Shown here: piece by piece, positions 1 to 49,542 of the stretch | Layout: each line of letters starts with the position of its first letter | How positions within the stretch are numbered: position 1 is the first letter of the stretch | NCBI GenBank assembly: GCA_002698985.1 | Contig: PAAY01000102.1 | Span: 2,593-52,134, forward strand | Direction of reading: 5' to 3' | Length of the DNA: 49,542 bases | Source: Saprospirales bacterium | GTDB lineage: Bacteria > Bacteroidota > Bacteroidia > Chitinophagales > Saprospiraceae | Position numbers and translations under genes: made by a program | Notes under the pieces: generated by a model | What the model saw: the letters and a program-made list of their open reading frames with translations, nothing else | Database searches by the model: none | Told to the model about the DNA's origin: nothing

Positions 1-250
1 TAGTAAGTAGCGGCCTCCCGGCCGCAGGCTCAATTCCTCTGCTTATGCCCAGGTTACCGCAAGGGCCGCCAATGAATAGAGATGGTGACGAGGGGGAGGA
101 TTGGAGCAGTGTGGGCAACTGTGCAGCAGCATGGTTCTTTTGAAGATCCGCCTTCGGCGGATGACAAAAGGGGCTAGCATAGGATGAACGGGCGAGCTTG
201 AGTGTGCGTGCCAATGCCCGTAGCCCTCGATTCTTCAGTCCCTCCCCCGA
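1..250 (-). repeat. Dispersed composite intergenic repeat, copy 1
   Basis: This non-coding stretch, read on the minus strand, matches the region after guaB at 11.6-11.9 kb. Shared blocks in the same order are a GGCATTGGCA block, a CTAGCCC block near ATGCTAGCCCC, then TTTTGTCATCCGCC, a short hairpin loop and GGCGGATCTTCA (plus-strand positions 141-180 here). A GCGGCC/GGCCGC hairpin at 10-25 and a GCGGCC-rich block near 70 resemble the far end of the other copy. No ORF of its own is convincing. It may be a non-autonomous mobile or REP-like repeat; the true left end may lie outside the window. Confidence 0.6.
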
Positions 251-310
251 AAGCTTTCGGGGTTCAATTCCTCATATCCTCGATTCCTCTCCCGACGGAT
301 GTCGGGATCA
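235..310 (-). repeat. Period-8 tandem repeat with stop-codon hairpin after recJ
   Basis: Read on the minus strand, the recJ stop codon TGA (310-308) is the start of a hairpin, CCCGAC-ATCC-GTCGGG, followed by GAGGAATC/GAGGATAT/GAGGAATT units of about 8 bp. A second hairpin, CCCCGAAAGCTTTCGGGG, follows. The same arrangement recurs upstream of the GH3-family gene (42.8 kb) and, with changes, at 12.0 kb. It lies at the 3' end of recJ, so a role in transcript ending or protection is possible, but this is inference. Confidence 0.7.
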
Positions 311-2002
311 AAACCACAAATCCTTCACCAGCAGCCGCAGGCGTTTGTTGCCTTGCCAGGTGTCCTCTTCCAGGTTGAAGGCGATGTGAAACTGTTTGCT
401 TTTTTGCAGGCGGTGGAAGTCCTCCCCTTTGCCAAAGGCGATGCCGGTCCAGACCTTTTTCTCCTCCTGTTGCACCGAGAGGCGCAGGTGGTTGCCTTTC
501 AGCAGGCGGCTGTAGCCGGCGTCCCTCACGTTTTTTGCGACGAAAACAGGCCGCCGGTTTTGGGGGCCAAATGGGGCAAATTGCCGGAGCACCCGCCAAA
601 AGGTGGGGCTGAGGTCGCTGAGACTTACCACGGCATTGACCTTCAGCTCCGGCACCAGCATCTCTTCGGAAATGCTGCCCTGCACCGCTGCTTCGAAAGC
701 TGCGGTAAAAGCCGGAACCTGATCCACCTCCATCGTCAGGCCGGCGGCGTGGTCGTGGCCGCCAAAGTTGACCAGCAGTTCGCTGCAGGCAGCAATGGCA
801 TCGTGGATGTTGAAGCCGTTGACGGAACGGGCGGAACCCACAGCCTGGCCGTTGGATTCGCAAAGCAAAATGACAGGCCGGCAATACAGCTCCACCAGGC
901 GTGAGGCGGCGATGCCCAGCACTCCCTTGTGCCAGCCCGGATGAAAAAGGACGATGCTCTTGCGGTTTTCCAGGCCAGGATCGGCATCCAGCATTTCCCG
1001 GGCTTCCCGCACGATGACCTCGTTGTAGGTTTTGCGCTGCGTATTGCGGTGGTTGAGCAGGCGGGCGTAATCAGCGGCCACGAATTTTTCGTTGGCCAGC
1101 ATGAGTTGAACGGCATGGCGGGCATCGCTGAGGCGGCCAGCCGCATTGATCATGGGCGCCAGTCCGAACACGATGTCGTTGATGTCCAGTGGCCGGTGTC
1201 GGCCGCTGCTTTCGATGAGGGCTTTCAGTCCCGGCCGTTCGGTTTTGTTGAGTTTTTTCAGTCCGAAATGCGCCAGCACCCTGTTTTCACCGGTCATGGG
1301 CACAATGTCGGCGGCGATGCTGAGCACCAGCAGGTCCAGCAACTGCCACAAATGTTCCGGCGATCTTTCCAGCCTGGTGTTGATGGCCTGGGCCAGCTTA
1401 AAGGCCACCCCGCAGCCGCTCAGCTCTTTGTATGGATAGGCACAGCCCGCCTGTTTGGGATCCAGCACAGCCACAGCCCCCGGCAGTTTTTCCGAAGGGA
1501 GGTGATGGTCGCAAACGATGAAATCGATGCCCAGTCGCTGCGCAATTTCCACCTGCTCCACGGCCCTGATGCCACAGTCCATGGCGATGATGAGGCTGGC
1601 ACCGGTTTCCCGGGCGTACTCCACCCCTTCCCGGCTGACGCCGTAACCTTCTTTGTGCCTGTCGGGCAGGTAGTAGTCGGGTTTGGCACCCAGTCCGGAC
1701 AAAAACTCAAACATCAGGGCCACGCTGGTGGTGCCATCCACATCGTAGTCTCCGTACAGCAGTATTTTCTCCTCGCTGCGCAATGCGGCGAGTACCCGGT
1801 CCACAGCCCGGTCCATGTTTTTCATCAAAAAAGGATCGTGGAGGTCGTCGAGACTAGGGCGGAAAAAGGCTTTGGCTTCGTCAAAAGTGCTGATGCCCCG
1901 CTGCACCAGCACCCTGCACAGCACAGGATGAATCCGCAGTTCTCCGTGCAGCCGGCTGACGGCCTCCTCATCGGCAGGAATGAGCGTCCATCGTTTTCTC
2001 AT
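308..2002 (-). CDS. recJ: Single-stranded-DNA-specific exonuclease RecJ
   Basis: RecJ is a 5'-to-3' single-strand DNA exonuclease of the DHH phosphoesterase superfamily, used in recombination and mismatch repair. The 564-residue length is normal for the family. Visible motifs are YGDYDVDG near residues 83-90 (metal-binding aspartates), a CDHH block near residue 165 that names the superfamily, and GGHDHAAGL in the DHHA1 domain near residue 415, followed by an OB-fold-like C-terminal part. The ATG at 2002 gives a complete N terminus. The stop codon is embedded in a dispersed hairpin repeat. The upstream gene on the same strand ends at 2126, leaving a 120-bp spacer with a tandem repeat, so shared transcription is possible. 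Assignment is secure. Confidence 0.97.
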   Translation of the reverse strand: MRKRWTLIPADEEAVSRLHGELRIHPVLCRVLVQRGISTFDEAKAFFRPSLDDLHDPFLMKNMDRAVDRVLAALRSEEKILLYGDYDVDGTTSVALMFEFLSGLGAKPDYYLPDRHKEGYGVSREGVEYARETGASLIIAMDCGIRAVEQVEIAQRLGIDFIVCDHHLPSEKLPGAVAVLDPKQAGCAYPYKELSGCGVAFKLAQAINTRLERSPEHLWQLLDLLVLSIAADIVPMTGENRVLAHFGLKKLNKTERPGLKALIESSGRHRPLDINDIVFGLAPMINAAGRLSDARHAVQLMLANEKFVAADYARLLNHRNTQRKTYNEVIVREAREMLDADPGLENRKSIVLFHPGWHKGVLGIAASRLVELYCRPVILLCESNGQAVGSARSVNGFNIHDAIAACSELLVNFGGHDHAAGLTMEVDQVPAFTAAFEAAVQGSISEEMLVPELKVNAVVSLSDLSPTFWRVLRQFAPFGPQNRRPVFVAKNVRDAGYSRLLKGNHLRLSVQQEEKKVWTGIAFGKGEDFHRLQKSKQFHIAFNLEEDTWQGNKRLRLLVKDLWF

Positions 2003-2034
2003 AGGCCTGGGGGTTTGGGCCTGTAAGATAGGGA

Positions 2035-2080
2035 GGATTTGAAGATTTGAGGAACCGAAGAACTGAAGAATTGAGCACCC
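2035..2080 (+). repeat. Period-8 short tandem repeat
   Basis: Degenerate units of the form GAGGAACC, GAAGAACT and GAAGAATT follow one another in the spacer between the aspartoacylase-like gene and recJ. The units match those after guaB (11573-11612). No hairpin core is present in this copy. Confidence 0.6.
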
Positions 2081-2125
2081 TTGTCGTCGGCACTTTAAAA
2101 TGACACCGCTAATAATTCCACGAAA

Positions 2126-3115
2126 TCAGTGGCTTTCTTCCTGTACGATGAAAAACCCATCGGAACCCTGGTTCTGGTAGAGGGGCATGAGGATGCGGCC
2201 TCCTTCGGGGGCGTAGATGGGGCCACGGATGTCGGTGGCCAGCAGTTGGCCTTTGTGGATCCGCTGGAAATTGCGGAAACCGGGTTTCATGCGGAAATGG
2301 TCGTCGGGTTTGATGTGGTGGACCGAAACGAGGCGGGCAACTTTGGGCAGGTCCTTTGAATACTCTATGAGCAGGGCATCGTGCCGGTTTTCCACATCCT
2401 CGGCCCTTACCGCCTTGATGCTGCGCATGCAGTTGATGATGGCAGCAATGCAGCGGTTCACAGAAAGGTGGTCATTGTGCTGTCCGGCCTCGAAGGCAAC
2501 GCCGATGGTGGGCAATCCGAAATTTTCCTTGACGAAGTAATGGAGGGTGGTGCCGTTGATTCCTTCCAGCATACCGGTGATTACAGGTGCGTGCAGCTCA
2601 ACGGCAATTCTGATGCTTTCCGGATGATCGGAAGCGATGGCGAAAATGCCGCCGTGTGCCGAAGTGGTGTGCAAATCGAGCATGACCACCCTGGTGGGTT
2701 GGTGCTGGCGGATCTTGGCCTCGATCAGTTCCACCAGTTCCCGCAGTTCTTTGTCTTCGGCTTGCAGTTTTTCGTAGGGTGTTTCCTTTACCCGGCGTAC
2801 GTTCTCCGGAGTCCAGATTCTGTTGAGGTCTTTGGCGATGAAGCGCTTCTGCTGGTGATAAGCTTCTGCATTGCCCAGGATGCCGAGAAAAGTGCCGTTG
2901 TAATTGAAAGTCGGGTTGACGTGGGGTTCCAGTTGCAGAAGTTGAAAAACGGTTTTCACCGCATCCACACCGGCGGTTTCATTGCCGTGCATGCCGGCCA
3001 TGCAAATGAACAGCGGCCCGGGCTTGTTGCCGATGAACTCCCCCAGGACATGGCGGTGATGCGCCACCTCCAGCATTGTTTTCTCTTTCTGTTTTGTCAT
3101 CAATTCGCCGTTCAT
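2126..3115 (-). CDS. Succinylglutamate desuccinylase/aspartoacylase family zinc hydrolase
   Basis: A zinc-dependent deacylase of the AstE/AspA branch of the M14 carboxypeptidase fold. AGMHGNETAG (residues about 40-49) supplies the conserved His and Glu zinc ligands, and LDLHTTSAHGG holds the later zinc-binding His. Members hydrolyse N-acyl amino acids; the substrate here cannot be read from sequence. The start at 3115 is preferred over the longer ATG at 3124 because its ATG overlaps the TGA of the upstream isoaspartyl peptidase (ATGA, 3112-3115), the usual sign of translational coupling; another ATG lies at 3100. No signal peptide, so probably cytoplasmic. With the upstream gene it forms a two-gene unit that processes aspartyl-type substrates, which suggests peptide or amino-acid salvage. 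Confidence 0.85.
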   Translation of the reverse strand: MNGELMTKQKEKTMLEVAHHRHVLGEFIGNKPGPLFICMAGMHGNETAGVDAVKTVFQLLQLEPHVNPTFNYNGTFLGILGNAEAYHQQKRFIAKDLNRIWTPENVRRVKETPYEKLQAEDKELRELVELIEAKIRQHQPTRVVMLDLHTTSAHGGIFAIASDHPESIRIAVELHAPVITGMLEGINGTTLHYFVKENFGLPTIGVAFEAGQHNDHLSVNRCIAAIINCMRSIKAVRAEDVENRHDALLIEYSKDLPKVARLVSVHHIKPDDHFRMKPGFRNFQRIHKGQLLATDIRGPIYAPEGGRILMPLYQNQGSDGFFIVQEESH

Positions 3116-4071
3116 CGAGGGCACTTAATGAATGCGTTGGTGCTGCCGTCCGGGTCAGCAAAACAAAACGCCATTTTAGGAGTATTGTGCGAAAAAGCAT
3201 AATGACCTTTGGCACTTATCCCGATGATTCCGCCAAAGCCCTGCACTTTTTGCGCTAAATGTTCAATTCCCATCCGGGCAGCTTCCATGGCCTCATTGTT
3301 CTCAAACAAATCGCACACCGTTTTGCTCAGCAAGACCCGCATGATGCTCTCGCCCCAGCCGGTGGCGCTCACTGCGCCCAGGGCATTGTCGGCATAGGCA
3401 CCCGCACCGGGAATTGGGCTGTCGCCAACCCGGCCCACCATTTTGCGGGCAGTGCCGCCGGTAGAGGTTGCAGCAGCGAGGTTGCCGAAGCAGTCGAGGG
3501 CCACGGCTCCCACGGTATCTGACGGGGCATTCAGGAACGGATGGTGCGTTTTGAAGCCCTCCTGGTTTTTTATTTCTTCGAAAAACTTCAGCTCACGAGC
3601 TGTCAGCAGTTCTTCCGGGGCCAGCTCTTCAAAGCCCATGCTTTTTGCGAAGCGAAGGGCACCCTCAGCCACCAGCAGGCAGTGTTCTGTTTTTTCCATC
3701 ACCCTTCGGGCAACGCTGACCGGATGGAGGACGTTCTGCAAGGCCGCCACAGCCCCCACTTGCAGCGTGGCGCCGTCCATGATCATGGCGTCCAGCTCCA
3801 CCTGTCCGGCTTCGTTGAGAAAAGCGCCCCTGCCAGCATCGAAGGTGGGGTCTTCTTCCAGTATGCGCACGGCAGCTTCAACGGCGTCCAGGGCAGAGGC
3901 CCCGGCCAGCAGTTGCGGATACACCTCGCTAACGGCGGTTTGCACGCCATGCAGGTGGTCTTGTTCGTAGGCGGCAGGAATGTTCCAGGCGCCGCCGTGA
4001 ACGATGAGTTTGGGTTGTAGCTTCAAAATGTCGCTGTTAGAGCCGGCAAAGGTACTCATTGCATTGGCCAC
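3112..4071 (-). CDS. Isoaspartyl peptidase / L-asparaginase (plant-type Ntn hydrolase)
   Basis: An N-terminal nucleophile hydrolase that self-cleaves to expose a catalytic threonine and hydrolyses beta-aspartyl peptides or asparagine. The cleavage site is SDTVGAVALD with Thr186 as the predicted nucleophile, followed by ATSTGGTARKMVGRVGDSP, a hallmark of the family that contributes to the substrate pocket. HGGAWN near residue 25 is the usual N-terminal motif. At 319 residues it is full length. No signal peptide is evident, although the first 20 residues are poorly conserved and a second ATG at 4059 is equally plausible. It is the first gene of a coupled pair with the aspartoacylase-family gene. 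Confidence 0.93.
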   Translation of the reverse strand: MANAMSTFAGSNSDILKLQPKLIVHGGAWNIPAAYEQDHLHGVQTAVSEVYPQLLAGASALDAVEAAVRILEEDPTFDAGRGAFLNEAGQVELDAMIMDGATLQVGAVAALQNVLHPVSVARRVMEKTEHCLLVAEGALRFAKSMGFEELAPEELLTARELKFFEEIKNQEGFKTHHPFLNAPSDTVGAVALDCFGNLAAATSTGGTARKMVGRVGDSPIPGAGAYADNALGAVSATGWGESIMRVLLSKTVCDLFENNEAMEAARMGIEHLAQKVQGFGGIIGISAKGHYAFSHNTPKMAFCFADPDGSTNAFIKCPR

Positions 4072-4368
4072 CGCAAGCCAGGGCAGGCCGCATGGCCGAC
4101 AACTTTTGCATGAAACTTGCGTTTCTTTGTAACCCGTTTGCGCTAAAATTGTCCTTTCCGGAAACCACTTTTCAACATTAGACTTTATTCTAAAAACTTT
4201 TGTATGAAGCTTTTTTCAAAAGCAATGAATTTGGACAGTTTGTGCGCTGGCGCACACATATCCGAATAAAGTCTGCTGCGGAACGCTACAATTCGAGTGA
4301 GAACAATGCGGATTTTTTTCCTGCTTCGCAAAATGAATTTCTCTTTCAGCATTCAGAATCAAAGACCC

Positions 4369-6171
4369 ATGAAATCAGTGTCAGTATTGCTATTCCTCTT
4401 CTTTCTGGCTTTTGCAGCATCGGCACAAGATGCCAAGCTGGCCCAACAGTATTACAACGACGGAGAGTTTGAGAAGGCAGCCTATGTGTACAAGAAGTTG
4501 TACGAGAACCAGAATAACAATGAGTATTATTTCAATCGCTACCTCACCTGCCTGATGGCGGTGGAGCAGTTTGACGAAGCTGAAGAGGCCGTTCGGGATG
4601 CCCTAAAAAACGACCCTAAAAACATCCGATTGCTGGTGAGCTACGGCAACATTCTGGAACGGCAGTTTAAAGAAGACGAGGCCAAAGAGCAATACGAGAA
4701 GGCCCTGAAAAGAATGCCCGCCGATCAATACGAAATCACCCGGCTGGCCAGCACCTTCAGCAGCCTGCGCAAATACGACTACGCCATCAGGGCCTACGAG
4801 CAGGGCGGGGAGATGATCAAAAACCCCAGCATCTTCGCTTTCAACCTGGCGGAACTTTACCGAAGGAAAGGCGACATCCCCAACATGATAGCCAATTACC
4901 TGAACAGCCTGGATGCTTACCCCGACAGGCAGGCCACTGTTCAGAGCCAGTTGCAACGCTACCTGGGCACCGAGGATGACTTTCTGGAATTGCAAACCCA
5001 GTTGTACGATCGCCTGCAGAAAAACCCTGAGGCCTACCACTTCATGGAATTGCTCGAATGGGTCTTCATTCAGAAGAAAGACTACAAAGGTGCGCTGCGA
5101 CAGGCCAAAGCCCTGGACCGCCGGCTCGATGAAAACGGCAGCCGCATTTACAGGCTGGCCCAAACGGCTTTTCAGGATAAGGACTATGACGCCGCCATAG
5201 CTGCCTTCCAGTACATCGTGGATGTGAAGGGGCAGCAGTCCATGTTCTACATAGATGCCAAACGGGAAGCCCTGCGGGCCCTCCGCAACAAGTTGGTGGA
5301 GGGTTTCAACTACACCGAGGCCGAGCTCCGTGAAATAGAGCAGGCTTATGAGGCTTTTCTCGATGAGTTCGGTCGCAATAAAGTGACCGCTTCCATCGTG
5401 GCCGAGCTGGCCGATCTGGAAGCCCGCTACCTCAACAACCTCGACAAGGCCATCGAACTGCTGCAAGAAGTCATTGCCTACCCCGGCATCAACCTACAGA
5501 CCCAGGCCAGGGCCAAACTGAGCCTGGGCGACTACTACCTCATCAAAGGTGAAATATGGGAGGCAACCCTGCTGTACTCACAGGTGGATAAGGCCTTTCC
5601 GGAAGACCAGCTCGGCCATGAAGCTCGCTACCGCAATGCCAAGCTGTCTTATTACAACGGCGATTTTCAGTGGGCGCAGGCACAGTTTGACGTGCTGAAA
5701 GGCTCTACCTCCAAACTCATCGCCAACGATGCCATCGACATGTCAGTGTTCATCATGGACAACCTCGGACTGGACACTACCGACCAGGCGCTCAAGCTCT
5801 TCGCCGCCGCCGACCTGCTGACCTTCCAGAACAAGTTTGACGAGGCCTTCGCAAAACTGGACACCCTGCTGATGAAGTTTCCCAAACACAAGCTGGACGA
5901 CGACGTGCTGTATGCCAAGGCGCAGATCTACTCCAAAATGCGGCAGTACGACAAGGCCATCGAACTGTATGAAAAAATCGTGGAGCAATACCCCGATGAA
6001 ATACGGGCGGACAATGCCCTCTTCGAAATGGCCAGCCTCTATGAAAACCAGCTCGGCGATCCCGATAAGGCCATGAGCTATTACGAGAAGATATTTATCG
6101 AATATTCCGGAAGCACTTTCTCCATCGAAGCCCGCAAACGCTACCGGAAATTGCGAGGGGATAATATTTGA
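4369..6171 (+). CDS. Secreted tetratricopeptide-repeat protein
   Basis: A protein of about 600 residues built almost entirely of TPR-like helical repeats after an N-terminal signal peptide. The ATG at 4369 is chosen because it places a hydrophobic signal sequence ending in ASAQ at the very N terminus; the upstream in-frame ATG at 4297 would add 24 residues ahead of it. Repeats of the form YxxGEFEKAAYVYKKLY are visible near the N terminus and YDKAIELYEKIVEQYPDE near residues 525-540. It probably acts in the periplasm or at the outer membrane as a scaffold. No enzyme domain is seen. It is a single gene, converging on the DUF5723 gene across a terminator. Confidence 0.85.
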   Translation: MKSVSVLLFLFFLAFAASAQDAKLAQQYYNDGEFEKAAYVYKKLYENQNNNEYYFNRYLTCLMAVEQFDEAEEAVRDALKNDPKNIRLLVSYGNILERQFKEDEAKEQYEKALKRMPADQYEITRLASTFSSLRKYDYAIRAYEQGGEMIKNPSIFAFNLAELYRRKGDIPNMIANYLNSLDAYPDRQATVQSQLQRYLGTEDDFLELQTQLYDRLQKNPEAYHFMELLEWVFIQKKDYKGALRQAKALDRRLDENGSRIYRLAQTAFQDKDYDAAIAAFQYIVDVKGQQSMFYIDAKREALRALRNKLVEGFNYTEAELREIEQAYEAFLDEFGRNKVTASIVAELADLEARYLNNLDKAIELLQEVIAYPGINLQTQARAKLSLGDYYLIKGEIWEATLLYSQVDKAFPEDQLGHEARYRNAKLSYYNGDFQWAQAQFDVLKGSTSKLIANDAIDMSVFIMDNLGLDTTDQALKLFAAADLLTFQNKFDEAFAKLDTLLMKFPKHKLDDDVLYAKAQIYSKMRQYDKAIELYEKIVEQYPDEIRADNALFEMASLYENQLGDPDKAMSYYEKIFIEYSGSTFSIEARKRYRKLRGDNI

Positions 6172-6178
6172 GTTTATT

Positions 6179-6247
6179 GGTTTAGAGAGGTTTAGAGAGG
6201 TTTAGAGGGGTTGATCTGGCATTCGCCGGGAGGTTGAGAGGGGTTTT
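6179..6247 (+). repeat. Period-10 tandem repeat with hairpin (family A)
   Basis: Immediately after the TPR gene stop codon there are three units GGTTTAGAGA/G, then TTGATCTGGC-ATTC-GCCGGGAGG, then GTTGAGAGGGG. The hairpin core has one mismatch compared with the copies at 18.2 and 20.4 kb. It does not overlap the strong terminator that follows. Confidence 0.7.
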
Positions 6248-6249
6248 TG

Positions 6250-6290
6250 AAAAGAGGAGGTAAGCTAAAATTGCCTCCTCTTTTTTTTAA
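6250..6290 (+). terminator. Rho-independent terminator between convergent genes
   Basis: An 11-bp perfect stem (AAAAGAGGAGG at 6250-6260 with CCTCCTCTTTT at 6274-6284) encloses a 13-nt loop and runs into eight T residues on the plus strand. It ends transcription of the TPR gene. On the minus strand the tail is only four T residues, so it may work weakly for the DUF5723 gene. Confidence 0.9.
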
Positions 6291-6316
6291 AATTAATCTC
6301 AAACTCTGGCTCTTCC

Positions 6317-7786
6317 CTAAAACTGATAACACTTCACCTTTCCACCCCGTCTGATTTTTTTGCCTCCGGAGCCCGTGGAGCCTCCTCCGCCAAACCAGCC
6401 GAGATTTAGGTCGAAGGGGTTGAATTTCAGTGCCACATAAAAGTCCGTTCCGTAAAAATCTTTCTGGCCAAAGAGGCTGCCCACATGGTCGGAGCCGATG
6501 ACCAGGTAGCCGAGGCGGGCGGCAAGGCCCATGCGCAGGCTGCTCCAGTTGTAGAGCACCATTGGTGCGGAAAGTGAGAACCAGCGGTGTTCCAGGCGGG
6601 GGGTGAGGGCGAGGATGCAACCCCGCTGCGGGGAAGGCAGCGGCGTGGGTATGCTCTGTACCAGTGTGGCATTTACGAAGACGAGGTTGTTCAAAGCATA
6701 ATCGGCCTGCAGGCTCAGACTTGCAGGCAGCGCTAGCGTAAAGCTGTTGCCGATGAGCGAGGCCAGGGAATCACCCATGGTTTCGTAGCTGAACTGCCGG
6801 GCGATGTCATCCAGGTGCATGAGCTGGTTGGAGTATTTCATGTAATCGTGCAGGTCGATGTTGGCGCTGGGGTCGGTGCCGATGTGGTGTTTTTCGGCAG
6901 AGGTAAATCTTGCCCAGCCGATGTCGAGTAAGGCAGCGCTGAGGCGCCAGCGGTAGCCGCCGTATCCATCTTCGTCAATGAGGGCGGTGGCGGCCAGGTC
7001 AAATGCCCAGCCATTGCCGCTTTTGCGGGGTTTGAATTCATTGGCGTGCAGGTGGGTGGTGGTGAAGCCGAATTCCCCCTCTGCGTTTTCCAGGGTGGCT
7101 ACGTCGTCCGGCAGTTTGGTGTAACGGAATGGCCGGTCGCTGGTGATGAAGGCTCCTTCGTAGGTCGTAAGCCGCCGCACATTTATTCCGAAGGAAAGGG
7201 AGCCGTAGTAAGTGGGCAGCTTGTAGGCATAATTGACCCCGAACTCTTTCCAGCCCATGGCTGCTCCCTGAAATTTCGGAACGGTAAAAGTGTCGTAAAA
7301 AGCCCTGTCGTTGTAAGGGTAATAACTGAATACAGCCGGAATATCCTGTGAGCCACCCAAGACGGCGGCCCTGGAGAAGATGCCCACAGCGTGGTTTTCA
7401 GCAATGCGCACCGAGAGGGCCGGGCCATCCACATATCCAAAGGTGGTGGCATAATGCCTGCGCTTAGCGTTGTTGAAGTCTATGACATAAGTATCCTGGG
7501 CAACCGAGCCTTCGACGTGCTCTGCTTTGATGAGGTCGGTTTTGTCGCTGAGACTGAAGAGAAAATCCGTGGTGCTCGTTTGCCGAAGGAAAGTATAATT
7601 GTTGGAGATGAAGGCACCGACACCGACCAGGTTGAGGTCCCACTTAAGTGGATTGTAAAGCTGTGAAGTCGGGTTGAGAAAAAGGCCACTGGTGCCGCTG
7701 TAGCGTTCCGTTCGCAAGCCGAGTTGGTATTGCGCAAAACTCACCTGACCTACGAGCAGCAAGAGAAGGAGAATGCTGGGTCTCAT
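6317..7786 (-). CDS. DUF5723 family outer-membrane protein
   Basis: A 489-residue protein with a cleavable signal peptide (hydrophobic stretch ending in SFAQ). The N-terminal region of the mature chain, with LGLRTERYSGTSGLFLNPTS, is characteristic of DUF5723, a Bacteroidota family predicted to form an outer-membrane beta-barrel. Alternating aromatic and polar strands run through the whole length, and it ends in an aromatic residue (YQF), which fits recognition by the BAM complex. Function is unknown. It is a monocistronic gene on the minus strand. Confidence 0.8.
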   Translation of the reverse strand: MRPSILLLLLLVGQVSFAQYQLGLRTERYSGTSGLFLNPTSQLYNPLKWDLNLVGVGAFISNNYTFLRQTSTTDFLFSLSDKTDLIKAEHVEGSVAQDTYVIDFNNAKRRHYATTFGYVDGPALSVRIAENHAVGIFSRAAVLGGSQDIPAVFSYYPYNDRAFYDTFTVPKFQGAAMGWKEFGVNYAYKLPTYYGSLSFGINVRRLTTYEGAFITSDRPFRYTKLPDDVATLENAEGEFGFTTTHLHANEFKPRKSGNGWAFDLAATALIDEDGYGGYRWRLSAALLDIGWARFTSAEKHHIGTDPSANIDLHDYMKYSNQLMHLDDIARQFSYETMGDSLASLIGNSFTLALPASLSLQADYALNNLVFVNATLVQSIPTPLPSPQRGCILALTPRLEHRWFSLSAPMVLYNWSSLRMGLAARLGYLVIGSDHVGSLFGQKDFYGTDFYVALKFNPFDLNLGWFGGGGSTGSGGKKIRRGGKVKCYQF

Positions 7787-7998
7787 AGTTTTTGTTTTGA
7801 ACGTGACTTCTCCGGTCGGGACAATACTTCGTTTCCAAATGCCGGAAGCAAAGTACCACGTCGGGAATCCTTTCCCGGAGAATCGGTTTTGTGTTTAAGT
7901 GTAGGGATCCAGGTGAAGTCTGAATTCTATCCGGAAGCAAAAGCTAGTGCAGATAGAGGCAATGTGGGTTCAACTGCCATGACCTGATAAAATTGTGC

Positions 7999-8364
7999 CT
8001 ATTGACCGTACAAGCTAAGAATTCTGGGCAGAAAAATGATGAACCCGACAATGACTGCGCCGATGGCGGTAAACAGCACACCGGCCGCAGCGAGGTCTTT
8101 GGCTTTTCCCGCCAGCGGATGGGGTTCCGGGCTGACGAGGTTGGTCAGTTCTTCAATGGAGGTGTTGAAAGCCTCTGCTGCAAAAACGCAAAATATGGCC
8201 AGTACCACGGCACACCACTCGCTCCTTTCTATGTCAAACCAGAAGCCGGCTCCAATGGCTACGATGGCTGCGAGTAAGTGAATTTTGGCATTGGGCTCAG
8301 CCCTGAACATGGCCAGAATTCCATTCCACGCATACAGGAAACTCTTCAGTCTGTCATTCAACAT
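7999..8364 (-). CDS. dgkA: Diacylglycerol / undecaprenol kinase family protein (DgkA-type)
   Basis: A small integral-membrane kinase of the DgkA family, which phosphorylates diacylglycerol or undecaprenol in lipid recycling. Three hydrophobic segments are visible, and the family signature is present: a charged N-terminal amphipathic part (FRAEPNAKIH), then EAFNTSIEELTNLV and KAKDLAAAGVL carrying the conserved Glu, Asn and Asp residues. The ATG at 8364 gives the usual family length of about 121 residues; the upstream ATG at 8394 would add a non-conserved tail inside the preceding gene. Its start overlaps the end of the EEP-family gene by 11 bp, so the two are probably co-translated. Which lipid is used cannot be told. 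Confidence 0.9.
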   Translation of the reverse strand: MLNDRLKSFLYAWNGILAMFRAEPNAKIHLLAAIVAIGAGFWFDIERSEWCAVVLAIFCVFAAEAFNTSIEELTNLVSPEPHPLAGKAKDLAAAGVLFTAIGAVIVGFIIFLPRILSLYGQ

Positions 8365-9361
8365 AGGTGATGCCGTTTTGAACCTGGTAAGCACCGATGA
8401 TGCCCAGCCGCTTTCCGGTGCCTGGTTCCAAAAAATTGGAGAACTCCACTACCTGCAAGGGAGAGGTGAAAAAAATGTGGTCGAAGGGTGTTTCCCAGAG
8501 GGAGCCGAGGCCTTTTGAAACGTAGTGCATAAAGCCGTTCCTGCTTTCGTGAAGCCCGGCGGTCTTGCAAAACTCCTGAAGTTCGTTTGACCAGGTCATC
8601 AGGTTGAATTCTCCGAAAACGAGGCTGGGCAAGCTGTCGTGCGAAATGAGGGTCCCGACCGTATCCAACTGGAACAAGAGTTTTTTTCGCGCTGACTCGT
8701 GGATGAGGGGTTCAGAATGAAGGCTGAACAAACGAAGGTCCTGCCCGTCAACAGAGATGGCGGTGCGCAGCGACGGGACTCCGTCGAAATACAAAGTGTC
8801 GATGCCTGCCAGCCGGTATTTTGAAATGATGCCCATTCCGTAAAGGCCAATGTCCACGTAGAATTCCTGAAAAGGATACGCACTGCTGAGTTCTTCCCGC
8901 AGGATCATCTCCCACATGGGGTCCAGTTCATGCAAGGAGATCAGGCCGGCCTTGCAGTTGCGAAGTGCCTGAACCGTTGAGTCTATGTCCGTGGCATTGG
9001 AGAGGTTGACGTGGGCCACCCGAAGTTGGTTGGTATGCTCAGGCTTCGATTTCAAGACCACCTGTTCCGGGGTCAGACGTGACCGCCAGCGGTTGATGCC
9101 ATCGCTGTTGTTGCTGTACTTCAAAAACAGGCATAGCGCTGCCGAGCCCGCAAAACTGAGAAAGGTGAGACGGGGTTGCCGAAGCAACAGAAAAAACAAA
9201 CCACCCATCAGCATGAGCAGCATCAACTGGTTGGCGTAATTGCTGAAACTGGAAAGCGGGTATGGAAAATAATGGGGAAAAACTACCGCCAAAACACTGA
9301 CCCCAACCACCGCAAATGCAGTAATCTGTACAATGGGATGATTGAGTATTCTCAGGGTCAT
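8354..9361 (-). CDS. Endonuclease/exonuclease/phosphatase (EEP) family membrane protein, degenerate active site
   Basis: The N-terminal 85 or so residues form two to three hydrophobic segments with a short charged tail. The rest is an EEP-fold domain like that of YafD-type proteins. LISLHELDPMW carries the metal-binding Glu, LFSLHSEP corresponds to the catalytic His region, and FGEFNLMTWS replaces the usual GDFN motif (Asp to Glu). TPFDHIFF matches the late IDH motif, but the final Ser-Asp-His of active members is missing: the chain ends RLGIIGAYQVQ instead. It may therefore be inactive or act differently. It is transcribed with the downstream DgkA-type kinase from a promoter at 9401-9431. 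Confidence 0.75.
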   Translation of the reverse strand: MTLRILNHPIVQITAFAVVGVSVLAVVFPHYFPYPLSSFSNYANQLMLLMLMGGLFFLLLRQPRLTFLSFAGSAALCLFLKYSNNSDGINRWRSRLTPEQVVLKSKPEHTNQLRVAHVNLSNATDIDSTVQALRNCKAGLISLHELDPMWEMILREELSSAYPFQEFYVDIGLYGMGIISKYRLAGIDTLYFDGVPSLRTAISVDGQDLRLFSLHSEPLIHESARKKLLFQLDTVGTLISHDSLPSLVFGEFNLMTWSNELQEFCKTAGLHESRNGFMHYVSKGLGSLWETPFDHIFFTSPLQVVEFSNFLEPGTGKRLGIIGAYQVQNGITYVE

Positions 9362-9400
9362 GGGAGCTTGTTGTTTTCTTTTTGTTTTGCTGGGTCAAAA

Positions 9401-9431
9401 CAAAGGTACAGCAGAAGCGGCTTCAGACCAA
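9401..9431 (-). promoter_or_regulatory. Bacteroidota-type promoter for the EEP-dgkA pair
   Basis: On the minus strand, TTG (9431-9429) is followed after 20 nt by TACCTTTG (9408-9401), a match to the TTG / TAnnTTTG consensus of the Bacteroidota housekeeping sigma factor. The predicted start of transcription, about 9395, leaves a leader of about 35 nt before the ATG at 9361. Confidence 0.65.
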
Positions 9432-9535
9432 GACATGACGGATAAGAAAATGTTTCATGTATTCTCAGGGCTTAGGTTTTGGAGCAGCTGATTGTTCGCC
9501 GGGCTTGTTTTCTTTATTCGGCTTTCGCCAATGGT

Positions 9536-11566
<2,031 letters not shown>

Positions 11567-11572
11567 TTATTG

Positions 11573-11612
11573 TGAGGAATCGAGGAATTGAAGAACTGAG
11601 GAACTGAGAGGC
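11573..11612 (+). repeat. Period-8 short tandem repeat after guaB
   Basis: Five near-copies of an 8-bp unit follow the guaB stop codon: GAGGAATC, GAGGAATT, GAAGAACT, GAGGAACT and a partial GAGAGG. The same unit occurs at 2035-2080, 11975-12060 and 42815-42866. Confidence 0.75.
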
Positions 11613-11860
11613 ACCGGCATTGGCATCCCCAACCAAGCTAGCCCGCTCCTCAAATGCTAACCCCCTTTGTCATCCGCCCTGGCTGCCTGTCCAGCGGCCA
11701 GGCGGGCCGGAATTGCAGGCTGAAGGCGGATCTTCACGATCAACAGCCGGCTGCACGGGTGCTTACAATGCTCCACGCTGCTTGTAACGAACTTCGCTCG
11801 TTGACGGCCATTCTTAGCGGCCTTTGGCCGCAACCAGAGGAGGCGAGGCACGGTGGCACA
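11613..11860 (+). repeat. Dispersed composite intergenic repeat, copy 2
   Basis: Matches copy 1 (1-250, opposite strand) in a series of blocks: GGCATTGGCA, CAAGCTAGCCCGCTCCTC, ATGCTAACCCCC, TTTGTCATCCGCC, GGCGGATCTTCA, a GCTCCACGCTGC block and GCGGCCTTTGGCCGC. In this copy the loop between ATCCGCC and GGCGGAT is expanded to about 46 nt; the other two copies have only 3 nt. No ORF here is convincing. Together with the next entry it fills most of the 490-bp gap after guaB. Confidence 0.65.
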
Positions 11861-11990
11861 ATCACTCGCAACAACGCTAGCCCGCTCCTCACATGCTAGC
11901 CCCCTTTTGTCATCCGCCGCAGGCGGATTTTCACAATATCCAATCAGCTACACAGATGCCTTGGTTCCACCCCCTCCTCAATTCCTCAAA
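11861..11990 (+). repeat. Dispersed composite intergenic repeat, copy 3 (partial)
   Basis: A second, directly repeated partial unit: GCTAGCCCGCTCCTCAC, ATGCTAGCCCCC, TTTTGTCATCCGCC, loop GCA, GGCGGATTTTCAC. It is nearly identical to copy 1 over the 40-bp core at 11893-11932. The direct repeat of the GCTAGCCCGCTCCTC block in copies 2 and 3 makes this a tandem arrangement. Confidence 0.65.
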
Positions 11991-12060
11991 AAGGGTGAAG
12001 CCCGATCAATTCCTCGATTCCTCCCCCGATCCCGAAGGATTTCGGGATTCGGGGCTCAAC
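11975..12060 (-). repeat. Period-8 tandem repeat with nested hairpin after the kinase gene
   Basis: Read on the minus strand, GAGGAGTTGAG leads into a nested hairpin (CCCCGA, then CCCGAA-ATCC-TTCGGG, then TCGGGG) and then GAGGAATC GAGGAATT units. The loop ATCC is the same as in the recJ copy. The repeat overlaps the stop codon and last residues of the kinase gene at 12056. Confidence 0.7.
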
Positions 12061-12565
12061 TCCTCACTCCCGCTCTCAACGCTTCCTCCACCATTTCTTC
12101 CAGGGAGAGTTTTGAGGCATTCAGCTTGAGGTGGGGTTCTTCGATGGGCTCCCAGCTTTCTTTAAGAGAGGTATAAACATCCCAGGTGGCTTCGCTGTCG
12201 GCACGGGGTATTTGCAGGCGTTGGCGGGCGTCTTCGTCCGAGACGGTAACTTCGATGAAAAAGGTGGCGGCATTGGTTTTGTCGGCCAGTTCATGCCAGG
12301 GTTTCCGGAGGGCTTCTTTGTAGAATGTCGAATCGACTACCAGATTTTTTCCTTCCAGCAGTATCTCTTCGGCGAGGGTGAGCATGGCCTCATACACCTT
12401 TTGTTTGGAGGCTTCATCGTACTTGCCGCGCAGGTTCAGCTTTTCCCGAAGGGTATCGCTGTTCAGCCGGAGGGCGCCCAGTTTTTTGGCCAGGGCATTG
12501 GCAAAGGTGGTCTTTCCGGAAGCCGGCAACCCGGCTACGAGGATGAGGATGGGTTTGGGGTTCAT
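12056..12565 (-). CDS. P-loop kinase of the AAA_33 / zeta-like type
   Basis: A 169-residue nucleotide-binding protein. GLPASGKTT near residues 14-22 is the Walker A motif, NSD near residue 36 fits the acceptor-site Asp of small metabolite kinases, and NLVVDSTF near residue 74 is the Walker B-like strand. A late Arg-rich segment (DEDARQRLQIPR) forms the lid. This pattern is shared by gluconate/shikimate-type and zeta-toxin-like kinases, and the substrate cannot be named. It follows the aminotransferase with 13 bp between them, so the two are likely co-transcribed. The last residues (GVRS) and the stop codon lie in a dispersed tandem repeat, so the C terminus may have been altered by repeat insertion. 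Confidence 0.75.
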   Translation of the reverse strand: MNPKPILILVAGLPASGKTTFANALAKKLGALRLNSDTLREKLNLRGKYDEASKQKVYEAMLTLAEEILLEGKNLVVDSTFYKEALRKPWHELADKTNAATFFIEVTVSDEDARQRLQIPRADSEATWDVYTSLKESWEPIEEPHLKLNASKLSLEEMVEEALRAGVRS

Positions 12566-12578
12566 AGTTATGTCGGGC

Positions 12579-13433
12579 TTAACTTACTCTCACGTCGTTT
12601 TTAAGATAGGCCGCTTCCGCTTCCTTCAGCAGCTCCAGCAAATGCTTGCTCACCGGTCCGGGCTGTCCGTTTCCAATGACCACATCGCTGACCTGTACCA
12701 CCGGCATCACGCGCTTTGTGCTGCTGGTAATGAAAGCCTCGGTGGCGGTTTTCAACTCCTCCAAGGCAGGCTGGCGCTCTTCTACCTGGTAGTGTTTGCG
12801 GGCCAGCATGAGGGTGTGTTTGCGGGTGATGCCCTCCAGGATACCATCCCCTGCGGTAACGATGCGGTCACCGGGCAAGACGATGAAAAAATTGGCCCGG
12901 GTCGTTTCCGTGATCAGTCCGCCGTGGTGAAAAAGGAGGTCATCGGCTCCGGCTTTTTGGAGTTCTTCCTGCATCAGAATTCCGACGACGTAATTGGTGG
13001 TTTTGATGGTGGGAAACTGGCGCTGGTATTCGTGCAGCAGCAGTTTGATGCCTTTTTCGTATTTGTCGGGAGTGTAGGTGGGGTATTCGTGTTCTATTAT
13101 GATCAGGTTGGCTTTTTCCGAAGGAGAATAACCATCAGAGGCATAGCCCCCTGTCAGTACCAGTCGCATGGAAGCATTGTCCAGGCCGTTGGCCTCGATG
13201 AGCTGTTGGATATGGGCCATCAGCTGGTCCCGGTCCAGGGGCACTTTAAGTTTGAGCTGGTGGGCTGAGCGCCAGAAGCGGTCAAGGTAGTCTTCCACAA
13301 AGAGCGGTTGACCGTTTAGGATGAGCAGGAAGTCGAACATGCCATAGCCCCTGAGCAGTCCGAGGTCAGTAACACCGATGGACGCCCCTTCCGCAGGTAC
13401 GATCTCACCGTTCACACTGGCAAATTTTATCAT
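12579..13433 (-). CDS. Class IV aminotransferase (branched-chain or D-amino-acid type / aminodeoxychorismate lyase-like)
   Basis: A PLP-dependent fold type IV enzyme of 284 residues. The catalytic lysine is in FPTIKTTNYV near residue 147, DLGLLRGYGMFD near residues 23-35 is the typical N-terminal block, and LITETTRANFFIV holds the phosphate-binding and conserved Glu positions. EGITRKHTL follows. Members transaminate branched-chain or D-amino acids or release pyruvate from aminodeoxychorismate; these are hard to separate by eye. It is the promoter-proximal gene of a pair with the small kinase. The ATG at 13433 is a good start. Confidence 0.87.
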   Translation of the reverse strand: MIKFASVNGEIVPAEGASIGVTDLGLLRGYGMFDFLLILNGQPLFVEDYLDRFWRSAHQLKLKVPLDRDQLMAHIQQLIEANGLDNASMRLVLTGGYASDGYSPSEKANLIIIEHEYPTYTPDKYEKGIKLLLHEYQRQFPTIKTTNYVVGILMQEELQKAGADDLLFHHGGLITETTRANFFIVLPGDRIVTAGDGILEGITRKHTLMLARKHYQVEERQPALEELKTATEAFITSSTKRVMPVVQVSDVVIGNGQPGPVSKHLLELLKEAEAAYLKNDVRVS

Positions 13434-13487
13434 GGCACGAGTCGGTTTTTAAAATGTGCAGGGCATTTCACCGGCAGGCCGGTAAGG

Positions 13488-14201
13488 TCAATGCTTCAGC
13501 ACGTAATTGTCAATGGTAGAAAAGAGAATGTACGCCAAAACGATGAGTGAGAAGCTGGCTTCGCGCAGCAAGAGCATCATCAGCAAGGCAGAGGCGGCAA
13601 AGATAAACCGGATTTCATTGCCTTCCCATGAGAGGCTTTTGAACTTCATCCCGAACATCGGAAAACGGGCTACCATCAACCAGCTGAGCAAAGCAATGAC
13701 CGGATAGAGGAAATACGGCTGGGTGACCAGGCTGCCCATTCCAAAAGAATCAAAATGGTAGATGAGCAGCAAACCAACGCAAAACATCGTTACGGATGGC
13801 GTTGGCATGCCGATGAAGTTTTCGCTCTGGCATTCATCGATGTTGAAAATTGCCAGCCGGATGGCGGCGAAGAGGGTTACCAGAAAAGCCGGAGCAGCAG
13901 CCAGGGTCAGCTCGATGGGCAGCACCTCCCTGCCTGAAAAGCCTTTTACGAGGAGGATGTAAAGAATGGCGCCCGGCACAACGCCAAAAGAGACCATGTC
14001 GGCCAGGGAGTCCAGCTGGGTGCCGAAATCAGATTTCACTTTCAGCAAGCGGGCCATTGTGCCGTCCAGAAAATCAGCTACGCCGCTGGCCAGGCTGAAG
14101 AAAAAAGCCTGAACGAACTGGCCGTACATGATGCTTGCCAAAGCACAACACCCTAAAAACAGGTTGATGAGGGTGATGAAATTGGGAATGTTTTTTTTCA
14201 T
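13488..14201 (-). CDS. pssA: CDP-diacylglycerol-serine O-phosphatidyltransferase
   Basis: An integral-membrane enzyme that makes phosphatidylserine from CDP-diacylglycerol and serine. The full CDP-alcohol phosphotransferase signature is visible: D43, D46-G47, A50-R51, G60, D64 and D68 (in DFLDGTMAR and FGTQLDSLAD). Several hydrophobic segments follow. The start at 14201 is preferred to the in-frame ATG at 14309 because MKKNIPNFITLINL is the conserved family N terminus, while the extra 36 residues are low-complexity and polar. The protein is then about 237 residues. It lies on the same strand as the aminotransferase pair, 55 bp upstream of it. Confidence 0.93.
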   Translation of the reverse strand: MKKNIPNFITLINLFLGCCALASIMYGQFVQAFFFSLASGVADFLDGTMARLLKVKSDFGTQLDSLADMVSFGVVPGAILYILLVKGFSGREVLPIELTLAAAPAFLVTLFAAIRLAIFNIDECQSENFIGMPTPSVTMFCVGLLLIYHFDSFGMGSLVTQPYFLYPVIALLSWLMVARFPMFGMKFKSLSWEGNEIRFIFAASALLMMLLLREASFSLIVLAYILFSTIDNYVLKH

Positions 14202-14365
14202 CGAATTTCTGCAATTGCCCAACGAACAGGCTCGAAACGGGGTCTTTCCCTTCGGAGAAAAATCCGATCCCGGACCGGGTTTCTCCTCCGTTGGCTTGAC
14301 GGTTTGCAAAAATACATTTTTCCCAAGGGTATAGAAGGCAGTTGAAGGCTACACTGTCCGGCCCT

Positions 14366-14399
14366 TTGTCAGCCCGGCAGCACTTATGTTGTACTTTTG
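14366..14399 (+). promoter_or_regulatory. Promoter of the T9SS-sorted protein gene
   Basis: TTG (14366-14368) and TACTTTTG (14392-14399) are separated by 23 nt, at the upper end of the Bacteroidota spacing range. The predicted leader is about 90 nt to the ATG at 14494. Confidence 0.55.
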
Positions 14400-14493
14400 T
14401 CAAAACACTTTCGTTGGAGAAGCATTGTCAAACTATTAAGCGTTGTAAATACCAATCCACCAAAATCCCAACCGTTTACGAAATACGCACAGC

Positions 14494-17247
14494 ATGACCG
14501 CACATCGCCGTTTTTTGGTTTTCCTTTCTTTTTTGCTTTTGTCCTCGGGCCTGGCGGCCCAACCGGCAAACGACCTTTGCTCCAACGCCATACCACTCAC
14601 CGATCTCGACAGCTGGTGCAGCGCCAAAGCGGCCTATACCAACAGCGGCGCAACGCTCGACCCCTTTGCCCAACCCACCTGTTTTCCGGATGTGACCCAC
14701 GATGTGTGGTTCTCTTTCGTGGCCCAGGCCACCGACCTGGCCGTTACCGTCATCGGTAATACCTCCGGGCAGATTCCACCTGGCGGCACCATGAACAACC
14801 CGCAGTTTGTGATTTACAGCGGCGATTGTACGGGCGGCTTTACGGAAATACAATGCGCCTCCGACGGCTTCGGCAACGGCGTGGCGGAAACATTTGCCGG
14901 CCCCCTGCAGGTGGGTGAAACCTATTACATCCGGGTGGACGCCCGCAATGGCGGTACCGGCACCTTTCAGCTCTGCATCAACAACTTCAACGCCGTGCCC
15001 AGCCCCAGTGGCGACTGCCCCACCGGCCCCATCCTTTGCGACAAGTCTTCTTTTACCGTCGGCAACCTGGTGGGAACCGGCCTGCTCAACAATGAGATAG
15101 ACCCTGGCATCTGCATAGGCTCTGAGTTTGCCTCCGCCTGGTACCGCTGGACCTGCAAAGACCCCGGCACCCTGACCTTCACCATCACCCCCAACAACCC
15201 TTCCGACGATATTGACTTTGCTGTTTTTGAACTGCCCGGCGGCATCGATGACTGCGCCAACAAAGTGAAAGTGCGCTGCGAAGCTGCCGGTGAGAACGTG
15301 GGCCAGCCCTTCTCCAACTGGGAGCCCTGCACCGGTGCCACCGGCCTCAGCGACAGCGAAACCGATACCGATGAATTTCCCGGCTGTGCCCCGGGGCAGA
15401 ACAACTTCGTTTCGGCACTGGTGATGGAGGCTGGCAAGTCCTACGCCCTCATCATCAATAACTTTTCGAATACCGGCAACGGCTTTACTATCGACTTTGG
15501 CGGTTCCGGAACTTTCCAGGGGCCGGAAGCCGATTTCACCACAGCTCCGCCACTCACCGCCTGCACCAACCAGGATGTCGTTTTCACCGATAATTCCAAC
15601 AGCGTGGATCCCATCGTTTCGTGGGAGTGGACTTTTGGCCCTGGCGCATCACCGGCAACTGCCAGCGGCCAGGGCCCGCACACGGTGAATTATTCCACCC
15701 CGGGCGTCAAGTCCATCGTGCTGAAGGTGACCAACAACGAGGGCTGCATCGTGACCAGTATTAAGACGATAGAAATTCTGCCCAGCCCCGAAGTGACGCC
15801 AACCGTGGTGAGCGACTACTGCGGACCCGACGATCAGACGGGGGGCATTTACCTGAGTGCCACCGGGGCCCCGGAACCCTTCCAGTTTGAATGGCAGAAT
15901 TCCGGGGTGCTGGTGCCCGACAGTTTTCTGCTCGATGTGGAAACAGGCACATACAATGTTGGGGTAGTCTCCGCCAACGGCTGCCGCACCGACCTCGATG
16001 TCATCGTTCCGGAAGGCCTCAGCCTGCAGGCAGGCGCCAATCCTGTAAAACCGCCCACCTGCAACGGCGACAGCGACGGCAGCATCTCCATCAGCATCGC
16101 CATCGCCAATTATCCCATTCAGTACGATTTCGGCAACGGCCTGCAAGCCGACAGCTTTCTGACAAACATACCCGCCGGCACCTACCAGGTCTATGTCATC
16201 GATGCCGCTGGTTGCGATGCCACCTTTGAGATTACCGTTGAAGATTTTCCGCCCCTGCTCCTCGGCCTCGATCCGACTGACATCAGTTGCTTTGGCGAGG
16301 TGGACGGAAGCATCACGGCCATGCCCGATGGCGGCGCCGGCAACTACACCTACCTCTGGAGCAATGGCGGAATGACCCAAACCATCAGCAATTTACCCGA
16401 AGGGAATTACGAACTGACTGTAACCGATGCCAACGGCTGTACGACGACCTCTTCGGCCGGAATCATCGAGCCACCGCCATTGGCCATGAGCCTGGACCTG
16501 CAGCACGTCGTTTGCTTCGGTTTCAACAGCGGCATCATCAACGTCATTGCCGAAGGAGGGACACCTCCCTACGAATACAGCCTGGATGGGGTGGATTACC
16601 AAACCGACCCGGCCCTCGCCGACCTTTTTGCCGGCGATTACACCGTGTACCTACGGGATGCAAGGGGCTGCCTGCTGACCCAGTCGGCCACCATCACCCA
16701 GCCGCCGCCGCTGGTGGTGTACGCCGGTGAAGACCAGGTGGTAGACCTGGGTTACACAGTCAACCTGAACGGCATCGTCACCCCGATGGGCATTCCCGTC
16801 ACCCTGAGCTGGACACCGCCGGAAACGCTGACCTGTTCTGACTGCAACAACCCCACGGCACAGCCTTTCACCACCACCACCTATGTGCTGACGGCCGTGG
16901 ATGGCGACGGCTGCTCTGCCGCAGATTCCGTAACCGTCAATGTGAATGTGATCAGGCCAGTTTACATTCCCTCGGCCTTCTCGCCCAACAACGACGGCAT
17001 CAACGATTTCTTCTCGGTGTACGGTGGACCGGCGGCCCGGTCGGTGCTTACTTTCAGGGTGTTCAATCGCTGGGGTGGATTGGTGTACGAGGGCTTCAAC
17101 CTGCCCCTGAACGACGAAAAATCTGGCTGGGACGGCACCTTTAAAGGCCAGCTGATGGATCCCGCCGTTTTTGCCTATTACGCCGAAGTGGAATTCATTG
17201 ACGGTGTGGTGGTGCTCTTCGAAGGGGATGTGACACTGGTGAGGTGA
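14494..17247 (+). CDS. Secreted PKD / SprB-repeat protein with type IX secretion C-terminal domain
   Basis: A 917-residue cell-surface protein. A signal peptide (hydrophobic run ending in GLAAQ) is followed by cysteine-rich beta domains (residues about 20-340), a PKD domain (about 345-430, with VSWEWTFGPG), and SprB-like repeats (about 510-745, each with a CxGxxDGSI-type start and a DANGC- or DARGC-type end). The last 90 residues begin with YIPSAFSPNNDGINDFF, the gliding-motility-associated C-terminal domain that directs export and surface attachment through the type IX system (type B). It probably acts in adhesion or gliding. It is a single gene with its own promoter, and heptad repeats follow its stop codon. 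Confidence 0.92.
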   Translation: MTAHRRFLVFLSFLLLSSGLAAQPANDLCSNAIPLTDLDSWCSAKAAYTNSGATLDPFAQPTCFPDVTHDVWFSFVAQATDLAVTVIGNTSGQIPPGGTMNNPQFVIYSGDCTGGFTEIQCASDGFGNGVAETFAGPLQVGETYYIRVDARNGGTGTFQLCINNFNAVPSPSGDCPTGPILCDKSSFTVGNLVGTGLLNNEIDPGICIGSEFASAWYRWTCKDPGTLTFTITPNNPSDDIDFAVFELPGGIDDCANKVKVRCEAAGENVGQPFSNWEPCTGATGLSDSETDTDEFPGCAPGQNNFVSALVMEAGKSYALIINNFSNTGNGFTIDFGGSGTFQGPEADFTTAPPLTACTNQDVVFTDNSNSVDPIVSWEWTFGPGASPATASGQGPHTVNYSTPGVKSIVLKVTNNEGCIVTSIKTIEILPSPEVTPTVVSDYCGPDDQTGGIYLSATGAPEPFQFEWQNSGVLVPDSFLLDVETGTYNVGVVSANGCRTDLDVIVPEGLSLQAGANPVKPPTCNGDSDGSISISIAIANYPIQYDFGNGLQADSFLTNIPAGTYQVYVIDAAGCDATFEITVEDFPPLLLGLDPTDISCFGEVDGSITAMPDGGAGNYTYLWSNGGMTQTISNLPEGNYELTVTDANGCTTTSSAGIIEPPPLAMSLDLQHVVCFGFNSGIINVIAEGGTPPYEYSLDGVDYQTDPALADLFAGDYTVYLRDARGCLLTQSATITQPPPLVVYAGEDQVVDLGYTVNLNGIVTPMGIPVTLSWTPPETLTCSDCNNPTAQPFTTTTYVLTAVDGDGCSAADSVTVNVNVIRPVYIPSAFSPNNDGINDFFSVYGGPAARSVLTFRVFNRWGGLVYEGFNLPLNDEKSGWDGTFKGQLMDPAVFAYYAEVEFIDGVVVLFEGDVTLVR

Positions 17248-17249
17248 GT

Positions 17250-17297
17250 GGCAGTTGGCAGTTATCAGTTGGCGGTTGGCGGTTGGCGGTTGGAGCA
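17250..17297 (+). repeat. Period-7 short tandem repeat
   Basis: Directly after the stop codon of the T9SS protein, a 7-bp unit (AGTTGGC / GGTTGGC) is repeated about six times with one degenerate copy (AGTTATC). It lies in the same position, just past a stop codon, as the period-8 and period-10 repeats elsewhere in the window. Confidence 0.75.
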
Positions 17298-17381
17298 GGT
17301 AGTCGCTGATTACTGAATCAGAGCCCAGCCGCATAGGCCGATTACAGGCGGCACCTTGTTCTAGTCAAAACCCAAACAGCT

Positions 17382-18212
17382 ATGCCATTGATGAGCAGCC
17401 TCGACGAGGCCGTAAATTTTCTGAAACGACATTTTTCTTCACCACCTTTGGTGGCAATAATTCTGGGAACCGGTCTGAGCGAACTCGCCGATGAAATCGA
17501 ACAGGCTGTTGCGGTTGATTTCGAAGACATTCCGCACTTCCCCAAACCCACGGCTCCGGGGCACCGGGGCAAATTGATTTTCGGGACCATAGCGGGCGTG
17601 CAGGTGGTGGCCATGGCCGGCCGGCTGCATTATTACGAGGGCTATTCCATGCAAGAGGTGGTCTTCCCCGTTCGGGTCATGCGGCTGCTGGGGGCTGAGG
17701 TGCTCATTGCTTCCAATGCTGCCGGTTCCACCAACCCGGACTATGAGGCGGGCGATCTGGTGTTCATCAAAGACCACATCAACCTGCAACCTGCCAACCC
17801 CCTGCGCGGCCCCAACGACGACCGGCTGGGACCCCGCTTTCCGGACATGCTGTACACTTACGATCCCGACTTGCTGGAGACCGCCCGCCGCATTGCCGAA
17901 GAAAAAGGCATAAGGGCCCACACGGGGGTGTACGCCAGCCTGCCCGGACCCAACCTGGAAACACCTGCGGAGTACGAGTTTCTGCACCGGATTGGCGGCG
18001 ATGTGGTGGGAATGTCCACCGTGCCGGAAGTGATAGCGGCCCGCCACATGGGCATGCGCAGCTTTGTGGTGTCGGTTGTGTCCAACAAGAGCTACCCCAT
18101 CGAGTGCATACGGGAAACGACTGTTGAGTCGGTGATTGCCACCGTGCGGGAGGTAAGCCCCAGGGTGCAGATGCTGGTGAGAGAGTTGGTGGGGAGGTTG
18201 AGAGGGGGATGA
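17382..18212 (+). CDS. Purine nucleoside phosphorylase (trimeric PNP-I type)
   Basis: Cleaves purine nucleosides with phosphate to the free base and ribose-1-phosphate in purine salvage. The 276 residues match the trimeric family. ILGTGLSELAD (residues about 26-36) carries the first phosphate-binding serine, GHRGKL and AGRLHYYEGY follow, ASNAAGS near residue 107 is conserved, and NLETPAEY and VVGMSTVPE hold the base- and ribose-binding residues, including the Glu and Met. VVSNKSYP has Asn near the late purine-binding position. The stop codon TGA is the first part of a dispersed hairpin repeat, and the GRLRGG tail is encoded by repeat sequence. No partner gene is adjacent. Confidence 0.93.
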   Translation: MPLMSSLDEAVNFLKRHFSSPPLVAIILGTGLSELADEIEQAVAVDFEDIPHFPKPTAPGHRGKLIFGTIAGVQVVAMAGRLHYYEGYSMQEVVFPVRVMRLLGAEVLIASNAAGSTNPDYEAGDLVFIKDHINLQPANPLRGPNDDRLGPRFPDMLYTYDPDLLETARRIAEEKGIRAHTGVYASLPGPNLETPAEYEFLHRIGGDVVGMSTVPEVIAARHMGMRSFVVSVVSNKSYPIECIRETTVESVIATVREVSPRVQMLVRELVGRLRGG

Positions 18213-18258
18213 TCCCGGCCTTCGCCGGGAGGTTTAGAGAAGTTGAGAGGGGTTTCAA
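18195..18258 (+). repeat. Period-10 tandem repeat with stop-codon hairpin (family A)
   Basis: GGTTGAGAGGGGGA is followed by TGATCCCGGC-CTTC-GCCGGGAGG and then GGTTTAGAGA AGTTGAGAGG GGTTT. The TGA is the phosphorylase stop codon. The stem CCGGC/GCCGG is perfect. Confidence 0.75.
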
Positions 18259-18264
18259 TGCTAT

Positions 18265-18693
18265 CGATTACCCACAAATCCGTCATTCTGCCTTTGAGGG
18301 TATTGCATGAGCAATTTGATCCTGAAGTTGCAGGTTAAATTCAGGTGGGTTAATAACCTTCCACTCCATCAAACATCTTGAAACCCCTTGCTTTAGCGAG
18401 GGGTAGCCGGACACCCCCCTCACTGCATCAATCATCTTTACAAAACATCAGCATCAACATTGCCAGCTACAATGGTGATTGATCGTTCCTGATGTGATGT
18501 TCTGAATAGAAGTTTGATGTGGGTAGGGGGACTGGTAAAATTCCCGCCGTTGAAACAGCGGGTTACAAGATGGCTGATGTAATCGGGGCTTTTTTCACAG
18601 CCAGGAACAGCGATTGAAAAGTGGTTTTTTCACATTCAATGAAGCTGTGTTGCAGAGACACTTTACGATGAGATTGGGATTTGTGGGTAATCG
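18265..18693. mobile_element. REP/BIME-like non-coding element with 16-bp inverted ends
   Basis: The 515-bp gap between the phosphorylase and the DUF488 gene is mostly filled by this element. Its ends, CGATTACCCACAAATC (18265-18280) and its exact reverse complement (18678-18693), are a perfect 16-bp inverted pair. Inside are two divergent copies of one unit in opposite orientation. Each has a strong hairpin (CCCCTTGC-TTTA-GCGAGGGG at 18384-18403; CCCGC...GCGGG at 18543-18562), a short spacer, a C5-6 run and a CATCAA...ACATCA block. No ORF is credible. Paired inverted hairpins with a GTAG-like foot recall REP sequences mobilised by RAYT transposases, but none is encoded here. GAGAGGGGTTT lies on both flanks, suggesting insertion into a family A repeat. 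Confidence 0.6.
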
Positions 18694-18727
18694 AGAGGGG
18701 TTTTAACTGACAGACAATTTTTGACAC

Positions 18728-19075
18728 ATGATAAGAACCAGGAGAATTTACGAAGCGCCGGCCGCCGATGATGGCTACCGCATTCTGGTGGACCGGCTGT
18801 GGTCGAGGGGCCTGAGGAAAGAAAATGCCCGGGTGGACCTGTGGTTGAAAGAGGTGGCACCCAGCAATGAACTGCGGAAATGGCTCCACGGTGGCCAGGG
18901 GAGCTGGGAAGAATTTGCGCAGCGATACAAAGCAGAACTTTCTGAAAAAGAGGATTTGCTAAAGCAGTTGAAAGCCCTCGAAACGGAGCATGGAACCATT
19001 ACCCTCCTATTTGCGAAGAAAGACGAAAGGCAAAACAACGCCGTGGCCCTGAAGACCATTCTGGAAAATTTCTAA
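18728..19075 (+). CDS. DUF488 family protein
   Basis: A 115-residue cytoplasmic protein of the DUF488 (YeaO-like) family. The signature VDRLWSRGLRKE near residues 22-33 and LWLKEVAPSNELRKWL near residues 38-53 are diagnostic, as is the DRxxNNAVAL-like C-terminal block. Biochemical function is not established for the family. The ATG at 18728 is the only sensible start. The gene stops at the base before the convergent hydrolase gene ends (19075/19076), with no terminator between them. Confidence 0.9.
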   Translation: MIRTRRIYEAPAADDGYRILVDRLWSRGLRKENARVDLWLKEVAPSNELRKWLHGGQGSWEEFAQRYKAELSEKEDLLKQLKALETEHGTITLLFAKKDERQNNAVALKTILENF

Positions 19076-20086
19076 TCAGTTTTCTTCGAAAAACTCCAGC
19101 GGTCGAACGGGGGTGCCGTCGCTCCAGCGGCCCATGTACAACTGCTCCGGCGTTCCGCCAAAGGCGATGTGCTCGTTTTCACCGGTGCGTGTGAAGTGCA
19201 GCAGGGCGTCGCACAATTTCCAATAGCAGTAATAATCCACCGCATCGGTTCTGCCAATTTTCAGGGCCCGCTTTGAGGTGTAGTTGCGGGCACCGGAATC
19301 AAAAACGGTGTCGAGGGCGTAGGTTTGGTTGTGGTGAGCTTCGATGGCGGGGCTGCCGTAGTCATCGCCCACCTGGCGCAAGAGGTTGCGGTGTTTGAGG
19401 TGTTTGGTTTCTTCGAACAATTTGACGGCCAGTTCATCGCCCACCACCCAGTCGTTCTCGTTCACCACCATCAGCAGTTTGATGTCGGCGGGCATGCCGG
19501 AATAATCATCCAGGCGGCCACCTTTGAAACTTCCAGAGCCGGGAGCGCAGAGGAACATGGCCTCGGGTTTTGGAACTTCGTATTGCTCGTGGTTCACGGC
19601 CAGGTCGGCAGCCACCACACCGCCGTAGGAGTGGCCGACGAAGACGAGGCCGGAATCGAGGGCGGTGATGTGGCCGGGCTTTTTCAGCTCGGCCAGGGCA
19701 TCCTTGATGGCGATGGACACATTCTCAGCGAAATGCTCTGGCGAGGGCGAGAGCATGTTTTTCTGGTAGCGGGGATAGATGACGATGTTGCCCTTGCGGA
19801 CGAGGTGCCGGATCCAGGCGCCGTATATCATGGGGTTGTAGCCGCCGTAGCCGTGGATGAAGACCACCACGGGTGCCGCTGCGGGCTGTGGCTTCGCCGG
19901 CTCGAAAAGCCAGTACCCCTCCGGTTGCGAAGCGAAGTCAAACATTACAACATCCTCGTGCAGGTATTCCTGCCCGCCCGGGCCGGTCAGCGGCTGTGCC
20001 GGCTGGCTGTAATTGGTGCGGGTAGGGGTGTGATTGGATAATTGCGCAGCGACGTACAAAATGAAGGTGACGAGCGAAGAAAACAT
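19076..20086 (-). CDS. Secreted alpha/beta hydrolase
   Basis: An alpha/beta-hydrolase of about 336 residues with a hydrophobic N-terminal segment that is probably a signal peptide or anchor. FIHGYGGY supplies the oxyanion loop, GHSYGG the nucleophile elbow Ser, NENDW a plausible acid, and the late EAHHNQTY a catalytic His. The substrate is unknown; similarity to dienelactone-hydrolase or chlorophyllase-like serine esterases is only general. The start at 20086 is chosen because it puts the hydrophobic segment at the N terminus; the longer frame to 20212 adds 42 unlikely residues. It is a single gene. Confidence 0.8.
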   Translation of the reverse strand: MFSSLVTFILYVAAQLSNHTPTRTNYSQPAQPLTGPGGQEYLHEDVVMFDFASQPEGYWLFEPAKPQPAAAPVVVFIHGYGGYNPMIYGAWIRHLVRKGNIVIYPRYQKNMLSPSPEHFAENVSIAIKDALAELKKPGHITALDSGLVFVGHSYGGVVAADLAVNHEQYEVPKPEAMFLCAPGSGSFKGGRLDDYSGMPADIKLLMVVNENDWVVGDELAVKLFEETKHLKHRNLLRQVGDDYGSPAIEAHHNQTYALDTVFDSGARNYTSKRALKIGRTDAVDYYCYWKLCDALLHFTRTGENEHIAFGGTPEQLYMGRWSDGTPVRPLEFFEEN

Positions 20087-20370
20087 AACGAAGGTTCGAT
20101 TCCTGAACAGCAAAGGGTGTTGATTTTCTATACTCAAAACAAAGTGGTTTGGTTGGCGTACGCCAACCAAACTCCCCATCTTCACTGGTCTGAAGAGCCT
20201 GGATTTGCTCAAACCACATCGCGTTGGGTATATGAGGTGAAGCCTTCTTGGCTTAGGTCAATTTCAATACCGAAACAACCTACCCGGAAACCGCTGGGAA
20301 GGGAATTGGTTGAAATTGGAAAGCATTACTTTTACCGCCCGCAAGGTGAAACCTGTAATGTAGTGTGGTT

Positions 20371-20427
20371 TGTTGAGAGGGGTTTAGAGGAGTTGATCCC
20401 GGCATTCGCCGGGAGGTTTAGAGGGGA
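20371..20427 (+). repeat. Period-10 tandem repeat with hairpin (family A), upstream of gpsA
   Basis: GTTGAGAGGGG, GTTTAGAGGAG, then TTGATCCCGGC-ATTC-GCCGGGAGG, then GTTTAGAGGGG. This is the cleanest copy of the family. The 388-bp gap between the hydrolase start and gpsA holds this repeat and nothing else I can recognise. Confidence 0.75.
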
Positions 20428-20474
20428 CACTGCGCGGGACATATTCGTCAATTCAGCTAAACATCCGGAAAACT

Positions 20475-21524
20475 ATGGCAAGCAAAACGCAAGTGGTAGG
20501 TGTGATTGGGGCAGGCAGTTTTGGCTCTGCCATCGGCAACCTTCTTTCGCACAATACGGATGTTTTGCTGTACAGCCGGCAGCAGGACCTGGTGGATGAA
20601 ATCAACGAAACCCACCGACACCCCAACCTGGACGTGGATATTTCTCCGAAGGTGACGGCCACCACCGACCTGGAACAGATTGCTGATCGCTGCACGCTCA
20701 TTTTTCCCATCGTGCCTTCGGCAAACTTCCGGCAGATGATGAAAGACCTGTCTCCATTTCTGCACCCCTACCACATTTTGATTCACGGCACCAAAGGGCT
20801 TGACCTTCGCAAAATCACGGAAGAAGACCTGGAAAAAGGCCGCATCAAACCCGACAGCGTTATCACAATGAGCGAGGTGATCAGGGAGGAAAGCGTGGTG
20901 GTCAGGGTGGGCTGCCTGTCCGGCCCCAACCTGGCTTCGGAAATCTTCGAAGGGCAACCGACGGCCACGGTCATCGGCAGTAAATTCGACGAGGTGATCG
21001 AGCTGGGAAAGTCCATGCTGAGCAGTCGACGGTTTCAGGTCTTCGGAACTTATGAGATCAAGGGGGCGGAACTGGCCGGGGCCCTGAAAAACATCATTGC
21101 CATAGGCAGCGGCATCCTCACCGGGCTGGGCATGGGCAAGAACATCCAGTCGCTGCTCATCACACGGGGCCTCATGGAGATGATTTACTTCGGCAGAGCC
21201 TTGGGTTCTTCCCCAAAGCCTTTCGTCGGAACGGCGGGCATCGGCGACCTGGTCTGTACAGCCACCAGCCCCCGCAGCCGCAATTTCACTTTCGGCTACC
21301 GCCTCGGACAAGGAGAAAAACCCGATGACATCCTTAACTCCATGCCCGAAGTAGCAGAAGGTGTGCGCACTTTGCGCATCGCCAAATACCTGGCAGACAA
21401 CCTCAAACTGCACGTACCCATTACCCAGATGCTGTACCGCGCAGTTTACCAGGGCTATGACATCAGCGAGGCCATCGACTACCTGATGCGCTATCCCTAC
21501 TATGTGGATGTGGATTTTATGTGA
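20475..21524 (+). CDS. gpsA: Glycerol-3-phosphate dehydrogenase (NAD(P)+)
   Basis: Reduces dihydroxyacetone phosphate to sn-glycerol-3-phosphate, the backbone for phospholipids. The Rossmann motif GVIGAGSFGSAIG is at residues about 9-21, IHGTKGLD near residue 105 is the conserved active-site loop, and ELAGALKNIIAIGSGIL near residues 197-213 carries the catalytic Lys. GTAGIGDLVCTATSPRSRN is the typical C-terminal signature. At 349 residues it is full length. It is a single gene, and it may work with pssA and the DgkA-type kinase elsewhere in the window in lipid synthesis. Confidence 0.96.
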   Translation: MASKTQVVGVIGAGSFGSAIGNLLSHNTDVLLYSRQQDLVDEINETHRHPNLDVDISPKVTATTDLEQIADRCTLIFPIVPSANFRQMMKDLSPFLHPYHILIHGTKGLDLRKITEEDLEKGRIKPDSVITMSEVIREESVVVRVGCLSGPNLASEIFEGQPTATVIGSKFDEVIELGKSMLSSRRFQVFGTYEIKGAELAGALKNIIAIGSGILTGLGMGKNIQSLLITRGLMEMIYFGRALGSSPKPFVGTAGIGDLVCTATSPRSRNFTFGYRLGQGEKPDDILNSMPEVAEGVRTLRIAKYLADNLKLHVPITQMLYRAVYQGYDISEAIDYLMRYPYYVDVDFM

Positions 21525-21528
21525 TGGC

Positions 21529-21562
21529 CAACCTAAAAACCCTCAAAAACCCTCAAAAACCT
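21529..21562 (-). repeat. Period-10 tandem repeat between convergent gpsA and ileS
   Basis: Read on the minus strand it is GGTTTTTGAG repeated twice plus a degenerate third copy, a variant of the GGTTTAGAGR unit. It fills most of the 42 bp between the two stop codons. Confidence 0.65.
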
Positions 21563-21566
21563 TCCC

Positions 21567-24500
21567 TCACACCCTTTCCACCGCAATTCTCACCGTCAGG
21601 TCCTCGAAGAGTTCCACGGCTTCGCCGTTGGAGGCGTCGTTGAGGCTGAGGGTGTCGGCCAGGACTTCACCTTTGATGTAGTCGCCGAATTTTTCCACGG
21701 CGGGCACCAGGCGGTCGTTGTGCTCGATGTGTACGGCGATGCGGTCGGTGACGTTGAAGTCTTTGCTTTTGCGGAGGTTCTGGATGCGGTTGACCAGCTC
21801 TCGGGCCATGCCTTCGGCTTCCAGTTCAGGGGTGAGCTGGATGTCCAGGGCCACGGTCAGCTCGCCGTCGGTGGCCACCAGCCAGCCGGGCACGTCTTCG
21901 GCGCTGATCTCGAAATCCTCGGCGCTGAGCTCGTATTGGGTGCCTTCCACTTCCAGGTTGAAGCGGCCGGTTTTTTCGATTTCGTTGATCTGCTCCTGGC
22001 TGAGACCGGCGATGATGCCTGCGGCGGCTTTCATGTGTTTGCCGAGGCGGCGGCCCAGGGTTTTGAAGTTGGGCTTGGCCTTTTTGCTGATCACCCCGGC
22101 GGTGTCGGTGATGTACTCGATGTTTTTGATGTTGGTTTCTGCCAGGATGAGGTCTTTGACGGCTTCCACCTGCTCGATGAACCCTTCGTCCAGCACTGGA
22201 AGGAGGATTTTGGACAGGGGCTGCCGCACCCGGATGTTCTCCCGTTTGCGAAGCGACAGAATGAGTGAAGAGATGCGCTGGGCATAGTCCATGCGCTGCT
22301 CCAGCTGCCGGTCGATTTTGCTTTTGTCGGCCTGCACCAGGTCGGTCAGGTGTACGGACTCGTGGCGCAGGGGCGAGTTGATCTGGCGGGCCTTTTCCCG
22401 GATGGGTTCCGTCAGGTTGCGGTAGAGCCAGTCGGAGAAGAACGGCGCCAGAACGGAGCTGAGCTGCGACACCACCATCAGGCACTCGAAGAGGGTCTGG
22501 TAGGCGGCGTTTTTGTCGGTGGTCATTTCGCCTTTCCAGAACCGGCGGCGGCTGAGGCGCACGTACCAGTTGCTGAGGTGTTGGTCCACGAAGTTCTCGA
22601 TGGCACGGGCGGCTTTGGTGGGCTCGAAGTCATCCATGTGGCTGCGGTACTCCTCCACCAGGCTGTACAGTTTGGAGATGATCCAGCGGTCGAGCTCCGT
22701 GCGCTCTTCCATGGGCACCACGTTCAGCTCGTCCATGGTCCAATTGTCGATGTTGGCGTACAGGGCGAAGAAGCTGTAAGTGTTGTACAGGGTGCCGAAA
22801 AACTTGCGCTGCACCTCGGCAATGCCGTTCAGGTCGAACTTGAGGTTTTCCCAGGGGGCGGCGTTGGAGATCATGTACCAGCGGGTGGCGTCGGCGCTGT
22901 ATTTTTCGATGGTCTCAAAAGGATCCACGGCATTGCCGAGGCGCTTTGACATTTTGTTGCCGTCTTTGTCCAGCACCAGGCCGTTGGACACCACGTTGCG
23001 GTAGGCCACGCTGTCGAACACCATGGTGGCGATGGCGTGCAGGGTGTAGAACCAGCCTCGGGTCTGATCCACCCCTTCGGCAATGAAGTCGGCCGGGAAG
23101 TTCTGTTTGAACTTGTCCTGGTTTTCCATCGGGTAATGCCACTGTGCGTAGGGCATGGAGCCGCTGTCGAACCACACGTCTATCAGGTCGGTTTCCCGCT
23201 GCATGCGTTTACCCGAAGGGGAGACCAGTACGATTTCATCGATGTATGGCCGGTGGAGGTCATCGGGCACTTTTTGATCGAGGCCGAGCTGCTCGTTGGC
23301 CTTTTTGATCTCGGCTTCCAGTTGCGCCAGCGAGCCGATACAGATTTCTTCTTCGGCGTCCTCCGTCCGCCAAATGGGCAGTGGGATGCCCCAGTAGCGG
23401 CTGCGGCTGAGGTTCCAGTCCTGGAGGTTTTCCAGCCATTTGCCGAAGCGGCCTTCGCCGGTGCTTTTGGGTTTCCAATTGATGGTTTGGTTGAGCTCGT
23501 ACATGCGTTCCTTGCAGGCGGAAGCTTTGACGAACCAGCTGTCGAGCGGGTAGTAGAGCACGGGCTTGTCGGTGCGCCAGCAGTGGGGGTAGTTGTGCAC
23601 GTATTTGGCCACGTTGAGGGCCTTACCTTCTTTTTTCAGCTTCACGGCAATGTCCACATCCACGTTTTCCCAGTTGGGGTCGTCGGTGTAGTTTTTCACG
23701 AAGCGGCCGGAAAATTCACCGACCGTGTCTTTGAATTTGCCCTGTTTGTCCACCAGGGTCAGCGCTCCGATGCCGTTTTGTTTGGCCACCTTCATGTCAT
23801 CGGCTCCAAAGCTGGGCGCCGTGTGAACGATGCCGGTACCGTCTTCCGTGGTCACAAAGTCGCCCACCAGCACCCGGTAGGCATCCGTGTGAAATTCCCC
23901 GTCGTAGCCCAGCAGTGGCTCAATTTCATTTCCGAAATCCAGCAGGGGCTCGTAGCGGATTCCCTCCAATTGGCTGCCGTCGAATGGTTCACTTTGAGAC
24001 AGCACCTGGGGCTGGTTTTTGCCGCCAAACCACTTGCTCACCAGTTCTTCGGCCATCACCACGCTGACCGGATCCCCGGTGTAGGGGTTTTCGGTTTTCA
24101 CCTTGACGTAGCGGATGTTGCCACCCACGGTGAGGGCGGTGTTGGAGGGGAGGGTCCAGGGCGTGGTGGTCCAGGCGGCTATTCTGACGTCTTCATTTTC
24201 GTCGTCAAAAAGGAAGGTGGACTTTTCGTCTTTTTTGACGGTGAAGAGGGCCACCACGGTGGTGTCGCTCACTTCACGGTAGGCCCCGGGCAGGTTCAGC
24301 TCGTGGGAGCTGAGGCCGGTGCCGGCACCCGGTGAGTAGGGCTGGATGGTGTAGCCTTTGTACAGCAGGCCTTTTTCGTAGAGCTGGCTGAGCAGCCACC
24401 ACACCGATTCGATGTACTCGTTTTTGTAGGTGATGTAGGGGTTTTCGAGGTCCACCCAGTAGCCCATTTTCCGGGTGATGTCGTCCCATTCGGCTTTGAA

Positions 24501-24875
24501 ACGCATCACGGTTTCGCGGCATTTCCGGTTGTACTCTGCCACGGAGATGGTCTTGCCGATGTCTTCCTTCGTAATGCCGAGTTCTTTTTCCACGCTCAAC
24601 TCCACCGGCAGGCCGTGGGTGTCCCAGCCGCCTTTGCGCTCCACCCTTTTGCCTTTGAGGGTCTGGTAGCGGCAGAAGAGGTCTTTGATGGTGCGTGCCA
24701 TCACGTGGTGGATACCGGGCTTGCCATTGGCACTTGGCGGGCCTTCGTAAAACACCCAGCGATTGTCTTCGGGGCGCTGCTCGATGCTTTTTTCGAAGAT
24801 GCCTTCGGCTTCCCAGAATTCGAGGATCTCTTTGTCTATTTCCGGCAGGTTGAGTGATTTGAACTCGCGGTACAT
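21567..24875 (-). CDS. ileS: Isoleucyl-tRNA synthetase
   Basis: Charges tRNA-Ile with isoleucine. The 1102-residue chain is the long form with a C-terminal extension. The class I HIGH-equivalent is PPSANGKPGIHH (residues about 46-57), GGWDTHGLPVE follows, and KMSKR is near residue 641. The region between holds the CP1 editing domain with TTPWTLPSNTAL. The anticodon-binding domain begins after residue 700. The ATG at 24875 agrees with the conserved start (YREFKSLNLPEID). The upstream region is long (about 255 nt from the predicted transcript start) and contains a strong hairpin and a tandem repeat. Confidence 0.97.
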   Translation of the reverse strand: MYREFKSLNLPEIDKEILEFWEAEGIFEKSIEQRPEDNRWVFYEGPPSANGKPGIHHVMARTIKDLFCRYQTLKGKRVERKGGWDTHGLPVELSVEKELGITKEDIGKTISVAEYNRKCRETVMRFKAEWDDITRKMGYWVDLENPYITYKNEYIESVWWLLSQLYEKGLLYKGYTIQPYSPGAGTGLSSHELNLPGAYREVSDTTVVALFTVKKDEKSTFLFDDENEDVRIAAWTTTPWTLPSNTALTVGGNIRYVKVKTENPYTGDPVSVVMAEELVSKWFGGKNQPQVLSQSEPFDGSQLEGIRYEPLLDFGNEIEPLLGYDGEFHTDAYRVLVGDFVTTEDGTGIVHTAPSFGADDMKVAKQNGIGALTLVDKQGKFKDTVGEFSGRFVKNYTDDPNWENVDVDIAVKLKKEGKALNVAKYVHNYPHCWRTDKPVLYYPLDSWFVKASACKERMYELNQTINWKPKSTGEGRFGKWLENLQDWNLSRSRYWGIPLPIWRTEDAEEEICIGSLAQLEAEIKKANEQLGLDQKVPDDLHRPYIDEIVLVSPSGKRMQRETDLIDVWFDSGSMPYAQWHYPMENQDKFKQNFPADFIAEGVDQTRGWFYTLHAIATMVFDSVAYRNVVSNGLVLDKDGNKMSKRLGNAVDPFETIEKYSADATRWYMISNAAPWENLKFDLNGIAEVQRKFFGTLYNTYSFFALYANIDNWTMDELNVVPMEERTELDRWIISKLYSLVEEYRSHMDDFEPTKAARAIENFVDQHLSNWYVRLSRRRFWKGEMTTDKNAAYQTLFECLMVVSQLSSVLAPFFSDWLYRNLTEPIREKARQINSPLRHESVHLTDLVQADKSKIDRQLEQRMDYAQRISSLILSLRKRENIRVRQPLSKILLPVLDEGFIEQVEAVKDLILAETNIKNIEYITDTAGVISKKAKPNFKTLGRRLGKHMKAAAGIIAGLSQEQINEIEKTGRFNLEVEGTQYELSAEDFEISAEDVPGWLVATDGELTVALDIQLTPELEAEGMARELVNRIQNLRKSKDFNVTDRIAVHIEHNDRLVPAVEKFGDYIKGEVLADTLSLNDASNGEAVELFEDLTVRIAVERV

Positions 24876-24892
24876 AGCGGTTGGGTTGATTT

Positions 24893-24940
24893 AAGTTTAG
24901 AGAGGTTTAGAGGGGTTTAGAGAAGTTGAGAGGGGTTTAA
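24893..24940 (+). repeat. Period-10 tandem repeat in the ileS leader
   Basis: GTTTAGAGAG, GTTTAGAGGG, GTTTAGAGAA and GTTGAGAGGG units follow one another with no hairpin core. The array lies 18 bp upstream of the ileS start, within its predicted leader, in the opposite orientation to the gene. Confidence 0.7.
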
Positions 24941-24990
24941 GGCACAACTTTCTAACTTCATGAACTTTTCACAACTCCTGTTTTCAAGAA

Positions 24991-25031
24991 GAAGCCCCGG
25001 TAGTCCATTCATTCGGGACTGCCGGGGCTTT
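24991..25031 (-). terminator. Strong hairpin in the ileS leader / after the DCC gene
   Basis: AGCCCCGG and CCGGGGCT pair over 8 bp, then a T-G pair and AGTCC/GGACT, enclosing an ATTCATTC-like loop. On the minus strand it is followed by TCTTCTTG rather than a clean T run. It could end the NadR-DCC transcript or attenuate ileS. The rest of this 322-bp gap holds a promoter and a tandem repeat. Confidence 0.55.
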
Positions 25032-25136
25032 CGGTTTCCAATCGCCTATGCCTCACCGGGTCCCTTCGGGGTGGTGAATAATTATGGCGATAATGGAAAT
25101 GGAATTCAGCATTTTGGTGCTTTTTAAAACAGGTGG

Positions 25137-25165
25137 CAAAGGTAACAGCTTGCTTCGGAAAACAA
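25137..25165 (-). promoter_or_regulatory. Promoter of ileS
   Basis: On the minus strand, TTG (25165-25163), 18 nt, then TACCTTTG (25144-25137). The predicted transcript starts near 25130, giving a leader of about 255 nt that includes the hairpin at 24991-25031. Confidence 0.55.
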
Positions 25166-25197
25166 AACGCAGTGTTTGGAGGCGGAGCTAATTTTTG

Positions 25198-25611
25198 TCA
25201 GTCCAGAAAACGCAGCTTCCATTCCGGCCGGGGCAGCATGCATTCGTCTTTCTTCCCAAACCAGCGGTAGCGGTTTTTGGCGATCCAGTCGTAAACAAGA
25301 TTGCGGACGGGGTTTGGGATTGCGGAACCCAGGTAATACAGCAATTTCCAGCCGCCGCCCAGCGCCTTCATCACCTGCAGGAATGCTGCGGATTTGGTGT
25401 AGAGCCTGCCCTGGTTCAGTAGGGCCACCGTGTTGAGATCCGCAGGATCATAGCCGTGGGCGGGCAGGGTTTCTCCGGCCAGCTTGCCTTGCAATGAGGC
25501 GAAGCGGAAGCGGCCTTCGGGGTCCCGTTTCAAGATCCACTGCACGGAGCTGTTGCAGAGATTGCAGACCCCGTCGAAGAAAAGCACCGGATGGTTTTCT
25601 GGCTGATTCAA
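25198..25611 (-). CDS. DCC-family thiol-disulfide oxidoreductase-like protein (DUF393)
   Basis: A 137-residue thioredoxin-like protein. FFDGVCNLCN near residues 10-19 is the family signature, with two cysteines separated by two residues (CNLC). The C-terminal part DWIAKNRYRWFGK is typical. Substrates are unknown for the family. The start is a TTG at 25611-25609 that overlaps the stop codon of the upstream NadR-like gene (TTGA, 25608-25611), which indicates translational coupling; no ATG exists ahead of the conserved motif. Confidence 0.85.
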   Translation of the reverse strand: MNQPENHPVLFFDGVCNLCNSSVQWILKRDPEGRFRFASLQGKLAGETLPAHGYDPADLNTVALLNQGRLYTKSAAFLQVMKALGGGWKLLYYLGSAIPNPVRNLVYDWIAKNRYRWFGKKDECMLPRPEWKLRFLD

Positions 25612-26123
25612 TGGTGTAAAAATTTTTGCAGTTCCTGAACTGCATTTTCAAATCGCTGTTCCCCCATCCCACTGATGGTGGCAAAAGGAACCTGCATGGA
25701 TTTCAACTCCCTTTCATACCGCTCGTACAACAGCCACCGGTCGTTTGGGTTTTCCCGAAGGGGATCAAACTCCCAGGGCAGGTCTGGCTGGCAAAGGAGG
25801 TAAAAATCCCGCCTGTGTTTTTTGAGCGCCTCCAGAATCCAGGGGGCCACCCGGCCGAAGCGCACCTCCGACCAGATCTTGATGACTTCCAGGCTGGTGT
25901 CGATGATGAGGATGCCGCTTTCGTGTTCATCAATGGCCTGTTCCTGGGCCAGTTGGCCTTTGGCTATGGCTTCCAGGTCAGCTTCAACGTAAGGTCTTCC
26001 GAGTTGGTTCAGGTATTCACGGGCGTACTCTTCAACAGCTTGCGTTTTCAGGTGTTGAGCAAGTTGGCGGGCAAGGGTGGTCTTGCCCGAGGATTCCGGT
26101 CCTGTTATTACAATTTTTTTCAT
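25608..26123 (-). CDS. NadR-like / AAA_28 family P-loop kinase
   Basis: A 171-residue ATP-binding protein resembling the ribosylnicotinamide kinase domain of NadR. GPESSGKTTLA at residues about 8-18 is the Walker A motif, VEEYAREYL near residues 31-39 is the hallmark of this branch, and GILIIDTSLEVIK near residue 71 is the Walker B strand. YLLCQPDLPWEFDPLRENP is the lid region with the Asp-Pro-Arg block. The adenylyltransferase domain of full NadR is absent. Nicotinamide riboside phosphorylation is the likely reaction, but this is inferred from family only. The gene is coupled to the DCC protein by a 4-bp overlap. Confidence 0.82.
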   Translation of the reverse strand: MKKIVITGPESSGKTTLARQLAQHLKTQAVEEYAREYLNQLGRPYVEADLEAIAKGQLAQEQAIDEHESGILIIDTSLEVIKIWSEVRFGRVAPWILEALKKHRRDFYLLCQPDLPWEFDPLRENPNDRWLLYERYERELKSMQVPFATISGMGEQRFENAVQELQKFLHH

Positions 26124-26195
26124 CTGAAGCGCTGCAAAGCTGTTGAATTTGAATGTGGTTTAGCGCACTTTTGTCCGGCAAAGATTTTACGAAGC

Positions 26196-26780
26196 ATGCA
26201 CGAAATAGAACCATACTACCGCTGGCGCGACGAATACGATTCGGCCCTCGATTCCTGCTCTCCTTTTTTCGGCAGGGAATACGACGAGTTCTATTTCACG
26301 CAGAAAATTTACAACTATTACATCCATCCGCAATGGGATCACTTCGGCTCGCCCACCCTCTACATGAAAATCCTCTTTGCCGATTATGACAGGGGCTTCG
26401 CCATCTTCGAAATGATGGGCGAGTGGAACGATTGCATCACCAACGACATCATGTTCCTCAAACGGGATGTGGCCGATGAACTGATGGCCCACGGCATCAA
26501 CAAGTTCATCATCATCTGTGAAAACGTACTCAACTTTCACAGTTCCGACGATTGCTATTACGAAGAGTGGTACGACGACGTGAAAGAGTACGGCGGTTGG
26601 GTGGTTTTGCTCAACACCCTGCAACACGTCGAGGAGGAGATGTACGATGCCCGCCTCGACAGCTACATCAACTTCGGTGGGGCCTTCACCGAGCTGAACT
26701 GGCGGGCGCTGTCGCCCAAAGGCGTCTTCATGAAAGTGGAAAAGATGCTGCAAAGCGCCGTCAAAAAACTGCCCGGCTGA
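26196..26780 (+). CDS. Conserved-looking hypothetical protein, 194 residues
   Basis: I do not recognise the family. The protein is acidic and unusually rich in Tyr, Asp and Phe, with no signal peptide, membrane segment or known catalytic motif. The start at 26196 (MHEIEPYYRWRDEYDS) is chosen because the frame remains open far upstream only by running antisense through the NadR-like gene. The central part alternates beta and alpha character (KFIIICENVLNFHSS), compatible with a compact alpha/beta domain. Codon use resembles its neighbours. The gene is divergent from the NadR-like gene and abuts the MoxR gene tail to tail without a spacer. Confidence 0.7.
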   Translation: MHEIEPYYRWRDEYDSALDSCSPFFGREYDEFYFTQKIYNYYIHPQWDHFGSPTLYMKILFADYDRGFAIFEMMGEWNDCITNDIMFLKRDVADELMAHGINKFIIICENVLNFHSSDDCYYEEWYDDVKEYGGWVVLLNTLQHVEEEMYDARLDSYINFGGAFTELNWRALSPKGVFMKVEKMLQSAVKKLPG

Positions 26781-27848
26781 TCAGCGGGGCACTTCCACGC
26801 TCTTCACGATTTCATTGATCACATCCCTGGCCACATAGCCTTCCATCTCCCGCTCCGGCGTCAGAATGATGCGGTGGTTGAGCACCGGGTAGGCCATGTA
26901 CTGTATGTCGTCGGGCGTCACAAAATCACGGCCACGCATGGCGGCGATGGCTTTGGAAGTTTTAAGGATGGCCAGCGAGGCCCGTGGTGAGGCCCCCAGG
27001 TAGAGGTCGGGGTGGTTGCGGGTGCGGTGCACGATGGCCGCAATGTAATCGAGCAGTTCCTTGCGGATGCGCACCTGCTCGATGAGCTTCCGGCAGGAGG
27101 CGATTTTTGCGGTGGAGAAAACTGTTTTCACGGTTTTCTTCACCGTCATCGAGAAGTCCTCGCTGAACCTTTCGAGGATGGCTTTCTCCTCTTCCAGCTT
27201 TGGATACTCCATGTTGATCTTCAGCAAAAAACGGTCGAGCTGGGCCTCCGGCAGCTTGTAGGTTCCTTCCTGTTCTATCGGGTTTTGCGTCGCAATGACG
27301 AAGAATGGCGTTGGCACCGGATGGGTGGTGCCGTCCACGGTGACCTGGTACTCTTCCATCACCTCGAAAAGGGCCGCCTGTGTTTTGGCCGGCGCCCGGT
27401 TGATCTCATCGATCAGCACCACGTTGGCGAAGATGGGCCCGGGATTGAAGTTGAACTCCGAGTTTTTGAGGTTGAAAACCGTGGTGCCCACCACGTCGCT
27501 GGGCATCAGGTCGGGGGTGAATTGTATGCGTGAAAATTCGGCTTTGAGCGTCTGGGCCATCAGTTTGGCCGTCAGTGTTTTGGCGATGCCCGGCACGCCT
27601 TCGAGGAGCACGTGGCCATTGGTGAAAAGGGCTACCAGCAGTAGGTCAGTCATCTGCTCCTGTCCGACGATCACTTTCCTCAGTTCGGTTTTGACCTGCT
27701 CAACGGCAAGGGTGATCGGGCTGATGTCGATCAGGTTGCGTTCCCACTCTCCGGGTTCTTCAATGGGTTTTTCTTCGGCAATTTCCTCTTCTGGTAAAGT
27801 GGGTTCGGTTCTGCTTTCTTCGAACTCAGTGTTTTCTTCCTGGTGCAT
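26781..27848 (-). CDS. MoxR-family AAA+ ATPase
   Basis: A 355-residue AAA+ chaperone-like ATPase. After an acidic N-terminal tail of about 35 residues, GVPGIAKT near residues 80-87 is Walker A and VVLIDEINRAP near residues 143-153 is Walker B with the Asp-Glu pair. FFVIATQNPIEQEGTY is sensor 1 and the following loop, and the C-terminal lid domain has GASPRASLAI with the sensor 2 Arg. MoxR proteins usually work with adjacent DUF58 or VWA-domain genes, but none follows here: the next base starts the opposite-strand stop codon (TGATCA at 26778-26783). Confidence 0.92.
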   Translation of the reverse strand: MHQEENTEFEESRTEPTLPEEEIAEEKPIEEPGEWERNLIDISPITLAVEQVKTELRKVIVGQEQMTDLLLVALFTNGHVLLEGVPGIAKTLTAKLMAQTLKAEFSRIQFTPDLMPSDVVGTTVFNLKNSEFNFNPGPIFANVVLIDEINRAPAKTQAALFEVMEEYQVTVDGTTHPVPTPFFVIATQNPIEQEGTYKLPEAQLDRFLLKINMEYPKLEEEKAILERFSEDFSMTVKKTVKTVFSTAKIASCRKLIEQVRIRKELLDYIAAIVHRTRNHPDLYLGASPRASLAILKTSKAIAAMRGRDFVTPDDIQYMAYPVLNHRIILTPEREMEGYVARDVINEIVKSVEVPR

Positions 27849-27978
27849 AACTGTTGATGCTGTTGAGTGTTGATTGGGTTTGGGTTCAAAGAAAGTAAAA
27901 ATTGCTAAACTTGGGAGTCGATTGTGGTTTCCTTGTAATCTGATCGGGGCTTAGGGCCATTCATAAAAACCAATGCTC

Positions 27979-28470
27979 ATGCACAGAATTGTTTCGGGTC
28001 TTTTGATGCTCTGTTTTTTGGTGAGTTGTACGTCCAACTACTACTTTGTTCGGCACGCCGAGCGTGCCAACAACACAGCCGATACGCCACTTTCCCTGGA
28101 AGGGCAGCAGCGAGCCCTGGCCTTGCGTGACAGCCTGAAAGACAAGGGCATCGACCACATCTTCGCCACCATCTACCTGCGCACCCAGCAGACCGCCATT
28201 CCCCTTTCCGAAGAAATCGGCATCCCGCTGACCATCTACCATCCGGACACTACCCAGCAATTTGTGAACAGGCTGAAAAAGATCAGAAAGAAGGACGTCC
28301 TGGTGGTGGGCCATTCCAACACGGTTCCTGAAATGGTGCTGCTAATGACCGGCGATACCGTAGAAGTTGGGCATGACGATTACGACAATCTCTTCAAAGT
28401 TTCCATCTCAAAGAGTCTTTTCGGAACCAGAACAAGACTGAAAAAACTGCATTACGGCCAGCCGGATTGA
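27979..28470 (+). CDS. Histidine-phosphatase superfamily lipoprotein
   Basis: A phosphoglycerate-mutase-like protein of about 163 residues. A lipoprotein signal ends in LVSC, so it should be anchored in the periplasm or outer membrane. YFVRHAERA near residues 24-32 has the catalytic RHG-like His (here RHAE), and VVGHSNTVPE near residues 112-121 the second catalytic His. The length fits the short branch of the family. The substrate is unknown. The start at 27979 is preferred to an in-frame ATG two codons upstream, but the difference is minor. Confidence 0.88.
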   Translation: MHRIVSGLLMLCFLVSCTSNYYFVRHAERANNTADTPLSLEGQQRALALRDSLKDKGIDHIFATIYLRTQQTAIPLSEEIGIPLTIYHPDTTQQFVNRLKKIRKKDVLVVGHSNTVPEMVLLMTGDTVEVGHDDYDNLFKVSISKSLFGTRTRLKKLHYGQPD

Positions 28471-28640
28471 TTTTATCTTCAAGCTGCTCACGTTTTCGCA
28501 CGCTTTTTGTCATGGGTAATGCACCTCGAGTTATTCCCACCCATTTTCAGGATCAATCGCTCTCCGCTTCACGGTAACAATCCCCTGTTCCTGAATGGTG
28601 CCTGTGAATTTTAAGCCAGCCCCCCGGATGACAAAAAGCT

Positions 28641-30551
28641 ATGAACAAACTAACACTTCTGCTCTTTTGGCTGATGCCCATCTGCCTGTATTGCCAGGAG
28701 GATTACGACTTTGATGCACTGCTGGATTCCACCAGTGTGTTGAGTGAACAGGGAGCTTATGAACAATGCTTCCAGATCCTCGGTGACCTTCGGCAATACC
28801 TTCGGGAAAATCCGGACAAGGAAAAACTATTCTTCCTCAACATCCATGAAGCTTACGACTACACCCGCTTTGGCTATTACAGCAAAGCCGAGTGCCTGTT
28901 TAAGGAAAGTATTCAACTGGCCAAAGAACTCGGTGATAAATGGAATGAAGCTTATGCCTGGTACGGGCTGGGTTATGTGACCCAGGACAAGGTGCTTTCA
29001 AATTCCTCCTTGCCTCCCTCAGAAGAAGGCAAACGTGCATTTTTTGAAGCAATAGAATTGCTGAAAGCAGAAGGTGATTCGGCTTTTTTGGTAGATGCCT
29101 ACGATGCACAGGGCTATGCCTTCTTTTTGGAAGGGAAGTTTTCCGAAGCCATCGAGTACGGAGAAATGGCGCTTGAGCTCTGCCTGAAGCTGAACGATTG
29201 CGAAAGCGAACCCAACATACTCTCCAATCTTTCCGAATACTACCTGGCCATCGATGATTTCTCAACCGGAAAGAAACACCTGCAAGCTTCGCTGAAATGG
29301 ATCAAGGAGCATCCGGGGGAAATAGCCGATGAAATTGCCTACAACGTTTACAGGAACCAGGCAGACATCCTGATACATGAAGGAAAAATTGCCGAAGGCG
29401 AGCAACTTGCCATGAAGGTGCTGGAGTATGCCATGGAGCACAAAGACCCCTATTTGCTGAGGGAAACCAACAAAATGCTTATCGACTACGCTGCTGCAAG
29501 GGGGGATTATGAAAAAGCTTTTCAGCTCCAGCAGACTTTCATGAGTCAGCTTGACAGCCTGCATGAAATGCAACTGGTGCTAAGCCACGATCGCAACCAG
29601 ACCTTGTTGAACATTGGTCTGCGTGATAAAGAGTACCAGCTTTTGGGGGCCAAACTCTATTCCCAACGGGTAATCACCTGGTCGGCAGTGGGGCTGATCG
29701 TATTGTTGCTCGGCTTGCTGTCCACGGTGTTCATTCTCAACAGGCAGAGCAAGCAGTTCAATGCAAAACTGAAAAAGGAAGTGGAGCGACAAACAAAAGA
29801 GCTGCGCATCTCCAACGAAGCACTGGAGCGCTTTGCCTACGTGGCTTCCCACGACCTGAGAACTCCGTTGCGGAACGTGATCAGCTTTATCGGGCTGATT
29901 CAGCGGCGCCTGAAGAACCACAACGATGCCGATCTAAATTCTTTTATCCAATACGCTAAAGACTACGCCAACCACATGAACCGCCTGTTGAATGACATCC
30001 TCGATTATTCAAAAATGGGTGAACGCAGGTTGGTGGCCACACCTACCGGCATCGACCTCAACCAAATCATGGAGAAGGTTTTCCCAATGGTCAAAGACGA
30101 TTTCCGGGAAAAGCAGGGTATTCTGGAAGTGGGTTTGCTGCCTACCGTGTATGGCGATGAAACTTCTCTCATCAGGCTGTTTCAAAATCTGCTGGAGAAT
30201 GCCATCACCTACAACGACAAAGAAACTCCGCTGGTGGCTGTGCAACTGCACAGTGTTGCCAACGGGCACGCCGTTTTTTGCGTCAGCGACAACGGCATTG
30301 GCATTGACCACGCCTACCACGAGAAGGTGTTCGAAATGTTCACCCGCCTGCACAACATGGAGCAATATCCCGGCACCGGCCTCGGCCTGGCCATCTGCAA
30401 GCGCATCGTCAACGACATGGGAGGTGAAATCTGGATGGATTCTTCTGAAGGTGCCGGCACTTCGGTTTTCTTCACCCTGCCGCTGATTGAAGTCGAGCAT
30501 GAGCAACAAAGCCAGGAAAACGGCGCCAAAGCAGCTATGGCAGTTGCCTGA
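28641..30551 (+). CDS. TPR-containing sensor histidine kinase, orphan
   Basis: A 636-residue membrane kinase. An N-terminal signal sequence leads to a periplasmic sensor of TPR-like repeats (residues about 20-340). A membrane segment lies near 349-371 (WSAVGLIVLLLGLLSTVF) and is followed by a short coiled coil. The HisKA domain has FAYVASHDLRTPLRN with phospho-acceptor His404, and the ATPase domain has the N box (LFQNLLENAITYND), DNGIGI and GTGLGLAICKR. No receiver domain and no response regulator gene is adjacent, so its partner is elsewhere. The HisKA type resembles phytochrome-like kinases. The preceding 170 bp hold no clear promoter match. Confidence 0.93.
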   Translation: MNKLTLLLFWLMPICLYCQEDYDFDALLDSTSVLSEQGAYEQCFQILGDLRQYLRENPDKEKLFFLNIHEAYDYTRFGYYSKAECLFKESIQLAKELGDKWNEAYAWYGLGYVTQDKVLSNSSLPPSEEGKRAFFEAIELLKAEGDSAFLVDAYDAQGYAFFLEGKFSEAIEYGEMALELCLKLNDCESEPNILSNLSEYYLAIDDFSTGKKHLQASLKWIKEHPGEIADEIAYNVYRNQADILIHEGKIAEGEQLAMKVLEYAMEHKDPYLLRETNKMLIDYAAARGDYEKAFQLQQTFMSQLDSLHEMQLVLSHDRNQTLLNIGLRDKEYQLLGAKLYSQRVITWSAVGLIVLLLGLLSTVFILNRQSKQFNAKLKKEVERQTKELRISNEALERFAYVASHDLRTPLRNVISFIGLIQRRLKNHNDADLNSFIQYAKDYANHMNRLLNDILDYSKMGERRLVATPTGIDLNQIMEKVFPMVKDDFREKQGILEVGLLPTVYGDETSLIRLFQNLLENAITYNDKETPLVAVQLHSVANGHAVFCVSDNGIGIDHAYHEKVFEMFTRLHNMEQYPGTGLGLAICKRIVNDMGGEIWMDSSEGAGTSVFFTLPLIEVEHEQQSQENGAKAAMAVA

Positions 30552-30569
30552 CGAGGGAGGTCGTCGGTG

Positions 30570-32615
30570 TTATTCTTTCACTTCGAAAGTCTTTTCATCC
30601 ACGCCAACGCCGGTGATGGTCAGCTTTTTCCATCCTTCGGGTAATTTGGTTTTCAACTGCACCACCCCTTCGTCGGTAATGTCCAGACCTCCAAAGCCGG
30701 CCAGCACAGCCTGCAGCATACCACCCGCACCGGTGGCAAAGTAGGGATTGGTGCCCCCGGCCGTTTCTGCCAAAACCCCAAAGGGTGGCACCTCGTTGGG
30801 TTTGTAGCTCTTCGAAAACAAGCTTGCTGCCTTTTCCGAATTACCAAGACGATTGGCCAGCACCACCAGAATGGCAGGGCCCATGGCCGGTCCCTCCGGC
30901 GACATGCGGGGCTCGTAGTACTCCAGGTCTTTTCTGATTTGTTCCGGATCCGTAATCACTTTCAGGGGGTAGGCCAGCAGGTTCACATCGGCCTGTTTGA
31001 TTTCTTCTCCGTCGTAGGTGGCATTCTCTCTTGTCGTTCCGTCGGGAAATTTCAGGATGGGAATGTTGTCGGCCACGTGTTCCCAGTCGGGGTTGGGAGA
31101 CATGCCCAGCTCACGGGCTGCCTTCGCTGCATAGCGCAAGGAGGTGATGGCCATGCCGTTGGTGAAGGCGTTGTTGTCGATGTTCTCCTGCCATTCGTTG
31201 GCGCCAATCACGTTGTTGATGTCGTAATGGCCCGGGCCGTTGCGCTCCACCCGGCTGCACCAGAAATCGGCCACTTCTTTCAGAATGGGATAACCCCTGC
31301 TTTCCAGCCATTGGCGGTCGTGGGTCACCTGGTAGTATTTCCAGGCCGCCCAGCCGATGCAGCCGGTGATGTGGTGCTGAAAGGGGCCGGTGAGGGCCCA
31401 CACAGGTGTATCCTCTGAGCCATCGGCGCTGGACTCCCAGGGGAACATGGCCCCCTTGTAACCGTGCGAAAAGGCATTTTGCCGGGCGGCATCCAGGCGC
31501 TGGTACCGGTACTCCAGCAAGGAGCGGGCGATGTCCGGTTGCAACAGCAGCAGGGGCGGATACATCCACAATTCCGTGTCCCAGAAAACGTGGCCATTGT
31601 AGCCCAGTCCGCTAAGCCCCATGGGCGACAGGCTGTAAGCCGTGCCGGCCCGGGCAAAGGAGTACAGGTGGTACAGCGCAAAGCGGATGTCCCTTTCGAT
31701 GTCCGGGGCTCCTTCCACCCGGATGTCGCTTTTCCACAGCTCATCCCAGGCCTGCCGGTGGTGTTTTAGCAGGCGCTCACGGCCTTCCAGCATGGCGAAG
31801 ATGGTCAGGCGCTCGGCTTCGTTATGGGGGTCGTTGTACTGGCTGGAGGCCACAGTTGAAGCCACCACCGAGAAACGGTAGGTCTCTCCTGCTTTCAGCT
31901 TTTTGTAAAACTTGGCCAGGTGCATGTTGTAGTCCCAGTCCTCGTGGATGATGTCCGGCTCCTGGCCGTGGCCTTCTTCGAAAATGAAGGAGGTGGAAGC
32001 GGCGACCGTCAGTTTACCCGAAGGGCTTTTTGCGACGGAAGTCAAAAGGGGTATCAACACATGCGGGCGGTCGATTTCCGAATAGTAATTCCGCACATCC
32101 ACAAGGTGGCTGGGGGCCTCTATCACGCTCATTGGCGTCACCGTCACATCCTGGTGGGCAGTCAGCTCCACAACGATGAGGGCGGTGTAGGGCAGGTTTC
32201 GCAGGGCCATCATGGTGTGGCTGACGGAGAGTTTGTCAGCCACCTCGAACCGGGTTTCCAATGCTGCCGTCCGCATGTTCAGGGTCTGGCTGAAATTGCT
32301 GATGTTTTGGCGACCTATCCTGCGGCCGTCCACATCCAGGTTCATGTTCACGTGGTTGAAGGTCTTCAGAATGTTGGAGACCCTGCCCCGCTGGTAATAA
32401 TCGTACACCCCGTTGAGCACCACGTCTTTCACCCGCATGGGCTCCGGTGAAGAAACGATGCCGATCATGCCGTTGGCCACAGTGACGCCGTAATAATTGG
32501 CGGGATCGATGTTTTCGGCCCGTACCAGCCAGGTGTCGTCAACTTCTGAGTTTTGGGCAAAGAGAGAGAGCCCGGCAAGTAGCAAGGCTGCCAGAAAGGT
32601 GAATCTGAGTTTCAT
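30570..32615 (-). CDS. Secreted glycoside hydrolase family 65-like enzyme
   Basis: A protein of about 681 residues with a signal peptide (hydrophobic stretch ending in SLFAQ). The domain order is a GH65 N-terminal beta-sandwich, then an (alpha/alpha)6 barrel with VFWDTELWMYPPLLL, WESSADGSEDTPVWAL and IGANEWQENIDNNAFTNG, whose Glu is the likely general acid, and a small C-terminal beta domain. GH65 includes phosphorylases and hydrolases of alpha-glucosides such as trehalose, kojibiose and maltose. Which activity applies cannot be decided. The start at 32615 puts the signal peptide at the N terminus; the ATG at 32657 would add 14 residues. Upstream lies a broken copy of a GH130-like 3' end. Confidence 0.85.
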   Translation of the reverse strand: MKLRFTFLAALLLAGLSLFAQNSEVDDTWLVRAENIDPANYYGVTVANGMIGIVSSPEPMRVKDVVLNGVYDYYQRGRVSNILKTFNHVNMNLDVDGRRIGRQNISNFSQTLNMRTAALETRFEVADKLSVSHTMMALRNLPYTALIVVELTAHQDVTVTPMSVIEAPSHLVDVRNYYSEIDRPHVLIPLLTSVAKSPSGKLTVAASTSFIFEEGHGQEPDIIHEDWDYNMHLAKFYKKLKAGETYRFSVVASTVASSQYNDPHNEAERLTIFAMLEGRERLLKHHRQAWDELWKSDIRVEGAPDIERDIRFALYHLYSFARAGTAYSLSPMGLSGLGYNGHVFWDTELWMYPPLLLLQPDIARSLLEYRYQRLDAARQNAFSHGYKGAMFPWESSADGSEDTPVWALTGPFQHHITGCIGWAAWKYYQVTHDRQWLESRGYPILKEVADFWCSRVERNGPGHYDINNVIGANEWQENIDNNAFTNGMAITSLRYAAKAARELGMSPNPDWEHVADNIPILKFPDGTTRENATYDGEEIKQADVNLLAYPLKVITDPEQIRKDLEYYEPRMSPEGPAMGPAILVVLANRLGNSEKAASLFSKSYKPNEVPPFGVLAETAGGTNPYFATGAGGMLQAVLAGFGGLDITDEGVVQLKTKLPEGWKKLTITGVGVDEKTFEVKE

Positions 32616-32700
32616 GTGAGCAAAATTTTTGACGGAAGGCTTCAATGGAAAGGGCATACAAAGATTCGAAAAAAGGGGGAATCTGCTTAGTTCAGGTGGG

Positions 32701-32833
32701 CCTTCGCCGCCGCTATCTTGCTGTCACTGTTCCGTAATAGAGGAACCACTTACCTTTGAAGGGCACCAATCCCTCCAGGAAGACCACATTGCCCACCTGA
32801 CCGGTTTTTTTCGAATTCGAATTCAGGTTGGAA
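32701..32833 (-). pseudogene. Decayed 3' end of a GH130-like gene
   Basis: On the minus strand this stretch is clearly similar to the last 43 or so codons of the intact GH130-like gene at 36220-37302 (blocks GQVGNVVFLE, LVPF and GxWFLYYGT). Two small indels break the frame: one extra A in the EFEKTG region (seven A residues instead of six) and one missing base near the GTADSK region. No upstream part of the gene is present; the similarity ends near 32833. It is a remnant of a duplicated gene. The gap 32616-33005 holds this remnant and a further 170 bp with nothing recognisable. Confidence 0.85.
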
Positions 32834-33005
32834 AGAATCCTTGCGCCACTTGTTCATTCCAGGCATTTTGCCCAGTATTGCATCGATGGGTCTTGTACTC
32901 ACTGGGTGATTGTTCTTCGTGTAAGTTGTGCAAAACTCAAACTTAGAACTTTCACCCTTTTATACATTAAATACTTTCACGGACTATTACAATAACTAGT
33001 AAATC

Positions 33006-33629
33006 ATGAAATTCAAAACCATTTTTTTATTGATTTTACTTCCTATTGGGGTAGGAGCACAAATTGAGTTCGGCATTAGAAGCGGGGTGGCTTTTTCAAA
33101 ACAGAAATATACTACCTTTAATTATCCTCCGGATTTGTCTAATTACATGGTGGGTGCTGAGGCGGGTATTGTACTAAATTGGTTCTTTAGTCATAATTTT
33201 TTTATGCAACCTGAATTGAATTTTATTCAAAAAGGAGGTGCCTATCCCGATGGTACAAATAAGATCAACCATCTCGAAGTGGCATTTTTGCTCGGTTTTG
33301 AACGAAGGCGTGAGTCATCATCATTTTTTCTTAACACCGGTGCATTTATGGACAGAGTTCTAAAAGTAATTAATGATAAAGCCGGGCCACTTCCGCCTTT
33401 TCCACCAAATACGTTCGAGAATAAATGGGGTTGGGGCTTGGTCCAAGCCGGTGGGGTGCGCTTTAAAGCTGGCAAAGGTTGGATAGGACTGTGCGGAAGG
33501 TACAGATATTCATTAAATTATTTTAGGATTATTAATGGAGAAGACATAGGTGATGACCCAGGACCTATATTAAATCTTAGAAATAAAGGCTGGAGCTTTA
33601 ATTTAAATTACAAGATAGATATTCGATGA
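33006..33629 (+). CDS. PorT-like outer-membrane beta-barrel protein
   Basis: A 207-residue protein with a signal peptide ending in GVGAQ, followed by an eight-stranded-barrel pattern typical of the PorT / OMP_b-brl_2 family (FGIRSGVAFSKQ, FMQPELNFIQKGG). Function is unknown. It is AT-rich compared with genes outside 32.8-36.2 kb, which suggests recent acquisition. A broken paralogue lies at 35436-36119, and an IS630 element starts 5 bp after its stop codon. No clear promoter match lies upstream. Confidence 0.85.
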   Translation: MKFKTIFLLILLPIGVGAQIEFGIRSGVAFSKQKYTTFNYPPDLSNYMVGAEAGIVLNWFFSHNFFMQPELNFIQKGGAYPDGTNKINHLEVAFLLGFERRRESSSFFLNTGAFMDRVLKVINDKAGPLPPFPPNTFENKWGWGLVQAGGVRFKAGKGWIGLCGRYRYSLNYFRIINGEDIGDDPGPILNLRNKGWSFNLNYKIDIR

Positions 33630-33633
33630 ATAC

Positions 33634-34746
33634 TATACTCATAGCGATTTGATTTGGGAGAAATTTGTAATTTGTGGCGTGGAATTACAACTTACCATAG
33701 AAGAGATAAAGGAATTGAGGCGGATCCAGAAAAAGGACCGTTTTCACCGTCGTCGTTTCATCAAGGCGACAGTACTGTTGATGCTCCATCGTGGTCTTCA
33801 ATGCAGGACATTGAGGCCAGCCTTTCTATCGATGACAACACCATCAGGCGGTATGTAAAAGCTTTTAAAGAAAAGGGTCTCAAGCGGTATATGCAGGATG
33901 GATTTGTACCGTATTCCGGCAAATTGACTGAAGAAGAATAAGCCCTGGCAGCCCATTTGGACGAATATCTCTACGAAGACGCCAAAGCGGTATGTGATTA
34001 TGTGGAAAAGACCTTTGGTGTTCGATATACTATTTCAGGGATGAGGGACTTGCTGCACCGTTTGGGTTTTGTTTACAAACAGACCCGATCCGTACCCAGC
34101 AGGCTGATGAGGCTGCACAAGTTGAATTTTTGAAGGAAACTTTACCAGCTATTTTGGAAGAGGTAAAAGCCGGAACAGCAGAAGTTTACTTTGCTGACGG
34201 CTCTCACCCGACACATAATACGAAGACCGGTCGTGGCTGGATCCGTAAAGGTGCAGATTTCGAGATCGATTGCAACAGTGGTCGTAAACGGGTCAAGATC
34301 AATGCCGCAACGAGAGCTATCAAGCCCGAACATTTAGGTTTCGAGATTTCAGAGAGTGTAAACGCTCAATCAACTCAACGGATGTGTCGAGACCTATTGA
34401 AAAAGCACCCAGGCAAGAAAATATATTTTGTTTGTGACAATGCCAGATATTATCGATGTGCTTGGCTGCAAAAATGGGCCGCAAATCAAAGGATTGAATT
34501 TGTATTTCTACCGCCTTATTCACCCAATCTTAACCTGGTTGAACGATTGTGGCGGCTTTTGCGCAAGAAGGCCATAAATTCGATATGTTACGAAACCTAT
34601 GATAAATTTCGTAGCGGTATCATTCATTTTCTTGAAAACATTAAGGTGGAGTACAAAGCAGAGGTGCGAAGACTACTATCCTTGAATTTCAGGACAGTGG
34701 ACAATACCTCTGTGCATTTAGCCCAAACCACTTCGGTTTGAGTATA
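33634..34746 (+). mobile_element. Decayed IS630-family insertion sequence
   Basis: The ends are imperfect inverted repeats of about 25 bp (20 matches): TATACTCATAGCG...TTTGGG on the left (from 33634) and, reading inward from 34746 on the minus strand, TATACTCAAACCG...TTTGGG. They share terminal TA dinucleotides, fitting the TA target of IS630-Tc1 elements. The length of about 1.1 kb is normal. The transposase is broken (next entry). The insertion lies between two PorT-like genes. Confidence 0.8.
33649..34741 (+). pseudogene. IS630-family transposase, frameshifted
   Basis: Three pieces in different frames align end to end. The first (from 33649) has ELQLTIEEIKELRRIQKKD. It shifts frame near 33800 into DIEASLSIDDNTIRRYVKAF, which meets a TAA at 33939-33941 where CAA would fit. 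After a second frame change near 34100 the catalytic part follows: FADGSHPTHNTK (first Asp), FVCDNARYY (second Asp) and LPPYSPNLNLVERLW (Glu). The DDE residues remain, but two frameshifts and one stop codon mean no full transposase can be made without recoding. Confidence 0.85.
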
Positions 34747-34799
34747 TTTGTCATCTGTATTAACAAGTTTGCCATATAATGCAAATTCAGCCAATAAAA

Positions 34800-35426
34800 A
34801 TGAACTTCCTTGAGCCAAAAAAACAAATGGGGTTTTTGGCGATGATATTTCTGGCTTTAACTGTGCTTCCGAACTCTGCTTCCGGGCAAATTCCCGTTTC
34901 AGACATTGATTTAATCGCTGCTACTTACAAGGGAAAAAAGTTGTCAGGATTTGACTTTCACTTCCTGGGGACATCCTTCCACCAATGCAAACAATCAAAA
35001 AGATCAGAATTTATATACAGGGGTGTTGAATTTGGCCTACTTCCCGACGCATTCTACAGAGTTATCCTCGCGGGAAAATACTTTACAGAAAAAAATACAT
35101 TGTTCTCAATCAACAGAAGTCAATCTGACCAAAATAAGCTATTTCAGTTGTTTTGGATGCATTATTTTATTCGCTGGAAAACACCAAATGATTTGACAGA
35201 AACAGATGTCGGACTCCGATGGGCACTTTTTAGAAACAAAATTGCCTATCATGACAGCTTTGGTTCGCCAATGTTTCTGGGTGTTTATGTGAAACCTTCA
35301 TTTGGGTACAAAAAACTTAAGATAGGTGTCAGGATTGACTGTGGAATTATGCTGCAAAACAATGATGAGTTCGTAAAAGAATTTGTGTGTATTGCAAGCC
35401 CCTTTATCAGGTTTAATTTCAAATGA
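34800..35426 (+). CDS. Hypothetical exported protein, AT-rich island
   Basis: A protein of about 208 residues with a hydrophobic N-terminal segment ending in SASGQ, so it is probably exported. The rest alternates aromatic and polar residues (FIYRGVEFGLLPDAFYR, PMFLGVYVKPSFGYKK) in a way that suggests a small beta-barrel, but I recognise no family. Alternative ATGs lie at 34779 and at the later MGFLAM; 34800 is a compromise. It begins about 50 bp after the IS630 right end and shares the low GC of the island. Confidence 0.6.
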   Translation: MNFLEPKKQMGFLAMIFLALTVLPNSASGQIPVSDIDLIAATYKGKKLSGFDFHFLGTSFHQCKQSKRSEFIYRGVEFGLLPDAFYRVILAGKYFTEKNTLFSINRSQSDQNKLFQLFWMHYFIRWKTPNDLTETDVGLRWALFRNKIAYHDSFGSPMFLGVYVKPSFGYKKLKIGVRIDCGIMLQNNDEFVKEFVCIASPFIRFNFK

Positions 35427-35435
35427 TTTTTACGC

Positions 35436-36119
35436 ATGAAACAAATAATCAAAATCATGAAGTTGATTCCAGTGTTCATTTATTTATTTTTTGTTATTCC
35501 TTTAGAGGGTCAAAACCATTTTGGAATTCGGTCTGGAGTAATTTTCGCCAGGTAAGATCATGGATATGTGGGAGGAGGTCTTTCTGACTATGTAATAGGA
35601 ATGGAAGTTGGTGCAGTTTCTCGAATACATTTATTCAAGGGCTTTTATATTCAACCCGAATTGTCGTTTCTCCAAAAAGGCGGAAAAAAAGAATTTTTAT
35701 TGGATGGTTTAATAATTAAAACAAATCAACTCAAATTTTCCATGCTTCTTGGATACCAATTTGATATTAAGCAAGTGTCATTTTATTTGAATTCGGGAGG
35801 TTTCTTGGGTAGAGTCTTGAGTGAATCAACAGATGGAAATCCATTCTACAATTTTCCGTATAAGCGTTATTTTGATAACAATTGGGATTATGGATTAATT
35901 TTTGGCAGTGGATTTAGTTTTTCAGTGGGAGCCGGGAAAATACTCTTGGATTTTAAGTATAGGTATTCAGAAAATAGATTCAGGCTGATGGAATGGGGTA
36001 ATAGTCCAGAAAGTATTGCGGCAACCATTTCAATTTACAATAGGGCGTGGGGATGCACTATAGGCTTCTGCATTCCGATAGGTAACGAAGTGAGTCAGCA
36101 AAAGGACCAGACACGGTAA
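35436..36119 (+). pseudogene. PorT-like outer-membrane protein with an internal stop codon
   Basis: A paralogue of the 33006 gene. From the ATG at 35436 (or 35457) the frame encodes a signal peptide and HFGIRSGVIFAR, then a TAA at 35553-35555 (codon 40), and continues in the same frame with YVIGMEVGAV, YIQPELSFLQKGG and barrel strands to 36119. The residue at that position in the intact paralogue aligns with Gln in SKQ, so a CAA to TAA change explains the break. A GTG at 35568 could restart translation but would lack the signal peptide. Confidence 0.8.
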
Positions 36120-36219
36120 AACCTTATAAACTTCACGAAATGATTTAGGAAAAAACCATCCTCCCGGAGAGTGTGATTCGGGAACTCCTCCCAAACACTA
36201 CTTTTTGAGTTTAATCAAA

Positions 36220-37302
36220 TTACATCTCCCTCCTCGCTGCCGCTATCTTACTATCAGCCGTTCCGTAATACAGGAACCATTGGCCCCTGAATGGAACCAG
36301 GGCTTCCAGGAAGACCACATTGCCCACCTGACCGGTTTTTTCGAATTCGAATTCAGGTTTGAAAAAGTAATGGTCCAGGCGGTTCACTACCCGTAGGGGA
36401 TCGGTGGCGTCCAGGAGTACTTGGCCGGCGGTGTAGGTGCCCGGTGGCAGGGCGGGGTCACCGCCTTCGTCCAGGTTGCGGCTGTTGTAGATGAGCAGGA
36501 TGCCGTCATCGGTCAGCAAGGCCGGAGGTCCCGGCTCCACCAATTGGCAGTCGAACATGCCGGGCCGCGGGCCGAAGACCGGCCGTATTTCCCCTTCTTC
36601 ATCCAGCACCGGCTCCCAGTGGATCAGGTCTTTGGAAGTGGCAGCGAAGATGTCGGTGTCGCCCCAGTACATCCAGTATTTGCCGTTTACTTTGGTTGCC
36701 AGCAGGCGATTTCCTTCCCTTCGGCAAACGATGGAACCCGACTTTGACCAGGTGTTCCGGAATTTGCCGGCACCCAGCACCAGGCCGTGTTTTTGCCACT
36801 CGATGAGGTCTTTGGAGCTGGCCAGGCAGAGCCGGGCAATTTTCCCGTCGTAGGCTGTGTAGGTCATGATGTAAAGGCCTTCATCGGTTTCGACGATGCG
36901 GGGGTCTTCCACGCCACCTTCCCATTCGTACACTTGCATGCTGTCGTTATCAGGGTAGAAGACGGGCTCCGGCAGGCGCTTGAAATGCTCGCCATCCAGG
37001 CTCCAGGCCAGGCCCAGCCGGGAGGTGCCGGCGTGGATGCCCACGGTGTCCTCGGCCCGGTAAATCATCCATACCGTATCCCCGCGCACCACGGCAGCGG
37101 GATTGAAAACGTCTTTGGCTTCCCAGGCCACCTCTTCGCCCCTCAGGGGGCAATGGAAGACCCCGTCGCCGGGCGTCAGCACGGGATTGTCGGCAATGCG
37201 CTGAAAACCGGTCATGGCCCAGTCATCGCCGGTGGCATTTTGGTCGGCACTTTCGTTGCAGCCGAAGGCTGTGAAGAGCAAAAGGAATACAAGCAATCGC
37301 AT
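36220..37302 (-). CDS. GH130-like glycoside phosphorylase/hydrolase lipoprotein
   Basis: A five-bladed beta-propeller enzyme of about 360 residues. A lipoprotein signal with Cys after FTAFG indicates an outer-membrane or periplasmic anchor. NPAAVVRGDTVWMIYRAED, SRLGLAWSLDG and EWEGGVEDPRIV (residues about 53-130) match GH130, whose members act on beta-mannosides by phosphorolysis or hydrolysis; an Asp of the DPR motif and Glu are visible, but which chemistry applies is unknown. The start at 37302 puts the lipobox near the N terminus; the longer frame to 37392 is unlikely. It is divergent from the deacylase gene. Its 3' end exists in a second, broken copy at 32701-32833. Confidence 0.82.
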   Translation of the reverse strand: MRLLVFLLLFTAFGCNESADQNATGDDWAMTGFQRIADNPVLTPGDGVFHCPLRGEEVAWEAKDVFNPAAVVRGDTVWMIYRAEDTVGIHAGTSRLGLAWSLDGEHFKRLPEPVFYPDNDSMQVYEWEGGVEDPRIVETDEGLYIMTYTAYDGKIARLCLASSKDLIEWQKHGLVLGAGKFRNTWSKSGSIVCRREGNRLLATKVNGKYWMYWGDTDIFAATSKDLIHWEPVLDEEGEIRPVFGPRPGMFDCQLVEPGPPALLTDDGILLIYNSRNLDEGGDPALPPGTYTAGQVLLDATDPLRVVNRLDHYFFKPEFEFEKTGQVGNVVFLEALVPFRGQWFLYYGTADSKIAAARREM

Positions 37303-37403
37303 GGTTGTGGTTTTGGGGCGAAAGATAAATATCGTTTTGGTGGATGCGAAACCTGTGAATTCCGCTGCCGATTCCCTATACTCGCTTCGCAAAAATGTGC
37401 ATT

Positions 37404-39008
37404 ATGAAAACTCTTCTTTCGCTTCGCAATGTTTACGGGGCCTTGTTGCTCACCGCTGTTTTGATCTTGAATGCCTGTTCGCCAAAATACGATCTCATCA
37501 TCCGCAACGGGCAGGTCATCGACGGTTCGGGCCGGGAGGCCTTCTCAGCCGATGTGGCCCTGAAAGGCGAGCGCATTGCGAGGATAAAACCCGGCCTGAA
37601 GGGCAGGGCCGACAGAACCATCGATGCGACCGGTCGGGTGGTGTCTCCCGGCTTTGTGGACGTGCATGTGCATCTGGAGCCCCTGCCCATCCTGCCCTCT
37701 GCTGAAAGTCACCTTCGCATGGGTGTCTCCACCGCCGTCGGTGGCCCGGATGGCAGCAGCCCGCTGAGCATTGGCCCTTACCTCGACAGCCTGGAGCGGA
37801 TCGGAGTGGGACTGAACACGGCCTACCTCATTGGTCACAATGCCATCCGCACAGAGGTGCTGGGCATGGAAAACCGGGAACCCTCCCCTGAAGAACTCCA
37901 GCGCATGGAGGCCTACGTGGAGAAGGCCATGAAAGACGGTGCCTTTGGACTGTCAACCGGCTTGAAGTACCTGCCAGGTGCCTTTGCCAAAACTGACGAG
38001 GTGGTGGCCCTGGCCAGCGTGGCGGCCCGTTACGGTGGGGTGTACACTTCTCACATCCGGGAAGAAGGGCTCGGCCTCATCCCCGCCGTTCAGGAAGTGA
38101 TCGACATTGCCGAAGGAGCGAATATAACCGCCGTCATCACCCACCACAAGGCCATCGGGCAGCCCATGTGGGGCGCCAGCAAAACCACCCTTGCCATGGT
38201 GGACAGCGCCCGGGCCCGGGGCCTGGATGTGCGCATCGACCAGTACCCCTACACCGCCAGCCACACCGGCCTCAGCGTGCTGATCCCTGCCTGGGCCATG
38301 GAAGGAGGCCGCTATACCGCTTTTGCGAAGCGATGTGAAGACCCCGTGCTGCGGGACAGCATCAAACGGGGCATTGTGTACAACATCCTGAACGACCGGG
38401 GCGGCGGAGACCTCAAGCGGATTCAGTTTTCCTCATTCAACTGGAAACCTGAACTGGCGGGAAAAACCCTCTACGACTGGGCACTGGCCGAGGGCCTGGA
38501 ACCCACCCCGGAAAACGGTGCGGAGCTGGTGATACAGGCGCAGCTGCACCGGGGCGCCAACTGCATCTACCACGCCATGAGCGAAGACGATGTGGTGCGC
38601 ATCATGCAGCACCCCGTGACCATGGTGGCTTCTGACGGCCGCATCACCGAGTTCGGGAAAGGGCATCCGCACCCACGGGTTTACGGCACCTTTCCCAGGG
38701 TGCTTGGACGCTACGTCCGGGAAATGAAGGTGCTGGATTTGCCGACGGCTGTTTACAAAATGACGGGACTGCCGGCACAGGTGTTTGGCATCCGGGAAAG
38801 GGGCAGGTTGAAGGAAGGTTATTTTGCCGATGTTGTCATTTTTGATCCGGCTACCATTGCCGACAAGGCGACCTTTGAAAAGCCCCACCAATACCCCGTG
38901 GGCATCGACTTTGTCATCGTCAATGGCAAAGTGGTGCTGGATAAGGGGAGTTTCAAGGATTTGAGAGCGGGCAAGGTGTTGCGGAAAGGCGTAACCGAAA
39001 AGAAATAA
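37404..39008 (+). CDS. N-acyl-D-amino-acid deacylase family lipoprotein
   Basis: An amidohydrolase of about 534 residues with a lipoprotein signal ending in LNAC. IIRNGQVIDGSG near residues 31-42 starts the small beta-sandwich, and FVDVHVHLE near residues 88-96 has the HxH metal motif. GLSTGLKYLPG, YTSHIREEG (metal-binding His) and ITHHKAIG (metal His pair) follow, and SDGR is the catalytic Asp loop. D-aminoacylases and related dihydroorotase-like enzymes share this layout. The product is probably a D-amino acid released from an N-acyl precursor in the periplasm. The start at 37404 is preferred over 37395 because of the signal peptide. Confidence 0.9.
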   Translation: MKTLLSLRNVYGALLLTAVLILNACSPKYDLIIRNGQVIDGSGREAFSADVALKGERIARIKPGLKGRADRTIDATGRVVSPGFVDVHVHLEPLPILPSAESHLRMGVSTAVGGPDGSSPLSIGPYLDSLERIGVGLNTAYLIGHNAIRTEVLGMENREPSPEELQRMEAYVEKAMKDGAFGLSTGLKYLPGAFAKTDEVVALASVAARYGGVYTSHIREEGLGLIPAVQEVIDIAEGANITAVITHHKAIGQPMWGASKTTLAMVDSARARGLDVRIDQYPYTASHTGLSVLIPAWAMEGGRYTAFAKRCEDPVLRDSIKRGIVYNILNDRGGGDLKRIQFSSFNWKPELAGKTLYDWALAEGLEPTPENGAELVIQAQLHRGANCIYHAMSEDDVVRIMQHPVTMVASDGRITEFGKGHPHPRVYGTFPRVLGRYVREMKVLDLPTAVYKMTGLPAQVFGIRERGRLKEGYFADVVIFDPATIADKATFEKPHQYPVGIDFVIVNGKVVLDKGSFKDLRAGKVLRKGVTEKK

Positions 39009-39075
39009 TTTCCGTCCAACCCACCGCTTGCTCATGGAATGACAATGATGTCGTGCCACAATCACCATTTGCCTT

Positions 39076-40722
39076 ATGTTCAGAATTACCCTGCTGTTAT
39101 TGCTTTCCCTCTTTTGTGACTTTTCCTTTGGCCAGACCACTTTGTCAGCTGATCAGTGGAGGGAAGATGTTCGCTTTCTCCAGCAAACCGTCCATGACAG
39201 TTATTCTTTCCTTTTCAAAAAAATCAGTCAGGAAGATTGGGATGCCCAGGTTGAGGAGCTTTACCAGGCCATTCCAGAAATGCAACCGCATGAGGTAGTG
39301 GCGGGCATTGGCCGGTTGGTGGCTGCTTTTGGATGGGGTCATACAGATATCGGTCTGAAGGGAATACTGGTCGAGTTTCATAGGGTGCCGCTTAACCTAT
39401 ACTGGTTTAAAGACGGCATCTATGTGGAAGGCAGCCACAAGGATTATGAGTCCCTGCTGGGTGCCAGAATTTTGAAGGTGGAAGGGGTGGATGTATTGGA
39501 TGCACTCGATGCTGTCAAACCACTTACACCGGTGGAAAACGAGCAGTTTTTCAAAGCCTATGGAATTGATTTTCTTTTGGTTCCGGAAGCATTGCACGCA
39601 CAGCGTGTGACTGGGGAACTTAAAAAGACCGTCACCCTGACAGCAGAAAAAAACGGGGAGGTAAAAGATTACACACTCGACGCCAGACCAGGTCTTGACT
39701 TCCCCCGGCAATACAGCCTGACAAAAGCCGGAGGTGATTGGTTGAGTGTTCGGGATCAGGGTGAAACACCCTATTATTTGCGCCACCTTGACAAGATTTA
39801 CTATTGGGAGTATTTGCCGGAATACAAAACAGTGTACGTACGGCACAGCCAGATACAGGATGAAGCCGATGAACCAGTGCCTGTTTTCTATTCCAAAATT
39901 TTCGACTTCATTGAAAACAATGACGTGGAGCGCCTGGTGTTGGATGTTCGTCTCAATGGCGGCGGCAATAATTACAAGAACAAGCCCGTGGTGAAAGGAG
40001 TGATCAGGTGTGAGAAAATTGACCAGACAGGAAAATTTTACGTCATCATTGGTCGAAGGACTTTTTCAGCCTGTCAGAACCTGGTGAATGAGTTGAGCAA
40101 CTACACCAATGCAATTTTTGTTGGCGAGCCAACCAGCGAAAACCTCAACTTCTATGGCGACAACAACCGGATTGAGTTGCCACACAGCAAAATTCCGGTG
40201 TACCTGTCATTTGCCTGGTGGCAGGACAAACCCCAATGGGAAAACAAAGAATGGATGGCACCCCATGTGCCGGTGGAGATGACCTTTGATGAGTACCGCA
40301 CCAACCAAGATCCCGTGCTGGATGCAGCACTCAGTTTTTCGGCAGAGAACTTTGTCCTCGATCCGATGAGGCATTTTACTGAGCTGTTTACAACCGGTCA
40401 GATTGAGCGCCTGAAGAGCGATGCAGCCAGTATGGTAAAAGACCCACGCTATGTGTTCTTCGACTTTGAAAAAGAATTCAATAAGGTCGGCAACAGGCTG
40501 TTGGGACAGAATCAAATGGAACCGGCTCTGTTCGTCTTTCAGATGACCACCGAGCTCTTTCCCAAATCGCCCAATGCCTGGAACAGCCTGGCTGAAGCGC
40601 TTTGGAAGGCCGGACAAAAAGAACAGGCGTCAGCCCTGTACAATAAGGTCATTCAAATGGATCCGAACGGCCCTTCCGGTGAGCACGCCAGAACTATGCT
40701 GAAAAAAATTGCTAGTGAATAG
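39076..40722 (+). CDS. S41-like peptidase with C-terminal TPR
   Basis: A secreted protein of 548 residues (signal peptide ending in FSFGQ). The N-terminal helical part (residues about 20-110) and a central PDZ-free region precede a C-terminal-processing-protease-like domain: LVLDVRLNGGGNN near residues 290-302, IGRRTFSACQNLVNEL with putative nucleophile Ser331, and FVGEPTSENLNFYGD. The late region (about 470-540) has TPR character (AWNSLAEALWKAGQ). The S41 Ser-Lys pair cannot be confirmed by eye. It starts 67 bp after the deacylase and may be co-transcribed with it. Confidence 0.8.
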   Translation: MFRITLLLLLSLFCDFSFGQTTLSADQWREDVRFLQQTVHDSYSFLFKKISQEDWDAQVEELYQAIPEMQPHEVVAGIGRLVAAFGWGHTDIGLKGILVEFHRVPLNLYWFKDGIYVEGSHKDYESLLGARILKVEGVDVLDALDAVKPLTPVENEQFFKAYGIDFLLVPEALHAQRVTGELKKTVTLTAEKNGEVKDYTLDARPGLDFPRQYSLTKAGGDWLSVRDQGETPYYLRHLDKIYYWEYLPEYKTVYVRHSQIQDEADEPVPVFYSKIFDFIENNDVERLVLDVRLNGGGNNYKNKPVVKGVIRCEKIDQTGKFYVIIGRRTFSACQNLVNELSNYTNAIFVGEPTSENLNFYGDNNRIELPHSKIPVYLSFAWWQDKPQWENKEWMAPHVPVEMTFDEYRTNQDPVLDAALSFSAENFVLDPMRHFTELFTTGQIERLKSDAASMVKDPRYVFFDFEKEFNKVGNRLLGQNQMEPALFVFQMTTELFPKSPNAWNSLAEALWKAGQKEQASALYNKVIQMDPNGPSGEHARTMLKKIASE

Positions 40723-40728
40723 AACCAT

Positions 40729-41274
40729 CTATTTTGTCCTGACCTCCCCTACCAACTCTTTCAGCTCTTCATAGCTGTCCAGTTCGCCGAGCTTGATCTG
40801 GCGTTGATCGTTTTTGTAGATGAGGGTAAAAGGAATGGCGCCGTCCCATTCGGTGCTCACCTTGTCGATCCAGGAGTTGTAGTCCATGTCTGCCAGGGCG
40901 ATGACCGTTGCTTTCAGCTGGCGTTCCTGAACGAAAGGCAGCAGTTTCGATTCAAACTGCTTTGGAAAATCCATGCTGACCAAAACCACTTTTACAGGTT
41001 GGCCTGTCATTTCCTTGTGCAATTGTTCAAACCACGGCAATTCCGCCACACAAGGTTTGCACCAGGTAGCCCAGAAGTTGATGACGTAGGTGGTGTCATT
41101 CCGGAGGTGAAACAGCGGCTCCAGGTCGGAAAACTTTTCAGCCACAGCAAAGGGGAGGCTGTCGGTACGACTGAGGCTGAGACTTTCAGCAGCCTGGCCT
41201 TTCTCCTCTGGTGAGGTGGCTGAGCAGCTCAGGCTGATGAAAAGCAGTGAAAAAAGAAACAATCGGGTCAGCAT
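40729..41274 (-). CDS. TlpA-type thioredoxin-like lipoprotein
   Basis: A 181-residue periplasmic thiol-disulfide protein. A lipoprotein signal with Cys in SLSC is followed by a TlpA/ResA-like thioredoxin domain with the active site FWATWCKPCVAELP near residues 68-81. A cis-Pro-like turn (GAIPFTLI) appears near residue 148. It probably reduces periplasmic disulfides or takes part in cytochrome maturation. It lies 12 bp downstream of the GH3-family gene on the same strand, so it is likely in one transcript with it. The next gene (S41-like) converges, with 6 bp between stop codons. Confidence 0.9.
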   Translation of the reverse strand: MLTRLFLFSLLFISLSCSATSPEEKGQAAESLSLSRTDSLPFAVAEKFSDLEPLFHLRNDTTYVINFWATWCKPCVAELPWFEQLHKEMTGQPVKVVLVSMDFPKQFESKLLPFVQERQLKATVIALADMDYNSWIDKVSTEWDGAIPFTLIYKNDQRQIKLGELDSYEELKELVGEVRTK

Positions 41275-41286
41275 GGGTTTACCAAT

Positions 41287-42804
41287 TTATCGGTGAAGTG
41301 GTGATTTCAGAATGTAAGGTTGCAGGGCATCGGCAATTTTCCGGTCGTTGCTGAGGCGGGGCACCTTGTTTTGCCCGCCCAGTTTGCCCTGTGATTTCAT
41401 GTATTCCCGAAAGGCATTCTTTTGCAATGGCCTGATGACCAGCCTGCGGAGAATGTGCCCCTCGATAAGGTCTTTGTAGTAAATGTTTTGGCCTACCATC
41501 TGTTCATCGAGCAAAGCTGAAAAGGCCTCCAGGTCCTCGGGCATTTGCTCGAATTCCACAAACCATTCGTGGTAGGGCAAACCGCCCTCGGGCGGCGTGA
41601 TTTGCGGAGCGACCGTAAACTCTGTAACCGTTGCACTTTGTTGGGCAGTGGCGGCCAGCATGGCTTGTTCCACCTCTTTACCGATGACGTGTTCTCCGAA
41701 GGCAGAAATGAAATGCTTGATGCGGCCGGTGACGAGCAAACGGTAAGGTTTGGTGGAGGTGAATCGAACGGTATCACCAAGGTTGTAGCCCCACAGCCCG
41801 GCATTGCTGTTGATGATGAGGGCGTAGTTGACGCCGGGTTCCACCTCTTTCAGTGAAAGGCGGGTCGGATTTTCGTTGAAGATCTCTTCTGACGGAACGA
41901 ACTCAAAGAAGATCCCGGAGTTCACATTCAACAGGAGAGAAGGATCGCCGGGCTGGTCCTGAAAAGCGATAAAGCCTTCCGATGCGGGGTAGGTCTCAAC
42001 GCTGGCAATGCGCTTGCCAACCAGTTTTTCCAGGGCATCGCGGTAAGGTTCAAAGTTTACCCCGCCGTAAACGAACATGGAGTAATTGGGGAAGATGTCT
42101 TTGATGTATTGCTTCCTGCTGCGCTCCAACAGCCTTTCGTAGTACATCTGCACCCAGGGTGGTATGCCGCTGATGAGGCGCATGTCCTGGTGGAGGGTTT
42201 CATCAACGATGGCCTCCAGTTTTTCTTCCCAAACCTCGATGCAGTTGGTTTCGTAGCTGGGCAGTTGGTTGGTGCGCAGCCAGGCCGGCACCAGGTGGTT
42301 TACGATGCCGGAGAGGCGGCCCGTTGGAATACCGCCCACCATCTCCAACTCAGGGCTTCCCGACAGAAAGATCATTTTGCCGTCCAGCCAGTCGCCGTGG
42401 CCGGTGCGGGCGTAATAGTTGAACAGGGCATTGCGGGCGGTGCCGAAGTGATTGGGCAGGCTGTCTTTGGTCAAAGGGATGTACTTGACACCGGAGGTGG
42501 TGCCGGAAGTTTTTGCGAAGTATTTGGGCTTGCCGGGCCAAAGCACATCTTTTTCCCCTTTAATGATGCGGTCCACCCAGGGGCGCAGCGCCTCGTAATC
42601 CCTGATGGGCACGGCGGCTTTGAAATCTTCGTATGACTTCACTTTATCCAGCCCGTGCTCTTTGCCAAAGGCGGTGCCGGCACCTTTGCTGATGATGCGT
42701 TGAAATTGGCGCGCCTGTGCTTCCAGCGGTTCGGCGCTCCAGCGCTCGATGGATTTGGCTATTCGCTTCGCAAATGGTTTGAGCAGGCGTGATTTGAAAC
42801 CCAT
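41287..42804 (-). CDS. GH3 auxin-responsive promoter family protein (acyl-adenylating enzyme)
   Basis: An ANL-superfamily protein of about 505 residues. Plant GH3 proteins conjugate amino acids to acyl acids through an adenylate, and bacterial homologues have unknown substrates. FAKTSGTTSGVKYIPLT near residues 101-117 is the phosphate-binding loop, SVETYPASEGF the second adenylate motif, and LLVTGRIKHF the third. The ATG at 42804 is chosen because MGFKSRLLKPFAKR is the family N terminus; 42834 would add 10 polar residues. Upstream is a hairpin tandem repeat. The gene leads into the thioredoxin lipoprotein. Confidence 0.92.
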   Translation of the reverse strand: MGFKSRLLKPFAKRIAKSIERWSAEPLEAQARQFQRIISKGAGTAFGKEHGLDKVKSYEDFKAAVPIRDYEALRPWVDRIIKGEKDVLWPGKPKYFAKTSGTTSGVKYIPLTKDSLPNHFGTARNALFNYYARTGHGDWLDGKMIFLSGSPELEMVGGIPTGRLSGIVNHLVPAWLRTNQLPSYETNCIEVWEEKLEAIVDETLHQDMRLISGIPPWVQMYYERLLERSRKQYIKDIFPNYSMFVYGGVNFEPYRDALEKLVGKRIASVETYPASEGFIAFQDQPGDPSLLLNVNSGIFFEFVPSEEIFNENPTRLSLKEVEPGVNYALIINSNAGLWGYNLGDTVRFTSTKPYRLLVTGRIKHFISAFGEHVIGKEVEQAMLAATAQQSATVTEFTVAPQITPPEGGLPYHEWFVEFEQMPEDLEAFSALLDEQMVGQNIYYKDLIEGHILRRLVIRPLQKNAFREYMKSQGKLGGQNKVPRLSNDRKIADALQPYILKSPLHR

Positions 42805-42814
42805 TTGATGGTGT

Positions 42815-42866
42815 TGAGGATTTGATCCCGACATCCGTCGGGAAAGGAATCGAGGAATCGAAACTC
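42815..42866 (+). repeat. Period-8 tandem repeat with hairpin upstream of the GH3-family gene
   Basis: GTTGAGGATTTGAT leads into CCCGAC-ATCC-GTCGGGA and GGAATCGAGGAATCG units. Except for orientation it is close to the copy at the recJ stop codon. It lies 11 bp upstream of the GH3-family start, in the opposite direction to the gene. Confidence 0.7.
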
Positions 42867-42995
42867 ATTGTATCCCGCGGGGGCATTGAGTCACTCGGGG
42901 TTGCAAAGATAATGGCAAGGGTTTGCAGAGGTGATTGCCGGGTAACCATATTCAGGTAATTGCGTGCGATTCTGAAAAAAGTCGCTCCAGGATTC

Positions 42996-43024
42996 TTGTA
43001 TTAAAACAAATGGCAATATTTTTG
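42996..43024 (+). promoter_or_regulatory. Candidate promoter for the structured RNA
   Basis: TTG (42996-42998), 18 nt, then TATTTTTG (43017-43024) fits the TTG / TAnnTTTG consensus. No ORF follows on this strand for more than 300 bp. Transcription is predicted to start near 43030. Confidence 0.5.
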
Positions 43025-43029
43025 ACGCA

Positions 43030-43350
43030 TTATCACACACCTTAATGTGGCAACGCCCACAAGTTTTTCAACACGTCCCGAACTCGATTACAATAAATTT
43101 TCCCGTTTACTTAATCCGGAAACCGGCATCCCAAAACGCGGTATCCCGGAAACCGAATACCACCATTAGAACCTGTTCGCACGGGTTTTGATTTGTCTGT
43201 TATTGTCTTGTGGATCCCATGACCACAGGAAATAAGGACATCGTGATATTCATAGTAAGGTACACCAGTGACACTACCCCTGGTTGCCCTTTACACTATG
43301 TTTCACAACCAGGCCGGCACGCATTCCCTTATGCGTTGCCGGTTTTTTGT
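43030..43350 (+). ncRNA. Candidate structured non-coding RNA of about 320 nt
   Basis: The 563-bp gap between the GH3-family gene and obg has no credible ORF but has a promoter match, a chain of hairpins and a terminator. Hairpins include TGTGG/CCACA near 43047-43062; GGTAT...ATACC (43140-43161) enclosing CGG-AAA-CCG; CCTGT-TCGC-ACGGG (43172-43185); CTTGTGG/CCACAGG (43207-43229) with extra outer pairs; and CCTGGTTG/CAACCAGG (43279-43313). A related CCGGAAACCG block occurs twice. No tRNA-like end, RNase P P4 element or SRP GGAA domain was seen, so tmRNA, rnpB and 4.5S RNA are unlikely. A 6S-like RNA cannot be excluded, though the structure is a row of hairpins rather than one long rod. Confidence 0.5.
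43314..43348 (+). terminator. Rho-independent terminator of the candidate RNA
   Basis: CCGGCACGCAT (43314-43324) pairs with ATGCGTTGCCGG (43331-43342) with a single bulge, a 6-nt loop and six T residues after it. The T run lies on the plus strand, so it does not serve the leftward genes. Confidence 0.85.
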
Positions 43351-43367
43351 TTTTCGTCGCAATGGAC

Positions 43368-44390
43368 TTACCAGCCTTGATCTTCGGTTGGATCCTGGTG
43401 GGCGGTCATCGTTTTCCAGATGAGGTCTTTTAATTCATCGAGGCCTTTTTGCGCCACCGAAGAAATGAACACCACCGGTATTGGCAGTTTTAGCTCGCTT
43501 CGCAACATTTCGATGATTTCCTGGTCGATCAGGTCGCATTTTGAAATGGCCAGAATCCTGGGCTTGTCGAGCAATTCCGGATTGTATTTCTCCAGTTCAT
43601 TCACCAGCGTGTGGTATTCCTTCAGAATGTCTTCAGAAAAGCACGGCACCATGAATAGCAGGGTGGAATTTCGCTCGATGTGCCGCAAAAACCGCAGTCC
43701 CAGGCCCTTGCCTTCGTGGGCGCCTTCAATGATTCCGGGGATGTCAGCCATCACAAAAGAACGGGAGTCCCGGTAAGAGACGATGCCCAGGTTGGGCACC
43801 AGCGTGGTGAAGGGATAGTTGGCAATTTTGGGCTTGGCCGCAGACAGTGCCGCCAGCAGTGTTGACTTGCCGGCATTGGGAAAGCCCACCAGCCCCACAT
43901 CGGCCAGCACTTTCAATTCCAGAATTTTCCATTCCTCTTTGCCGGGTTCTCCGGGCTGGGCGTATTCGGGTGCCTGGTTGGTGGCAGATTTGAAGTTGGT
44001 GTTGCCAAGGCCACCCCGGCCACCGGCCACCAGAATCTTCTCCTCACCGTGTTCGGTGATTTCAAACTCGATTTTTCCGGTTTCGGCATCTTTTGCCACA
44101 GTGCCGAGCGGCACGTCCAGGATGATGTCTTCGCCGTTGGCTCCGGTGCGGTTGCCGCCGGCACCGTTGCCGCCGTTTCCTGCAATGACGTGCTTGCGGT
44201 ATTTCAGGTGCAGCAGGGTCCAGTTGTTGCGGTTGCCACGCAGGATGATGTGCCCGCCACGCCCACCATCGCCACCGTCGGGGCCACCCTTCGGATTGCG
44301 GCGGTCGCGGTGGAAGTGTGCGCTACCTGCTCCTCCTTTTCCGGAACGGCAACAAATTTTTACGTAATCGACGAAGTTCTGTCCTGCCAT
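43368..44390 (-). CDS. obg: Obg/CgtA family ribosome-associated GTPase
   Basis: An essential GTPase that binds the 50S ribosomal subunit and links its assembly to growth. The glycine-rich Obg fold covers residues about 1-158 ([12 protein letters not shown]). The G domain has GFPNAGKST (G1), DIPG (G3) and SKCD (G4). The protein is about 340 residues and lacks the C-terminal OCT extension of some homologues. The start at 44390 (MAGQNFVDY) is the conserved one; the frame to 44423 adds 11 residues. It is separated from adk by a terminator, so it may have its own promoter, which I do not see. Confidence 0.96.
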
Positions 44391-44461
44391 CTTGTAGTAA
44401 TAACTAACTGTGAATCTTTTCAATAAGCCATGCTTGGATACAAGCTGCGGCCCATTTGGTT

Positions 44462-44499
44462 GAAAAAAGAAATGGGCAATGGTGAAATACCCATTGCCC
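44462..44499 (-). terminator. Rho-independent terminator after adk
   Basis: A 9-bp perfect stem, CCATTGCCC (44491-44499 on the plus strand) and GGGCAATGG (44474-44482), closes an 8-nt loop. On the minus strand it runs into ATTTCTTTTTT. It ends the leftward transcript of adk before obg. Confidence 0.88.
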
Positions 44500-44525
44500 G
44501 GTAAAAATATTCTAATCGTTCAGTA

Positions 44526-45107
44526 TCAGGCAGCAACGGCCGCATCAATGGCTTTGCACAGTCTCTCGAAGATTTCGTCTATGCTGCCAATTCCTGGTAT
44601 TTTCTGCGCCTTCCCTTTTTGGGCGTAGTAGTCAAAAACGGGGCTGGTTTCTTTGTTGTAAACTTCGATGCGGTTTCTGATGATCTGCTCGTCGTTGTCG
44701 TCGGCCCTTCCTGAAGTTTTTCCCCGAAGGAGAATTCTCTTAATGATTTCTTCGTCGTCAACGTCCAGCGCAAGCAAAGCTGTCACGCCGGTGCCCATGT
44801 CCGCCAGCAACTTGTCCAATGCTTCAGCCTGGGCAATGGTGCGCGGAAATCCGTCGAAGATGAAGCCTTTGGCATCGGGGTTGGCGTCCACCTTGTTTTT
44901 CAGCATGCCGATGGTCACCTCATCCGGCACCAGCTCTCCTTTTTCGATGTAGCGTTTGGCTTCCTGTCCCAGTGGGGTGTTGTTGCCCATTTCGTAGCGA
45001 AAGAGGTCGCCGGTAGATATGTGAACGAGTTGGTATTTCTCGACCAGTTTTGCAGCCTGGGTTCCTTTGCCAGAACCCGGAGGGCCGAAAAGAATCAAAT
45101 TTGTCAT
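44526..45107 (-). CDS. adk: Adenylate kinase
   Basis: Interconverts ATP, AMP and ADP. GPPGSGKGTQ near residues 7-16 is the P-loop, HISTGDLFR the AMP-binding region, and FDGFPRTIAQAE the conserved core block. The LID is short (LLRGKTSGRADDND), the small form found in Bacteroidota, giving about 193 residues. The start at 45107 is conserved; the frame to 45209 would add a hydrophobic 34-residue extension that no family member has. It follows the DUF4835 gene after 117 bp. Confidence 0.96.
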   Translation of the reverse strand: MTNLILFGPPGSGKGTQAAKLVEKYQLVHISTGDLFRYEMGNNTPLGQEAKRYIEKGELVPDEVTIGMLKNKVDANPDAKGFIFDGFPRTIAQAEALDKLLADMGTGVTALLALDVDDEEIIKRILLRGKTSGRADDNDEQIIRNRIEVYNKETSPVFDYYAQKGKAQKIPGIGSIDEIFERLCKAIDAAVAA

Positions 45108-45223
45108 GGTTGATTTTTTAAAGGCTTTCAAAAAGAAGGCTGCGAAATTAAAGAAAATGAGCAAGATGCGTTTGCCGGTGCACCTTGCCCATTTGATGAT
45201 ACTTGTCATGACCTGTATGGCAG

Positions 45224-46129
45224 TTAGCGGCCTATTTGCTGCCGGTAATTGGAAGCCCTGGGCGGGTCAATTCTCGACATGGTTTGGACGATTTTGGTTT
45301 TCTCCTGTGGTGGTGCAGCTTTGAATATCTCGATGATCTCATCGGATTTGGTGTTCGCAAACACCTGCAAGATCATACTGTTCGGATAGCTCCGGTTTAC
45401 TTCATTGAGGGCGTCGAGCGCCTCGGCAATGACAGCCCTGCCTGCTGCGGGGTTTTCGTGCATGATGTCCAGGCCTTGCCGGTGATAGTCGTAAATGGCC
45501 TGGCGGAACGGCCGGCACCTGGGTGATAAGATGTTTTCAATCAGCCAGTACCGGTTTCTGTTTCCTTCGGTGGAGCGCCAACCGGGTACGCTTCCGGCCA
45601 CGTTTGGCGGAATGCGGTTGACGATGTCTTGCGCCATTTGATAATAGGGCTCTCCGCCAAAAGGTGAGAAAGAGTCGAAATCCATTCCCAGCACGATGTA
45701 TGCGTAATAACCGAGGATGGAAGTCAGGTTGTTCAGGTAGTTGGTTTGGCTGAATTCCAGCGGCTGGAATTGTTCATAGGTGAACACAACGTCTTTGTCC
45801 AGGTGCTTGAACATGGGTGTGTTGTAGGTACTTCCAAACACCGGCCGGATGGATTGTAGGGAGAGCTCACCTTCAAAAGTGTTGGTGCTCAGCTCTTTGG
45901 AGATGGTCAGAACCAGGGAAAGGCCGATGCGCTCTTCTTGTTCGAAGACCTCACTGGTCCATTTCTGGTTGTTCATGAACTCCTCGATGGCCGTTTCCAG
46001 GGTTTCGAAGACTTCAGGCGCTGTGGTTTGAAGTTTTGGGGTGTTGATGGTTACCTGTACCTGAAGCTCTTGTGCTTTGGCGCCCCAAAAGGCCATAATC
46101 AGAATCAGTAGGCTAAATAATCTCTTCAT
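45224..46129 (-). CDS. DUF4835 family exported protein
   Basis: A protein of about 301 residues with a signal peptide ending in GAKAQ. The family is restricted to Bacteroidota, and its function is unknown. Typical motifs are LQVQVTINTPKLQTT at the mature N terminus and LGYYAYIVLGMDFDSF near residue 140, with a Tyr-rich block after it. Family members often lie between coaBC and recN; here an extra lipoprotein gene separates coaBC and DUF4835, and adk replaces recN. The start at 46129 puts the signal peptide at the N terminus. Confidence 0.88.
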   Translation of the reverse strand: MKRLFSLLILIMAFWGAKAQELQVQVTINTPKLQTTAPEVFETLETAIEEFMNNQKWTSEVFEQEERIGLSLVLTISKELSTNTFEGELSLQSIRPVFGSTYNTPMFKHLDKDVVFTYEQFQPLEFSQTNYLNNLTSILGYYAYIVLGMDFDSFSPFGGEPYYQMAQDIVNRIPPNVAGSVPGWRSTEGNRNRYWLIENILSPRCRPFRQAIYDYHRQGLDIMHENPAAGRAVIAEALDALNEVNRSYPNSMILQVFANTKSDEIIEIFKAAPPQEKTKIVQTMSRIDPPRASNYRQQIGR

Positions 46130-46146
46130 ATTACTTGGGTCAATGG

Positions 46147-46734
46147 TCATTTATCACGTTCCACCCTTTCGAGGTGGATTTTTACATTGTCTCCTATCAG
46201 GTCAAAATTGTCGCCATCAATTTTTTTGATGGTCATTCCGTCCGTGTCAATCGAAAAGTCTTCGTCCTCGCCCCAGATGTAAAGTTGTCCGTTTTCGACT
46301 TTCCACTGGATGTTGGCGCCCCACTTTTTTGTTCCGAAATGGCCGGTGCCGTCTTTCTCGAGTTCAAGCCTTGCACCTGTGAGGTCAAGAAGTTCGTCGC
46401 CGAGGTTGAGTGTCAGGGTGCCTATGGCTTCACCCAGCTCAGCAGCGCTTTTGGCCACCTTTCCCAGCCCGTCGAGCAGCGAACTGAGGCCTTCGGCGAA
46501 TGGGGCTTCTTTGTCAATTTCGCTCTTTTTCTTTTCGATGGACTCATCGATCTTCCGTTTGGCTTCCTCGGTTTTCTGCGCTATTTTCTGGCGTTTGCCT
46601 TCAATCTCTTGTTTGGTTTCTGAAGTTTCCAGGTTGACTTTGTACTCGCCGACCATCTGTCGTGAAAGGAGGAAATCGCTGTTGCAGGATGGAAGAATCA
46701 ATAAGATTGAGAAGAAAAAAATGATTGCACGCAT
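46147..46734 (-). CDS. Hypothetical lipoprotein with central coiled coil
   Basis: A protein of about 195 residues. The lipobox LPSCN near residue 17 makes it a lipoprotein. Residues about 40-75 (rich in Lys, Glu and Gln, as in KRQKIAQKTEEAKRK) form a likely coiled coil, and the C-terminal half resembles a lipocalin-like beta domain (GTGHFGTKKWGANIQWKVENG). Function unknown. It lies 17 bp from coaBC and 17 bp from the DUF4835 gene, so it is part of the same leftward unit. The start at 46734 is preferred over 46740 for the signal peptide. Confidence 0.75.
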   Translation of the reverse strand: MRAIIFFFSILLILPSCNSDFLLSRQMVGEYKVNLETSETKQEIEGKRQKIAQKTEEAKRKIDESIEKKKSEIDKEAPFAEGLSSLLDGLGKVAKSAAELGEAIGTLTLNLGDELLDLTGARLELEKDGTGHFGTKKWGANIQWKVENGQLYIWGEDEDFSIDTDGMTIKKIDGDNFDLIGDNVKIHLERVERDK

Positions 46735-46751
46735 GGTCACAAAGTTTTGGT

Positions 46752-47972
46752 TTAGTTGTGGTTCCCATTGCCGGGAAATAACATGCCTGCAATTTCATCT
46801 ATAATGTCAGCGGCCACTTCTGTTTTCGACTTTAACTCGAAATTCTTCTGCGTATTGTCCTTTTTGAGGATGGTAATCTTATTTGTGTCATGGTTGAAGC
46901 CGGCACCCGGATCCTGGAGTGAATTGAGTACGATGAAGTCAAAATTTTTCTTCACCAATTTTGCCTTTGCGTTGGCTTCTTCATCATTGGTTTCCAGGGC
47001 AAAGCCGATATTCAGCTGGTGGCTTTGTTTCATTTTTCCAAGCCCGGCAGCTATGTCAGGTGTCTTTTCAAGCTCCAGGGTCATGTCCGAGGCCGACTTC
47101 TTGATTTTCTCCGCAGCCTCTTGTTTTGGGCGGTAATCAGCTACCGCAGCGGCCATGATGGCCACATCGCATTCGGGGTAAAGCTGCACAGCCTTGTCGT
47201 ACATCTGTTGGGCCGTGGTCACTTTGAAAACTTTGATGTTGGGGTGGTCCGGAATGCTGATCCGGCTGGGGCCTATGACGAGGTTAACCTTCGCTCCCCT
47301 GTTTGCCAGCCCGGTAGCCAGCGCAATGCCCATTTTGCCGGAAGAGTAATTTCCGATGAACCGGACGGGGTCTATGGGTTCGTAAGTGGGGCCTGCGGTG
47401 ACCAGGGCCGTTTTTCCTTTGAATTGATTTCCTTCGGCAAAATGATTGTCGAGGAGCCTGACAATGTCTTCGGGTTCGGCCATCCGGCCGTCACCAACCA
47501 GGCCGCTGGCCAGCTCTCCATGTCCAACGGGAATCATCCTGTTCCCAAATGATACCAACCTTTTAATGTTGTGTTGGGTGGAAGGGTGCTTCCACATGTC
47601 GAGGTCCATGGCAGGCGCAAAAAACACCGGACACTTGGCCGACAGGTAAACGGCTGTAACGATGTTGTCACAAATTCCGACAGCGAATTTGGCGAGGGTG
47701 TTAGCGGTGGCCGGTGCTACCAGCATAAGGTCAGCCCAGAGGCCGAGCGAGACGTGGTCGCTCCATTGTTCGGCATCTGTCAGGGCAGAGATCACTTTTT
47801 TCTTCGACAGCGTTGCCAGCGTGAGCGGCGAGATGAATTTTTCAGCATCTGCGGTCATCAGCACCTGAACTTCTGCTCCTTGCTTCACCAGCAGGCGCGT
47901 CAAAAAAGCGGCTTTGTAGGCAGCAATGCTGCCAGTAACAGCAAGCACGATCTTTTTTCCCCGCAATGACAT
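46752..47972 (-). CDS. coaBC: Bifunctional phosphopantothenoylcysteine decarboxylase / phosphopantothenate-cysteine ligase
   Basis: Catalyses two steps of coenzyme A synthesis. The N-terminal half (residues about 1-190) is the FMN-binding CoaC domain, with GSIAAYKA, the catalytic His in DHVSLGLWADL, and APAMDLDMW. The C-terminal half is CoaB, with TAGPTYEPIDPVRFIGNYSSG and AAAVADYRPK, and late Lys residues binding CTP. The start at 47972 gives about 406 residues. It follows rpoZ after 91 bp containing a strong hairpin. The order bamD-rpoZ-coaBC is usual in Bacteroidota. Confidence 0.95.
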   Translation of the reverse strand: MSLRGKKIVLAVTGSIAAYKAAFLTRLLVKQGAEVQVLMTADAEKFISPLTLATLSKKKVISALTDAEQWSDHVSLGLWADLMLVAPATANTLAKFAVGICDNIVTAVYLSAKCPVFFAPAMDLDMWKHPSTQHNIKRLVSFGNRMIPVGHGELASGLVGDGRMAEPEDIVRLLDNHFAEGNQFKGKTALVTAGPTYEPIDPVRFIGNYSSGKMGIALATGLANRGAKVNLVIGPSRISIPDHPNIKVFKVTTAQQMYDKAVQLYPECDVAIMAAAVADYRPKQEAAEKIKKSASDMTLELEKTPDIAAGLGKMKQSHQLNIGFALETNDEEANAKAKLVKKNFDFIVLNSLQDPGAGFNHDTNKITILKKDNTQKNFELKSKTEVAADIIDEIAGMLFPGNGNHN

Positions 47973-48023
47973 TCTTGAAAATTTAGGTTGCCTCAAAATT
48001 CTCCGGCAGAGAGAGGGAATAAC

Positions 48024-48056
48024 TCAAAGCCGGACTTTGTTCAAGCCCGGCTTTGA
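48024..48056 (-). promoter_or_regulatory. Strong intercistronic hairpin between rpoZ and coaBC
   Basis: TCAAAGCCGG (48024-48033) pairs perfectly with CCGGCTTTGA (48047-48056) around a 13-nt loop. There is no T run after it on the minus strand, so it is not a classic terminator. It may protect or separate the rpoZ and coaBC parts of the message. Confidence 0.6.
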
Positions 48057-48063
48057 AGTGGGA

Positions 48064-48408
48064 TCAGCGCCTGTCATTTCTGCGCTTGTCCGTGTAGTGC
48101 CAATAAACTTCGCCGTTGAGAAACTCCTCGGTGGCGATGATGGTTGGGTTGGGAAGTTTCTCGTAAAACTTGGAGATCTCGATTTGCTCCTTGTTCTCGG
48201 TCACCTCTTCAATGGTGTCACTGGTAACGGCAAATTCTTCCAGTTTGCTGTTCAGTTCGTGCTTCAGGTCAAGAGCCAACTGCTTTGAGCGCTTGGCGAT
48301 GATGGCAACAGTCTCATAAATGTTGGAAGTAGGTTCCACCAATTTACTGATGTTGCGGGCTCTGGCATTGGGGTCAAGTCCCTGAGCTTTAGTTTTGATA
48401 TCTGCCAT
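48064..48408 (-). CDS. rpoZ: DNA-directed RNA polymerase omega subunit (Bacteroidota type)
   Basis: A small RNA polymerase assembly subunit of about 114 residues. The conserved omega part is SNIYETVAIIAKRSKQLALDLKHEL near the middle (written here as two blocks: SNIYETVAIIAKRS and KQLALDLKHEL), and the acidic C-terminal half with EFLNGEVYWHYTDK is typical of Bacteroidota members. The start at 48408 lies inside the last codons of bamD (20-bp overlap), which implies translational coupling. The longer frame to 48570 runs through bamD and is rejected. Confidence 0.9.
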   Translation of the reverse strand: MADIKTKAQGLDPNARARNISKLVEPTSNIYETVAIIAKRSKQLALDLKHELNSKLEEFAVTSDTIEEVTENKEQIEISKFYEKLPNPTIIATEEFLNGEVYWHYTDKRRNDRR

Positions 48409-49213
48409 TGGTAATGGATTTGAGTTTACTAACTGATTCGTCGTAGATCGCTTTGATCTCTTTTGTGTACAAGCCATCCTCGTATTTGCGAAGGTAATCT
48501 TCAGCATATCCTTTGGTGGCTTTGAACCGCTCCTCCTGCTTGTCAAAGATACTGTTGGAAGCCAGGTCATAGCTTGCTTTGCAAATGTAATACCTCACTT
48601 GCTCGGCATTCTTGGTTTCCGGAAAATCCTTTAACAGGTTTTCAAAGGTTACGGTTGCAGCCTGGTATTGCCGGAGGTTGTAGTAAAGAAGGCCTTCGTC
48701 AAAAGCTTTCTTTTCCAGCTTCAACCTCATTTCGTCAATCAGGCGGTTGCATTCTTTTATACGGTCGGAATTCGGATAAGTGTTCACAAATACCTCGAAT
48801 TCGTCGATTGCTTTCAGGGTGTAGGTTTGGTCGAGCCTGTATGACGGGGACATGTGGTAGTTGGAATAAGCCGCCATAAAGTCAGCTTCTTCCCGCTTGT
48901 CGCTGGCCGGAAAAGTGCTCGAGAAATTCTTGAAGTAGTAGTTGGCCAGGATGTATCTCCCCAGCTTGTAATAGGTGTAGGCGTAATCAAAATAGATTTG
49001 CTCCAACTCAGGCCGGCCCCGGTAAGCCGGAATCACCAGCTCAAAAAGTGCCTGTGCCCGGGTGTAATCTTCCTGCTTGTAGTAGTCAAATGCCTTTTTA
49101 GCGATGAGTTCCACATCGCCGCTGGCGCGAATCTTTTCAAACTCAGATTTGCAGGAAACAAATCCGAGGATCAGAGCCGAAAGAAAAGCGAATATGACGA
49201 GCCTGTTTTTCAT
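48389..49213 (-). CDS. bamD: Outer-membrane assembly lipoprotein BamD
   Basis: A TPR lipoprotein of the BAM complex that inserts beta-barrel proteins. The signal ends in GFVSC, with the lipid-anchored Cys near residue 21. TPR helices follow (YDYAYTYYKLGRY-like blocks, KREEADFMAAYSNY, YLRKYEDGLY). Length about 274 residues is normal. The start at 49213 is preferred to the ATG at 49240 because it is 8 bp from a consensus -7 element and begins the signal peptide. It is the first gene of the leftward unit with rpoZ and coaBC. Confidence 0.92.
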   Translation of the reverse strand: MKNRLVIFAFLSALILGFVSCKSEFEKIRASGDVELIAKKAFDYYKQEDYTRAQALFELVIPAYRGRPELEQIYFDYAYTYYKLGRYILANYYFKNFSSTFPASDKREEADFMAAYSNYHMSPSYRLDQTYTLKAIDEFEVFVNTYPNSDRIKECNRLIDEMRLKLEKKAFDEGLLYYNLRQYQAATVTFENLLKDFPETKNAEQVRYYICKASYDLASNSIFDKQEERFKATKGYAEDYLRKYEDGLYTKEIKAIYDESVSKLKSITNGRYQN

Positions 49214-49220
49214 AGGGGCG

Positions 49221-49250
49221 CAAAGATAAGAGTATTGCATTGATAGTCAA
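49221..49250 (-). promoter_or_regulatory. Promoter directly abutting bamD
   Basis: On the minus strand, TTG (49250-49248), 19 nt, then TATCTTTG (49228-49221). Only 7 bp separate the -7 element from the bamD ATG at 49213, so the leader should be a few nucleotides at most. Confidence 0.6.
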
Positions 49251-49353
49251 TCTGAAATTCAGTGGGTTGTAGTTCGATTGGAGCCCTTTCGGAAGGGATT
49301 CAACGGTAGGAAGGAGTATAGCCGCACCCAATTGGTTCGATTGGGGCAACTGA

Positions 49354-49388
49354 AAAGATGCTCTCCCCTCGCGGGAGTGAGCATCTTT
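49354..49388 (-). terminator. Strong hairpin, probable terminator downstream of the tRNA-like sequence
   Basis: AAAGATGCTC (49354-49363) pairs perfectly with GAGCATCTTT (49379-49388), and TCCC/GGGA pairs inside. On the minus strand it ends in TTTT. It lies between the tRNA-like sequence and the bamD promoter. Confidence 0.65.
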
Positions 49389-49444
49389 GGCGGTTAAATG
49401 GACTTGAAAAGAAATTAGAATGGTTGCCGATGTGGCGAAAATAG

Positions 49445-49542
49445 CTGTGAGAGGAGGATTCGAACCTCCACGGGGCGGTTGGCATCTGCACAAATTGGCA
49501 CTGCCGGCCGAATCAAGTGGTCAACCCTGGCAGGTGCAAGCG
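49445..49542 (-). tRNA. tRNA-like 3' end, identity unclear, possibly incomplete
   Basis: On the minus strand a T-arm is perfect: GGAGG-TTCGAAT-CCTCC (49469-49453), followed by TCTCACA and G, which fit a 3' acceptor strand and a discriminator base. The matching 5' acceptor (TGTGAGA) is not found at the expected distance. I could not fit an anticodon arm with confidence between here and the window end. It may be a diverged, partial or long-variable-arm tRNA gene. The rest of 49251-49444 holds only the hairpin at 49354-49388. Confidence 0.35.

Follow-up and report, generated by a model that had tools for sequence, protein, structure and literature searches.

What is encoded on the plus strand between the GH3 and obg genes of this Saprospirales genome, and on what would its product act? 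The window analysed here, that is, the whole stretch of DNA, is 49,542 nucleotides long. A candidate RNA gene, which we call obg-RNA, lies in it at 43029-43348 on the plus strand, between the divergent GH3 and the convergent obg. The locus is laid out as follows.

41287-42834, minus strand: ORF called GH3 in the earlier note, divergent from the plus-strand unit
42996-42998, plus strand: TTG, proposed -33 element, by direct reading; N18 then separates it from the -7 box
43017-43024, plus strand: -7 box TATTTTTG, of the Bacteroidota type TAnnTTTG, preceded by AAATG at 43008-43012
43029-43348, plus strand: predicted obg-RNA transcript of ∼320 nt, its start placed from the usual -12 to -5 position of the -7 box
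43314-43348, plus strand: intrinsic terminator, CCGGCACGCAT stem and T6 (43343-43348), a terminator being there in 12/12 homologues
43368-44423, minus strand: obg, convergent with the plus-strand unit

The earlier note, made from the letters of the window, had described most of these parts, and direct reading confirmed them: the TTG-N18-TATTTTTG promoter match, two near-identical blocks (CCGGAAACCGG at 43116-43126 and CCCGGAAACCGAA at 43145-43157), a terminator stem that starts at 43314 and abuts an 8-bp hairpin (stem 43279-43286 / 43306-43313), and a T run on the plus strand between two flanking genes that both point leftward on the minus strand. TAnnTTTG is given as the sigma-A -7 box in the available part of PMC9723704. 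This box is present in 11 of the 12 obg-RNA homologues described below, TGTTTTTG standing in its place in L005 (genome G010). A TTG at a spacing of 18–21 precedes it in 8/12; just two of these, the window and L009, have a spacing of exactly 18. A promoter/terminator scanner run on the window listed neither the named promoter, its consensus being that of E. coli, nor the named terminator, for which it gave other sites only. We also considered a special regulon behind the AAATGNNNNTANNTTTG promoter and rejected it; in eight genomes there were 59 such sites against 80 for the reversed control, so that the pattern is no commoner than this control. Among the genes behind 11 fetched sites, one reads as ribosomal protein L13 and another as a tRNA. 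For both reasons AAATGNNNNTANNTTTG was taken as an ordinary vegetative promoter, and obg-RNA is probably transcribed from it. A promoter close to that of obg-RNA, CAAATGGCACTACATTTGACA, was also seen in L116, from another family of the order, before a gene that reads as htpG-like.

The following internal parts were recognized.

43043-43052, plus strand: TAATRTGGYA, a conserved block close to the 5′ end, 26–27 nt past the start of the -7 box, in 12/12 homologues
43116-43161, plus strand: CCGGAAACCGG hairpin, CATCCCAAAA linker and GGTAT..ATACC hairpin, with CCCAA(A/G) in 12/12 homologues
43165-43192, plus strand: 12-bp hairpin of the predicted fold
43194-43240, plus strand: long hairpin of the predicted fold, where ten relatives have a GCGCTG..CAGCGC hairpin
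43270-43278, plus strand: GACACTACC, the first ACACTAT motif copy in degenerate form; in 8/12 homologues this first copy is exact
43279-43313, plus strand: 8-bp stem with a 19-nt loop, CCCTTTACACTATGTTTCA, by direct reading and in the predicted fold

The series of hairpins that had been proposed is present in the window fold, and its stability exceeds that of shuffled sequences (z = -4.0 over 43020-43352; in the 3′ part, 43160-43352, z = -6.35), the opposite strand of 42870-43365 reaching only -1.24. The values for the 12 obg-RNAs are mixed, from -1.05 (L016) to -4.91. With the terminator removed, z becomes +0.49 in L016 and -0.74 in L013 and L019, and the opposite strand gives -5.0 in L005, -4.5 in L015 and -3.1 in L020. 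Covariation was observed in two helices. The GCGCTG..CAGCGC hairpin, found in 10/12 homologues (the window and L009 carry another long hairpin), has 95.5% of its cells paired and double changes at 3 of 12 pairs (10 sequences). The corresponding figures for the 5′ hairpin, from six sequences of one clade, are 97.6% and 3 of 7 pairs, one of the five covariation measures (further pair types) being not above shuffles. RNAalifold on all 12 sequences gave only 13 pairs; therefore, the fold has drifted between clades. These covariation figures are for the two helices named, the alignment of the obg-RNA terminator across both clades being poor.

For homology searches, model R1 was built from the 3′ 91 positions of obg-RNA and model R2 from its 5′ part. 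R1 identified homologues in 12 of the 14 genomes of one Saprospiraceae genus (57–94 bits), the next match within the genus being at 30.5 bits. G013 gave no R1 match; this genome is 78% complete and its contig ends at obg. G009 had only a 21.7-bit match, which was read as background. The order of parts is constant, namely -7 box, TAATRTGGYA, CCCAA(A/G), hairpin, CCYTYACACTAT and terminator, and CCYTYACACTAT is kept in 12/12 homologues, compared to a mean column identity of 45% over the whole alignment. The L009 homologue is 96% identical to that of the window. By reading, the gene upstream is of the GH3 type in L009 and L010, and several other homologues have an aldolase-like gene there; obg itself does not adjoin obg-RNA in G010. 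As the neighbours change and obg-RNA stays, we concluded that it is its own unit. Thus, the comparison of related genomes that the earlier note had called for found two covarying helices and a retained promoter type, motif order and terminator. Of its proposal of a free-standing regulatory or housekeeping RNA, the free-standing part held (12/14 genomes, two covarying helices, exchanged neighbours), whereas a housekeeping role is not supported for an RNA recognized in one genus only. The L005 homologue (G010) has a long insert with TTGGCCA repeats and is the only one whose -7 box lacks the TA.

Beyond the genus the RNA was not recognized. Across 199 genomes of the family, R1 recognized it in no genome other than three matching members of the genus; a further six genomes, from outside the genus, gave 25.8–28.6 bits, and on reading all six were judged non-homologous, most of these matches being terminators or coding sequence in a different setting. 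R2, run across 396 genomes of the order, recognized only five genus members (46–50 bits) and elsewhere gave at most 23.3 bits; of the 41 other matching genomes, seven were read and proved to have an ordinary promoter or coding sequence at the match. The region downstream of obg was covered in 29 of 40 other genera; it had no R1 match, and R2 gave only 10.3 bits, in L081. A pattern scan of the whole collection returned 13 contigs. obg-RNA is present in six of them (L050, L054, L055, L056, L058 and L059), four being Saprospiraceae and two labelled only Bacteroidota or Bacteroidetes, and is absent from 4 of the 10 that were read (L048, L052, L057 and L060), with L049, L051 and L053 outside this count. 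In two of these contigs, from Prevotellaceae UBA1716, the pattern had matched ACACACTATTAGTATGAAGG-like repeats that lie ∼22 bp apart and are partly palindromic (L057 ∼1226-1256 and L060 ∼5237-5267); they are probably unrelated to obg-RNA. A phage origin was dropped, as two motif patterns had no match in viral_contigs. Its sequence suggests that obg-RNA is a genuine RNA gene belonging to one genus of the Saprospiraceae.

Could it be a known RNA or a short message? The Rfam search suggested in the earlier note was run, and no family, whether 6S, Flavo-1, Bacteroidales-1 or any other in Rfam 15, matched the window at the gathering score. The best weak match over the unit was P31 (23.9 of 40 bits, opposite strand); this match, RF_site2, ncr1175 and a further set of weak matches, nearly all of them to miRNA families, were rejected as chance. 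The idea of a diverged 6S RNA draws on the fact that the 6S gene is unaccounted for. RF01685 was found in 0/14 genus genomes, where no positive control matched either, so that absence is not proven, and RF00013 in 0/41 family genomes, 5 of 14 controls being matched. Like 6S RNA (RF00013, RF01685), obg-RNA is intergenic and structured. However, 6S RNA is a long rod with a central bubble and obg-RNA is a series of hairpins; it matches no covariance model at the gathering score, has no 6S among its weak matches and is not recognized in other genera. We therefore consider a 6S identity highly improbable. A short-peptide mRNA starting at TAATRTGG is harder still to credit. An ATG or GTG start codon does occur at the same position in 12/12 homologues, but the frames opened from it run from 5 to 69 codons (40 in the window, 5 in L009), and the stem at the start position covaries in the clade tested. 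No conserved reading frame, as a leader peptide or small protein would have, was found among the 12 homologues. The earlier statement that the region has no ORF was loose, five plus-strand ORFs of 40–56 codons overlapping it, but no reading frame is kept.

A candidate partner for this RNA emerged from its best-conserved internal element. When CCYTYACACTAT was searched in nine genus genomes, all nine had, besides obg-RNA, a second conserved place. This near-invariant block adjoins a polyprenyl-synthetase-like gene; on its other side lies an acetyltransferase-like gene at 26 of 30 loci of other genera, replaced in the obg-RNA genus by a peptidase-like gene (all by reading of translations). A peptide, MKHYFF, was considered at this place on the opposite strand and dropped, since two A.C mismatches of the hairpin on the printed strand become G.U pairs on the other strand, which ends in a T run. 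The block was therefore read as the 3′ terminus of a putative RNA with the sequence ..AUAGUGUUUCAUAGUGUGAGGGG-terminator. We call this candidate small RNA RNA#2 and AUAGUGUUUCAUAGUGUGAGGGG, which directly precedes the terminator, its seed. Its copy in the window genome (G000), together with the facing elements of obg-RNA, is as follows.

Contig C47, 164313-164332, minus strand: RNA#2 of the window genome (locus L169/L233), outside the window
Window 43281-43300, plus strand: putative pairing site for the RNA#2 seed, 20 contiguous bp including G.U, by complementarity
Window 43288-43299, plus strand: core of the pairing site, CCTTTACACTAT, the core being in 12/12 homologues

Several observations argue for RNA#2 as an sRNA gene. 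In its common form the hairpin has -17.8 kcal/mol on the RNA strand, against -5.4 on the other. The 12-bp terminator covaries, with 99.1% of cells paired and double changes at 5 of 12 pairs in 18 sequences, which were picked from 58 for equal hairpin length. A terminator-like hairpin was scored by script at 45 of the 58 sites. It was seen by eye in L186–L192 and L208, where the script had cut within the T-rich loop or found no TTTT run. No such hairpin was found at L184, L224, L226, L227 and L231, and the one scored by script at L211 was regarded as chance. The seed 15-mer is present in 128 of 398 family genomes and in 50 of 112 genera, the reversed-pattern control giving no site in almost every row. 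With at most two mismatches allowed, a 20-base seed pattern was found in 13/14 genus genomes and in 0/66 genomes of other families of the order.

Terminator, strand and conservation thus fit an sRNA gene. As for the promoter, TAnnTTTG lies 104–129 nt upstream of the seed in 8 of the 11 genus genomes examined, and the 260 nt upstream of the seed contain no exact copy in the window genome, in G003, in G002 or at the second G006 copy. For these four, transcription of RNA#2 is therefore proposed from conservation and the terminator. At loci with the acetyltransferase-like gene upstream in the same orientation, RNA#2 could also derive from the 3′ end of that gene by cleavage. Rfam gave no match to RNA#2, at the gathering score for 10 loci and at E up to 1 for four loci. 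By its sequence RNA#2 looks like a seed-type sRNA. If so, it represents, as far as searched, an sRNA family not described before, whose one near-invariant seed is spread over much of the Saprospiraceae.

The CCYTYACACTAT motif of all 12 obg-RNAs is antisense to this seed. In 10 of the 11 genomes with both RNAs, the longest complementarity between them falls at one register and spans 13–20 bp including G.U; in the window genome it is 20 bp, at 43281-43300. The first test covered 10 genomes in 11 rows (G006 twice), the whole obg-RNA being set against the last 164–175 nt of RNA#2. Duplex energies were -27.6 to -35.3 kcal/mol, and in any row at most 3 of 300 shuffles were as good. When one seed was run against all 12 obg-RNAs, the run was at least 13, the maximum being 11 in 1000 shuffled seeds and 8184 window 30-mers. 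These statistics depend on selection, RNA#2 having been picked by its carrying the complement of the motif. Two features lie outside the selection. First, the sequence matched, in antisense, is the seed of a family-wide RNA and sits immediately upstream of the terminator of that RNA. Second, in G000, G003, G012 and G007, which are 4 of the 8 obg-RNA-bearing genomes searched, CCYTYACACTAT occurs genome-wide only at obg-RNA and, in antisense, at the RNA#2 seed; the other four have 0 to 2 further sites.

Other observations are less favourable. Within any one genome a run of this length is unremarkable (shuffles reach maxima of 13–19), and by duplex energy alone two other places in the window beat the pairing site. 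There were no compensatory changes between obg-RNA and RNA#2, both sites being nearly invariant. The predicted unpaired probability is modest at the obg-RNA site (0.26–0.76) and low at the RNA#2 site (0.03–0.38). G010 has not kept the register, and its longest run, 12 bp, lies elsewhere; its RNA#2 seed has two changes and no T run after it, and its obg-RNA has a broken -7 box and the long insert. We read this as decay of both RNA genes in one draft genome. RNA#2 occurs where no obg-RNA was found (G009 and G013), and obg-RNA where no RNA#2 was found (G005). A possible second contact was noticed in the L016 and L019 obg-RNAs, whose GGTAAGTATCA is complementary to a second RNA#2 piece, TGATACTTACC, conserved in part of the genus.

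The sequences show a conserved RNA gene with its boundaries and stems, a second conserved locus with the form of a terminator-ended small-RNA gene, and complementarity of the two that is kept at a single register. An sRNA sponge carries sites that can pair with an sRNA, as SroC does with GcvB. Such a conserved site, complementary to the seed of a putative sRNA, is found here in 10/11 genomes, the partner having been found through the motif. Our tentative reading, to which we give not quite an even chance, is that obg-RNA is a genus-specific dedicated sponge for the family-wide RNA#2. Made from its vegetative promoter as a stand-alone RNA of ∼320 nt, it would base-pair with the RNA#2 seed through the loop just upstream of its terminator (43281-43300), masking that seed together with the initial bases of the RNA#2 terminator arm. 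The second exact ACACTAT copy of 8/12 homologues may serve as an additional site. RNA#2 would thereby be taken out of action, titration or joint decay being the simplest outcome. We infer from the sequences that both RNAs are transcribed and meet in the cell with this outcome.

The same pairing could work in the opposite direction, with RNA#2 as the regulator and obg-RNA as a target that loses stability or whose 8-bp hairpin, abutting the terminator, is opened. The much wider spread of RNA#2 (the 15-mer in 128/398 family genomes), its sRNA anatomy with the seed adjoining the terminator, and a pairing site that ends 14 nt before the obg-RNA terminator stem all suit this direction. We consider it unlikely, since a target that is non-coding and lacks any other known output would be unusual, and a second exact motif copy in 8/12 homologues suits titration better. 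An extended form of the idea joins both directions: RNA#2 bound at 43281-43300 would open the hairpin and cause read-through antisense into obg, and obg-RNA would in turn drain RNA#2. If true, this switch would tie a family-wide sRNA to the level of obg, an essential ribosome-assembly GTPase; we regard it as very unlikely.

Alternatively, obg-RNA may be an independent trans-acting or protein-binding sRNA, its match to RNA#2 being coincidental or reflecting something else that the two share. RNA#2 was discovered via the motif itself, the register is lost in G010, and obg-RNA has other conserved C-rich stretches (TTTCCCAAAA, and AACAAACCCATCC in one clade) that the RNA#2 seed does not match. The lost register in G010 and the lack of a -7 box before RNA#2 in the window genome weakened the sponge reading and raised this one. 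However, the motif is antisense and not sense to RNA#2, as the terminator strand and the G.U pairing indicate, so that a shared protein site is not expected, and the register is the same in 10/11 genomes. We therefore judge independence to be rather unlikely, though a serious contender, and keep the sponge as the preferred reading.

If this reading is right, obg-RNA would be a dedicated sRNA sponge in Bacteroidota, and seed and sponge would form a directly testable pair in Saprospiraceae. Sponges are known in other phyla, for example in Caulobacter, according to the available part of PMC12559287. Like these, obg-RNA has sites complementary to a putative sRNA; it differs in being a stand-alone structured gene of ∼320 nt in Bacteroidota, with a putative action deduced from sequence. 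Among the matches listed in the open-licence literature there was no Bacteroidota sRNA sponge, and among those listed for Saprospiraceae noncoding RNA none was about such RNAs. As far as searched, obg-RNA and RNA#2 are both undescribed. By description, one of the closer counterparts of obg-RNA is Rfp18 of Flavobacterium psychrophilum, likewise a genus-conserved structured Bacteroidota sRNA from a genome with TAnnTTTG promoters; it differs in its role, being needed for proper levels of a protease mRNA (PMC9723704, available part). Neither this account nor that of FopS/GibS of Bacteroides thetaiotaomicron (PMC11697453) describes a sponge in the parts available, and the word is absent from the main text of the latter. 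The FopS RNAs are multicopy sRNAs that, like RNA#2, are short and have one seed common to several copies in some genomes, the available part of PMC11697453 placing that seed in the 5′ part, in contrast to the RNA#2 seed, which abuts the terminator. Multiple RNA#2 copies were seen in G621 (five, L216–L220) and G006 (two, L164 and L180); they carry the same seed 15-mer, and their terminators and flanking sequences are mostly unrelated, as would be seen among paralogous sRNAs.
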